Below are positions 1-64,000 of a stretch of 64,000 nt of DNA, piece after piece. Source of the DNA: Caenorhabditis remanei (lineage: Eukaryota; Nematoda; Chromadorea; Rhabditida; Rhabditidae); contig NC_071333.1 in assembly GCF_010183535.1 (NCBI RefSeq), positions 2,418,001 through 2,482,000 on the forward strand, read 5' to 3'. Numbering within the stretch: position 1 is the stretch's first letter; each line of letters begins with the position of its first letter. The notes under the pieces were generated by a model that ran no database searches, was not told the origin of the DNA, and saw only the letters and a list, made by a program, of their open reading frames with translations. Position numbers and translations under genes: made by a program.

Positions 1-197
1 AATGGTCAGGATAATAAATATCGGGAGCAGGAGAGTCGAGGTTGGGAGGAGTCAATGGATGAATGCCAAGGGCAGGGGCCGGGGGTTAGCAATATTGCGC
101 ACCAACCAAAAATTGAGTAGTGGATAACCAGAATGTATACTCCCTGTTCACAAAATGTTAAAAGATTTCGGTAGGTCATGGTCTGATAAGGGAACCC

Positions 198-418
198 TTT
201 GGAGATGCAGCTTTCAAACGATCTATAAATTTGGAGATAGGTACTTTCCACCCCGCGCAGCTCATTTCTGACAACAAAACCAGCTAACCGTCTCTGCGAG
301 CCGAGTTATGAGCTATCAAACTTTTCATGGCAGAAATGGACTTCCCGTAGCTGAAAGTACCTATGATCAAATTTAAAAATTTATGAAAACCGCGTCTCTA
401 AAGAATTCTCTTGTAAAC
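198..418. repeat. MITE family 1 copy (fold-back)
   Basis: Short imperfect palindrome. Its ends read as AAGGGAA...TTTGGAGAYGCRG and the reverse complement (GCGTCTCTAAAGA...). The same ends recur near 806-1250, 45953-46411, 47493-48975 and 60272-60540. The internal sequence includes a conserved TTTCTGNAG-N-CAAAACC block followed by CTCTGCGAGC. The small open frames over it are not genes. Confidence 0.6.
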
Positions 419-479
419 GTACAAAACTTAATAGAAAACGGATGCGGACTCCTCGGCAATCGGCAAAAACCTGAATGCA

Positions 480-2130
480 ACTGTTTCCCTATTAGCAGAT
501 GGAAGTGGGCGGAGCTGTTAGAGTGATCCATATCGAGAGAAGAATAGGCAATGGTGGGCGGAGTCAAATAAGTATCTTGCGGCACGGGGAAAAGGGATTA
601 GATGTATTGCGTACAGAAAAAATGAGAGAACAATAGATGAGATAAGATCTGGTATACAATCCGACAACAAGTAGATGACGATGATGAGACCATCTGTTCA
701 AAAAGAACTTATGACCATCCAATGCTCATCTCAAACCTGGTTCATAATGAGGGAGACCGATTGGGAAAAAGAAAACGAGGCAAATAGAGTGAGGCGCATT
801 CGGGGAGATGATGACGCGCTTTCAAACGACCTATAAAGTTGGTTATAGGAATTTTCGACCACGGGGAGTCCATTTCTGCAGTCAAAACCTGTTAAATATT
901 TCTGCGAGCCGAATTATGAGCTCTCAAACGTTTCATATGGATAAGCCTGTTCATATGAAATTCCAAATCGGCGGTATATACACCTCCGCGCGGTTCCATT
1001 TGTGTTACCCAGCGGTTTCCCTGTGCTCCTTCGTCGTAAAAATGAAAATATCTTGCGTATACTACTTGTAGATTTCAAATTCCACGTGAAAAAAATGTAT
1101 GTACATACATGAAAAGTTTGAGAGCTCAAAACTCGGCTCTCGTGAACATTTAGCTGGTTTTGACAGCAAAAATGGACTCCCCGAAGTCTAAAATGCCTAT
1201 GACCAAATTCATAAGTCGTTTGAAAGTGGCGTCTCCGAAGAATATTCAAGTTCAATAATTCGGAGAGCAAATTTCAAAAGCAAGAGTTGTCCGAACGACA
1301 TACCTATCATAAATGATGAGATGAGAACGGGTACTCAGAATTCAAAAAAGTCAGAGTCAAATGTCTGTGAACCACGGACTGAGTTTCTAAACCCTACTGG
1401 TAAAAAAGACAGGGTTGGGAAATTCCGGGTTAGGCTAGGCTGATATTGGGACAAAATTTTTGCCGACAGTTATCAAAAAATGGTAGCATGAAAAACTGGG
1501 CGGAGCTGTTAGCGTTACCCATATCGAGAGGAAGCGTAGTCGAGGATGGGAGGAGTCAATTAAATATCTTGCGGCCCGGGGAAAAGGGATTAGTAGTATT
1601 GCGTACAGAAAAATGAGAGAACAATAGATGAGATAAGATCAGGTAAACAATCCGACAACAAGTAGATGACGATGATGAGACCATCTGTTCAAAAAGGACT
1701 AATGACCAACCAACGCTCATCTCGAACCTGGTTCATAATGAGGGAGACCGACTGGGAAAAAGAAAACGAGGCAAATAGAGTGAGGCGCATTCGGAAAGAT
1801 GGTGACGTCACTGAATATCTATAATGGACTCCACGAAGTCTAAAATGTCTATAACCGAACTCATAGGTTGTTTGAAAGTGGCGTCTTCAAAGAATATTCA
1901 AGTTCAATAATTCGGAGAGCAAATTTCGAAAGCAAGAGTTGTCCGAACGACATACCTATCATAAATGATGAGATGAGAACGGGCACTCAGAGTTCAAAAA
2001 AATCAGAGTCAGATGTTGGTGAACCACGGACTGAGTTTCCAAACCCTAATGGAAAAAAGAGACAGTGTCGGGAAATTCCGGGTTAGGCTGTTATTGAGAC
2101 AAAATTTTTGCCGAAAGAAATCAAGAAAGT
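480..2130. repeat. Tandem duplication containing MITE family 1
   Basis: Two direct copies of a longer unit. Bases 487-810 match 1498-1805, and 1180-1430 match 1830-2085. The first unit carries a full family-1 MITE (about 806-1250). The second has lost most of it and keeps only the right arm (about 1808-1900). No credible gene is present. Confidence 0.65.
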
Positions 2131-2589
2131 GGTAACATGAAAAACGAGCCAGTTCTTATTAGTTTACATGGTAGTATCACTTGTTCTGCGCTGTTGTTCG
2201 CTCAAGAAATTCCTCAAAATACAGCGAAGTTCTAAAACTGCGCCCGAGGCGCGCCAGTTTGTGAAACATCTACTTTTGGTTCAAAATAAGCCTATTTAAT
2301 CGATTTTCCAAACAGTTCTGCTATAGTTTTCTTTTTTTCTGGCAAATTTGTATAAAAGTTGAGCTTCTGTGTCTAGAAATGACCAAAATCTGAAAACGCG
2401 CTCAAGGCACGCCAGTACCAAGCACACAGGCAATTTTCAACACTTTTTTTGCAAATTAGAGTCTTATTTATATGTCAAGATTGATCTTTTCTCAAAAGAG
2501 AGGCCAATGTTTAGAGAAATAACTCGCTTTTCCGTGTGATAACAAAAAAACGTTAAAAAAGTTGAAGCAATCGGAAAACTTGCTACCCA

Positions 2590-2850
2590 GTCGAATGGTG
2601 GAGAGGAGGGTTTTTTCGTATTGAAAAAGCGGAGAAGACGGGCAGATATCCTCCTCGTCTTTTTTTGTTATTCACGTGAAAAGGAGTAGGGTAAAGGGAG
2701 GAAAGAAGATAGCGAGAAAAAAGAATGAAATGTGAAAAAGTAATAGAAAGCGAGAGGGGGGAACTTTTAATGCTTTTCTCTTATCATGTGAACACAATGC
2801 TACACCATGATAAGGGAAATATGGATTGGGTTGGTAAACAGATTGTATTT
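2590..2850 (-). repeat. Dispersed repeat S, inverted copy
   Basis: Reverse complement resembles the segments at 10030-10330 and 17470-17750. Shared blocks are GATATCTGCCCGTCTTCTCC and the ATCATG...CATGATAAG motif. The 90-residue minus-strand open frame here is low complexity and lies wholly in the repeat, so I do not call a gene. Confidence 0.5.
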
Positions 2851-5300
2851 TTTTGCTTGATGTAATAGTCATAGTTACAATTTCTTTGTCTTGACCCTTT
2901 ATCTTACCGCCCTTTGATGATTCACCGTCTGGCTGAATCATCAACTATCTTATATTTGTAATATCAGAAGCTCCGCCTCCATGCAGGAGGTCTTTGACAA
3001 GAAAAAATTTTTTTGAATTGTAAACTTAAAGAAAAACGAAAAAATCAAGTTTTCATGTCAGTTTTTGTTAATTTCCAGGGGTTTCTTGCAAGTTTTCGAC
3101 TCAAAATATAGTTTTTCTTGAAAATTATTAACTGCGGCAGAATTCTAAATCCTACGGGGACACTTTTTTTTATATAGATAGCCGATTTGGCATATTTTCA
3201 TTGCAAGAAATCAGTTTTGCCTCAAAGTTATTTTTGCCTTTTTCTCATTCATTTTTGTAAGTTTTTCGAAAGTTTTTTGATCTTCATGACAAATTTTTCT
3301 AACAAGTCAAAATTTTGAAAAAAGTTCGAAATTCCGCCTAAACAGAGCAAAAACTAGTTTCTGGGAGGACTTTTCTGGGAGTTCGGCCACGGCGAATCCT
3401 AGGCCATGTAGATTCACGGAGATTTTTTTTTGAGAAAATAATCATTTTCAAAGTCCAAAAATGGGGTGTTCTGTAGTTTTTAACAGGAAAAACTGGGTTT
3501 TTTGATGAAAAAATGAGGAAAATTGAAAAAATTGAGTTTTTCTATCAGTTTTCTTTGATTTTCAGCTGTTTTTCGCAAGTTTTTGACTCAAACTTTAAAA
3601 AAGTGTTTTATTCTGAAAAATTACAAACTTCCACTCATTTTTCTTCGATTTTCGCCAGCAATACTGAATTGTTCTTTTCTGAAAATAATTTACACAAGTT
3701 TTTAGTCAAACAATGTAACATTTTCAGCTACTTTTCACCGATTTCTGTCTCCTGGTGCGCCTTTGACGCGTTTCACTAAAGTCGCTATTTCGCATAAAAT
3801 AATTAGAGTTTTGCACCAAAAATGACATTTTTATTCTATTTCAAAATTTTTTTTTGAAAAAACTGGCAATTTTAGCCAAATTCAACCAAATTTTCAGAAT
3901 TTTCGAGCGATTGAAAGTTTTGAAAATAAAAACCGAAAATCAAGTTAAAATCACAAATCTCACACATGAATACACACAAAACAAGAATCCAATACAAAAA
4001 ACAAAAGTCGGTATGCCAAATCAAGATTTTCTATTTTTTGTCTTCACTGACGTCTTTTGGGTGATACAATAAAAATTCATGATGAGCCAATTGATTGAAG
4101 TTATTTATAGTTAAGTTTTTGCAATTTTAGGTGACTTTTCAGTTGAAAAATAAGAATATGTATATAATAGAAAGAAACTTCTTGTGAAGCTTCAATTGGG
4201 GTGAGGAAGGATTACAAAAACAGAAAAGAAACTTCCTAGGAAGTTTCTAGAATGTGAGGAGGAAAAAAGAAAAGGAAAAATCTAGAAAACGAAAGAAATG
4301 AAAAACTGGAAGAAAAGAAAGAAGCTTCTGGTAGCTTCTATCAAGAATGAGGGGTAGAAATGAAAAACTGTCTCGCGCCGGCCCGTGGGGCGGAGCCAGA
4401 CTGTTTTCTGGTGAGAGACAATGATCTAGAGAAAAAGCAATAGAGGGAAAAAAAAACATTTGGAAGGTGAGACATGTGGAATTTGTCATGCTGCGGGGAA
4501 GGAGAGGGTGCCCTTTGGGCCCGTCTCCTCTCCCGCAGCACTCGGATCGAGTACAGTTTTCAACCAAATCTGCAAAACTCAATTCAGTAATCATTCGACC
4601 TACTTCTAGTTTCTCATTTTTCATATTTCCGCAAGACATTATTCTGAAATTATAGAAACTTTTTGTGAAAGTTGGAATTGGTTTGAAATACCTTAATATT
4701 TCGACTGAACTAGCAGTTGTAACTTTTTTAAATATGAGTCTTACACATGAAATATTATAAGCTGAATTTCAATATGTAAGCTGATTTTCAGTGAAAACTA
4801 GCCTGTTTTAAATTCTTCTCATTTGAATTAAGTAGCTTCTATGTTATTGAAAATAGTTGTGTGAAAATCTAAAATTTCATTACTAAATCCACATTTTTCC
4901 AACAAACTGTTTTTTTACTCCCCCGTTTAGATTCCGAATAAAAGACACCACGTTCTACGTTTCTTGTGTTCTCCCCTCCCCGTTATCCCAGGCAGAAGGT
5001 AATTGGGACGAGAATCGATAGGCTGTGTACACCGCGAATGCCCCCTCGGTCGCCTTCGCCTCCTCCAAAACAGTCGCGTGTTTTTGTGTGAGCGCACTGT
5101 GGGGACAACAGCCCCCGCTGAGAGAGACCACGCGAATAGAGGATACGCAGAGAAAACAAGTCTTTTCTTCTCGCCCTCTTCTTCTTTCTTTTCGATTACA
5201 TCGGCGAATATTCATCGGTTTTTAGTTTTTTTTTCAACGTATGTTATTGAATTTTACTACCGTTTGGGTCATAAAATAACAATTAAGCTACCTTTTTTGA
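2850..5300. other. Gene-poor AT-rich stretch
   Basis: Long T- and A-runs and short degenerate repeats. A GC-richer patch lies at 4370-4560 with a GGGCCC-containing inverted repeat. Bases 4930-5170 are a GC-richer patch with GAATAAA at the left. No convincing coding region was seen. The short open frames here lack family signal and splice context. Confidence 0.4.
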
Positions 5301-5365
5301 GTTCATTTGCATCCATTCGCCGTTTTACCTGCATTTCAGTCAAAAATGAATGTTTATTGTTTCAG

Positions 5366-7748
5366 TCTTCTCAAATCGACTATGAAAAAGAATGTGACGG
5401 ACGAGCAGAGCCACCACAGAGCCGGAGGACCTCAAAAATGTGCCGAGTTCGAGTGGATTCGTGTTTGGAAGGCCCCAGGTGGGTATTTTCATTTGAAAAA
5501 TCAATTATTACAAAATATAGCTTCAAAAATTTGAAAAATTGAACAAATATTGTTTGAAAATTCTCACACAAGCTGTAAAAAACTAAAACACTACGTTTTT
5601 GTATTTCCATGGATTGGAGACCAAAATTGTGTCTCATTGAAGGCAGCTCTGGAGACCGAATTCTCCCAATCGCTCATTTCGACTTTTAAGAACAACTTTT
5701 TGCAAATCCATCATAACAATATCATACAAATCATACCAGTTTTCATTAGGAGAGCAATTGGATAAATTTCGAATTTGGAATTTCGGGTATTATGGCTCTT
5801 GCTGGGCAGCCAATCATTTTTTTGCATCATTAATGTGAAAAAGTTATTTTCGAAAAACTTGGTTGATTTGTACCAGAAGTCATGTTTTTTTTTTAGAGGT
5901 TTTTTGGGTTTTTTGAAATTATTCTGCCAATATTCACTAATTTTGAGACAAAACGATTCTGTAAGTTTCTTAAAAGTCAGACAGTAGACAGAGATAAGAT
6001 AACGTCAGTTAATATAGCTGTTCGTTTCTTAAAGCCGAGCGAAAACTTTAAATTTTGTTAAATAGAGCCCCATAAGTTGGTTTTGAGTGTTAAAGCTCTT
6101 CCAACAGTTTGTGAAAAACTTTCTCAGTGCGTTCTTCAGCTTTGAAGAAGTTCCTAGAAACTTCCGGATAACCGAATCAAACTAAGGATGCATAGAAGGA
6201 TGCCGGGGGTTAAATTCTACCAGTCACTTGATATAAAGTCCAAACTGTTCATTTTCTGTGAAGTCTCCGGAAGAATATCGAGAAAATAAAGCTTTTTCCC
6301 ACTGATGCAACGATTTTGCAAGTATTGCGTCATTTTTTGTGCAAAAACTCTTCATCATCAGGATCAATCGACGATTTTTCACCTGTACAAGACGTTTTTT
6401 GCAAAATTATTGTCGATTCACTCCACATTTTCAGTCACAGATTCTGTTTTTCGCTTATAGAAGAATGGACCTATTCAAATCAAGTGAAAGCACTGTTGAG
6501 CGAACAGTTGCAAATAATGGGACTAGACTCATGTAGAGTACAGATGGGAAAAAATAACAAAAACCTGTTGATATTCTGCGAGAGCCTGAAAAATATAAAC
6601 TTTCATTTTTCAGAATCACTACACATCGATTCCACAACGACCGGAGAACTTGAAGATTGCCCAACCGACATCAACAGTTCGTGCCGCGATTCGACAACCA
6701 TTGATGTCATCGACTCTATTCCTAACATCGAGTCGATCATCTGGTTTTCAATACTCCGTCGTCGTCTAGGGTGAGGAGACGGAAAATATCATGGTGTCCA
6801 AAGCCATGTGCACGGCCTGCATTTTCCTACTCGTGGCCTAGAAAAATCAGTGGGTTCGGCCAGCAAGACCATAGCAATTTCTTAAGCAAAAATTGCGTTT
6901 TTGGTCATTTTTTGAAATTTTTTGATGCCGCGTTGTTGAAAATCTCTAAAACTTCAAAGATAACAATAACAAATTTGAAAATAATTCCATCTTGCGCCGT
7001 GGGTGGCCAACCACTCATGATTTGCAGAAGTTACTCAAGGTCAGGCTCAGAATAAGTGTTGAAAAAGCAAAAGTGACTCAGAAACGTTACCAGTCGGCAA
7101 GTTTGCCCTTTACGCTTCCCTTTCCGCTTTGGCATGTTCAAAAGGTGAGGTTCATGATTTCGTTTTTGAGAAAAGTCGAAAATCTCAAAAATCGGCTGCA
7201 ACGCGTGTTCTCCACACCGTGACAAAATTTCACGAACAATTTGGCTGCCGACTGAATGATAGCTTTGAAGGCAAGCTTTTTAAGAAAAGCTTGCTTTCAG
7301 TGCTTTTTTTTTGTTAAAAAACAACGAACGACCAACAATGTAATCCCAAAAACGTATTCAACTCTAAATTTTGCAGTTTCCGTTCTCCTCATCATGCTCT
7401 ACATCAGGCAGAGATTCTTCCCACCGAGATCGACTCATCACACTACGCCACAGGATCCCCACCGCTCCTCAACGTTGAGTCCTACAGACAGCAGTTGCTC
7501 CAGAATCTCTCCCAGCACTCGCATCCCACCGCCAATACCATCTCGAGCTCCGGTGACTTCACCAGTTCTGCAGTCTCCGCTGGTAAGCCCATTCACAATT
7601 GTCGCTCCAATACCACAATGCCCACCACAGTTGCCAACCATGACCCCTTCAATGAAACTACCGGATCCTACTGCTTTCGAAGCTGAGACTCGAATCGAAG
7701 AAGAGCGAAAGAAGCATTGTGTCCAAAGGGAAGTGTCTGTTGGATAGT
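5366..7748 (+). pseudogene. Unidentified degenerate exon cluster
   Basis: I do not recognise this gene. Several segments look like exons: 5366-5479 (acceptor GTTTCAG, donor GTGGGT), about 6615-6770, 7029-7143 (acceptor TTTGCAG, donor GTGAGG) and 7374-7748 (after TTTGCAG). The last is rich in Pro, Ser and Thr. Its plausible frame changes around 7540: an upstream frame containing ESYRQQLLQN gives way to one ending IEEERKKHC before a stop, which suggests a frameshift. Adjacent segments do not join cleanly in one frame. It could be a decayed gene or non-coding spliced sequence. Confidence is low. Confidence 0.25.
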
Positions 7749-8039
7749 CGTGAAGTAGTGATGCAATTGTTTATTCAACACCAGACGGAAAATTCTCGAC
7801 TCTAGATGGGGAGTTCTCAACTCTGGAGGGAAAATTCTCAGCAGGAGAAAACAAAGATTTTAAAGGACACCGGAAATTCAACTCCAGTGATCGCGGACTT
7901 ACTATTGGTAAAGTTATGAAGGTAGGTATTTTCATTTCAAATTTTCCGTAAACATGTAGCTCTAAGCTTTTGAAAAATGATACAGTCATCTGGTTTTTGG
8001 TCTGGGTCAAGGTTGGGAAAGTGAGAGAAGTGAAAAAAA

Positions 8040-8260
8040 ATTGTGATATGGTTACTGTATTGAATGGTTATTTCCTTTCATTTAGCCTGACTACGTCTTC
8101 CGTACTGACAACAAACTAAAAACATGTCAATTGCTTCGAACAGCAGAAGACTCACTAATGAAAGAAAGATTTCATCAGTCTTATGACCAATTCCGTTGAA
8201 TTTTGTTGATTTTCGAACAATTTCTATGGTTTCTGACTATTTAAAAGCTCCAAAGGTGAG
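8040..8260 (+). repeat. 220-bp repeat, copy 1
   Basis: Shares GGTTACTGTRTTG, AACTAAAAACATG and GAAAGAAAGATTTCA blocks with 11490-11690 and 11715-11915. It lies immediately left of the long repeat X. No coding content. Confidence 0.55.
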
Positions 8261-8329
8261 GTTTTGTCTCTTTTTGTGATAAGGTTACTGTATTGGAACA
8301 TTATAAAACCAAATTTCGAAGCTCTAAAA

Positions 8330-10330
8330 CACGTTTTTGGGCTTGAAAAGTCAATCTTCAGCCCTAAAACGTCTGAAAACACTCAAAATAATCCATGACC
8401 TATCTTTCCCATTTGGTGGCTTAGAAAACCAATTTTCCCCAAAAACTAGTCCATGAACCCGATTTTGTCAATCTTCTCTCATCTCGAACTAAAAAAAGTA
8501 CGAAAATGGCCGTGGCCTGACTTTCCAACTGATGGCCTAGAAGATCGAATTTTAGGAAAACTAGTTCCCGACTGGTTTTTTATCGGTTCTGACTTTTCAG
8601 TAATTCTGAGCAGATTTGTACCGATGTTTGATAAAAATTTCTGAAATTTCAGTCAAAAATCACCAATAATTCACAAGCTTGGTCAAAAATCACTTCTAAC
8701 GATGACATTCCAGACCGAAATCGAATTATCAAACGATTTTCTGTCAATTCGTCCCCTGGCTCACAGCTATCATGACGATATCGGATAGTCGGATGATATC
8801 GTAAGTTTTTAGTCTAAATGTTTGAAAATTGTTTATAAAACGCGACAAAAAACTGCACGAAGGATAAATCACAATCACTGGTTGAAAACGTTTTATATGT
8901 ATAGCTTTTAAAGTAAAAAAAAGTGCGTCTAATCATAAAAAATCAGTCTAAAGCAGTGGAAAAAAACAGAAAAATATCTTCGGAAGCTGTGAAATTGGCG
9001 GAATCGCTTTATTCACATGACTCACACATGATCGCTTTAGAACTGTCAGTACGCGTTTATTCTGCCATTCCAACTTTTAAAAATTGAAAATGTGCCAGAA
9101 GTGTGCCAAATAGCACAGCTAAGAAAGCAAGAAAAATGTCTCCATATGCTGCTCTCCACATGCAAAAACGCAACAAAAGTACACCGGATAGTTCTGAGAT
9201 CCACTAGAAACGCGTAAAAGGTGCGCAAGTTAACAACGAAATTTACTGAAAATGAGTCAAAAATGCGCCAGAAAGCAATTCCTTAGAATAATCAGACAGT
9301 GTGGGTTATTTTGTTTTAGTTTCCATCTATAACCCTCCAATAAACATTCTCATTTGCAGGCATCCAACTTCATGACATCATCTGATAGTTGCTAAGAAGA
9401 AAAAACATTGAAAAGGACATACAATTTATTATGAAACTAACGATGTTGGCAAGAAGGAGCAGCTCATGGTGGTCGTTTATATTGACAACCGCTGATATAG
9501 TGACTACTATTATTTTCGGCACAGTGAAGAAATGAACAGAAAAATATTGGCAAGGTCCACACCTTCGTGATGGCAGAACATGTGATATCTTCATGATATT
9601 TGGCGTCCATTGTTCCCAGATTCTTGTCAAGCGTTTCGGAGCAAGATGTTTCGCCTGAAGCATTTATTTTTTTTTGATCAGACAGGTAAGTTTCTCTTCA
9701 TGACTGTTAGCTAAGTGTTCAGTCAAATCGGTTTTCAGTGTACCGCAGTTACACCAATTAACTGACCATTCAGCTTGATGTCTGGAAATCTTTCATTATT
9801 TTTCCTATCAGTTTTTAGATTTTTTTGAGAACACGCATTCACTGCGATTTGCCAGAAACAGCTTATTTCGAACTATAGTTTACAGTTTTTCCTCTTAAAA
9901 TTTGAGATTGTGAGGCTAGAAGTTGCCGATGCACCTTTTTTTAATTTGAGTGATAAATTCTAAAAGTTGATTCGAAAGTTGACTATCATCATTCTACTTT
10001 TTACATTGAAGCAAAATATTGTTACGGCCAACTCATGCAAACAATCCAAGTTTCCCTTATCATGGTAGTAGCACTATAATTACATGATAAACGCAGAACA
10101 ACCAAGTTTTGCCCCCTCTCCCTCTTTTATTAGTTTCCGACACCCCATTCTTTCGTCTCTCTGTCTTCTTTCCCCCTTTGCCCATCTCTTTTTTGCGTGA
10201 AGAACAGAAAGAGAGACGAGGCACCGAGGAGGACATCTGCCCGTCTTCTCCGTGTTCTCCTTTATACGAAGGGGCCCCTCTTTCCTCCATTCGCCTAGAT
10301 ATCCATCGTTTGCAACAGATGTCGATTGTT
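8330..10330 (+). repeat. Long repeat X (paralogue of 15990-17750)
   Basis: About 2 kb matching 15990-17750 in the same orientation and order. Shared blocks include the GGCCTAGAA...AAAACTAGTCC stretch, a GTGTGGGTTATTTTGT block, a GTTACACC-ATTAACTGAC block and a C/T-rich stretch ending in GACGAGGCACC. I found no intact gene inside. It may be an old transposon or a segmental duplication. Confidence 0.6.
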
Positions 10331-12780
10331 GTTGGATTATGGTGAATTAGGAGACGCAGAGAAAGCCATCCGCTCTTTTCAATTCTCCTTACCCTTCTTG
10401 CATAGCCCAACCAAACGATAGACTGACTAAAGGGACGCAGACATAATAGAGAGAAGGCAGCCTTTTCCGCAACCGCCTTTTCTTTCTCTCTTCTACGCGT
10501 CAATTTATTGCAAGAAGCAAATGAGACGGGAGGGTGTTTATATTTTTCTTTGTTTTTAGTTCTCAGATGAATATTCGCAGAAAACAATAATTTCATTTTA
10601 ATTTGTTTTTTTGTTTTAGACTATACTCTCAATGCGGAAGTCTTCATCTCATTGACCCATCACAAAAAAAAAAAAAATATTCAAGAATTATTTGGAAAAA
10701 ACTTCACTTTCGGACCCTTGGACTCATTTTGATAACATAATATACACGAATGGGTGAGTTATTTTGAATAACTATTATCTAAACGCTTTGTAAAAACGTT
10801 AAAACTTGGTCTCCCAACAGTTGAAAAGCGAAAAAAGTAGTGTTTTAGTTTTTGTACAGCTGGTTTGTGACTTTTCAAACAATTTTTGCTCGATTTTTTG
10901 AATTTTTCAAGTTATATTTTGTAATAATTGATTTTTCAAACGAAAATACCTACCTGAGACCTTTCAAACACGAATCCACTTGAAGTCGTCACAGTGCGGC
11001 ATGTTTACGAAAAACGCGTGCGCTCTTTGCGCAGTATAGCCCCGCCTATTCTAGTTGCCTAAATCTCGTCGATATCAAAAAAATGAAGTCAATTCCGAAC
11101 TTATGGGTGCTAAAATAAGAAGGAAAAATTAGATATGGTATGAACACCGGGAGAAAACAATTTTGATGAAAAAAAACCAAATTTTTAATGGAAAAACTCT
11201 AATAACGTGAATGAAAATATCCATGAATCTTAATAAAAACTGTTTTATTCATTACAGGTTACATATGCTGCAATGCCAGATTTTCTATGGATGCGCTAAG
11301 AAATGGAACAGGAACACATCAACTCATTGCCTGCTTTACTGGAGTTTGAATTGATGTTTGTACCTAGACAGAAAACCTGGGATAATACAAAGTGAGTTTT
11401 TGCATTTCGAAAATAACAAAGCGTCTTTGGAAACCGTATGCTAGACAGATATCTAATAATTTGTTAGAGATGACTTTTAGTCTCTCTTTGTGATTAGGTT
11501 ACTGTGTTGGACGGTTATTTCCTGTCTTTTTGCCCGACTACGTCATCCAAACTGACATCGAACTAAAAACATGCCAATTGCTTCCAACAGCAGAAGACTT
11601 CCTAGTGAAAGAAAGATTTCAATAGTCATTTGACTAATTCCGTTTGACTTTTGTTGATTTTCGAAAAGTTTTTATGGTTTTTGACTATTCAAAAACTCCA
11701 GAGATGAGCTTCAGTCTCTCGTCCTGATTAGGTGACTGTATTGGATAGTTATTCCTTTCCATTTAGTCTGACAACGCCTTTCGAACTGGCATCAAACTAA
11801 AAACATGTCGATTGCTTTCAACTGCAGGAGATTCCCCAGTCAAAGAAAGATTTCAATAGTCATTTGACTAATTCCGTTGAACTTTTGTTGATTTTTGAAC
11901 AATTCCGATTGTTTCTTAAAATATTGAAGCACTGCTGTTCGATAAAGCGGCAAAACCCATGAGCAATTCGTTAGGTTTAATAGCTGGAAATTGTGCAAGA
12001 ATGCGTGAACAATGTCCGATATATTCAATTAACGAAAAATGAGTTAAGAGCGTTTCCCACACCACATCCTTTCGAAAAAAGTGTCGAAGGCACTCCAGAT
12101 AGGTCTGAAACTGCTGAAAAAGCAAAAAAGAGTTTTATGAAACTTTCTAATTGTCAGAGAGGCGTTAGGCATACGTCTTATCGATTAAAATCTCTCAAAT
12201 TGCGTTCACGTTGCCTCAGATATTTCCAAATTTTGAAAAAAATTGAAAATTTTTCAAAGGCTCCGCAGATAACTTTAAAAGTTATTAGAAATTGAGTCAT
12301 AGGCACCCCAGATAGCACGACAATCGTTTTAAATGCTTTAGAAACTCCACAGAATGTTCTCCGTCTTTTTTTGACGCCGTAATGAACTTTTCAAAAACCT
12401 CCATTTAAACTCCCCCGGCTTTTTTTGGCGGCCTTGGCCTCCTGGCCTAGAAAACTCTTGGCGTGTACTTCTCTCGGACAAGTAGGAAACATTTGTTTTT
12501 CATGTCTTTTTTGGTCGAAAGAGACGGTTTGAATAGAATTTTACAGTTATTCATGTGGAACCAATGTCAAGAAATGTAAAAATTGAGTGGAGCGTCGGAA
12601 AATTCGAAAAAAAAACGTTTCCGAGTAAAAAATTGACATTCGACAAATAAGCTAACAATATATGTTTTTTTTCGATTTTCTTTCTCTTTTTTCATAATCA
12701 TGTGTTTTAGGAGGTTTTTGTTCTCAAAAACTTGTTTTCGAATTGAAAACTTGATTTCCATTGATTTTCAGTTTGAAAAG
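10330..12780. other. Non-coding, repeat-bearing stretch
   Basis: Nothing gene-like was seen apart from two further 220-bp repeat copies. A poly-A run lies at 10667. Short open frames at 11840-12295 overlap repeat sequence and lack splice or family support. Confidence 0.4.
11490..11915 (+). repeat. 220-bp repeat, copies 2 and 3 in tandem
   Basis: Two head-to-tail units (about 11490-11690 and 11715-11915) homologous to 8040-8260. Each carries AACTAAAAACATG, then AAAGATTTCAATAGTCAT and TTTTGTTGATTTT. Confidence 0.6.
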
Positions 12781-12950
12781 TGTTGTGGCGTGAACTAGCA
12801 ATGGCCTAGCCTAGTGAACGTTCAACCCTGAGGTCCCACGTGGCAAGAAGATCTGCCTATATAAGATGAAGCGAACTCTTAGTCGTTGATTCTCACCATG
12901 TAAATAAATGGTTTTATAAGTCCCTTCTCCCGCCACCAGAGGACATAACA
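12781..12950 (+). mobile_element. Solo LTR of a retrotransposon
   Basis: 170 bp starting TGTTGTGG and ending ACATAACA, so it has the TG...CA termini of an LTR. It is flanked on both sides by the 5-bp direct repeat AAAAG (12776-12780 and 12951-12955), the target duplication expected of retroviral-type integrase. It contains TATATAAG and AATAAA in promoter/poly-A order. A diverged second copy lies at 29431-29603. No internal gag/pol sequence was seen, so it is a solo LTR. The superfamily (Gypsy or Pao) cannot be told from the LTR alone. Confidence 0.85.
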
Positions 12951-12999
12951 AAAAGTTTTGATTTCTGTCCAGAAAAACTCATAATTTGTCATTTTTCAG

Positions 13000-13367
13000 T
13001 CCTCGCACCCACTTCGGCACCATCGACGTCGGCCTCGGTTCCCCCGGTATGACTTCCGGCGCGGCGATTAAAGATCTGATGACAAAAGCGTTGGCGACAA
13101 CAGTATTGGAGCATCTGAAGGAGACGGTGCTCCATGATAAAATTGATAGTACGGACTATCAGAGAACTAAGATGGATATCGAAGATGAGATCGCCCGCGA
13201 GTCCCTCATATCGTATTTGGAGAATTTGGATAGTAGCCACCCGGATTCTGGAGCACCGGACGGTGGTCCGTCAACGTCTTCTGCAGTTGCGACGTCTTCT
13301 AGAGCGTAAGCGGCTGCTCCTGAATCGGACCTTCATGAAGAATCTATTGGCGACGCAGAGCTTGAGT
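13000..13367 (+). pseudogene. OTUD5/DUBA-like C-terminal exon fragment
   Basis: After a TTTTTCAG acceptor the frame reads ...GTIDVGLGSPGM..., then a helical stretch with DEIARESLISYLENL. These correspond to the region after the OTU domain of OTUD5/DUBA deubiquitinases, where a TIGVGLG motif is followed by QVARES-Y-(Q/E)-(W/Y)-L. The frame hits TAA after SSRA (13309-13311) but stays open in the same frame as AAAPESDLHEESIGDAELE up to 13367. This suggests a point stop in a longer exon, although GTAAGC there could instead be a splice donor. The fragment lies upstream of N-terminal and OTU exons of the next copy, so it probably belongs to a separate, otherwise deleted copy. Confidence 0.65.
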
Positions 13368-13578
13368 AAAAATGATCGAAAAACTGGAAAAATTGTCAAA
13401 AGTTTGGACTTTGGAACAAAATCGGCCAAAAAGATCTTTCTCTTACTTTCTGGAATATGGTGTAAGTTTGGCAGACATTTACCAAATTTATGATTTTGTG
13501 ATTTAAGTGATTTCCCCAGCTTTCTTGTCAAAATTAAGACTTTTGGGGTTGTTTTTCATACAAAAATGTCATTTTCAG

Positions 13579-15915
13579 CTCATCCGACCCGAATCTCTAA
13601 AAATCTGACTAATCATCGAGTGCACCATCGTCATCATCGTCGAAAAAGAATCGAGTACAAGAAGAAGAACCTGTCAACAAGAAATGTGAGGGAGAAAACG
13701 ATAATTTTTGGATGTTTTGAGCTGAAATTGGTCTGGATAAATCTGAAGTTTCTTAGAGACCAAATTTCTGTTTGAAGCAAATATTTTTTGTAGATATAGA
13801 CTTATTTTCGGTCACCTCAACCTCAATTTCGATAATTTGATAGGTTTTGTCATTTTTAGAGAAATTTACAGTGAATCTTTGAAAATCCATTTTTCTCCAT
13901 TTTTACTAATAAATTTCTCATCTACAGATGCGACATCATCGTCGTAAGGATAAGCACCACCACTCTCACCACCGGTCAGCCTACTCGCCTCCTCTCGTTT
14001 GAATCTCAAGTCGACGTCATCTGAGAATGTGGAAAATGGAGGAATACACGTTGACTACAACACGAATGGCGAGTATCGGCAGGAGAATATGCATAACTAT
14101 GCGGTAGGTTTTGAAATTCATAGAAAATAGAGGGCTTTGACCTAAACATTGCTGAAGAATGAGATTTTTGAGCTTAAAATAGTCCTAGTTCTTTTCACAA
14201 TGCTCTGTAACGAGGAGTTGACTCAAAAACTGCAATTTTCGCTCAAAAACTTCCTTCGGTCTGTCTTAAACCGCGCCAGAGGCTCCCCACTCTTTTTTTT
14301 GCTGTCAAAAACGCGTCAACGACACACCAGATGTGCATCTGCAAAAAAAAGCGCCGGAATTGCACCAGTTGTGTATCCAGCTAAAGCACGTCAAAGACTT
14401 CCCAGCCACTGGCTTTCCGGTAAAAAACGCGTCAAAGGCACCCCTCAAAAATTTAGGCCGCTGGGGTGCCTGTGAAGCGTTTTGAGCTGAACTGTGACTA
14501 TCTGGGGCACATTAGAAGTGTTCAAAATCTATCTGAGGCACCTTCGTCGCGCTTTCCTTGTCGAAAAATCTGATTTGGGTCAGAACTGACTATAGTTAGC
14601 GAGTTATAGAGCGTTTTTTCTGCTTTTTTTGCTACAAATCAATCAATTTTTTGCAGTTGAAATGTGAATTTGTGAATCGTCTGGCGCGCCGCGAACTCGT
14701 CATCAAAGAGATAGTCAACGATAGAGTCTGAGCAATAGCCTAACAAATCCACAGATGTTATGGGATGCACGGACCGATCGGATACTCTATATGGATTATA
14801 TGCTGAAAAAGCGAGAGCATTTCGATCATACTTGTCACGGGCCGGTCCCGCTAAAAAATCTTCCGGCCCGTTCGGCCCGTCAAAATATTGAAAAAAAAAG
14901 TTTCGTCGTTTTCCCATTGTTTGGTCGGTTACTACTTTATGGCAAACATATTATTGATTAGAAATTATAAAAAGACAACAAGTGAAAACGGAAATTGTCA
15001 AAATAATAAAAAGAATCAGAACTAGATTGAAAGACAACGAAAGAAACACGCAGAAAAAACGATTAAAATAACAAATTAGCCCAGTTATCATGGCAATATT
15101 TTTTTTGCGGTAATTCAAAAATTAATTTCCAAGACTTTCAATTCTATTTTTCAGAAATAATTTTTTGCTCCGGGCCCTGCGGGCCGGCCCGTGATTTTAC
15201 AAGTATGATTTCAATGAACTCATTACAGAAGACTAGGAAAACTATATTTGATGGAATAAGCAGGACCATATTCATTGGGATGTTGAGTTGCAAGCCACAT
15301 CCGAAATGTTCGATTCGCATGGCCTGTCGAGGACTATGAGTATAGTGATGGTAAGCTTGGAAATAGAAGAAAATTGAGCCACAACTCGTAAACATGGAGC
15401 AAAGTTGACCCAAAAACAATAAGAATCCGCTGAAATTGACGGTTTTTGCCCAAAAAGACAATTTTAAGCTCTAAAACATTTGAAAATGAGATTTTAAAAG
15501 TTGAAAATCGATAAAAATTACATTTTCAAGCTTAAAAACAAGTTTTTACCCAGAAAACCGTCGAAAACTACCAAATACTCCTTATGGTCCAACACTTCCA
15601 TTTGATGGCCTAGAAGTCTATATTTCTGAAAAACTAGACCGCAAGTGGTGTTCCATCGTTTTTCGATTTTAGCAATAAAACAGTGTTTTTATATCAAAAT
15701 AACCAGTTTTCCACAAAAAATCACTATTTTCAGAACCCATAAGTGTTTTACTCCCACGTCCAGAACCCGGAGCATCTGGATCATCAGGTGGGAACTCTGG
15801 AGAAGCCGTTACTTCTTCCTTGTCGTCCACTCCCCCGTCTCCCCAACAGATCCAACCTAATTCCCCTCATCGATTGAGTTATCATCGTACGGTTCACAAT
15901 AACGCTGGTGGTTAA
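13579..15915 (+). pseudogene. OTUD5/DUBA-like deubiquitinase pseudogene, copy 1
   Basis: Exon-like segments: 13579-13685 (Ser/acidic N-terminal part), 13928-14103 (ends DYNTNGEYRQENMHNYA), 14657-15353 (OTU domain, split by a MITE at 14827-15207) and 15734-about 15910 (contains HRLSYHRTVHNN). The OTU segment keeps EFVNRLARRELVIKEI, then REHFD joined across the MITE to FNELITED, then WDVELQATSEMF. These align with the IIKQM...DGACLFRA...REHF...TEDF...HIEMQAM-EMY order of OTUD5. The DGAC-LFRA catalytic Cys region is missing (stop near 14731), ENYI is followed by stops, and frames shift several times. It is a dead copy of a cysteine protease that removes ubiquitin chains. Confidence 0.75.
14827..15207. 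mobile_element. GC-rich MITE with 8-bp TSD (hAT-like)
   Basis: 381 bp. Left end CATACTTGTCACGGGCCGG, right end the inverted form ...CCGTGATTTTACAAGTATG. It is flanked by ATTTCGAT (14819-14826) and ATTTCAAT (15208-15215), an 8-bp target duplication with one mismatch, as made by hAT transposases. Removing it rejoins the OTU pseudogene frame from REHFD to FNELITED. Related copy: 17196-17346. Fragments with the same GGCCCGG core or CAAGTMTG end occur near 20370, 41650 and 48910. Confidence 0.8.
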
Positions 15916-15989
15916 AAATGTAAGATTTTCAAGCTGAAAATTGGAAAAAATGAAACTTTTAGCTAGTGAACAAGTTTTTCGGGCCAAAT

Positions 15990-17750
15990 AATCAGAGTTT
16001 ATTCCTAAAACGTCGGAAAACACTTAAAATATTCCATGGCCTAACTTTCCCATTAGGTGGCCTAGAAATCCAATTCTCCTGGAAAACTAGTCCCTGAACC
16101 CAATTTTGTCGGTTTTCTCCCATCTCAAACTGAAAAAACGTGTAAAAAATGGCCGTGGCCTAAATGATCGTATTTTCGGAAAACTAGTCCCCGGCAGGTT
16201 GTTTATAGGTTTTGTTGTTTTTGACTCTAAAAACGTCTCTTTATGCCGAAAACCCGTTTTTTTTTTCGCCGAAAAAGACGTTTTTAGAGAAAATGTGTCA
16301 AAAGTGTGCCAGGTAGCAATTCTGAGAAAACAAGAAAAATGTTTGTATAGACTGCTCTCTAAATGATACTACAAAAGTTTTTCAAAGAGCGCCAATGACT
16401 TCTCAGATCGCTTTCCACATGCAAAAACGTATCAAAGGTGCACTAGATAGCTCTGAGATCCACTAGAAACGCGTTGAAGGTGCGCTAGTTAGCAAAGAAA
16501 TTCACTGAAAATGCGCCAGAAAGCAATTCCTTAGAATAATCAAACAGTGTGGGTTATTTTGTCTAGTCTTCATGAATAACCCTCCAGTAAACGTTCTCAT
16601 TTGCAGTTATCCAACTTCATGGCATCATCTGGTAGTGGATAAGAAGAAAAAACATTAAAAAGGACAGTTATGAAATTAAGGATGTTGGCAAGAAGAAGCA
16701 GTTTAAGGCGGTCGTTTATATTAACAACAGCAGATTGAAATAGTGACAACTATCACTTCCGGCAGCGAAGAAATGAGCAGAAAGAAGAAATAAGCAGAAG
16801 AAAAGCGAAGGCACATAACTTTGTGATAGCGAAAAATGTGATACCTTTATGTTATTCGGTGTCCATCGTTTCCAGTGTCATGCCATGCATTCTGGAGCAT
16901 GATTTTTATGATTTGATGAATGATTCTTCTGAAGCACTTATTATTCTCTGGTCGAAAAGGTGAGTTTCTCCTGAAGGCTGTTAGCTAGGTGTTCAGTCAA
17001 ATCGCTGGTGTACCGTAGTTACACCGATTAACTGACAATTGAGCTTGATGTCTGGAGATCTTTTATTATTTTTCCATCAATTTTATGAGAACACGCTTTC
17101 ACTGTCGTTTGGCAGAAAGCTGTTGAATGTGGTAATGCAGGGATATGGAAACACTTTTGAATAAACCAACTCATTTGTAATAGATTTTTTTTGTGCACAC
17201 TTGTCAAAAATCGGGCCGACCCGGCTCGACCCGTCGGCCCGGTCTGTTTTTTTACAAAAAATTTCCAAGAAAAACGTCAAAATTTCAAAAAATTTTCAAA
17301 AAAATTTTCAAAACGGGCCAAGCGGGCCCGGCCCGTGACAAGTCTGGTTTTGTGGAAAAGACTGAGGCAAATTTCTTTAAAACATTTTGACTGATACATT
17401 CTGAGAGGTAATTCAAAATTTGACTATCATCATTCTGCTTTTTACATAGACACGTGAAACAATATATTTTAACGGCCAACCCTATTTCATGTTTCTCTTA
17501 TCATGATAGTAGCACTATATTTACATGATAAGAGCAGAGCAACCAAATTTTGCCCCCTCTCCCCTTTTTATTTCGTTTCGACAACTCATTCTTTCGTCTC
17601 GCTATCTTCTTTTCCTCCTTGCTTCCCCCCCCCCCCTTTCTCTCTTTTTCACGTGAAGAACAGAGGAAGAGACGAGGCACCAAAGAGTACATCTCCCCGT
17701 CCCCTATATGTTCGTCTCTATACGAAGAGAACCCCCTCTCTTCCATTCGT
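15990..17750 (+). repeat. Long repeat Y (paralogue of 8330-10330)
   Basis: Colinear with repeat X. It separates the two OTUD5-like pseudogene copies and carries a GC-rich MITE (17196-17346) for which I see no counterpart in X. It ends in the C/T-rich repeat S block (17470-17750), which contains a run of Cs at about 17627. Confidence 0.6.
17196..17346. mobile_element. GC-rich MITE, short copy with 8-bp TSD
   Basis: 151 bp with ends CACACTTGTCA and TGACAAGTCTG, the same family as 14827-15207. Flanks TTTTTGTG (17188-17195) and GTTTTGTG (17347-17354) match at 7 of 8 bases, supporting an 8-bp target duplication. The interior is mostly A/T with GGGCC blocks near both ends. Confidence 0.7.
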
Positions 17751-18710
17751 GAATTCGCAAATTGTCTGGCGCGCCTTGGACTCGTCATAAAAAAGATTGT
17801 CGACGATGAAGCCTGTATGTTACGAGCGATTTACAAAGATCAGAAGATGCACGGACAGATTCGGACACTCTATGGATTATATGCGGAAAAATCATAAGAG
17901 TTTAAAGTAGTTCTTCACGGAAGGCTACGAAAACTACATTTAACGAAAAAAGAAGGACAATATTTATGGAAATCATGTTGTTGCAAGTCACATCTGAGAT
18001 GTTCGCACGGCCTGTTGAGGTCCATCAATATAGGTAAGGGCTTGGAAATTAAATAAAATAAGCCCAAAGTTGTAAACGTAGAGCAAAATTGACTCAAAAA
18101 CAATAAACATCTCTTTTTACGGTTTTAGTCCAAATAGTCAATTTTTTAGCTCTATAACACTCAAAAAATAGCAATTTCAAAACACACAAAAACAGGAAAA
18201 TTGATTAAAATCACATTTTTCAAAGTTAGAAACGAGTTTTCACCCCAAAAACTGTCGAAAACCATCTGAAACTCCCCATGACCTAACGTTTCCATTTGGT
18301 GGGCTCGAAATCCAACTCTCTCCGAAAACTAGTCCTTGATCCCGATTTCGACAATTTTTTTCCATTTTGAACTAAAAAAGTGCAGAAAATAACCGTGGCT
18401 TAACTTTTCACTTAGTGGCCTAGATAATCGAATTCTTGGAAAACTACTCCTCGAGAGGGTTTTCGCGGATAAGGTTGGTCAGAAATTACCCATGGCCTCA
18501 CTCTTATGGCCTAGGAGTCCAGTTTTTGAGAAAACTAGTCGCCGGTCTCGATTGAGAAGATTTTGGCCAATTTAGAGATCAAAAATAACCAAAAATACAT
18601 TTTTTTAATGATTTTCTCAATTAAACAGTGTTTTTAAATCAAAACAACAAAGTTTCCATCGAAAACCACTATTTTCGGAACCCAAAAGTGTTCTTCTCCC
18701 ACATTCTGAC
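17745..18710 (+). pseudogene. OTUD5/DUBA-like deubiquitinase pseudogene, copy 2
   Basis: The OTU segment 17745-18033 reads EFANCLARLGLVIKKIVDDE, then ACMLRAIYKDQKMHGQIRTL. It keeps the catalytic-Cys neighbourhood (DE-ACM-RA, equivalent to DGAC-LFRA) that copy 1 has lost. A stop follows EKS (about 17894). A shifted frame then gives TEGYENYI-stop, and later LQVTSEMFARPVEVHQY before a GTAAGG donor at 18034. The next exon survives only as about 40 bases (18672-18710) with its AG acceptor changed to GG, and then homology stops. It is a truncated, non-functional paralogue of copy 1. Confidence 0.75.
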
Positions 18711-18939
18711 GAATTGGTAAATTTCGGATTTTTTCTGTGCCATTCTAGTTGTAATACTCCGTCAATTAGTAGTTTCCCCCTCACCATATTCCGATTTTCA
18801 AGTTTTGGTTTTTGCTCTCTTGTTTTATTGTCATGAATCATCTTCCCTTTTTCCTTTCTCTCAAATATTGAAAACTCGAAAAATATGTAAATTTAACGAC
18901 CATGTTAATGGAGCCACACTCCTCCTTTCTTTCCTTTCA

Positions 18940-18941
18940 GA
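18940..18941 (+). promoter_or_regulatory. Probable trans-splice acceptor
   Basis: A pyrimidine-rich CTTTCTTTCCTTTCAG lies about 35 bases upstream of the ATG at 18976 with no open exon before it. This is the usual layout of a spliced-leader acceptor in Caenorhabditis. Confidence 0.5.
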
Positions 18942-18975
18942 ACAGCGAATCATTCGTGCCCGCATTCGACCTGCA

Positions 18976-19910
18976 ATGTGGTTGCATATTCTTTTCCTTT
19001 CTCTGATTTTCACCTATTCGTCCTGTTTTGATTATGGACTTGATCCAAATCACGACTATCTTGACGGTCCAAGAGAATATGACGACCATGCTGTTTTGTG
19101 TCAACTAAATGTGAGTTGTAAATGAAAACTTCAAATCTCGAAAAGTTTTTTCTAAAGATTTCGAAAATCTATATTTTAGGAGACAGTTAGCTAAGAAAAA
19201 CGTTTTTTCATCAAAAATTTCAAAAAATTTAAGATCGAAAATTTGAAAACTCTCCAAAATCCGAGATCAAAGTACATGACTAATTTCAGGGTACTTTCAA
19301 AATAGAGCTCTATTTCAATGGAACTCTGATCCACTGTCGATCCCCTCCAATGACCTGCACTGTGGCACCACATGAGTTGTTCAGCTTCTACCGCCAAAAT
19401 GTCATATGTCGTGAACCGAGAGACAATCTGTTTTATGATATCCGGGTACGTTTCAAAACTTTTTCCAGAACTCAAGAGAAAATGTTTTCAGAAGGAGTGC
19501 ACTCAGGAATACGGCTACAAACGTCCTCATTTTTGCAATAGAGACCACCGAATGTGTACAACGTTTTTGTTTTTCTGCTACTCAAAGATAAACTTTAAAC
19601 CAACCTTCTATTTCGGTAAGCCCGATTCTTCTTTAACAAAAAAAACATATAATTTCAGCCTTACTCATTGGATTCCTGACTGTTGGCTACCTTCTACAAA
19701 TCACCTTCTGCCTTATCGACCGTTATTATCACACACAATCATATGACATCCCTCCGAGGTGAATAGTTTCAGATTTTACTCTGTAAAAACCTTCAGAATT
19801 TCAGCAAATCACCACTGAAACGTTCTGGTGCGCATTACCGTAAGAAGAGAGACGACGACACCACTCCACTTCGCAACCGTTACTTCCCAACGCCTGAAAC
19901 ATCAGTTTAA
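18976..19910 (+). CDS. Putative single-pass type I membrane protein
   Basis: Five exons by inspection: 18976-19110, 19290-19445, 19492-19615, 19659-19758 and 19805-19910. They join in phase to give 206 residues. The start encodes a signal peptide (MWLHILFLSLIFTYSSC). The ectodomain (about 18-138) has at least nine cysteines and NGT/NCS-like glycosylation possibilities. A hydrophobic segment (ALLIGFLTVGYLLQITFCLI, about 139-158) is followed by a basic cytoplasmic tail with RKKR and the C-terminus PETSV. The last four residues ETSV fit a class I PDZ ligand (S/T-x-hydrophobic). AATAAA lies shortly after the stop (about 19925). Intron phases (0,0,1,2) differ from the secreted family nearby, so I treat it as unrelated. 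I do not recognise the family, and function is unknown. Confidence 0.8.
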
Positions 19911-20369
19911 TTCTTGTTTGCTGTGAATAAAGTTACCTTGCATGTGAACAATAGCAGACAAGTTCAACCGTGGAATATGAATAAGAAGAATTTTCGCAAA
20001 AAAACCGCTGGAATTAGCCAAGAAACAATGAAATTCTCTGTGTGCATGGGTCTGGCGTGCCTTCTCCGCCTTTCTAGATTTTGTCCATCTGTTGGCAAAT
20101 AAAGCTCTAATTTTAAACGAATTAGTCCGAAACACTTGAAACTATTGCAGAATTGTTGAGAAACAGGCGCGCCTCAGGCGATGTTTTGAACTTTGGTGGG
20201 GATGGCTCGAATTAAGCAAATATAGACGCAGAAGAACTGATATTAACCTTAAAACCGTCGAATAAACACAACACTAGTTGTTGAAGGAAGCGGACACATT
20301 CGTTTTCGACGAAACGTCTTTTTCTTCAATTTCTAATTTTTGAACGGAGAATTTAAAAACTAAAATCAT

Positions 20370-20618
20370 ACTTGCAACGGGTCGGCCCGGCTAAAAAATT
20401 TGAACTGAAATTTTGAACGAAAATTTGAAATTTTTTGAAATTTTTCCCAATAATGTCGAATTTTTGACTATTATTCAGAATTCAATCAAAAAATAGTTAT
20501 GCATCAAAAATTGAAATTGTTGATGTAGAATTTCAAAAAAATTCAAAAAATTTGGTAAAAAATAGGTATCTTTTTTTGAAGCAGGGGCTTCGGGCCGGGC
20601 CGGGCCTGCTTTCAGTAA
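20370..20618. repeat. GC-rich MITE fragment
   Basis: Left end TCATACTTGCAACGGGTCGG resembles the 14827 MITE. A second GGGCCGGGCCGGGCC block follows at about 20593-20607. The matching right terminus (CAAGTMTG) was not found, so it is truncated or diverged. Confidence 0.5.
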
Positions 20619-20744
20619 AAAAAACATTCATGACTTTTTTTGCAGAAAAAGATGAGAAACTTCACTTTCAACAAAACTTCTGAAAACCTTTTTTGTGACG
20701 AAATTTCAAGAATTTATTGGTTTTCTTATTTTTTCCCTGTGAAA

Positions 20745-21322
20745 ACTTTCAAAACAGGCTTCGCCGTCCTTCGGCCTTCCTCCTCACATTACACTTTTTC
20801 ACAAAGTCAGTTTATCTTTTTTGCACTCCAAATGCACAACACTATTTTTTGAAGGAAGCGGACGCATTCGTTTTTTATCTCTTTATCTTTTTTAACGGAT
20901 GCTTGCCTCCTCGAGCCCTTTTTTTCAATTTATTTGTTATTTAGTTTCTCTTCTCATTTAATTACACTGCAGTAGCCTTTTTGCCCTATATCTTCAATTT
21001 CCCTCCCATTTTTGTAAAGAAAGAAGAAAACTTTTTGAGAAAGCGAGTGCGTCAGAGTCCCCAAAAAATAACTGCAGTGTAATTGAAAGAGAAGGGAAGA
21101 AAAACCAAATAACCAAGAAATAGAAGAAAAGTGCTTGCGGAAACAAGCATCCGTTAAAAAAATAAAGGGATAGAAGAGGACGATTCTTCAAAAACGAATG
21201 CGTCCCCTTCCTTCAAAAAATAGTATTGTGTAATTGGAGTGCAAAAAGAGAAACTGAACCAGTGAGAAAGTGTAATGTGATGAAAAGAGCCAAAGAACAG
21301 CGAGGCCAGTTTTAAAAATTGT
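20745..21322. mobile_element. Fold-back element P1
   Basis: Bases 20745-20895 are the inverted complement of about 21190-21322. Shared: CACATTACACTTT, TTTGCACTCCAA, CAATACTATTTTTTGAAGGA and the GGACGCATTCG block. A second nested inverted pair (ATTACACTGCAGT at about 20960 and ACTGCAGTGTAAT at 21070) lies inside. Related single-arm copy at 24500-24920. No transposase. Confidence 0.6.
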
Positions 21323-21339
21323 GTTGAGGGAAAAAATAA

Positions 21340-22990
21340 TTATGCATAGACATGCACTCCTATTTCAATACAGCTTTTTTTCTTATCCGTTATTCCCATT
21401 CGTTCGCAAGAACCGTCGAAGACTTTTTTCAAACCCTTTTTGAATAGCTCTTCATCACCAGAATTCCTTTTAAAAGCTCCATCAAAAAAGAGGGAAGGGA
21501 GCATTTTGTATTCAAAAAGTTTTTTATTCATTTTTTTGAAGGAAAAGGAAGAAATATGTGAGTTTCGGCATCAGATAATAAAATTGAAAACAAGAACAAA
21601 ATCCTTCTGAATATCTGTACTCAAAGAGCCTTTCGAAGTTATTAAAAACAAAACCCTTTCTGAAAACGTTCCCCTTTCAAGAAAAAGTATTCGACTCTCA
21701 CATATTTTTCCCAATCCCTTTAAAAAATTGAATGAGAAACTTTTTGAATAAGAGATGCATCCCCCGTTTCGAATGGAGTCTCTGAAAAAAAGAAAGAAAA
21801 AAAAGACTGCTAATGGACAGCTATTCCCAAGGGATAGGAAAAATTCGGCCTCATTGAAAATGGAGCACTTGTCCATGCATTAAACATGAGTGCTCTGCAA
21901 AAAAAAACTCTTTTTTTATGGCGATGTTTCTGGGCAGCTATTCCGAAGGGAAAGGAAAAAAGTCGTCGATAATTTCTGCGAACGAATGAAAAAACAGATA
22001 GGGAAAAGCCTCATAGGAGTACATGTCTATGCATAAAACATGACCTCTGTGAGAAATCGAGTCCCCGAACGAGATCAAAAAATGGTTAGGAAAAAGAGTG
22101 CTTGTTTTAGAGAAAAATAGCAGAGTACTGATGAGAAAACTGAAAAAGAATGAAAGTTTTGATACGAAAATAACGTTTCAAATGTGAGAAGCAAAGACCA
22201 GGTGAAACAGTTAAAACTAATAAACAAATTCAAAACCTTTTTACGCAGAATTCTGAAAACAAAAAGGTAAAATAAATCAGTTTTTCGCAATTCATAGTTT
22301 TTATTGTTAAACGTAAAAACAAAAAAAAACAGAAGTAATTTACTAATTACCATATCTGTTGGCTTAAAAGTTGTGATATTTCAAAAAGTGTCCCGTTTTC
22401 AATGATTACCACCCAACATAAACCATTTGTGAAATAAATAGAGCTAAACAAAACTTCAAAAAAACCATTTCCAAAACGATTTTGCTCTCAAGCCGAAACA
22501 ATCCAGGTGGTTTGAGTAATTTCATCGTATTCAAGTAGAACACGCAATCCAAAAAGTTGTCAACTACAAAAAAAGTATTAGAGTCAGTCAAGAGCTATTG
22601 CATGGTATTAAACAATTTTGCTGCTTTCGGTTGAAAAGCCAAACTTTGAAAGTGTGTCTCGGTGTCAATAATTATTTTCCTATTTAATTTTCATATGGCC
22701 TATACAGATCAAGAGTAGCACTTCATTTTTGAAGTTGACCACTTTTTCAAACGAGGACTCTCTGAAAAGTTACAGTTTCAGGTTGCCTTCGTTTCTCTTT
22801 TTTTCTTCATAACATGTTCGCATTTTTTTCAGCCTCCTCGTCGATTTTGCGTGTTCCTTGATGTTTTAATGCTCCGAGCGACATCAAAGCTTTCCTACGG
22901 TAGCTCCGCCCAGTTTTGTAGGATTGGTAGACTCCGCCTCTGTGAACCAAGCAGGTTTCATGCTTCATTCAGTCTTCACTAATGCTTCTG
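21340..22990. other. Non-coding stretch
   Basis: A-rich on the plus strand, with short imperfect repeats (for example two TCTATGCATA-type blocks near 21340 and 22020). A degenerate fragment of the TA-flanked MITE family 2 lies at about 22630-22790. No gene signal. Confidence 0.4.
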
Positions 22991-23093
22991 GCTGCTTGGC
23001 CGGACAAATCGAACATTTTTATTACCTTTTTTCAAACGTTTTATCCTCCAATACTTGAGTTTCAATACCATAATCAATGAGAAACTTTATAGG

Positions 23094-24002
23094 ATGAAGC
23101 TCCAACTTCTTCTTCTTGCTCTTGCTCTTCTGATTGAGCCGGTGCACCCGAACCGTGCCAAAGCCATTGAATCCAACAACCGTGTATTTAAAAAACCAGA
23201 TGGAGCGCAGAAAGCCGAGTTTTTGGGAAGTCTTAGTTGCCCTCTCAAAGTTGTTTGGTGTGTTCAACTGATGTACATTGAAGAAGACATCCAGTAAGAC
23301 CTACCCTCTGTATTTCACACAAAAAAAGTTAAAAATCTTTCAGCATTCACAACGTAGTTAAACATCTTCCATTCGTTTGCTCGAATGGGTCACGTACACT
23401 GACAAACTACGCCTTCTTGGACTATTACGGAACGGATTCTCTTACATTTGATGTGAGTGCCTTATTTAAACACTAATCTTTTGCATTTCTCTCAAATTTT
23501 AGGATTCATTTGAGCCAGCAGTTATACTTTGGCATGACTGCTCGAAAAACAATAACACATATCGCTACCACCACAAACATTGGAGACAATCTCACCATTT
23601 CAAGTAAGGCAACATAATACATTTAATTAAAGCATATAATTCCTATTTAGTTGTACTTCATACAAGTATGATCTCAATCTCTTTGAGTTGGGAGAAGCCA
23701 CTGACCTCGACGACGTGTACAACAAGCGGTGGAACGAAAGAAACAGAAGGAGGACGATTTACGGCAAGACGGTTTGGGCACCACCTGGATTCTACGAGAT
23801 GCCTGCACCATGGGGAATGTCGCCAGCCAAATTTCCAACGGAACGATGTCTCAAAATGGATTCAGATATAAGAGTCCGACGTCAAACGTACGAAACTGCT
23901 CTCAAGAATGATTCTTATGGTTCCTCTACTTCTGATGTTTCCGAAAACTTTTCTTCCCCTGGAACCTCTCCAACCCCGGCCAACTCAACCACCCCCTTCT
24001 GA
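23094..24002 (+). CDS. Secreted protein, WC/HDCS family (longest member)
   Basis: Four exons: 23094-23293, 23344-23452, 23503-23603 and 23651-24002. They join in phase to 253 residues. The start was chosen at the ATG giving a clean signal peptide (MKLQLLLLALALLIEP). An upstream in-frame ATG (23055) would add 13 residues and spoil it. Family marks: LSCPLKVVWC (Cys49, Cys56), then VILWHDCSKNN, with intron phases 2-0-2 identical to the genes at 33079, 45251 and 49672. It differs in a long C-terminal extension (about 117 residues) rich in Ser/Thr/Pro at its end. The layout resembles transthyretin-like secreted nematode proteins (Cys near the start, HDC later), but similarity is weak and the assignment is an inference. 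AATAAA lies at about 24162. Confidence 0.8.
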
Positions 24003-24499
24003 TATTGTTGGTTTGCAGAAACTCTGATCCCCCCGCTGACCTGAAACTTACCTTCCCTTCACATTTTTCATCGTTTTTCTTGCTGGACTGCTTCCACTTC
24101 TGTTAATGATTCTTCCTGCTACAAGCTTTTTTATTCCTGCGTATTTTTATTCTGTCTTCGAATAAATTTCGCTTTGTTGATAATTCATTGATGTCTTAAT
24201 TCACATCGTTCACATTTAAACTGGTTACGGTACTAAAAATCATTTTACAGGGTTCAAGTCTATTTTAGTCAACGACCTGTAAGCGGTAAAGGATTTCGCC
24301 AAATCCTTGCATGGAGAAAAAAAGTTCAACTATTTAGAAAAGCGGACGGAACTCCAGAAGAACGACTTCTCATTCCGGTCATCTCCGGTAGAAATAGAAA
24401 GGGTTCAAAGACCTAGAGAGACGTCTTTTTTCGTAGGAACAAAAACCTTTGTTTTCTGTCAAATAAATAGGTGGCAAAAGATGAATAAAAAAAGCTACT

Positions 24500-24920
24500 A
24501 CAGCACGACACTTCAATTATTCGAACATCCAATTTCTTGGTTATCTGGTTTCTCTTCTCTTTTCTTTCAATTACACTACAGTTTTTTGGGGATTCAGACG
24601 CATTCGCTTTCTCAGAAACGTTTTCTTCATTCTTTTTGAAAGTGAGACGGAAATGAAAGAAAGAGGGCACAAAGGCGACTACTGTAGTGCATTTGAAGGA
24701 GAAGAGAAACCAATAACCAAGAAATTGAAGAACAGCGCTTGAGGAAGCAAGCTTCCGCTTCAAAAAAAAAATGAAAGAAGAAGACTTTTTTTAAACGAAT
24801 GCGTCCCCTTCTTTCAAAAAATAGTGTTGTGTATTCTGAGTGAAAAAGATAAACTGAACTGGTGAGCAAGTGTAATGTGATGAGAAGAGCCAAAGAACAG
24901 CAAAGTCTGTTTTGAACATT
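24500..24920. repeat. P1-related fold-back copy
   Basis: The right end (24790-24920) matches the right arm of the element at 20745-21322: GCGTCCCCTTC, then AATAGTGTTGTGTA and GTGTAATGTGATGA. An inner inverted pair (ATTACACTACAGT at about 24571 and ACTACTGTAGTGCATTTGAA at about 24679) parallels the nested inverted pair of the other copy. Confidence 0.55.
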
Positions 24921-25124
24921 GTTCGGAGGGAATAAATAAGAAAACCGACTTTTAAAAGAAACATTTAATGCTCGAAAGTTGCCGATTACTGTTTGAAATC
25001 AAGATCTCAAAAAATAAAAAATAAACCACAAAACAGTGCGAAACAATGAATTGATACAGAAAACAAAAAAAATTCAATTGATTACAAAAACGAGAATAAC
25101 CATCAGTCATGCTAGAGATACAGT

Positions 25125-26050
25125 ACCGCTCAAAAGGTTCAACGTGAGATGTTTTCAGTGAAAAATGGCCAACTTTGATAGTCTATATCGGAGTCACCTA
25201 ATTGTCCGAAAAGTTTTATTTTGATTGGGTTGGACAGGCAAAAATAGCACATCATTTTTATAGTTAGTCGTTGTTTTGTAGGGACACTATGATGAAAGGT
25301 AATCTGTTTTCTTGTTCCTTTACCCATTTCAGAAATACGGACGTCCAAATGACGGTGACTCGAAAACACTGAGAGAGTTCGGAGATGAGAGATGCAGAGC
25401 GTTTTTATGAAATTGAAAGGGAGAAATAATGCAGTATGTTCTTTAATTCAAAACAGAACTATTTTTTTTACATCTTTAAATCATTCAAGAAATGAGGAAA
25501 TGTTATGATTTTATCGGAAAATCGATTAGAAAAATTGAAATCTAAAAAACTTAAAGGTTTGTATCATAACCATCAGTTGGGTAAAATTAAAGTTTTGATT
25601 GTTGTTTTGTAGAACAAGTCTAGTGCTTCATTTCGATAGTTGTTAGTTTTCTTGTTGCTTTACCCATTTCAGAAATGCGGAAGCCCGAAAGACGGTGACC
25701 CGTATACACTGAGAGAGTTAGGAGATGAGAGAAGCAGAGCGTTTTCATGAAATTGAAAGGGAGAAGTGATACTGTAACTACTTGAGATCAAAACGGATAA
25801 GTATTTTTTGTTTCTATCGCAAAATCATTCAAAAATGTAAATATTTTTTTGTCTAACCACAAAATTGCCGAGAAAATAGGAAAACTAAAAAAACGTGAAC
25901 GTTTGTACCATAACCATCTGTTGAAGAAAATTATAATTGTGATTGTTGTTTTGTAGAGCAAGTCTAGTGCTTTATTTCAATAGTTGAAAGTTTTCTCGTT
26001 TCTTTACCCACTTCAGAGATACGGGCATCCGAAAGACGGTGACTTGACTG
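25125..26050 (+). repeat. Three-unit tandem repeat, about 345-bp period
   Basis: Units begin near 25270, 25620 and 25960. Each has TTGTTTTGTAG, then a TTTACCCAYTTCAG acceptor-like stretch, then a coding-like stretch (KYGRPNDGD, KCGSPKDGD, RYGHPKDGD in one frame). Units 1 and 2 end in AAATTGAAAGGGAGAA. The left edge starts TACAGTACCG, resembling MITE family 2 ends. Whether the short frames were ever coding is unclear. Confidence 0.5.
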
Positions 26051-26212
26051 AGAATGAAAACTTTTTGTTGCTCCCCAGTCTCTATTTCGTGCGGACGCAA
26101 CTCGGATGTATCTGATGTTCCACTGCAAATCAAATGTCGGTGTGTGGTGTGGGCGGTTGACGGTGTATCCGTACGGTATGTGAGTTTTGGGAATGATGAA
26201 GGCGACAATCAA

Positions 26213-27770
26213 TGATAATTATGAAGGTTTAGCATAAATAACAACGTTATGAGGAACGAGAAGTTTTGTGTAATTGAAGTCACGGAAGAATTCATTTATG
26301 TATGAGTGTTATGAAGAAGGAGACGGATTATCAGTAATGAAAAATTAAACAAATCCATTAACCAACTCATAAGACTAAAATTCAGAACAAAATATGTTGA
26401 TTAAGCTCGGGGTTTTGTGTTATCAAATTTCAGATAAGGAGCAATGAAGTCTTAAAAAAATTCTAAATTTGTTCAAATTTTTCGATTTATTAGTCACAAT
26501 CTGATTTTTTGCCATAATACATGTTTTAAAGTTCTATTTACTCTTTCTGTCTGAAAACTAACCTTTTTTGAAAACTAAGCTACCGCACGAAAAATTATGT
26601 CTTCTAACTTTCACCTTGAGATTTTTTAGATTTACGGAGCCAATAATTGCAAACTAGCTAAAATTTCCAATAAATAGTCCGAAAATGTTCTCAAAAACAT
26701 CGTGAATTTAATTGTTAATGATAATATTTTATTATTCTTCTATTAAGAACAGCATATTGTGTTCTCCTCAGTAGATTAGAAAGAAAAATCAGAGCAACTC
26801 TTCTTCTGTTTGATCCCCCATCAGATTCCGCCATTTGTTTACTTTCAGGTTTCAATCAACCTGTTCATTTTGTTTACTCTTCGCTTGGTAGTGAAAGTGC
26901 GCCCCACGGAGCGTATTCATTGGAGGGCAGGAACTGACTCTTTCAAACATCATTTTATCATGTATTCTCCTCTTTGAGCGACTCGTTTGTTGCTCTACCC
27001 CAAATTTTTTTAGTTTTCCTTTTGAGAACTGTTGATTTTATTTGAATTCTAAATGGTGAGTAAAAAGAAATGAAAAAAAAAGTTAAATTTCGCAATGTTA
27101 GCATTAAATACCAACTTTCTCATAGTTTCCGATGTTTTTGAGTAGATTTTCGTACTATTTAATGGAAATGCTAGCTATTTTGCAATTACTCGGCTGGGTA
27201 GGCCTACGAAATCTGAAGCTAAAAGCTATACTTGTTAAGTTTTTGTGCGGTACGCTAGTTAAAAAAAGTTAATTTTTAGACGAAAAACATAGATAGAATT
27301 TTATAATATGGATATAATTAAATAAATTACTAGCACACTTTTAACTTTCTGAGTTTTTCAGTTCTAATTTAAGCCGTTTTCAGTCAGTACTTGTTTAAAC
27401 CACTAACATTTCAAATATGGCAGAAAATCAAACCAAAATTGTGACTAATCAGAAGGAAAACTTGACAATATTCAGAATTTTTAAATAATAACTGTCACAA
27501 AAGATTATCACTTTTTTATGTGGAGGTTTATAATTTTCTAATAGATCTGCTACGCAACGTCAAGTTTTATAGGCTTGTTTGCATGGCCATGTCGAGGCTC
27601 AGGTGAAACGACCGAAGGTCGCCGCAATAGGATCATTGGAGTCTGTGAAATGGAAATTGAGGTGAGTAATCTTAGCTTGAAGTTTTTAGGGCGATTTTCT
27701 ATTTGTAATTCCGGTTAGGTTTTTTTTAATGATCGTCATGAATTTTTTGAAAGCTACTCGGCTAAAGCCC
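26213..27770. other. Non-coding stretch
   Basis: No supported gene. A spliced-looking segment (about 27546-27661, ending GAG before GTGAGT) has no clear reading frame or family. It might be a 5' exon of the Ariadne pseudogene downstream, but I cannot show this. Confidence 0.35.
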
Positions 27771-27774
27771 CTGC

Positions 27775-28215
27775 AAAAGTATACAAACTTTGGCCGTTTT
27801 CTATTAAAGTTGTCCAATTTGGAGAGCGTGTCATGGTTATTCTGATAGTCATTTCTAGCAGGTTTTTAATGAATTAAGCAAATTAAAAGTGGAACTCCAT
27901 TTTTGTAGTTGACAACTTTTTTGTCCGGACACTCCCAAGAGAGTTATGATTATTTTGAGACGACAGCATCGCACTATTTTGCTATTTTGCTCTGAAATTG
28001 GCCGATTTGAGATGGAAATTACTTTGTCGATATGAAACTTGCTAGGAAGTGACAGTACAAAAAAGTTCTAAACTACAAAAAAGTAGCTTTACTCTTGATT
28101 TGTATGATTCATCAAAAACTTACTGGGTGTTACAATCAGAAATACCATGACACATTCTCAAAGTTAGACGATTTTCACTGAAAACGGCCAAAGTTCGTAT
28201 ATTTTTGTACGGCAC
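27775..28215. mobile_element. MITE family 2 copy (TA-flanked, mariner-like)
   Basis: Palindromic element. The right end reads ...AACGGCCAAAGTTCGTATATTTTTGTACGGCACTGTA and the left end carries the inverse (GTATACAAACTTTGGCCGTT). Inner arms share CCATTTTTGTAGTTGACAAC and its complement. Related copies: 43955-44330 and 60541-60980. No coding content. Confidence 0.55.
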
Positions 28216-28587
28216 TGTATGCATTAAGAAAAAACATTGTTTTTTATCCACTGTCGTCAAAACACGAAAAAGTTGAGTTAAAATTCATTCATAGCACTTA
28301 AAAACCGGAAGGCTAAGTGTTCACGACTCAACCTAAATATACGTTTGAGTCATAATTTAATTTATTTTATAAGAACCAACTTTACTCTTTGGTTTCTACT
28401 GTGATAGTTGTCTTACTGTAGGTTACAGCAACGCAAATTTTGTGTCAAGTGATCGAAAATTCTGAAAAGATCAAGATTCTGAAAAGTCAAGATTTTCCAA
28501 TCTTTCGGACATCCACACACCCGGAAATTCATTAAAAGATTATCATAATCCCTTCTAGCCACAGTAATCCATATATGTTGTTTTCAG

Positions 28588-29047
28588 TTCCTCTCCCCCT
28601 GGAGTCCAACATGAAAGAAGCGATCGCTGATGTCCAATCCGCCCTGGAAATCAAAACTGGAGTCTGCCGAATCCTTCTTCACAAATACAAATGGAACAAG
28701 GACTCACTCTTCGACAAGTTCAATGAGCACCCGGAGACAACAGCCTTCCTGATTGATGCGCAAGTCATCCCAAAGCCGTCTCCAACTCCATTCCCAGATG
28801 TCCTCAACGTTCCACAAGAATGCGTTGTGAGCTCACGGATAAGCTCTCGGGACTCGCCTGCAACCACAAGGAGTGCTTCGAATGCTGGAAATCATATTTG
28901 ACGGAGAAAATCGTTGGAGGAAGACAATGCGAAATCGAATGCATGGATTCAAAGTGCAAATTGCTGATTGAGGACAAAACAATGATCTGTTACATCACGG
29001 ATTCGACAGTGGTGGCGATGTATGAGAAGCTGACGATCAACAACTAT
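28588..29047 (+). pseudogene. Ariadne-type RBR E3 ligase pseudogene (one exon)
   Basis: After TTTTCAG the frame contains VQSALEIKTGVCRILLHKYK, then WNKDSLFDKFNEHPETTAFL, the UBA-like N-terminal region of Ariadne-1. Near 28825 the homologous frame shifts by one base and continues as CELTDKLSGLACNH, then CFECWKSYLTEKI and ECMDSKCKLLIED, the RING1 to IBR-proximal region of an RBR ubiquitin ligase. The RING1 start around ECVVS/CCEL is damaged by the frameshift. The segment stops at a GTATGT donor (29048) and no further RBR exons (IBR, RING2) are found before the LTR at 29431. A functional ligase is therefore not possible from this copy. Confidence 0.8.
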
Positions 29048-29430
29048 GTATGTGGCCATGAATCGATATTTGATAAATTTTTAAAAACTCTTTATCTTTA
29101 TTTGTAGATATTTCTAAATAAACATTTTGTAACTCAAAGACGCTCGTTTTCAAAAATAAACGCAGCAGCACTGAACATTCCTTTCAGAGCATGCAAGAGA
29201 AAGAAGTATTTCACAACGCTATTTTTCACAATTATCGTTTATGAGATTTTTAAATTTTTTAAAACCACCGTGGAGGTGTGTTGTTAGATGGACCGTAGAA
29301 GGGCAACGATAGGGATAGATGTTCAGGTGGGAAAAGAAGGAGCAGTTATGGAGTCTGAGCAGCTGATGTCGTGGAAGAATCGAAGTATTCAAGACAGTAG
29401 ACAAGTGGACTTTTGTTGAAGAAAGATAGG

Positions 29431-29603
29431 TGTTGTGGCGTGAACTGACATGGCCTAGCCTAGTGATCGCCTAACCCCGATGTCATACGTGGCAAGAAGA
29501 TCTACCTATATAAGCGTAGAGAACTAATAGTCTTCCGTTATTCCTTATGTAATAAATAGTTATTTATATGTACTCCACTCTCCTGCCACCCAAGAACATA
29601 ACA
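29431..29603 (+). mobile_element. Second solo LTR copy
   Basis: 173 bp, TGTTGTGGCG...GAACATAACA, clearly the same family as 12781-12950, with TATATAAG and AATAAA in the same places. Flanks (ATAGG / ATATT) do not form a clean 5-bp duplication, so it is older or has recombined. Confidence 0.75.
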
Positions 29604-29952
29604 ATATTTTTCTCCACTTCTTTTTTTTGCACAATTGAATTATAATCTATTTTGTGTTATCACGATCCCTGACAGACGTCTTGTTTTTCGGTCTGTTTGG
29701 TCTATTTTAGTCTAAAACTAGCGAAATTCGAAAAGCGCATCAAAATTGCGAATTCAAATTCAATCTATAACAGTCACTTAACCTTAACCTTTTAAGATCC
29801 CGGATGAAACACTTTTTGTTCAAACTTTTACTGTAGGCATCAAAAACCACAAAACAGTGTTATTCACATCGAGGCCACCGCTCACGCCCATAAACTATTT
29901 TTATTGCACCCTTGCCCGTGCGGTCTTAATTGAATCAGAAAAGACTATATAA

Positions 29953-32900
29953 GACGCACTCTCCGAGTCGATCGAGCATCGATCAACTGACCATAGGCAC
30001 ACGAAAAAAGTTGACCATCTCCGATTTGCCTATAATTTTGATCAAAGATAGTATCAAGTGTCTTCAGCAAATTGAGGTACTTTTTGGCCGGGTCCGTCAC
30101 CTAGGTACCTAGGAAAATCAAAAAATCGATATTTTTCGAAAATTTTTCCTGAAGTAGTTAGGTATGAAATCTCAACGGGAAAGTATTGTAGACACTATTT
30201 TAAGCATTTTTTGTGTTTAGAAAAAAATTCCAGCTCAACACCTTCATTGTGAAAATTTTCAAAATGTGTGGAATTTTAGGGTTTTTTTCATGAAATCGTT
30301 TTTATCTCGGCAGTGACCCTAGAAGACGAGGGTTTTTATTTGAAATTCAGAATCTACATAAAATTTGGTATTGGAAACATGCTGTCCCTACTCGTATCCC
30401 GAGGACCGAAGTACGGTTTTCTTGGGAAGTAAGTGAGTCAGTAGCGATCAGGTTCAACTGAATGTGTCCTAAGTCGCGCTGTATTTCTCTCGGAAATGTT
30501 TTATTTTGCTTCAAATTTATTTTTTTGTTTATTTTTTTTATTGTTCAATCATTTATCTCCTGTTTTTAGCCATTCTCACAATAATTTATTTTTATTTTTT
30601 GATTAAAATTTATGATTTTATTTCAATTTCTTCGAACTCAAAAATTGGCTCAAAACTCTTCAGTGTTGCGTTATAAAATTCATCCTCAATTGTCCAGAAC
30701 ATTTCGCTCTTCAAAAAGGATATCCATTCGCTATCGTCGTGTTCATCTTCGATGTCGACTGCGGCCGGGTTTTCATGTTGATTCTCTCTGCGTCTTCTGT
30801 GCGGGGATGGTCTTTTCCACCATCGTTTTTGACGATTTTGCGGCGTTTCCTGAGGTTGTCTTTTTTCTGATTCTCTGTAGAAGAATCCTGCGATTTGTCG
30901 AACATCCAAAATCTCTTCTTCCAAAAACCTTCTTGACCCATCATGTTTTCCCTCCGTACGCATTTTTCTCGCATCAGTAAATGGGTTCAGTGGCCTGCCA
31001 GTGTTGAATCCTACATCGAAACATTCTATTAGAAATTTTTTGACGTCCTCTCCAAATGCTTTGCGTGTTCTCTTCTCTGGCAAGCCCCATCCTTGTTTTA
31101 CATGTTTGTCCTCTTTTGTCTCCTTCAGTTCTTTTAAAGCATTTTCAATAGCTGGAAACGTTCTTGATTCGTTTACATCTTCTAAACGTCGAGCGAAAAG
31201 ATTCAAAGCGAAATCTCTCTCAGTCATTCTTTCCGGTGCGATTTTATGCTGAGCTTTCAGAATATGTTTTTCTAAGTTGAAATGCTTCAAAAATGTTGAC
31301 GAGCAGCCAGGTTCTGGACAAGAGTACAATTCGCCAACATTTTTTTCTGGAACATCATCCTCGATTGTTTCAGAGACAGTATCAGGTTCATCCACGCATG
31401 AATTTGTTTTAGTACAATGTGAGTAGTACCAAAATTTTGTTTGTTTTCCTGTCAGCACAGCGTTTCTTTCTGCTTTTTTCGATAAAATATTTGATGCAAC
31501 AAAACCGGTTCCTTCAAATTTGAATGTCCCTTTGATTGGTTTCAAGGCCGATTTTTCAAGCAAGATGCCACTTCCGATACTGCCATATCGACGACCTTTG
31601 ATACCATTTGATTCAACAACGAAATGATTCAAATTGGTAATTCCTGTCCACTCTGTCTTGCCCGAACCTTTGCCAGGTGTTACTGATCCATGATAGACTG
31701 AGACTCCGTTCAAAGGATTTTCTTTCAACGCTGTGAAAAAATCATCAGACGTTGGTATATTACTTCCTTTATCCACATGATTTCGGGCTTTGTTCTTCAC
31801 TCTATTCGCGTCTCGATCACTGGCGCTTTTTTCGTTCTGAGCCTCCGAAAAGGTAAAAGAATCGAACACAACTCCAGTGGTTGAATTCAGCTAATGCAAT
31901 GAGCCGATAGTAGCAGCACCATGATAACAACCTGCAAAATCTACCTACTAAAATATTGCAGATTATAATATTTTTACCTGCGTTGTCCGACCTCAAAGAT
32001 ATCTTCTTAATCCCAACTTTCTTCAGCTCTGCAGCAAAATGGGCGATTGTTAGCACGACCAAAGTACTGTCCTGAAAAAATATAATCTTTGTTTCCGACG
32101 TTAATAGTTTACTGTCATGTGACACACCTGATTCACCGACCCAGAATAAATGTGGACAAAACTATGTTGAACAAGTTGATCTCCTATTTTAGTTTATCTC
32201 CTATGATCTCCTATGATTTTATCTCCTATGATAGCGAATGGATATCCTTTTTGAAGAGCGAAATGTTCTGGACAATTGAGGATGAATTTTATAACGCAAC
32301 ACTGAAGAGTTTTGAGCCAATTTTTGAGTTTGAAGAAATTGAAATAAAATCATAAATTTTAATCAAAAAATAAAAATAAATTATTGTGAGAATGGTTAAA
32401 AACAGGAGATAAATGATTGAACAATAAAAAAAATAAACAAAAAAATAAATTTGAAGCAAAATAAAACATTTCCGAGAGAAATACAGCGCGACTTAGGACA
32501 CATTCAGTTGAACCTGATCGCTACTGACTCACTTACTTCCCAAGAAAACCGTACTTCGGTCCTCGGGATACGAGTAGGGACAGCATGTTTCCAATACCAA
32601 ATTTTATGTAGATTCCGAATTTCAAATAAAAACTCTCGTCTTCTATAGTCACTGCCGAGATAAAAACGATTTCATGAAAAAAACCCTAAAATTCCACACA
32701 TTTTGAAAATTTTCACAATGAAGGTGTTGAGCTGGAATTTTTTTCTAAACACAAAAAATGCTTAAAATAGTGTCTACAATACTTTCCCGTTGAGATTTCA
32801 TACCTAACTACTTCAGGAAAAATTTTCGAAAAATATCGATTTTTTGATTTTCCTAGGTACCTAGGTGACGGACCCGGCCAAAAAGTACCTCAATTTGCTG

Positions 32901-33001
32901 AAGACACTTGATACTATCTTTGATCGAAATTATAGGCAAATCGGAGATGGTCAACTTTTTTCGTGTGCCTACGGGTGATCAAACGAGTCAGAGAGTGCGT
33001 C
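29953..33001 (-). mobile_element. Long-TIR DNA transposon, SDNAGCYH-type transposase
   Basis: 3049 bp. Ends GACGCACTCTC / GAGAGTGCGTC. Arms of 783 and 772 bp (29953-30735 and 32230-33001) are nearly identical from the TAGGCACACG block inward. It is flanked by ATAA on both sides (29949-29952 and 33002-33005), a likely 4-bp target duplication. The interior carries the 3' part of a transposase-like gene on the minus strand. It lies immediately upstream of the secreted-protein gene at 33079. The superfamily is not certain. Confidence 0.75.
30610..32071 (-). pseudogene. Truncated transposase-like gene with C2H2 finger
   Basis: Exon 32071-31978 (ends ...LRSDNAG) splices over a 46-bp intron to 31931-30610, giving SDNAGCYHGAATIGSLH. 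A TAG stop then falls at 31891-31893, after which the frame is open for more than 420 codons. The SDNAGCY motif followed by FSEAQN-K--SDRDA is a pattern I associate with a metazoan transposase-like family of RNase-H fold. I cannot name the superfamily. A C2H2 finger (CPEPGC...HFNLEKH...QH) lies mid-protein and the tail is acidic. The N-terminal half is missing because the right TIR begins at 32230. The internal stop and truncation make it non-autonomous. Confidence 0.7.
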
Positions 33002-33078
33002 ATAAACCCCTCTCCTTCGTCAGTTTCCATCACTTTTTTGCTCTGGTAGAACTTCTTCTATTGTGCCGAACGTGAAGA

Positions 33079-33642
33079 ATGTTGATATTCCGTTTTCTTG
33101 CTATTTCTATTTTTTTAACTTCGATGATCCAATCGGATCCAATCGACATGGAGATGTTCATCCGTTGTGATCCATCTATCCCATTCTGGTGTGCTGAATT
33201 CCGCATCTACGAAATGGATCTTATGTAAGTTTAATTCTCCTTTTCCCATAATTTTATAACACTTTTTTCAGTCTAGACGAGTTAATCCTAGGAATGACAT
33301 TCTGCACTCATAAACGTGAAAGAAACTTCTTATTTACAAATAAGACTCTGGGGGGTGACGAAAGAACTAATGTATGTGAGATTCTAAATTTACAAAAAAA
33401 ATAGAAACTTTATATTTTCAGCACTATGAATTCAATTACATGATCGAACACAATTGCACGAGTTCGGGTTCTACGCGTTGCCTGTTTGATGGAAACAACG
33501 AGGTCAGCGTAAGCGTCTCTAGACGGTGAGTACAATATCGTTGTTCTATTGAAACCCCTTATTGAATATTTCCAGGCACTACGTGGAATTCCATCAGGCG
33601 TTATTCAATCGCGGGGATGATAATGATCATTGTCACTTCTGA
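33079..33642 (+). CDS. Secreted protein, WC/HDCS family, gene C
   Basis: Exons 33079-33224, 33272-33371, 33422-33525 and 33576-33642 join in phase to 138 residues. Signal peptide MLIFRFLAISIFLTSMIQS is followed by mature DPIDMEMFIRCDPSIPFWC (Cys30, Cys38). Later marks are TFCTHK and EHNCTSSGSTRC, corresponding to HDCSSTLGTRC in gene A. Intron phases 2-0-2 match the family. It is shorter than gene A because exon 4 ends early. The upstream TATA region (CTATATAA...ATAAACCCC) is split by the transposon at 29953-33001, so expression may be reduced or altered. Function is unknown. A transthyretin-like fold is a guess. Confidence 0.8.
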
Positions 33643-33769
33643 AAAATGGGTAAATAGAAACTGTGTTGCGAAGTTTGAATTAATGTTTTATCACAATTAC
33701 TTGTTTTCTTTAGAATGCACTTTTGAGAGCCAGTTGAGATGCGTAGTAATTTTTAACTTTCAGACATTT

Positions 33770-34020
33770 TTAATTTCAGCCATGACAGAAAAAAGATGAA
33801 TTCAATCGGACAATTGGCAAAAAAGTCAGTTTCAGAGCCACTAGTCGCCACGTATATTTCTTACCCTTCTCTCTCTGTCTAGTCTCCTTTTCTATCTCTG
33901 TCCACCCCCTCTCTCCATTTCCTCTCCGTCACTCTCACTCATTTTTCTGCGTCGCGTGCCGCGCAACACTATTTTCCTTCTTTCCTCTCATCTGGGCGGG
34001 TCATGTTGAGATGAATGAGT
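33770..34020 (+). repeat. Flanking repeat shared with 59770-60030
   Basis: Matches 59770-60030 closely (CAGCCATRACAGAAAAAAGA, TCCAATCGGACAATT, then a C/T-rich run and CGTGCCGCGCAACACTATT). Its first part also matches 44400-44530 inverted. It links gene C to the same duplicated block as genes A and B. Confidence 0.65.
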
Positions 34021-34700
34021 TTTTGTATATTAAATGTAAGGTATTTTTGAAGTAAACAAATGAAAAATGCAAAAATACAACAGAAGCATATTGACAGTAA
34101 CTTCTCATAAAACAATACATAATCCTACAATTTCGAACAACACCTGAGCATGTTAGACGCACTAAAAATGTCCAGTTTTTTCTATTTTTTCTACGATTCT
34201 GTAGTTAGAGTTGAAAATGATACCTTTTTAAGGCTATGTTACAGAAGTGGGTGAGGAAACTTGAGAAAGTACATAAATCCTGTTCGAAATAAATACACTG
34301 TCATCTTCTAAAAATACTAATTCAAAAAGTGAGTTTTTCGACAGAGCGTGCGGAAACTTCGCGAAAATTGCGCGTCTGCATTGCATTTTTATTGTCCTGC
34401 CTCTTTTGAACCCCCGGTCGTATGAATCTTATCAATAGTGGTTCAAATGAGAGTAATTAAAAAATTTAGAAGAAAAATATTATCAGTTCACAAAGTTCTG
34501 CCGCAGGATTTTAAAGGCGCATCTATTTATTGGAAACCTCGCAAAATGGTCTCGTAGCAGAAAAATATCAAATGTCGTATTTTCGAGCTTTGCAGGCCTG
34601 AAAAGAACTGCAAATCGTGATTTCAGCTTTGCGACCATTTCGACCAGACTACATGCGCCTTTAAAACCCTGCGGCAAAATTTTATGAATTTATGATATAA

Positions 34701-34793
34701 TTAATGACGTCCGTCAGTCGATTTGACGCGAACTTGGAATCTTGAGACGCTGGTACGGAGGTTTCCTGACTTGATTGTATTACTCTCCGATTC
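34701..34793 (-). pseudogene. Collagen IV NC1 last exon, cysteines lost
   Basis: After a TTTACAG acceptor the exon reads ESESNTIKSGNLRTSVSRFQ, then VRVKSTDGRH and a stop. This matches the C-terminus of the second C4 subdomain of LET-2-type collagen, where the family has SRCQVC. Both cysteines are replaced here (Phe and Arg). They normally form disulfides in the NC1 fold, so the domain would not be native even if expressed. Confidence 0.8.
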
Positions 34794-34848
34794 CTGTAAA
34801 TGAAATCATTAGAATTTCTATGATGACTTGAAGAAAATAGTAAACTAC

Positions 34849-35076
34849 TTTGAACTCAGAGTCATTGTCAATGGTAGTGAGCCAGAATGGCGATCTGCGA
34901 GCATCATTACACTTGATAAATGCAGTGGCACGGAAGGCTTTTAGGCACAATCCTGGAGAAGAGAGCCAGTACGATTTTTCATTTTTGAAGACGTAAGTTG
35001 CAGATTGAAATCGCAGAACAAGCATGACAAGGTGAAGATTCTTTGGAGGAAGGATCCAGCGCTTCCTGGAATTCAA
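34849..35076 (-). pseudogene. Collagen IV NC1 exon with internal deletion
   Basis: Reads KSYWLSSPGLCLKAFRATAF, then IKCND and FWLTTIDNDSEFK before a GTAGTT donor. The first part is the end of the first C4 subdomain. It is fused directly to the SSPGSCLEDFRATPFIECN part of the second C4 subdomain, so tens of residues between are deleted. The GTC-Y-ANKYS block before FWLTTI is also missing. The upstream frame shifts near LFCDFN. Confidence 0.8.
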
Positions 35077-35854
35077 ACATAAGAAAAATATGTACAGCAG
35101 GTAGTAAACCTACCAAAGTCTTGATTTAACCGTCCCAAAGCTTGGTTTGACCCTCAGGACATCTTTGCACCTCTGTAATTTCAGAGTGCTTGAAAAAAAC
35201 CAATCCGCCTCTGTCAGCTGGTTCGGCGGCTCCTGGTGCTCCTAGAAAAGAGTCTCATGGTTGTCTCATGAATTTTTTCTCTCCTGACACGACAAGGTTC
35301 TGTGGCCCAAGTGGTCCTAATGGCTTTTCACGTTTTTTAATTCACGTTTTTCTGGAATTCAGTTGCTTTCTGTGCATTCTGTCCGACCGGCGTCTCATGA
35401 TCTAGTTTTTAGCTGAAATACCAGAAAAATGAGAAAATTAGATTTTTTACGCAAAGTATGATTTAAAAAACCCGATTTTTCACCTGGAACTGTGATTGAT
35501 CTCAGCGGGCAAGGTGCAAAATTGAATTTTCCAGCAGGAATATCGGATTTTTTCACTAAAAGTTGTGTTTTTCTAGCAAAAAAAGAAAATTTGAAGCGAA
35601 TTTCGGTTGAAAACATCGTTTTTTTATCTGAAAACTGGTTTCGGCCGAAAAACTCAAATTTCAATCAAATATTTATGAAACAAAAAGTGTTACCTTCAAT
35701 CCTGGGAATCCTGAAAGATTGTTCTGTCCTGGGCTTCCTGTGGATTACTTGAGAACTGGGAGTCCATCACGTTCAGGAAGTTCTTTTCCCTTTTATCCAC
35801 CTGTAGCTGGCCCGGCTTCTTCTTTCTCTCCTGGAAATCAGTTGAGTCCGCGGT

Positions 35855-36060
35855 AACTGATAAGGCGAGCCTGGGCTGCAATAGTGGATGTTCTCCACTC
35901 CCAGGGTTCCTCTTAGCCAGGGCTGTCGGATCCGAGGATCTACTAGCACAAGACCGAGTTACCCGCCTGGTGCCTCGCGGCCTTCCCGTCTGTCATCAAC
36001 TACACAGTCTCAAGAAGGGGAAACCTGTCCCAACCCATATTGTCAGGACAGTATGATGGT
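35855..36060. repeat. Direct repeat with 38383-38572
   Basis: A block containing CCACTCCCAGGGTTCCTCTT and CTGTCGGATCC, then CGCGGCCTTCCCGTCTGTCA. It is nearly identical to 38383-38572 in the same orientation. Each copy immediately precedes a CCTGG minisatellite, marking the tandem unit of the collagen locus. Confidence 0.75.
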
Positions 36061-37570
36061 GACTGGATGCCCTGGATGTCCTGGATTTCCTGGTGGTCCA
36101 GGATATCCTGGTCCTGGATATCCTGGTCCTGGATATCCTGGTCTTGGATATCCTGCGTGTATTGAATGTCCTGGATATCCCGGTGTTCCTAGATATCCTG
36201 CGCGTCCTGGATATCCCCGTGGTCCTGGATATCCTGGTGGTCCTGGATTTCCTGGATATTCTGCGTGTCCTGGATGTCCTGGATGTCCTGGATGTCCTGG
36301 ATGTCCTGGATGTCCTGGATGTCCTGGATGTCATTCGAGCGCTGGATGTCCTGCGTGTCCTTATTGTCCTGGATGTCTGGATGTCTTGGATGTCCTCCGT
36401 ATGCTGGATGTCCTGGTTTTCCTGGGATTCCTACTAGTTGTCCTGGGAATCCTGGTTATCCTGGAAGTCCTTCTGATGGTTCTGGAAGTCCTCCTGTTTG
36501 TCCTGGGAGTCCTGGCTATCCTGGAATCCCTCCTGGTTGTCCTGGGAGTCCTCCTGGTTTTCCTGGGAATCCTCCTGGTTGTCCACCGAGTCCTGGTTAT
36601 CCTGAGAATAATGGTTATCCTGGAAGTCCTCCTGATGGTCCTGGGAGTCCTCCTGGATTTCCTGGAATACCTCCTGGTGGTCATGGGAATCCTGGTCATC
36701 CTGGAAGTCCTCCTGATGGTCCTGGAATTCCTCCTGGTTGTCCTCCGAGTCCTGGTTATCCTGGGAATCCTGGTTATCCTGGAAGTTCCCCTGATGGTCC
36801 TGGAAGTCCTCCTGGATTTCCTGGAATGCCTCCTGGTTATCCTGGGAATCCTCGTCATCCTGCAAGTCCTCCTGATGGTCCTGGGAGTCCTCCTGATGGT
36901 CCTGGGAGTCCTACTGGTTGTCCTCCGAGTCCTGGTTATCCTGAGAATCCTGGTTATCCTGGAAGTTCTCCTGGGTTTCCTGGAATGCCTCCTTGGTTGC
37001 CGTCCGAATCCTGGATATCCTGGATGTCCTTCGTGCGCTGGGTGTCCTGGTGGTGCTTAATTTCCTGGATGTCCTGCATGTTTTGGATGTCCTGGATGTC
37101 CTGGTGGTCCTTAATGTCCTGGATCTCCTGGTTTTCCTTAATGACCTGGATCTCCTGGATGTCCTGCGTGTCCTGGATGTCCTGGTTGTCCTGGATGTCC
37201 TGGATGTCCTTGATATCCTACGTGTCCTGGATGTCCTGGTTTTCCTCGAATTCTTCCTGGTTTTCCTGGAAGTCCTGGTTATCCTGGAAGTTCCCCCCCC
37301 CCCTCCCTGATGGTCCTGGGAATCCTGGTTATCCTGGAATTCCTCCTGATGGTCCTGGAATTCCTTCTGTTTGTCCTGGGAGTCCTGGTTGTCCTGGAAG
37401 TCCCCTCTTGATGGTCCTGGGAATCCTGGTTATCCTGGAATTCCTCCTGCTGGTCCTGGAACTCCTCCGGGCTATCCTGGGAATCCTCCTGGATGTCCTC
37501 CTGGTGGTCCTGGAATTCATCCTGGTGGTCCGGGATATCCTGGTTGTTTTTCTGGGTCTCCTTTTGTTCC
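36060..37570. repeat. CCTGG minisatellite from collagen coding DNA
   Basis: About 1.5 kb of variants of (T)CCTGGNNNTCCTGG. Period-9 and longer higher-order units are seen, including a perfect run of GATGTCCTG at 36265-36330. Minus-strand reading gives PGxPG with many TAA stops (from GGTTATCC). Plus-strand reading gives PGYPG without stops for long stretches, because the motif is close to self-complementary in coding sense. The poly-C run at 37292 interrupts it. I interpret it as expanded collagen IV sequence, not a plus-strand gene. Confidence 0.7.
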
Positions 37571-38579
37571 GTTGAGTCTTGGCCGTCCTGGGATTGCCTC
37601 GATTCCTGAAATTTGATGTGATGATAGTTAAGCTTACGAAATCGTGTAATATTTTTATTTGTGAGGCTTTCATGTGATAAAAAAAAGCTTCTCACAAGTT
37701 TGTCGCACATTTCTCTAAGAAGTGCGCTTTTCCAAATGGATGATTTTAGGAGGTGAGAGATAAATCATTTGGAACAAAACTTACATATGTACATCCTTTC
37801 GATCCTAACTTCACAAAGTTTTGTGGTCCTTGTGGTCCGTCAGCTGCTGGAAGACCTGGAAGACCTCCGTCTCTGTTCTCTTCAGCAAAGCATGGAACTC
37901 CTGGCAAATTCCGGAATTCCTGGTTCTCCTCTTGCTCCTGGGAAACCTGGAAGGACTCCTTCTCCCTTAAGTCCTGGAATTCCTGATTGTCTCTTTCTTT
38001 CTCGCACGCCTGGAAAACCTCCCCACGGTTTCCTAGAATTCTGTTGCTTTTGGGTCTCCCTTGGGTCCTGGGAATCCCGGTTGGCCAGTGTCTCCTGAAA
38101 ATAAATCAATCAGAGCTGTAATTCGGGATTATGGATAACTAACCATATGTCCTGGTGTTCCAGAAAGTCCGGTAAGTCCAAAGTCTCCCTTTTGTCCTGG
38201 AAGTTTTGGAAATTCGTTTTTTCCTTAAGAACCAGGTGCTCCTGGTTGTTTGACTAATCCTGAATTGATCGTCCGTATTATCTTGGTTGTATTGGAAGTC
38301 TTCCGATTGTCTCTTCTGTCCGAAAAGTCCTGGAAGCACATCTTGTTCGGGTTGTCTTGTGTCAAGTCATTGAAATTGCGGTAAACGGTAAGGCGAGCCT
38401 GGGGTGCACATGTGGATTTTCTCCACTCCCAGGGTTCCTCTTAGCCAGGGCTGTCGGATCCAAGGATCTACTAGCACAAGTCCGAGTTACCCGCCTGGTG
38501 CCTCGCGGCCTTCCCGTCTGTCATCAACAATACAGTCTCGAAAAAGGGGAACCTGTCGTCGGGACAGTATGATTGGTCT

Positions 38580-39080
38580 TGGAATTGCTGGTGTCCTGGC
38601 AATCCTGGGTGTCCTGGAAATCCTGATTGTCCTAGCAATCCTGGTGGTCCTGGAAATCCTGATAGTCTTGAAATCCTGATCGTCCTGAAAATCCTGGTGG
38701 CCCTGGAAATCCTGGTCTCCTGGCAATCCTGGTGGTCCTGGAAATCCTGGTGTTCCTGGAAATCCTGGTGTTCCTGGAAATCCTGGTGGTCCTGGAAATC
38801 CTGGGTGTCCTGGAAATCCTGATCGTCCTGGAAATCCTGGGTGTCCTGGAAATCCTGGGTGTCCTGGAAATCCTGGGTGTCCTGGAAATCCTGATCGTCC
38901 TGGAAATCCTGGATGTCCTGGAAATCCTGGGTGTCCTGGAAATCCTGGGTGTCCTGGAAATCCTGGTTGTTCTGGAGATCCTGGGTGTCCTGGGAATCCT
39001 GATCGTCCTAAAAATCCTGGCTGTCCCGGCTGTCCTGGATGTCCTGGTGGGCCGGGATGTTCTGGGGTCCGGACAATCCT
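38580..39080 (-). repeat. Second collagen minisatellite, Gly-X-Y clean on minus
   Basis: An 18-bp-type unit reads [12 protein letters not shown] and GFPGRS on the minus strand as uninterrupted Gly-X-Y for roughly 100 triplets. Unlike the 36-37.5 kb array it has few stops, so it is a younger or better-preserved expansion. A frame break separates it from the upstream exon (39147 down, GPSGLNGQ). Confidence 0.7.
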
Positions 39081-40904
39081 GAATCTTCGGGATTTTCATT
39101 TTGTCCGTTGAGTCCTGACGGTCCTGGGATTATTCCGGCGTCTCCTGAAATTCGATGCATTGATTGTTAAGCCTACGAAATCTTTTAATGTTGTTATTTT
39201 TCCAGATTTCGGGTGGTTTTCGGTGAAAAAAAAAATTCTTTTGATTTGAGGGTATTTAAAAACAAAAACATCTGTTTTAACCTGTTATTTGCAAAAAGGC
39301 GTCAGAGGTTCTAAAGAGACGAGGCAACAAAATGCATGCGGTATTAGCAAGTGCCGCACATTTCTCCAAAAAGCTTTTTTTTCTCGAATGAATGTTTTAA
39401 GGAGATGAAAGACAATTTATTCAAGGAAAAACTTACATATAAATGCTGGTTTGGACATCTTTCTTATTCGACGGCTAATGGTACTTGAAATTTGGGGCTC
39501 CCAGGTTTCTGGTTGTCTGCTGGGCTTCTGACGTTTCCGCGCTGTCCTGGAAATCCTGGTTGCCCCTCTCTCCCTGGCACGCCCACAAGACCGTCCTCTC
39601 TACGTTTTCTTGGAATTTCATTGCTTCCTGGGTCTTCTTCCTGAGATTCCTGGCAGACCAGCGTCTCCTGAAATCAAATCAATCAGAACTGTAAGCAGGG
39701 ATTATGGACAATTACCCTTCAGTCCTGGTGTTCCAGAAAGTCCGGTAAGTCCAAAGTCTTCCTATTTGTCCTGGAAGGCTTGGGAATCCGTTCTTTCCTT
39801 GAAGACCACGTGCTCCTTGTGCTCCGACTGGTTATGGAATTGATTGTCCTTCTTGTCCTAGAAGTCTTGGGAGTTCAGATGCATCTTGGGATTTCTTTGA
39901 ATCCTAATCCCTTGAATCCTGAAAATCCTGGAAATCCCACAATTTTCTCCCCCAAGTCCTGGGGGTCCTGACTGTCCAGCCGTTCCGTGATCTGCTTTCA
40001 TTCTTGACACTCTTGGAAGTTCGTCACGCCTTGGTGTTTCTGGTCCTCCTCGACGTCCAAATTTTTCTGGCGTGTCCTTTTATGCTGAATTCATCCCTTG
40101 AGTCTAGGAAATTTTGGAAATTCGGCGAATCATTCCTCTCCCCCGTGTCCTGGGAGTCCTGACTGTCCAGTTGTTCCGAACTCCTTCTCTCTCTTCATTC
40201 CTGACACTCCTGGGAATTCCTCACGTCTTGGAACCTTGTTGAGTCCCGACGATCCTGGGATTCCGGTGTCCCCTGAAATTTGATATAATGATTATCAATG
40301 TTACAAAATCTTGTAATGTCTGTCACTTATTTTTGGCTTTAACGTGGTTTTCAGCATACTTTTCAAGGCCCGGCCTCAAATAATGAACTTATAAAAAACT
40401 TTTTTTGACATTTTTTCAATTTTTTTCATTGAAAATATGAAAATTTTTATGATTTTTCAGAATTTCTTCTTATTCTAAATAATTGTCAAAACTTTTTCTT
40501 TGAAAAAATCTGAAGAACTCTATTGTATTTCATGTGGTTTTTCGTAAGAAAAATCTGCTTACCTTTTAATTTTCAGCGTTTTTGTTTCTTTCGGCATCAA
40601 TTTCCTCTCATACTCAATGTTACACGACATGCTGGACCTGTAATCATACCGTTTTGAGAGTTAACAGCATCATAATTGAGTAGTTTCGACGAGATATTAT
40701 CAAGAGGGCGCCGCGAAGGTTCTAAAAAGGCGGGGCAACAAAATGCAAAGGGGCACGCGGTTTTGCAAACGGCGCACAAAATATCCAAAAAACGCGCTTT
40801 TTGGATGTTTTTAGAAGATGATAGAAAAATTATTTAGTACAAAACTTAAAATGAATATCAGAATCCATGGCAAGTTTCATTATTATTTTAGGCAAAGAAA
40901 ATAT

Positions 40905-41390
40905 GAAGTACATTGTTCATACAAAGTGAAAAAGTATTCGCCTTTCTGGCTTTTATCGATTCTGGCCGATAGAAAGAAGAACGGAAACCAGAGAAAAAGA
41001 GCGCAGAAGAGAAGCACACGTGGCCTCCCGCTGTGCTATGGCTCGAAGAAAAGTCTGCGTCTCCACCTTTCCCTCTTCTATTTCCACGATCATCATTTGG
41101 ATAGGTATTGCAAATTGCAAGAGGTCATCGTATAGAAGAAAGATGACACCTCTCGCCGTTGAGAGGAGAGCCGGGAAAATTGGCAGATAGGGAACTAGAG
41201 AACGGGGACACAAAAGTTATAAGATATGGAAAAGTAGAAGAATGAAGAAAGGAAAAAGAACGGGTGTACTGTTTTGAGAAAATTATTTGTTGTTGATTTA
41301 AGATGGAGAAAATATAGAAAATATACATGTAAACGGCTAAATCTGGATTTCTTTATGTAGAGAGAGAGAGAGAGTTGGAAGCAGAATAAT
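40905..41390 (+). repeat. Repeat family R, copy 1
   Basis: Marked by CGTGGCCTCCCGCTGTG, AGAAAAGTCTGCGTCTCC, ATCATTTGGATAGGTRTTGCA and GTTGAGAGGAGAGCCGGGA. Also found at 42130-42600 (+), 46440-46790 (-) and 46960-47470 (+). It ends in a GA microsatellite (41361-41374). It is non-coding. Open frames across it are repeats. Confidence 0.65.
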
Positions 41391-42129
41391 AAAACACTTT
41401 TTTTTCTTTTGTAATCTAAGTGTTCCGCTTTAGATATGTAAAAGATGTGAGCGTAGCTTCTGAAGAATACTGAAAATCATAAATAATACAAATATGAATT
41501 AGGTAGATTGCATAATATAAAATGTAGGAAAAATTCTTCCAAAATCTGAGAAAACTAAAATTGCCCAAAACTGTAAAAAGTCCAAATTTTGAGTTTTGCG
41601 CGAAAAACTAAAAAAAAATTAAACTTTGGCGCGAAGCACCCCGCTGGGACCGGTCTTGACAAGTATGAAAAAAGGAAATCAGTTTTTCTTCCTATATATC
41701 AATTTTGAATATCGAAAAAATCAAACGTGTATTTGCAACTAACATTATCTCAAAACTCGAAAAAAAGCAAAATACGTGTATAGACTATGTTGGAAACCAA
41801 ATGTAACATGTACCAAAAATACAACCACTAGAGTATAATCATCTAAAAGATGTTATGGGATGGAAAAGTGCACTGGTAGGTATACATAGATGTAGGACCA
41901 AATGCTAAAGTATGCGAATTAAAAGAAGCAAATAAAAACCCAGGTAGCCACCTCAGAAGATATTTCCAATAAGTATAAATGCGAAGAATGGGGACACCAG
42001 CTCGTAGTAACAATATCGGTTGTAACAAACGGAAAAGAGATAAGAGGAGAACATTTGCAATATTTATGGTCCCACAACTGTTCGTGGCCCCGGGAGTGTC
42101 GTGGACAAACCCATCAATTAGGTTTAAAG

Positions 42130-42600
42130 AGGAGAACAGATGATTCTGCAAGGACAGCTGTCTTGGGAGAAAGGAAAGAAAAGATGGCCAGACACACGTG
42201 GCCTTCCGTTGTGATATGGTCTCGGAAAAAGTCTGGGTCTCTATCGTCGCCTCTTCAATCAGTCATTTGGATAGGTGTTGCAAATAGCAAGAGGGCAGCA
42301 TTGAAGAAAAAAGACACTTTTCGGCGTTGAGAGGAGAGCCGGGAGAATTGGCAGAAAAGGAACGAGAGAACGGAGATACAAAGATTATAAAATATGGAAA
42401 AGAAGAAGAAGGAAGAAAGGAGAAAAGAACGTGTTTACTATTTTTAGAAGAATGTTTATTTTTAATTTATGATGGAGAAGAAATACAGAATATACATACA
42501 TATAAACGGCTGAAGTTTTGTTTCTCAGGTAGAGAAAGAAAAAGAGAGGAACAGAAGCAGGAAAATAAAACGGATTCCTTTTTTTTTTGTTTTCTAAGTG
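42130..42600 (+). repeat. Repeat family R, copy 2
   Basis: Colinear with 40905-41390 over its whole length, including CATTTGGATAGGTGTTGCAA and GCGTTGAGAGGAGAGCC. Surrounding sequence (41640-41760 and 43140-43300) is also partly duplicated. Confidence 0.65.
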
Positions 42601-43954
42601 TTCTGCATAAAATTAAAGAAGTTTAGTCTCAGTGTCTTTAACCAAAGAAAAATTTCATTTTAGAGATGTGATAGGGAAAAAGAGATGTTAGCGATGTAGC
42701 TTTTTAGAAACATTGAAGAAAAACATACGAAGGGACTATTCATAATAAAAACTAAAAAATAGTTCAATGCATGATATACTTCTCAGATGTAGAAAAATAA
42801 CATCCAAATTCTGAGAAAACCAAAATTTTTCTAAAACTGTGAGACAAACCACGGCATACTTACAAACACATGTGTCCTTTTGCACAACTCTCGATTTGAA
42901 TTCGTTTCTTCCGTTTCTAAACGAGTTTTCACCGAAACAAATGAACAAAAAAAGCATACTCGTCGAAGCATTAAAAAAATTCATAAAATGAACCAATTTT
43001 TTCGAGAAATTATTGAAATTTTTCTTCGAAAATGTGAACATTTCTGATGATTTTTCAGAATTTCTTCTATGTCTGAATGATAGGCAAAAATTTGACTTTT
43101 TCTCGAAAAAAAAAATCAAAAAATTCGATAAAATTTTAAAAGTTCAACTTTGGCGCCAAGGGGCCTTCAAGTATGAAAAATGGGAAATCGGTCTTCTTTT
43201 CTACTTATTTTTTTGTATATCGAAACAATTTGTAATGATACTAAATGCCAAACAGATATATTTTTCTCTCCAACTCAATCAAACGTGTGTTTGCAACTAG
43301 CACCTTAACAAAATACTATCTAAAAAATGAAAAATAAAACCAGAATACGTTATGGAATGGGAGACTGGTCTCACATATAGGAAATGCCTAGATGTGATAA
43401 CAAATTCAGAAAGAAGCAGATAAAATGCATAAAAACCGAGGAAGTCACTTTAGAATATATCTTCAATAAGTATAAATGCGAAGAATGGGAACACCAGTTC
43501 GTAGTAACAATATCGGTTGTAACAAACGGATAGAGATAGGAGGAGAATATTGGTGGTCCAACAACTGTTCGTGACCCCGGGAGTGTCGTGGACGACGATC
43601 CAACCCATCAATCAAATCAGTTTAAAGAGAATAAAAGATGATGCTGAAGAACCAAAAAGATACCGTAAGGACAGCTGCCCTTGTCAATTGTGGGAGCAGT
43701 AATCCGGAGGTCAAATGGGAGAGAGCATGAGGAACGGAGGAGGAGCAGAACACTATAGTTAATTAGATTTTTACTTCTGTTAACAACCTATCGAACTCGT
43801 TAAACTTATTCATTTAAATAATCCACTATTAACTAAACCATTGAGCATTTGGAGAGAAAGATCATATCTTCTACTTTCAAGGTATTTAACTGGTAATCGG
43901 CATGAAGCATCAGCTTACTTTTCGATTTTTAGCGTTATTCGCCTTTTTGAGTTG

Positions 43955-44330
43955 AAAATGGCTAACATTGAGAGTCTATGGATTGAACAGACCAAGAGTG
44001 GGATTCCATTTTTGTAGTTGACAACTTTTTTGTACGGACGCTCCCTAGCAATTTACATCTAGATAAAGTAATTTCTCCCTCAAATCAACCTAGTTCGGTG
44101 TAAAATAGTCAAATTTTTAGCTCTCCGCGTAAACTTAGAATAACTCTCTAGGGATTGTCCATACCGAAAAGTTGATAACTACAAAAATGGAGCTTTACTT
44201 TTGATCTGTTTGGTTAGAAAAAACTACTTTGTGGGAAAAATGGTTTTACTGTGACACACTCTCAAAGATGACGATTTTCAACTGACATTAAAAGGCAAAA
44301 TTTGATATCATTTTGACCTGCGGTCTTCTC
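43955..44330. mobile_element. MITE family 2 copy
   Basis: Palindromic. The left arm has CCATTTTTGTAGTTGACAAC and the right arm the inverse (GTTGATAACTACAAAAATGG). Close to 60541-60980 and 27775-28215. It abuts the left edge of the large inverted duplication. Confidence 0.55.
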
Positions 44331-45097
44331 AAATTTGCCGCACATTACTCCGAAAAACGCGATTTTTTTGTTTTTAAAGAGTTGAAAAATACAATATTTG
44401 TTAAAACAATTATATTATGACGTGGCTACTGGCAACTCTGAAATTTTTTGAAAATAAGTAACTCCTCTGCTAATTGTCCGATTGGACTCATCTATTTTCT
44501 GTTATGGCTGAAATTAAAAATGCCAGGAAATTAGTTTAACAGATTCTAAAAGAATTAAATTTTTGAAGTATGCTTTGAGAGAAATTAGCAGCGTTCTTCA
44601 AACTAGGAAGGAATAGACAGTTTTTACCTCAACTCCAGAACTGAAAAACTTTTCAAAGTAGATCTTCATTATATTTAGTCAATTCTGATTATTATTTTCT
44701 TTTTTTTAGATATCTAAAAAGAAAGTTATGACTTCCAAAGTCTGATGTAGCCAGAACTTGATTTTTCACGATTTATTTTCTGTAATATCTCTAATCTTGA
44801 TTGCACTTAACTATATCTCGACCCGGGATCCTTCCTTAATGAGAGGACGGGCCTGATCAGGTCTCCAGTGTCCACTACTATTTTTTTCTAGTCAAGAAAT
44901 AAATTTATTCAGTTTCCAACTAACTGTTGTAATAGCAAAATTGACTGTAAATCGTTTGTTGGGTATTAAAAATTTTAGGACTTCAGGATTAATGGTATAC
45001 TGTTCTGGAGATTGTGAACGCTCAAGATTCAAAGAAGGAAGAAAAATCACATTTTAATATTTTACAACCCCTCCGTTTTTTGTTGACTCACAGGAAA

Positions 45098-45136
45098 AGC
45101 AATAAAACACGGTTTCAAAAATCATATTTTATTGCT
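45098..45136 (+). promoter_or_regulatory. Conserved 39-bp hairpin upstream of gene A
   Basis: AGCAATAAAA and TTTTATTGCT form a perfect 10-bp inverted repeat around a 19-base spacer, about 52 bases before the TATA box. The same hairpin, same length, lies upstream of gene B (49787-49825). It may be a regulatory palindrome or a remnant of a tiny inverted-repeat element. Confidence 0.5.
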
Positions 45137-45188
45137 GAGAATTCCCATGACGCCCACAGAGATAAAACATTTTATGACCTTGAGACCC

Positions 45189-45196
45189 TATAAATA
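45189..45196 (+). promoter_or_regulatory. TATA box of gene A
   Basis: TATAAATA 54 bases before the ATG, followed by a pyrimidine-rich leader (CTCCCTCCACTG). The identical motif precedes gene B (49727-49734, minus). Confidence 0.6.
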
Positions 45197-45250
45197 TGTT
45201 TCTCCCTCCACTGTTTTCACCACGTTTACTTCCTTCTCTCCTCACCGAGA

Positions 45251-45873
45251 ATGAAAATTTTCCGGAATGTTCTTCTGCTTCTTTGCCTTTTGGCTATCTG
45301 CAAGTCGGATCCGACTCGCATTCATATGAAGTTCCGCTGTGATCCACGTATCTTCATGTGGTGCGGAAATCTAATTGTCTATGAGCAGAACGATTCGTAT
45401 GTTTCAGAAGCGAAAGTCCTGATAATCTTATAAACGAAATTTTAGATATCGTCTAGACATAATGACCAACGAAACCTTCTGCAAAACAGGTGGTACAAAG
45501 GAATTCAATTATGAAATTTCGAAAGGAGGAGATAAATTTCCGGTAACAAAACCTTTTCCTGTGGAATTTAATATGTATTAATTACAGAAATACCGATGGT
45601 GGTATCAGTTGAGTCACGACTGTTCCTCTACCTTAGGAACTCGCTGTCTGTCACCAAGAGGAACGTATGACACCCCTGTCGAAGGACTGTGAGTCGAATT
45701 AAATTTAATTGACTTTGCATAATATCGAATGATTCAGAGGCCGTGTTGAAATCGATGAAGATGTTTTTAACAGAGGATACACTGGCGGCCCCTGCCTCGT
45801 TCCTTCCGAACCTAGGACCATGATTTCCATGAATGGTTCAATTTCAGATGAAGAAGTGATTTTCAAACGATAA
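45251..45873 (+). CDS. Secreted protein, WC/HDCS family, gene A
   Basis: Exons 45251-45396, 45446-45542, 45588-45688 and 45738-45873 join in phase to 159 residues. Signal peptide MKIFRNVLLLLCLLAICKS is followed by a mature protein with FRCDPRIFMWC (Cys30, Cys38), NETFCKTGG, YQLSHDCSSTLGTRC and a C-terminal GRVEIDEDVFNRGY segment. Intron phases are 2-0-2. The pattern (N-terminal Cys, strand-like VYE, HDC motif) is reminiscent of transthyretin-like proteins of nematodes, but I cannot prove homology. It is paired tail-to-tail with gene B, about 3.2 kb away. Confidence 0.85.
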
Positions 45874-45952
45874 ATTATTTTGAGAGTCTTTTTGTGTTTT
45901 TCTCACAAATAAAATTGTTCATGATATGCAAAATCATTCTTTTCTCGTTGAC

Positions 45953-46411
45953 AAGGGAAGTCTTTGAAGACACGGGTTTCAAACATTCTAAAAAATTGGT
46001 TATTGGTACCTTCATCTCCGAGAAGTTTATTTCTGCATTCAAAACCGGCTAAATGTCTCTGTGAGCAGGGATATGAGCTTGCAAACTTGTTCACATGATT
46101 ATGCTTTTTCGCACGGAATTCCAAATTGGCTTAAACATAGTATATGCAAGGATTTTCTCATTTTTCTACGTACGAGCACAGCTTAACGGCTGGGGAGCAA
46201 ATATGGTATCGCGCGGTGGCGTATGCGCGGCCAATTTGAATGTTCTTCTCAAAAGGGTATACCATATGAAAAGTTTGAGAGCTCATTACTTGGCGAGCAG
46301 AAACATTTATGCGGTTTTGACTGCAGAAACGGACTCCGCGTAGTCGAAAGTACCTATAAACAAAAAATTTCTAAATCGTTTGAAACCCGCGTCTCCAAAG
46401 ACTTCCCTTAT
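45953..46411. mobile_element. MITE family 1, full copy
   Basis: Ends AAGGGAAGTCTTTGAAGACA and the inverse (GTCTCCAAAGACTTCCCTT). About 459 bp, palindromic. Inner arms share TTTCTGCA-TCAAAACC. It is present in the matching place of the other duplication arm (47493-48975). Confidence 0.65.
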
Positions 46412-46439
46412 TAGGCTTCTGTTAAAAGTTACTTAAGTT

Positions 46440-47470
46440 TCTCTGTTCCCACGAAAACCACTTCTTGAGCCGTTTATATGTTGATTCTCTTGTTTTTCTC
46501 TATCAAAAACTAAAAACAATCTTCTAAAAGTAGTACCTATCTTCTTTTTTTCTTCCTTTGTTCATCTACCTTTACGTATCCCGTACTATCTGTTTCTCTG
46601 TTCTCTCGTTCCCCATCGCTGACCGCGATTGATGTGGTTCCTCTTTTTTTTTCACATAAAAAATTGGGTTGACCGGAAAGTTGTTCTTAGTCTTCTTCTG
46701 CCAATCCTCATCGCTCTCGTCTCAAAGCCAAAAGGTGTCATCTTTCTTCTGAACGATTTTCTCTTTTTTATATGGATGTTTTCAAGAGATGAAAGATAAG
46801 TGATTTGGGACAAAACTAACATATTACAGTTTTTCCGGGACATTGTGATTCATTGTGATTGATATAGTCCGTCATCTCATGCTATCGATTTGCAAAAAGA
46901 AAAAACACTTGTGGAAAAGATAATTTTTGAATCCATAAAAAGTTTCATGAATCTCTTATTCGAACGAAATATGAAGTAATTCATTTAAAAGTGAGAAAGT
47001 ATTCACGAGGGTGGATTTTATTGATTCTGGTCAATAGTTGAGAGGAGAGCAGAAAGGAGAAAAAGAAGGGCAGAGGAGAGAGGCACGTGGTCTCCCGCTG
47101 TGCAACGGTCCCAAGAAAAGTCTGCGTCTCCTGCTTTGCTATTTCCTTGAAAGTCATTTGGATAGGTGTCGCAAGGAGTAAGAGAAAATCGTTTAGAAGA
47201 AATATGACACCTTTTGGCGTTGAGAGGAGAACAAGTAGGATTGGAAGAAAAAGAGGAAAAAAGTGGAACCACATCAATTGTGGTCAGCGATAGGCAAGGA
47301 GAGAACAGAGACACAGATAGTATGGGATACGTAAAGGTAGATGAAGAAAGGAAGAAGAAAAGAAGATAGGTACTACTTTTAGAAAAATGTTTCAGTTTGT
47401 GATAGAGAAAAACTAGAGAATATACATATAAACGGCTGAAGTTGTGGTTTTCGTGTGGACAGAGAGATTT
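46440..47470. repeat. Two R repeats head to head at the palindrome centre
   Basis: 46440-46790 is an inverted R copy and 46960-47470 a direct one. The approximately 170-bp unmatched spacer between them is the centre of the large inverted duplication. Confidence 0.6.
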
Positions 47471-47753
47471 CCGTAACTTTTAACAGAACCCTAACAAGGT
47501 AAGTCTTTGGAGACGCGGGTTTGAAGCAATTTTTGTTAATTGGTACTTTCGACTACGCGGAGTCCGTTTCTGCAGTCAAAACCGCATTAATGTTTCTGCT
47601 CGCCATGTAATGAGCTCTCAAACTTTTCATATGGTATACCCTTTTCAGAAGGAGTTTCAAATTGGCCGCACATACGTCACCGCGCGATGCCGTATTTGCT
47701 CCCCAGCGGTTAACCTGTGCTCGTACGTAGAAAAATGAGAAAATCTTTGCGTA

Positions 47754-47965
47754 TACAGTGCGTGCAAAAAGGATAGGACACCCCTCGATTTCGGGCGTCC
47801 TGAGCAAACGAAAAAAGTTTTGAAGAATCTGACACTGCCATTCGATTCAGCGTACAAAATAACCCCCGGGTACATATTTCCGTCATCTTGCCATTTTTCA
47901 TACTCCCGTACCACCAGAAAGTCACTTTTACGGGTGTGCAAAAAGGATAGGACACCCTCGAAAAT
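47754..47965. mobile_element. Tc1/mariner-like terminal fragment
   Basis: Starts TA-CAGTGCGTGCAAAAAGGATAGGACACCCC, a typical Tc1/mariner-style end. The GTGCAAAAAGGATAGGACACC block is repeated about 175 bp further in. No transposase and no matching right end were found. Confidence 0.5.
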
Positions 47966-48015
47966 CCGATTTTCAGTTGATTTTTTAGAATTATTTTTTC
48001 ACGAAAAGTTGTTTT

Positions 48016-48745
48016 AAAAGATCAAAATATACTTTTTATGTTGTTTTCGAGTATTTTCAAATGTTTTCCCTCATTTTCAACTCCGGTAGACAATGTTTGA
48101 CACTGTTCGAAAATCGACCTCTCAGAATACTTACTGTTTCAGAGCTTGAAGACGTGTATCTCAGTGATCAGTGATAACGTACATTTCTGAAACTTGTCAG
48201 AAATGTCAATCATGTATCTGGTAATCAAATATACAAAGATTTCATAGAATAATATCGATTTTGGAAAGTTCCACTCAAAAATCTAAAACTCATATTGACC
48301 AAAATTCACAATTTTTGAAAAAAAATTTTAATCAAAGAAAACTGGTCTGCACATGTTTGCAAAGAATTGGTCTATTAATTTGTTAAGTTTTATCATCACT
48401 TCCTTCATTGTAGTTGAAGAATATTCGTTCTGGACACATTTTTCAAACATTGTGAATTTTGGTCAATATGAGTTTTAGATTTTTGAGTGGAACTTTCGAA
48501 AATCGCTATTATTCTATGAAATCTTTGTATATTTGATTACCAGATACATGATTGACATTTCTGACAAGTTTCAGAAATGTACGTTATCACTGATCACTGA
48601 GATACACGTCTTCAAGCTCTGAAACAGTAAGTATTCTGAGAGGTCGATTTTCGAACAGTGTCAAACATTGTCTACCGGAGTTGAAAATGAGGGAAAACAT
48701 TTGAAAATACTCGAAAACAACATAAAAAGTATATTTTGATCTTTT
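48016..48745. repeat. Near-perfect fold-back hairpin
   Basis: Two arms of about 330 bp (48016-48345 and about 48430-48745) are inverted complements with few differences. Both contain CTTCAAGCTCTGAAACAGTA or its inverse and the GTATCTGGTAATCAAATATA block. The loop is under 100 bp. Confidence 0.75.
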
Positions 48746-48819
48746 ATTTTTGATCTTGACATTTTTTCAAAAAATTTCAAATAAAATTTGGTAAAAACGG
48801 GTTCCCATTTTTTGAAATC

Positions 48820-48922
48820 GGGAAAAATTTTGGCCCGGCCCGCCGGGCCAAACTCAAGAAAAATCTCGGCCCGGCCCGAGGCCGGGCCCGGGCCGGCCCG
48901 ATTTTTGACAAGTCTGAAAAAT
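48820..48922. repeat. GC-rich MITE right-end fragment
   Basis: GGCCCGGCCC runs and the terminus TTTTTGACAAGTCTG match the right end of the 14827/17196 MITE family. The left terminus was not identified. Confidence 0.5.
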
Positions 48923-49083
48923 ACCTATAACCAAGTTTTTAGACCGTTTGAAACCCGTGTCTTCAAAGACTTCCGCTGACAGCGAAAAAGATGGTTTTGC
49001 ACATCATGAACTGTTTTACTTGTGGAAAAAACACAGAGACCCTCTTAAAATACTTTATTATTCATAAATTCACATTTTTATTT

Positions 49084-49672
49084 TTAAATTGTCCGAATGA
49101 CCATAGGATGCTCGTCATCGCCGCATTCATTGGTTAGGTAACCTGCGTCAAAAAGTTCGGTTTTGAATTCTGCCGCGGTTCTGAATCATTCGGTTTTATG
49201 CAATGTCAATTAAATTTTGTTCAACTCACAATCCTTCTTTTGGTGCATTCTCCGTGTCTTTTAGTTCTAGACAGTGATGGATTCCGTAACAGGAGCAGTT
49301 GTGAATCAAGTGATAGTACCATTTGTACTGTAAATAATACATGTTGAATTCCACCGGAATTTTTTTTTGTTACCGGGAATTGATCTCCTCTATTGTAAAG
49401 TGAAGCATCGAATTTCAGGGTATCATTACCTATTTTGCAGAAGTTACCAGGTCTGTACGTCATGTTAAAACCATTTCTAAAATTTTGCTTAAAAATCATC
49501 ACAACTTTCGCTTCTGAACTTACCTAGGGTTTTGCACAGTAACCAGAAAAGTTCCGCACCACCAAGTGCCGGCCGGTTTACCGCAGGTGAATCTCAGATG
49601 AACCTGGGATGTGTCCGTCTTGCAGATCGCCAAAAGGCAAAGAAGCAGAAGAATATTCCGGAAGATTTTCAT
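49084..49672 (-). CDS. Secreted protein, WC/HDCS family, gene B
   Basis: Exons (minus) 49672-49524, 49476-49374, 49327-49230 and 49180-49084 join in phase to 148 residues. The signal peptide MKIFRNILLLLCLLAICKT is nearly identical to gene A. The mature protein has FTCGKPAGTWWC (Cys30, Cys39), GNFCKIGND and HLIHNCSCYGIHHC. Intron phases are 2-0-2. Signal peptide and promoter are conserved with gene A while the mature protein is much more divergent, which suggests relaxed or diversifying selection on the secreted part. Function is unknown. Confidence 0.85.
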
Positions 49673-49726
49673 TCTCGGTGAGGAGAGAAGGAAGAAAACC
49701 TGGTGAAAACAGTGGAAAGAGAAACA

Positions 49727-49734
49727 TATTTATA
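49727..49734 (-). promoter_or_regulatory. TATA box of gene B
   Basis: TATAAATA on the minus strand, 54 bases before the ATG, mirroring gene A. The conserved 39-bp hairpin lies further upstream at 49787-49825. Confidence 0.6.
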
Positions 49735-49786
49735 GGGTCTCAAGGTCATAAAATTTTTTATCTTTGTGGGCGTCATGGGAGTTCTC

Positions 49787-49825
49787 AGCAATAAAATATG
49801 ATTTTTGAAACCATATTTTATTGCT
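49787..49825 (-). promoter_or_regulatory. Conserved 39-bp hairpin upstream of gene B
   Basis: AGCAATAAAA...TTTTATTGCT inverted repeat, same length and relative place as 45098-45136 upstream of gene A. Only a few spacer bases differ. Confidence 0.5.
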
Positions 49826-50253
49826 TTTCCTGTGAGTCAACAAAAAACGGAGGGGCATAAACAGATTAAAACGTGATTCTTCTTCCTTCTTCAGATATTG
49901 AGCGTTCACAATCCAGAAAAGTACCCAATTTTGCTCGAAAAATACATAAGTCCTAAAATTTTTAGAACCCAACAAAAGATTTCTAGTCAATTCCGCAATT
50001 TACAACATGATACTAAATAATATTATTTATTGAAAAGAAAAAAGTAGTGAACACGGGAGACCTTATCAGGCCCCTCCTCTCACTAGGGAATGATCCCGGG
50101 TCAATATATAATTAAGTGTCATCAAGACTGGAGATATTACAGGGAGTGTATTGTGAAAAATCAAGTTCTGTCTGCATCAGAGATCAAAATAAACTTTGAA
50201 AATCGGCATTTTCTTTCCAGATAACTAGAAAATGGAAATGGAAATCAGAACTG

Positions 50254-51172
50254 ACATGGAATGTACTTTGATTGCCCCCCCTAAAGTACCGATTTTTTTT
50301 GCTCATTTGATGAGTTTTGCGAAGGATATATAAGATATAACGGGTTTTCCTGTGACGTGACCTGGTTTTTGAAAAATTAAGATTTTTCAAAAAAAAAGTT
50401 TTTTTTCGAAAAATTTTCTAAATCAATTTTTTTCACTGGCAAGATGTAATATTGAAAAGAAAGGATTATATCATAAAAAAAGCAAATTTCAAGGGCTTCA
50501 AGAATAAAAATTGAATTTGTAAAAAAAAGTTTTTTTTGAGTGTCAAATTTTTAAAAAACTGACACCAATTCGAATTTTCGAAAATTTCAAACAGCTCTAA
50601 AAAAATTTAACGGGATTATTCATTTTTTTCCTGTTAAGGGTAAAAAGTGCAAAAGATGTACATTATTGTTCTGCAAAAAAATTAGGGGGGTACCCCCCAT
50701 TTACGAGAGAAATTTTGATTTGAATGTTTTTTTTCAGTATACAAAAAGGGCATGTAAGATAAAAGGTCAGATCTCTAACAGGACACTTATTTTTAGGAAA
50801 ATAGTCAAGAATATGTTTTTCATTCTGTGCCGTTCCCTATTTAAATATTATCGCGCGGTCCTGTCGACTTTCCTACTCACCAAATGTCTTCAAAGATCGT
50901 TAATTTTCACTATTTTGAAATTTCAAACACTCACTACTTCTTCAAAACTGTGAGAAAAGAGTTGAAACTAGAAGAACACGCTTTTAAACGTGTTTTCGGT
51001 TAAAAAATGTTATTTTGGGCAATTTTTAGAAAATTTTTTTTTTTCCGATTTTTCATAAGGGGGGACCACATGAAATTTCGGCTAGAAATGAAAAAAAAAT
51101 TTTTTTCTTAAAACAACACAAAGCTGTTTTTTGTTGCTTGGAAACCTGGAATACCTTTAAAAAAATTGTTTT
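50254..51172 (+). repeat. Left terminal inverted repeat
   Basis: Inverted copy of 58677-59598. Features: GATTGCCCCCCCTAAAGTAC near the tip, GGGGGGTACCCCCC at about 50686, and AAGGGGGGACCACATG at about 51057. The 95-codon frame 50666-50953 is identical in both arms and has no recognisable domain. I do not call it a gene. Confidence 0.9.
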
Positions 51173-52028
51173 AATTGTCCCAATTGTTTTTAAACAAAAA
51201 TACGTTTTAAAACTAGTTCTCCAAGTTTCAACTTTTTTCTCATAGTCTCTTTCATTTTTTGTGAGAACTTACGTTTTAAAGGTTTGTAATTAGTTATTTA
51301 TATTCTGAACTATGATATATTTAAATAGTTTTATTTAGTAAAATAAAAATAAAATGACGGATTGTTAAAGAGTTTCGTTAATTCAAGGATGCAAGTGTTC
51401 CAATGCACACGATGCGCAAATTAATATTCCACATGTGGGATAGGAACACTTGCAGTATGAAAATTGACGGCAATTAGCACATAACTTTCCACCAGTTGCT
51501 TTCACGTTCATGCAATACTGATCAGGAGTTTCAAAATACGCGGGCCTCTTGTCAAGTATTTGATTCAAAAAGAACCCTCTCTCCATCAGGCCCTTGTAGC
51601 GCGGAGCTTTAAATTGATTCAGTATATACTGAACGATTTGCAGCTGCCGTTCTCTTCTTGCAATAATTATGTTAGAGTGGGTGTATCGAATCTGTGTCTC
51701 AAGCTTTCGAATGAAATTTTTAAGCTGCCTGTTGAAGCATAAATCCAATGGTTGCAGCTTGCTTGTTGTTCCATCGGGCAGTACGACAAACTCAAGGTTC
51801 TTGCTGTTTACGGTGTTTTCCTCTATCATTCTCTTCCATCCCGGCCATCCGTCAAGAATAAGAACACTGTCCTTTGGTACAACAGGCATGAATACTTTCT
51901 CCAGCCACTCGATAGCGAGATCGCTGGTCATCATTCCAGATTTGGTGTTAGTGACATATAACTCGGTGAATGGAGCCACCATCCTTTGGAACGATCGAGG
52001 GGTTTGTTGTTCGGCCAATGTTATAAAA

Positions 52029-53879
52029 CCTATTCTCCGTAAGACTCGAGCATCACCCCTGTATGTAGGGGCGTAGAGCCCACAGGTAAGATAGTGTTTA
52101 CTCAGTTTGTATGCATGTACTATGGGTCTTCGGTAACCCGTATGCAAAATTTTGGCGCCCACCTACCGGTCCCTGGGTTACTGTAGGTGCTCAAATGTGT
52201 AAAGCTTAAATTTTTTCTTTTAAGTCGTAGAAGCCCAATTTTTTTAGTGTAGTTTATAGACGTTTATAAAAGTTTTTTCACAAAGTTTCAGAACATTACA
52301 AAAGAATTTTGCCGAGTTATTCGCAAAAAACCAATTTTTTGGAGAATTTTTTCTGTAATTTTAAAATTTTCGGTTCTTAAAACAAAAAACACCCCCGGCA
52401 AACTTTATTTAAAACAAAAGTCTTTCGATGAGTTTACAAATAAAACATATTTGATTAAGTTTTAAGTCTTCGCAGAAGTCGAAAAGAGCCCATGTAAAGT
52501 ACTGAAATTTTCAAAACTGAATATTAGTTGATTTTCTTGATGAAAATTAATAGAGCACAATTTTCTAAACATTTTTTGTATTACATTTCTTTTGATAACT
52601 TTATTACATCCTGCTAAAATTTTGAGGTTTTGTCAGAAAAAATTTTTTTTTTCAAATTTTTTAAATGTTAAGCTCTAATGATGATGATAGTTTTGCTCAG
52701 CCAAAACCTAGAAAATTGCTGTAGTTATGTGTTTTTGTTCACTCTGAGACTAATGTGTGAGCTGGGAGTCGTTTTTCCTTTTTTGTTAAGAAGAGGGTCC
52801 TCATTTTTTGTATCAAGGTAATTCTCCAGAGTGAAACGCGATATTGTCGACGATATTTCAACATAAGATACATTTTATTTAGACTAAAAATGAACGGTAT
52901 GTTTCAGAAGAAACAACTCCGTTTCCAGAAAATTTCATACACGTTTCACTTTTGGAACGATTTTTTGGTCGAGTCACTTTGAGACATTGTAACTTTGTTT
53001 ATTTTAAAGGATTTCATTAAATTCAAATTGTGGCAAAAAGGTGAAAAACTTGGCTACAAAAAAGCTTATTGGACCAATCTATCAAAACTAAAACCGGGAG
53101 AGATACGACTCATATCGTGAAAATTGACAGTACTCGTGAAATCAGAAAATGGCAATATTCGAAAAAAGGTCTCTCGTGGAGTGTGATGCTCCTATATCTT
53201 CTAAAACGTCCCACTATTAATTTTAAAGATTTATGGGTCTATTCACAAGATAGCAGTAAATCAAAAAAACTGCTTTTCAAAAATGTTAAAAATTATCATT
53301 TTTTGACAAAAACTCAAAATTTTAGCAGGATGTAATAGAGTTATTGAAGAAAGTGCAATAAAAAAATGTTCAAAAAATTGTGCTCTATTCATTTTCATAA
53401 AGAAAATTAACTAAAATTCAGTTTTGAAAATTTCAGTACTCTACATGAGCTCTTTTCGACTTCTGCGAAGACTTAAAATTTCTTCAAATATGTTTTATTT
53501 GTAAACTCATCAAAAAACTTTTGTTTTAAATAATGTTTGCCAAGGGTGTTTTTTGTTTTAAGAACCGAAAATTTTAAAATTACAGAAAAAAAGATCCAAA
53601 AAATTTGTTTTTTGCGAATAACTCGACAACATTTTTTTGAAATGTTTTGAAACTTTGTTAAAAAACTATTATAAACGTCTATGAACTACACTAAAAAAAT
53701 TGGGCTTCTACGACTTGAAAGAAAAAATTTAAGTTTTGCACCTTTGAGCACCTACAGTAACCCAGGGGCCGGTAGGTGGGCGCCAAAATTTTGCATATGG
53801 GTTACCGAAAACCCATAGTACATCTTAATATAAAAATCTGTTCCTATGGTACACGTTGCTCGAGTCTTACAGAGAACAC
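52029..53879. mobile_element. 1851-bp fold-back element nested in the transposase
   Basis: Arms of roughly 650 bp are inverted complements: GTAAGACTCGAGCA near each tip, then TTTGGCGCCCACCTACCGG and CTAATATTCAGTTT-type blocks inward. It is flanked by identical 9-bp repeats GTTATAAAA (52020-52028 and 53880-53888), a target duplication typical of Mutator-like elements. Removing it with one repeat restores the transposase frame (...GKTFIT to LAEQQTP...). The 88-codon plus-strand frame inside is not supported. Confidence 0.85.
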
Positions 53880-54891
53880 GTTATAAAAGTTTTTCCAATA
53901 ATTTCTCCAGCAGCAGAAATGCACGGGTTTACAGTAAAACTGTGGCTTAAAGCATTTTTCCTCTGAGCATATTTTTCAACCTTTTTTTTTCCTCGCACAT
54001 CCAAGCATCGGTTTTTAGTCATCTCGTACTTCACAGAAGTTTGGTCCACGTTGAAAATCTATAAAATCACACGTTCAAAAAGGGTATCGGAGAATTTTGT
54101 AATAAAAAACTTACGTGGCTTGGAGCATATTTTCTTTTTAGTCTGGGAATCTCTGTCAGTAAAAACTTTCTGACTTTTTCTTCTTCGCTAGGTCCACTGT
54201 TTGCTTTCGGCTTCACAATTCTGCGGTCGATATGTCTGCTGACCAAATTCAATCTTTTCTTTATGCCAGCCACCCAGTTTCTCGAAGCCTAAAACATTAA
54301 ACTTCTCAATTCAATATTAGTAAAAAATACACACCTTGAAGTTCTTCACTCCAAAGCATACTGCTTGATTCATTCCCGTCCTTTGAATAAAGTCCTCGTG
54401 AATTTCATCATTATTATCGATTGCCGCTTTCACCATATTCACAACCCTATCATTTAATAGTTCGAGCGCATGTCTTTGATTAGTTTTCTGAGATCTAATT
54501 TCTTTTCGAATTCTGGAAACGATATTGTATTAAACTAGTAATTATCCAGCACAAAAACTAACCGTCTGATTTCACATTTCGCGTCTTTTTTAGAAGCGGG
54601 GAAATGAAAACGTCTGATGATCTCATCAAGTGATATCTTTTTAGAATCGAATTTTTCAATTATAAACTTTTTTTGTTTTTCCGTCAAACGAAGTGGAGTG
54701 TATTTGCTGACCTTTGGCGGGGAAAAGTCTGAAAACAGTATTTCTTATTGCTTCTCTTCTCGAATAAAACTAACCACTGTCACAACTAATTTCTTCAGAT
54801 GTAGAACTAGGTTCAGAAGAATTTTTCATTTGTTCCTCTAGAATCTCTGAAAAATCAAGCATTGTAGTTTAGCTTTCAAGAAATTACTTAC

Positions 54892-55813
54892 TTTTGGCGC
54901 TCTTTAGCTTTTTCAATTCGTCGCGGTCTTTAACTTCAGTAATTGCTTTATTAATTTCTTTCGCAATTGTTTCAGCAGTTATATTTGCAATAACATTTTC
55001 ATCCGGCTTCACTTTTTGGATACGTCCTGTTTTCCTTTGCCGCAGTTCAAACTTCTTGGGAAATTTACCTTTGGTTTTTTTGTTGGTAAAATTTGATCGA
55101 ATACTCCTGCCATGAACTTCCAGATGGTCTCCTAATGTATTCGATTCGTTTCTAGTTTTGTCAATTTTTGATTCTTCTGATGGCAGATCAGATAAATCTG
55201 AGAAATGTTGGGCTGGCGTAAGAGGCACAACGTTGTTCTCCTGATATGTATCTTGTGCTAATTTTAAACTTTTGAGAATATCTGCGTTTGCTTTTCTAGT
55301 TGCAGAAGTATCAATGATTAGATCATCATCTTGCAGCTTCATCATATAATGTAGTTTTCTCAAAGATTCTGTGTTGGCTTCCAGGTATCTTTTAGCGTTA
55401 TGACAAGTGAAAACACCACAATCATTTGAATCAAACGCTTGTTTCTGGGCTTCTTCTTTTTCCGCTCGTTCAATAAAGACATCTTCAATATTTTCTCCAA
55501 AGTACTCATGAGCTATTTTTTCCGCTTCGCTTTCACTTATCATCCGTTTTCCTGTAGACGAATCCAAAACATGTACTCGAATCATTCGTGAATTTTCCGA
55601 GTCTTTTCCGAAAACAACCAAAACAAAATGATCTCTACGTAAGACAGGCATCAGTAGTTTTTGAGGTTTGAAAGCTCGTACAAAAGACGTGTATTCGGAG
55701 AAAGCATCGGTGAATGATTGCGTTGAGTGAGCATCAAAATAATCGTTGAGAAAATTGGGATGAATTAGACCAAATTGAAACGATTCTTCTTTACCAGTGT
55801 TATAATCTCCTAC
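54892..55813 (-). other. Ulp1 catalytic exon of the transposon gene
   Basis: A single 922-base exon carrying the cysteine-protease core. HFNLND-like LIHPNFLNDYF precedes the catalytic His. Asp lies 22 residues on and Cys 48 further, within DCGVF. The oxyanion Gln is seven residues before Cys, against six in yeast Ulp1. The exon runs on into a basic tail (KKTKGKFPKKFELRQRK) and ends in phase 1, matching the next exon. Ulp1-family enzymes cut after the Gly-Gly of SUMO or related modifiers. Confidence 0.8.
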
Positions 55814-57953
55814 CTGTAATGTATTCTGTTTATTAAAGTTTCTTATAGCAAAGTTACCATCTCATACAGAAGATGAAAAACTCCTTGGTCTGTCATCTTT
55901 GAGTTCTTCTTAAGGGCAGCTTCTACATCAATGTCCTCCAGGCCAAAACGTAAACTATTTTGAAGCCCAGATTCTTTTTCAAAGGAAGGACCATGAATTT
56001 CCTAAAATACAAAATTTGTAAAATCTAGAAAAGTTCTTTTTACTTACTCTTTGGTTTATGTGACCGTACGATTCCGAAGATGCGTTATTTGGGTTTTTCT
56101 CGGTTGCTGCTCGTGCTTGATTTTCCTGATCGTTTCGCATTGTTTTGTCAGTTTTTTCATAATCGTTTTTTAGTTTTTCTTGGGTGTTATCATTATAGTT
56201 GTCGCTTTTTTCATTTTGATCTTTTTCGATCAAATTTTTCTGTTCTTTGACTTTCTTTCTTTCTTTGTTTTTGTTCGACTGAAATTGTTTTGTAACATGT
56301 TTTTTAACGAGCATTTAAACTAACCTTTGAGCTAGCTCCATCTGTTTCACTAACAGTTGCTTCGCTTCCATCTTGGATATCCTTTGAAGTTTTTTTATCT
56401 GATCGGAACAAATTTTTAAATGTTTTCCATGAAATCCAGTTACTCGTTTTCATTTCATTTCCATTAGATTTTTTGAGTTTCTTCTTTTTTCCCATTTTTT
56501 CTATGGCTCCCTTGTATTTCTGAAACTCATAAATACCGCAGAAGTTTTAATTGTTTTAACACATATAATGATAGTTCTGTTACATATATTTTTCCTTTCA
56601 ATTTACCTTGTTCTCTCCAACTATTTCAGTTTTCACAGCCACAGTCTGATTCGAATTGTATGGTTTATAACTATATCCATCTTGAGTTGCTTCCATATGA
56701 AGAATTCGTTTCTCTTCATTTCTTGCTTGTAGTTCTTCTTTTTGTAGAGCAAACGTTTGCCGTGATGAAAAGCTCTGTAAATTTTGAAGCTCTGATTGGT
56801 TCAAGTCATTTTCACTCACTCTATTTTCTTCAAGTTTTCGGAGTACTCTAGCACTTGTGTCTGGATCAATCTCTTCTGATTTGTCATCTTTTTTTGAATA
56901 TTTTTGTTTAGTCTTCGACTTGTTTTCTTTTTCCAGCCTCCTCTTTGCTTCATTCCTCCAATAGTTCTGAAATTGTAAGTTAGCATTCTACTTGCTAAAA
57001 AAATTTGGTTATTCAATTTAAACTTGAAATTCAACAAACTTACTTGATTTTCTTTGGGCTTACAAAAATCACTATTGCTGCTCTGGATGGTTTCCATGCC
57101 AAAAACTTCATTACTATGGTTATGCAACGCCATTGACAAACTTAAAGCGCACGATGGTGTAGAGTGATTCTGTAATTATTCTACTCATCTATGCAACGTT
57201 AATGTTGAAAATCTCACAGCAAAACTTAAACTCCTCTCGTGATTTTTCGTCAAACATTCAAACATTGGATAGTCTTCCCGGCCGAAGTTTTGCTCTCTAT
57301 ACTCCTCGACATTCTAAAAAATCAAATTATTTTAAAGTTTAGCTTCAAAAACTTACGGATTCCATTAGTTCGTCCATGTGATTAAACTTTTTGCTTCCTT
57401 CTTTGTTGTCAACGGTAAAAAAAGTAGGATTCCACAAATCGATCGACGTGCAATCTTTATTGCGATGAATATCCGATGCTGTTCTCTCTGATTTGAATGA
57501 ATCCACAGACATTTTGACATTGACAGTCTCAGGCTCTTCAACTATTTTATCAAATCGAGATTCTACGATAGGGTATGTTGCAGTAAGTTTGGATGCTTCC
57601 ATTGTTTTTCCAGTATTTTCCCAGTATTTCTCAGCCGTGTGTTTTTTGTCTTCAAAATACTTATCCGAAAAAGACTTGGTCGCAGAGAGCATGGAGCCAA
57701 ACGGAGTATTCTTTTTTGCGTGCATGTTTTTTAATTCACTTGGACCTTTTATCAGAAAAATTGAGGTAGGGTCCTCTTGCGGGAACTCAATTTTCTCAAT
57801 GCGCAAAACAGTGTTTTTTGGAGAAATCAGAGAATCATAAGACGGTGGTGGTAACAATGATGAAAAAGTTGATTCAGTTAATCGATGATAATTTCCCCAC
57901 AGCCCGTTAGATTTTGAATACTGTGGAATTGAAGATTGTTCTGGCATTAACAT

Positions 57954-58676
57954 TTTCTGAAAGTAAAATTTTGGGAAATAGATAAATAGTCTTAGAATAA
58001 AAATATATTTCAAAACAAAATATTAAAACGAATGAATGAAATATTGTCAAACTCAAAAAAAAAAAATAATATAGAATACGAACACTGCCGAGTGAATCTG
58101 TTTGCGCGCTACAAATTCAGTATACAGTATACAGTATACAGTATTCAATATATATAAGTTCAGTATACAAATTCATTGACGCTGTAAAACTGCTTTGGCG
58201 GTGTCGGCGTCTTTCCCATCATCAAAAACTGCCGAAAAAAATATGTGTATCTTATATTGCAACTTTTATCTTATCAACAAATCAAATTCAAATTAATTGA
58301 AAAGATATCAAATGAAACAATAAATAAATAATAAATAATATCAAATAATAAAAATACATAGAATAAATTCTAGAGAATAAATGTTTTGTAAGAAATTTTT
58401 CAATTTTTAACTTTACCCGCAGTTTTGAAGAAGTTAAGTGTGTTTGAAGTTTCAAAATATCGAAAATGAATAATTTTTGAAGAAGTTTTATGATGAGGAA
58501 AGTTAATAGAACGGCGTATTAACTTTCAAATACGTAACAATACATCACCAAAACACAAAATCTCAGCCAACCACTCTCATAACAAACTTACATTGATCTC
58601 AGGCATCTGATATATTATACTAACATTTAACACTCATTTCTTCACTCATTCACCACTGAAATTTTTCCTAAACCAG
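57954..58676. other. 5' region of the transposon gene
   Basis: AT-rich. It contains a TATACAGTATACAGTATACAG run (about 58122-58142), a possible promoter-proximal repeat, and a partial second copy of the TIR-proximal block (58423-58520 resembles 58903-59000). No coding signal. Confidence 0.4.
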
Positions 58677-59598
58677 CCTAAAACAATTTTTTTGAAGGTA
58701 ATCCAGGATTCCAAGCAACAGGAAATTGTTTTGTGTTGTTTTAAGAAAAAAATTTTTTTTTTCATTTCTAGCCAAAATTTCATGTGGTCCCCCCTTATGA
58801 AAAATCGAAAAAAAAATTTTTTCTAAAAATTGCCCAAAATAACATTTTTTAACCGAAAACACGTTTAAAAGCGTGTTCTTCTAGTTTCAACTCTTTTCTC
58901 ACAGTTTTGAAGAAGTAGTGAGTGTTTGAAATTTCAAAATAGTGAAAATTAACGATCTTTGAAGACATTTGGTGAGTAGGAAAGTCGACAGGACCGCGCG
59001 ATAATATTTAAATAGGGAACGGCACAGAATGAAAAACATATTCTTGACTATTTTCCTAAAAATAAGTGTCCTGTTAGAGATCTGACCTTTTATCTTACAT
59101 GCCCTTTTTGTATACTGAAAAAAAACATTCAAATCAAAATTTCTCTCGTAAATGGGGGGTACCCCCCTAATTTTTTTGCAGAACAATAATGTACATCTTT
59201 TGCACTTTTTACCCTTAACAGGAAAAAAATGAATAATCCCGTTAAATTTTTTTAGAGCTGTTTGAAATTTTCGAAAATTCGAGTTGGTGTCAGTTTTTTA
59301 AAAATTTGACACTCAAAAAAAACTTTTTTTTACAAATTCAATTTTTATTCTTGAAGCCCTTGAAATTTGCTTTTTTTATGATATAATCCTTTCTTTTCAA
59401 TATTACATCTTGCCAGTGAAAAAAATTGATTTAGAAAATTTTTCGAAAAAAAACTTTTTTTTTGAAAAATCTTAATTTTTCAAAAACCAGGTCACGTCAC
59501 AGGAAAACCCGTTATATCTTATATATCCTTCGCAAAACTCATCAAATGAGCAAAAAAAATCGGTACTTTAGGGGGGGCAATCAAAGTACATTCCATGT
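58677..59598 (-). repeat. Right terminal inverted repeat
   Basis: Inverted copy of 50254-51172. It ends CATTCCATGT at 59598, after which the duplicated flank of the right arm resumes (GAATATAATGTAGATCTACT). Confidence 0.9.
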
Positions 59599-60030
59599 GA
59601 ATATAATGTAGATCTACTTTGAGAAATTTTTCAGTTCTGGAGTTGAAGGGAAGACTGTCTATTCCTTCATAGTTCGAAAAGCGGTAGATATTTCTCTCAA
59701 AGCATATTCCAAAAAATTTAATTCTCGCTGTTTTAGAATTCTGTTGAACTTACTTTCTGGCATTCTTATTTTCAGCCATAACAGAAAAAAGATGACTCCA
59801 ATCGGACAATTAGCAAAAAAGTTACTTATTTTCAGTCAATTTCAGAGTTGCCAGTAGCCACGTCATAATATATTTGTTGAACATGATTGATCTCTTTCTC
59901 TCTGGTCTCCTTTTTCCTCTCTCTCTCTGTATACCTTCTCTTTTTATTTCTTCTCCGCCACTCTTTTTTTCTTTTCCTGCGTCTCGTGCCGCGCAACACT
60001 ATTTTCTTTCTTTCCACTCATCTGAGTGAG
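59599..60030 (+). repeat. Distal part of the duplication arm plus shared flank
   Basis: 59599-59880 is the inverted match of 44400-44680 (ATCTACTTTGA, TTTTTCAGTTCTGGAGTTGA, CTGTCTATTCCTTC). 59770-60030 also matches 33770-34020 near gene C, including CGTGCCGCGCAACACTATTT. Confidence 0.7.
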
Positions 60031-60271
60031 GAGAAACTAGCTTGATAGTACAGGCTTAGGAACTGAGCAAAATTATAGAATCTGAACAGGTTATCTCTTG
60101 TACTTCAATTTTCTAGTTGGTCGTTTTTTGATGCGAGTTTTCCCTGGACTGTCACACTACACTGACTGAGTTCCTCTGAGCTACAGTAAGCGAGGGAGGG
60201 GTCCTACAAAAAAGTGACCAACTATGAAAATGATGAGCTAGGTTTGAACATTTTACCGAGATCAAGATCAT

Positions 60272-60540
60272 TCACAAGGGAAGTCTTTGGAGACGCGGCT
60301 TTCAAACGATCTATAAAATTGTTTATAGGCACTTTCGACTACGGGAATTTCATTTCTGCAGCCAAAACTGCAAAATGTCTCTGCGAGCCGAGTTTTGAGC
60401 AAGAAAGTTCAAATCTTTTGCACATCCGACTCCGCACATTCCATTTGTATATGAAAATGTTTGCGAGCTTATATCTCTGCTCGCAGAGACATTTAGCCGG
60501 TTTTGACTGCAGAAATAAACATCTCGGAGTCGAAGGTCTA
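60272..60540. mobile_element. MITE family 1 copy, right end lost
   Basis: Starts AAGGGAAGTCTTTGGAGACG and runs through the palindrome centre to CTCGGAGTCGAAGG, where MITE family 2 begins at 60541. The outer right arm is absent. Confidence 0.6.
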
Positions 60541-60980
60541 CAGTACCTGGCAAAAATATGCCATATTTTGCATTTTTCAGTTGAAAATGACTGACTTTGA
60601 GTGTATTATAGTTAAACTAACTGTCCCTCAAAATAAATTTATATGGATCGAGCCGAGAAGAGAAAAACTCCATTTTTGTAGTTGGGAACGTTTTTATACG
60701 GATGGTCCATAGCAATTCACGCATTGACAAAGTAATATCCGAAATGGAAAATTTTCATAGCAAAAAGTGCTAATTTTGAGATGTCGTCTCAATAATCAAA
60801 ACTCTCTTGGGAGTGTCCGTACAGAAATGTTGATAACTACAAAAATGGAGCTCTAATTTTGATCTGTTTGATCCAAAAAAATTTCCTTTGTAAGAAATTG
60901 TGTTTTACTATGACACACTCTCAAAGTGGCACATCTGGAACAGAAAAAAGAAAAATATGATATCATTTTGGCCGGTACTG
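60541..60980. mobile_element. MITE family 2 copy with TA-flanked ends
   Basis: Left end TA-CAGTACCTGGCAAAAATA, right end ATTTTGGCCGGTACTG-TA, so TIRs are flanked by TA as in Tc1/mariner-type MITEs. Inner arms share CTCCATTTTTGTAGTTGGGA and its inverse. Confidence 0.65.
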
Positions 60981-60989
60981 TACTTTGAA

Positions 60990-62420
60990 ACTTGATTCAA
61001 AATCTAATTTCCGTTATTTACTTATAATCGACATAGTTACTCAAACACAATTTCAATTTCAAATTATATCATTAGAGTTGATTGATGGGAGGTTGAAGTT
61101 ACCAATTACTACTGCGGAGGATAGAGAAACTAGAGAGTCTAAATGAGAGCAGTGAGTTCGGAGGATACAAAATCCGGAAAGCGGTAAACAAGTATTACAG
61201 TAAATGGAGCCAACTGTATGGAGGAAAAGCTAATAACTAATTTGCGGAAAATCAGAACTAAAAACCGCCACGTCCCGTGAAAAAAAATGGAGTTCGATGT
61301 TCTTCGATGCGCTAGCTCCACCATGGAAGCTCATCTCAATGCAGAGGTATTTAAATCAAGAATTAATAAAAACAGTTTGAATGCTCTTGTTTTTATTACT
61401 TAAAACAACATTAGTTAGACGAAGAATGCGGCGTAGAAGTGGAGGGGGGTGCCGTCCCCACCCCCCTGGTTCTTCAATTCGCGAGTCTTCGGTGTCCTGA
61501 AAATTTCAAAATTACTAGATTACACCAAAATAACTCACTCATCAATTTTTTTGTTAAAGGTAAAGTCAAACTTGTACCCCATAGCTTCACTTTCAATCAG
61601 AAACTTTCAATCAGAAAAGACGGATGAGTGTGAAGTAAAAGTGAAACAAAGCCCCTTTTTATACTCAAACATCAGTGTCAAAAGTTTTATTTCCCCCATT
61701 TATTCCTCTTTTTTTTCTTCAATTTTATGTGTTCCATTGTGACTTTTCGCTATGTTTTATTACTTTTCTGTTGTTGAACACTTGGTCTTTTTCAAAGAAA
61801 TATTGCGAAATTTAAGAATATTCTAGAAATAACATAGGTCAAGTTTCAGAAATGGTGAATATACTGTACTGGTTCTGCAACATTTTAAGATTATTTCATT
61901 AAAAAACGTGAATTCAATTGTTTCGCGGTTTAATTCAATTGTTTTTAATTTTTGAACTCAAACTGCAGTATTTTCAGATTTTCAGACGTCGCAATGGCTG
62001 AAAAAAGGTCCCATTCATCAGAACTTGAAATAATTAAATTCTTTATCATATGAGTCAGAAAATTTCAAAAAAAAATTGGCTGAACCTTTTTTGAGTTTTC
62101 GAGCTATCGTAATGATTTTTCGCTCATTCGATAGACAATAACACTGACTTCAAAAACTTCTCTCTGATTTTGAGCATTGGCCAAAAAACATAACCTCCTG
62201 TTTTGAAAGTCGTCAGTGTGAGGTAACGATAATGAAAAGCCAAATTTCGAAAATCGGAGATGGAGCCTCCTGCGTACTCCTTACTCCTATGTCTATATAC
62301 GTGTTTAAATAAAGGTCGAGCGTTTGAGTTACTGGAGTTATTTCAGTTGTTATTGAAAGTTTCAGATTTTACACGTACCCCCTATACTTTAAATTTTTAT
62401 CAAATAATTAGACCAATGGC
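60990..62420. other. Non-coding stretch
   Basis: No supported gene. A spliced-looking segment 61265-61348 ends AATGCAGAG before GTATTT but lacks a convincing frame. A GC patch at 61440-61470 (GGGGGGTGCC/CCACCCCCC) is a short inverted repeat. Confidence 0.35.
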
Positions 62421-62429
62421 CAAATGATG

Positions 62430-63200
62430 ATGTCCTTCGGTAGAGACGCTCAGCTTCCAGCCTTCATGACTAGAAATGGGTTACTGTAGTCTCGATAAAA
62501 ATCATTGAAAACATTAGACAGGTCTTTTTCATCACTTTTGTAGTTGACATCTTTTTTCTATATTTGGAGGGGAAAGAGATAGAGATGCCTAACTTTCAGC
62601 CTTTATGGCTAGAAATAGGCAGAAGTACAAAACACAGCGAAAAGCGAATTTTTGGATGATATTATTGTTTTTTTTTCTGTACAATAGTGGTGAAGGAGAC
62701 ATCTCCAATGTTTTGTGGCCAAATGATGATGTCCTACGGTAGAGACGCTCAACTTCCAGCCTTTTTAACCAGAAATGGGTTACTGTAGTCTCGATAAAAA
62801 TTATTCAAAACATTAGACAGGTCTTTTTCATCACTTTTGTAGTTGACATCTTTTTTCTATATTTGGAGGGGAAAGAGATGGAGACTCTTCATTTCCAGCC
62901 TTTATGACTAGAAATGGATTACTGTAGATGTGATGAGAATAATTCCTAAACATTGGAGATGTCTCCTTCATAATTTTTATAATTGACACCTTTTACCTAG
63001 TTCTGAAGGGAAATGAGATAAAGACTCTACACTTCCAGCCTTTATGACTAGAAATGGCTTACTGTAGTTCTTCAAAAAATGAATTAAGAACATTGCACAT
63101 ACCTCCTTCATTATTCTTGTAATTGACATCTTTTTCTATTTCTGGAGGGAAAAGAGATAGAGACGCTTAACTTTCAGCCTTTATGACAAGAAATGGAAAC
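62430..63200 (+). repeat. Tandem repeat, about 140-160 bp period
   Basis: Six units are each marked by CTTCCAGCCTT or TTTCAGCCTTTATG, then AGAAATGG-TTACTGTAG and TTGACATCTTTTT. Units start near 62445, 62580, 62748, 62880, 63015 and 63160. Pairs of units form a higher-order duplication (62420-62590 and 62715-62890 are nearly identical). Confidence 0.7.
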
Positions 63201-63389
63201 TCAAAAGTAAAAAAGATGTTTGCAGCAGATAACAAATAATTATTTTATTGAGGTCTTGATTATGGGATTTTTTGTTTCCTTCAATGTTTTCCCGGAATTT
63301 TGTTGTTCATTGATCTCTCTTGGCTCCTGCGAATCATGGCATATTAGAATCTAGTGAAAATAAATCAATAAGAACTGTAAGTTGGGATT

Positions 63390-64000
63390 ATGGATAATTA
63401 CCCCAAGTCCAGGTGCTCCCGTTTGTCCCGGATGTCCTGGAAATCCGTCCTTTCTTTAATGACCCTCGTGGTCCGACTGGTCCTGATATTAATTGTCATG
63501 GTTGCCCTGAAAGTCCTGGCAGTACAAATTGTCCTTTCTCTGAAGAAGGCCGTGGAAAAACTTTTTGTCTTTGTTGTCGCTGGGTATCAAAACTCTCCCT
63601 GAAATTAATGAATATTCAAACTAATACCTTTATGAGACAAAGTGCGTTACCTTCAATCCTGGGATTCATGCAAGTCCGTCCTGTCCTGGATATCCTGGGG
63701 ATTGCTGATTTCTGAAAATCCTGGAAGTGTTCTTATTCTTTTTTTTCGGAAAGTCGTGGGGTTCTGAATTTCTGTCGCGTCCGCGCTGTTCTGGAAATCC
63801 TGGTGGTACGTCATTTTCTAGCGGCAGGTCCGGCTTCTTTTCAACCAAGAACTCCGTATAATTCGCGGACTGCTTTCATTCCCGGTACAAAGTCCCTCAC
63901 GTCTTCGCAATGCAAGCAGACCATCGTTATCATTAAATCTCAAGTTTCGTGGCCCTCCTGGTACTCCTGGCTTTCTCTTTGGTTTGTCCTTACAGGCCTG
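63390..64000 (-). pseudogene. Second LET-2-like collagen relic, runs off the window
   Basis: Minus strand carries SPGYPGQDGLA-stop-IPGLKG before a GTAAC donor (about 63708-63650) and GPVGPRGSLKKG followed, one frame on, by GFPGHPGQTGAPGLG before GTAATT (about 63490-63400). These are the same exon modules as in the 35-40 kb locus, with a stop and a frameshift. The locus continues past the window end, where a less damaged part might lie. Confidence 0.7.

What the first reader, a model, noticed from the sequence alone, without database searches (positions are those of the whole stretch)
51383..57953. Transposon gene joining a Ulp1 SUMO protease to a DDE transposase
Fourteen minus-strand coding segments, all with standard splice sites and matching phases, give one frame of about 1358 codons. 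A C48/Ulp1 catalytic core (His, Asp, Gln, Cys all present) sits in the same reading frame as a CENP-B/Tc5-type DNA-binding region and a DDE transposase with three acidic residues. Ulp1-like proteases are known as passengers of some plant Mutator-like elements. I know of no description of one fused to a Tc5/pogo-type transposase in nematodes. It could let the transposase control its own or the host's SUMOylation, or self-process.
Basis: partly seen in the sequence, partly recalled or inferred. Interest (0 to 1): 0.95.

Follow-up and report, generated by a model that had tools for sequence, protein, structure and literature searches.

The report
Worm transposon fusing protease to transposase
A large worm transposon appears to encode one protein that joins a SUMO-protease-like enzyme to the enzyme that moves the element, a pairing known from other transposon families but not found by us for this one; this particular copy has been broken by another transposon.

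Summary
The window (130-Mb Caenorhabditis genome, probably C. remanei) holds a 9.3-kb DNA transposon at 50255-59597 with inverted repeats of 0.8-0.9 kb and a TNA target duplication, the Tc4 hallmark. Its minus-strand gene gives one 1362-codon frame: a divergent Ulp1/C48-like (clan CE) protease (His645, Asp667, Gln708, Cys715) upstream of a Tc5-type DNA-binding region and a DDD transposase (Asp1092, Asp1207, Asp1243). Two other predicted proteins, CRE_17034 (C. remanei) and CAEBREN_22452 (C. brenneri), have the same order, and the three transposases form one group (100/100). The protease scores below Pfam's C48 cut-off; profile-profile and fold comparison place it with SUMO/NEDD8/ubiquitin proteases; its substrate is untested, and no transcript was seen. 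A relative of the protease lies upstream of one Helitron and decayed ones near polymerase-B-like pieces, so the module may move between elements. Transposase-Ulp1 fusions (Ginger1) and Ulp1 in Mutator, Crypton and nematode NeSL/Utopia elements are in print: a new variant of a known kind.

The parts
50255..59597 (.). whole Tc4-type DNA transposon, 9343 bp, interrupted by a second element
   Evidence: inverted arms 50254-51063/58789-59598, 810 nt, 99%; 907 of 919 alignable bases identical
50255..51063 (+). left terminal inverted repeat (core)
58789..59597 (-). right terminal inverted repeat (core)
   Evidence: other copies end at the same base
50252..50254 (+). target site duplication TGA (left)
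   Evidence: sequence
59598..59600 (+). target site duplication TGA (right)
   Evidence: sequence
55858..57953 (-). exons 1-7, 583 aa, lysine-rich; exon 7 aligns with the protease relatives; as a whole no match outside this gene in the genome at E 0.001
54892..55813 (-). exon 8: C48/Ulp1-like protease domain and linker helix; His645 55630-55628, Asp667 55564-55562, Gln708 55441-55439, Cys715 55420-55418
54775..54846 (-). exon 9: linker joining protease to transposase; holds an in-frame ATG (Met897)
54115..54728 (-). exons 10-12: HTH/CENP-B-like DNA-binding region of Tc5 type
   Evidence: HTH_Tnp_Tc5 E 0.011, below cut-off; aligned in P0001 and P0002
53881..54058 (-). transposase exon, 5' part with first catalytic Asp1092 (54046-54044)
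51383..52020 (-). transposase exon, 3' part behind the insert and its right-hand target repeat: Asp1207 (51853-51851), Asp1243 (51745-51743), Tc5-type Cys-rich C-terminus, stop
   Evidence: DDE_1 8e-13, Transp_Tc5_C 8e-4
   Evidence: arms 52115-52577/53361-53823 92%; ten other full-length matches of 52030-53877; uninterrupted site in L045; flanks

Best explanation
It is a copy of a large Tc4-type cut-and-paste transposon whose ancestor encoded a single protein: a divergent Ulp1/C48-like cysteine protease fused N-terminally, through a conserved linker helix, to a Tc5-type DNA-binding region and a DDD transposase. Shown: the in-frame order, the catalytic residues of both enzymes, the TNA ends, the same order in two other predicted proteins, and the interruption of this copy by another element. 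Inferred: the DNA-binding part carries the protease to the inverted repeats or to the transposition complex, where it strips SUMO or another ubiquitin-like modifier from proteins bound there. The most attractive target is the SUMO-dependent nuclear Argonaute/HDA-1 silencing machinery, so that the transposase brings its own local anti-silencing enzyme; repair factors or the transposase itself are other possible targets.
For: Frame and domains. CRE_17034 (42% identity over 95% of a 780-residue query) and CAEBREN_22452 (45% over 66%) align over protease, linker helix, HTH and DDD in the same order (CRE_17034 as predicted begins inside the protease domain). Protease H, D, Q, C invariant in four of four sequences. 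hhalign of the protease profile against five C48 sequences of this genome, one of them NeSL-like: probability 92.6%, E 4.4e-7, against at most 0.4% in 20 column-shuffled controls. Foldseek of the P0002 model: SUMO and ubiquitin proteases of clan CE hold the 17 places at E 0.001 or better (probability 1.00, TM by target 0.36-0.58). TNA outward at 12 of 12 distinct ends read in the fetched loci, TNAG at 11 of 12, the Tc4 target rule. Tree: the three fused transposases are one side of a 100/100 branch against nine relatives of this genome. In both relatives no Met lies between linker helix and HTH (my reading). In C. elegans, piRNA silencing needs SUMO and UBC-9, and HDA-1 SUMOylation is required for Argonaute-directed silencing (PMC8131101: abstract and one section).
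Confidence: 0.6

Rival explanations
1. Two genes of one element: the protease ends with the stop just past exon 8, and the transposase starts at Met897 in exon 9 of a separately trans-spliced message; gene predictors fused them.
For: Stop at 54884-54886 on read-through of the exon 8 donor (ORF 54884-55861) and an in-frame ATG in exon 9; Caenorhabditis genes are often in operons (recalled).
Against: The interval is 45 nt with ordinary intron ends and, as printed, no AATAAA; the linker helix at the end of exon 8 is kept in two relatives that lack a Met between it and the HTH.
Confidence: 0.2
2. The protease is a captured passenger that no longer matters to the transposon.
For: A profile of the protease found it in no fetched locus of the protease-less transposases, including a Tc5-type one (L019, Transp_Tc5_C 2e-27); the protease family also lies upstream of a Helitron; a further C48-like frame on C53 has lost the catalytic His and Cys.
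Against: The four catalytic positions are kept in four of four sequences that are 30-41% identical to the window's, and the fusion is predicted in two species.
Confidence: 0.2
3. The domain self-processes the fusion protein, as viral clan-CE proteases process theirs, releasing the transposase.
For: Viral clan-CE proteases are among the fold matches; the protease is N-terminal with a linker of variable length.
Against: The top Foldseek rows are deconjugating enzymes. Cleavage sites in the linker were not tested.
Confidence: 0.12
4. Artefact: two unrelated neighbouring elements joined by over-splicing.
Against: Both domains lie between one pair of 99% identical arms, and the same order recurs in two other predictions.
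Confidence: 0.05

Closest known systems
Tc4/Tc5-type elements of Caenorhabditis (TcMar group)
   Same: TNA duplication inside CTNAG and DDD residues (passages of PMC11071193), fold-back repeats (title of the 1991 Tc4 paper in its reference list), Tc5-type HTH and C-terminal region
   Different: 9.3 kb, 14-segment model, N-terminal protease plus long leader; Pfam Tc5 models only weakly matched
Ginger1 transposases with a C-terminal Ulp1 or OTU domain (PMC2836005, passages)
   Same: deconjugating cysteine protease fused to a DDE transposase in an animal DNA transposon
   Different: Gypsy-integrase-type transposase and C-terminal protease there; Tc5-type transposase and N-terminal protease here
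Ulp1-bearing Mutator elements of plants, hydra and lancelet (named in PMC2836005)
   Same: Ulp1 domain carried by a DNA transposon
   Different: different transposase superfamily and target duplication (recalled)
NeSL and Utopia non-LTR elements of nematodes (PMC4640811, passages)
   Same: N-terminal Ulp1-like protease in a nematode mobile element; frames that look like NeSL, with C48, occur in this genome
   Different: reverse-transcriptase elements; the C48 of those frames passes Pfam's cut-off, this one does not
Crypton elements with a C48 peptidase (PMC3212892, passages)
   Same: C48 carried by a DNA transposon; its authors suggest domain shuffling between elements
   Different: tyrosine recombinase; oomycete (and CryptonS) elements

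Membership tests
Tc4-type DNA transposon | TNA target duplication in a CTNAG-like site | tested here: met
   TGA on both sides of the window element (site CTGAA); TNA outward at 12 of 12 distinct ends in the fetched loci, TNAG at 11 of 12; one pair (L038) reads TAA on one side and TTA on the other, not a clean duplication (L037 shows the same copy as L036 and was counted once)
Tc4-type DNA transposon | DDD catalytic triad in a DDE_1-type transposase | tested here: met
   DDE_1 E 8e-13; Asp1092, Asp1207, Asp1243 invariant in three of three sequences
Tc4-type DNA transposon | Tc5 HTH and C-terminal Pfam domains | tested here: inconclusive
   HTH_Tnp_Tc5 E 0.011 and Transp_Tc5_C E 8e-4, both under cut-off; Transp_Tc5_C 3.3e-5 in P0002 and 2.2e-4 in P0001, also under cut-off, and no HTH_Tnp_Tc5 row for either
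Peptidase C48 / clan CE | His-Asp-Gln-Cys catalytic set in order | tested here: met
   invariant in four of four; aligned to C48 sequences of this genome
Peptidase C48 / clan CE | Pfam PF02902 gathering score | tested here: inconclusive
   17.0 bits against 20.7; P0002 20.3, C53 17.2, P0001 not reported; the 914-residue part of the window protein not reported
Peptidase C48 / clan CE | fold of SENP/Ulp proteases | tested here: inconclusive
SUMO protease | cleaves SUMO | not testable with these tools
   needs biochemistry
Ginger1 transposase-Ulp1 fusion | Gypsy-integrase-type DDE followed by a C-terminal protease | tested here: not met
   DDE_1/Tc5-type transposase, protease N-terminal
single fused polypeptide | one mRNA | not testable with these tools
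   no RNA data at hand

The most novel reading that the evidence does not exclude
A clan-CE protease module circulates among unrelated mobile elements of Caenorhabditis (fused to a Tc4-type transposase, upstream of a Helitron replicase, among polymerase-B-like relics) because it disarms the host's SUMO-dependent small-RNA silencing; in the Tc4-type lineage it has been welded to the transposase, so that the DNA-binding domain delivers the de-modifying enzyme to the element's own repeats.
Probability: 0.2. Interest if true: 0.85.

Novelty: new variant of a known kind. Interest (0 to 1): 0.52.

Why it matters
If the fusion is expressed as one protein, it adds the Tc4/Tc5 group to the transposon families that joined a ubiquitin-like protease to their transposase, which points to repeated selection for this pairing. 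In nematodes the reason can be tested directly, because piRNA silencing there depends on SUMO (PMC8131101, abstract and one section): a tethered deconjugating protease would be a concrete transposon counter-measure.

Tried and rejected
Rejected: the last 'intron' as real. Rejected as too strong: calling it a SUMO protease outright (Pfam C48 under cut-off; NEDD8 and ubiquitin proteases match as well). Led nowhere: alignment search of the 5.8-billion-protein set with A1 (none at E 0.001 among 7994 candidates) and a protease-only search (none at E 1 among 761, not even P0001 came up); both depend on shared five-residue words, so they say little. PHROGs gave no match better than E 0.17 for three proteins. 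The leader has no match outside this gene, so whether exons 1-6 truly belong is open. Papers: searches (0 papers; 3; 15 of 186 listed; 8; 20 of 200 listed) showed no paper of this combination by title or abstract start; two pogo surveys have no word beginning with 'protease' in the held text. Repbase and subscription journals were not available.
Full report
WHAT IS THERE. The window is part of a 130.47-Mb genome in 186 contigs. The two named relatives found are from Caenorhabditis remanei and C. brenneri; from that and a recalled assembly size I take it for C. remanei, though CRE_17034 itself is not intact here. Two inverted arms, 50254-51063 and 58789-59598, are 99% complementary; 907 of 919 alignable bases agree. 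TGA stands on both sides, so the element is 50255-59597. At 12 of 12 distinct ends of this repeat in the fetched loci the flank begins TNA, at 11 of 12 TNAG (L037 shows the same copy as L036 and was not counted twice). One pair (L038) is not a clean duplication. CTNAG with TNA duplicated is the Tc4 rule according to PMC11071193 (passages). The genome search with one arm gave 55 matches, 40 of 226 candidates being scored, among them close inverted pairs.

THE GENE. Fourteen minus-strand segments give 1362 codons and one stop. Twelve introns of 43-87 nt have ordinary ends. The protease exon's 307 open codons exceed the longest frame (218) in 40 Markov resamplings. Pfam: DDE_1 E 8e-13; Transp_Tc5_C E 8e-4 and HTH_Tnp_Tc5 E 0.011, both below cut-off; nothing for the 914 residues before the HTH taken whole; Peptidase_C48 E 0.0056, below cut-off, for the protease stretch alone.

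THE LAST INTRON IS A TRANSPOSON. 52030-53877 has 92% inverted arms, full-length matches at ten other places at 82-91%, and TTTTATAA(C) repeated at its flanks. The site is uninterrupted in L045 and in both relatives. The donor that would keep the frame is GTTCTC; the better GTAAG seven bases on would shift it. This copy's transposase is therefore interrupted; whether splicing ever removes the insert is untested.

RELATIVES. One protein search scored 7993 candidates and found two at E 0.001: CRE_17034, 719 aa, which as predicted begins inside the protease domain, and CAEBREN_22452, 817 aa. Both align over protease, linker helix, HTH and DDD. Identity to the window for CRE_17034 and CAEBREN_22452: protease core 46% and 33%, stretch behind it 24% and 16%, HTH region 40% and 41%, DDE core 67% and 62%, C-terminus 43% and 42%. 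The fused three form one side of a 100/100 branch against nine other transposases of this genome (root only for drawing). No intact second copy was found: near copies show transposase pieces only, a CRE_17034-like HTH relic with stops lies on C1, and the six matches of the leader all lie in this gene.

OTHER HOMES OF THE PROTEASE. C53:14583-15716 encodes a 37% relative about 1-2 kb upstream, on the same strand, of a Helitron replicase (Helitron_like_N 1.1e-18, PIF1 9e-19). Other Helitron matches (C90, C116, C129, C119, C18 and places on C3 and C1) have no protease match beside them, so this is one Helitron, and neighbourhood is not proof of membership. Eight matches 57-69% like the C53 protease lie in C4:20.956-21.006 Mb; the one stretch fetched there also holds pieces resembling polymerase B (DNA_pol_B_2 E 3.6e-4, below cut-off).

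MECHANISM. Shown: the joint frame, both sets of catalytic residues, the ends. Inferred: tethered removal of a ubiquitin-like modifier. The SUMO link to piRNA silencing in C. elegans (PMC8131101, abstract and one section) makes local anti-silencing the most testable version. The Ginger authors proposed action on repair factors (PMC2836005, passages). I put the fused polypeptide at about 0.75 and the anti-silencing role at about 0.25.

NOVELTY. No held paper has Ulp1, transposase and Tc5 together (0 papers); one search gave three unrelated ones by title; one search listed eight, of which I read passages of three. Ulp1-transposase fusions (Ginger1) and Ulp1 in Mutator, Crypton and nematode NeSL/Utopia elements are in print. 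The protein records existed already, CAEBREN_22452 with a ubiquitin-like-protease name. Hence a new variant of a known kind.

Noticed in passing
L039:8583-9716 (-) and 284-7475 (-), contig C53: A relative of the window's protease lies 1-2 kb upstream, same strand, of Helitron replicase and helicase frames.
   Followed up: partly
L040 minus strand, 485-aa frame (about C53:16154-17608): A second C48-like frame whose catalytic His and Cys positions are changed, possibly a dead protease paralogue.
   Followed up: partly
L060 (C53:1-6000), minus strand: A frame with a ubiquitin carboxyl-terminal hydrolase match (Pfam UCH 7e-7) beyond the Helitron; the contig also has long runs coding LGLGLG/SLSLSL, as telomere-like repeats would.
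   Followed up: no
L061 (C4:20984501-20988500): Decayed copies of the C53-type protease beside pieces resembling polymerase B.
   Followed up: partly
L007 and C98 places: Frames of 585 to 2492 aa with a C48 domain; L007 also has reverse-transcriptase-like sequence and looks like a NeSL element (my reading); nine of the 29 matches lie on contig C98.
   Followed up: partly
window 52029-53880: A 1.85-kb fold-back family with at least ten other full-length copies, 8-bp (or 9-bp) target repeats and splice-like ends.
   Followed up: partly
G000:C1:14098193-14098501: A relic with stops, 72% identical to the HTH part of CRE_17034, without a protease match.
   Followed up: no
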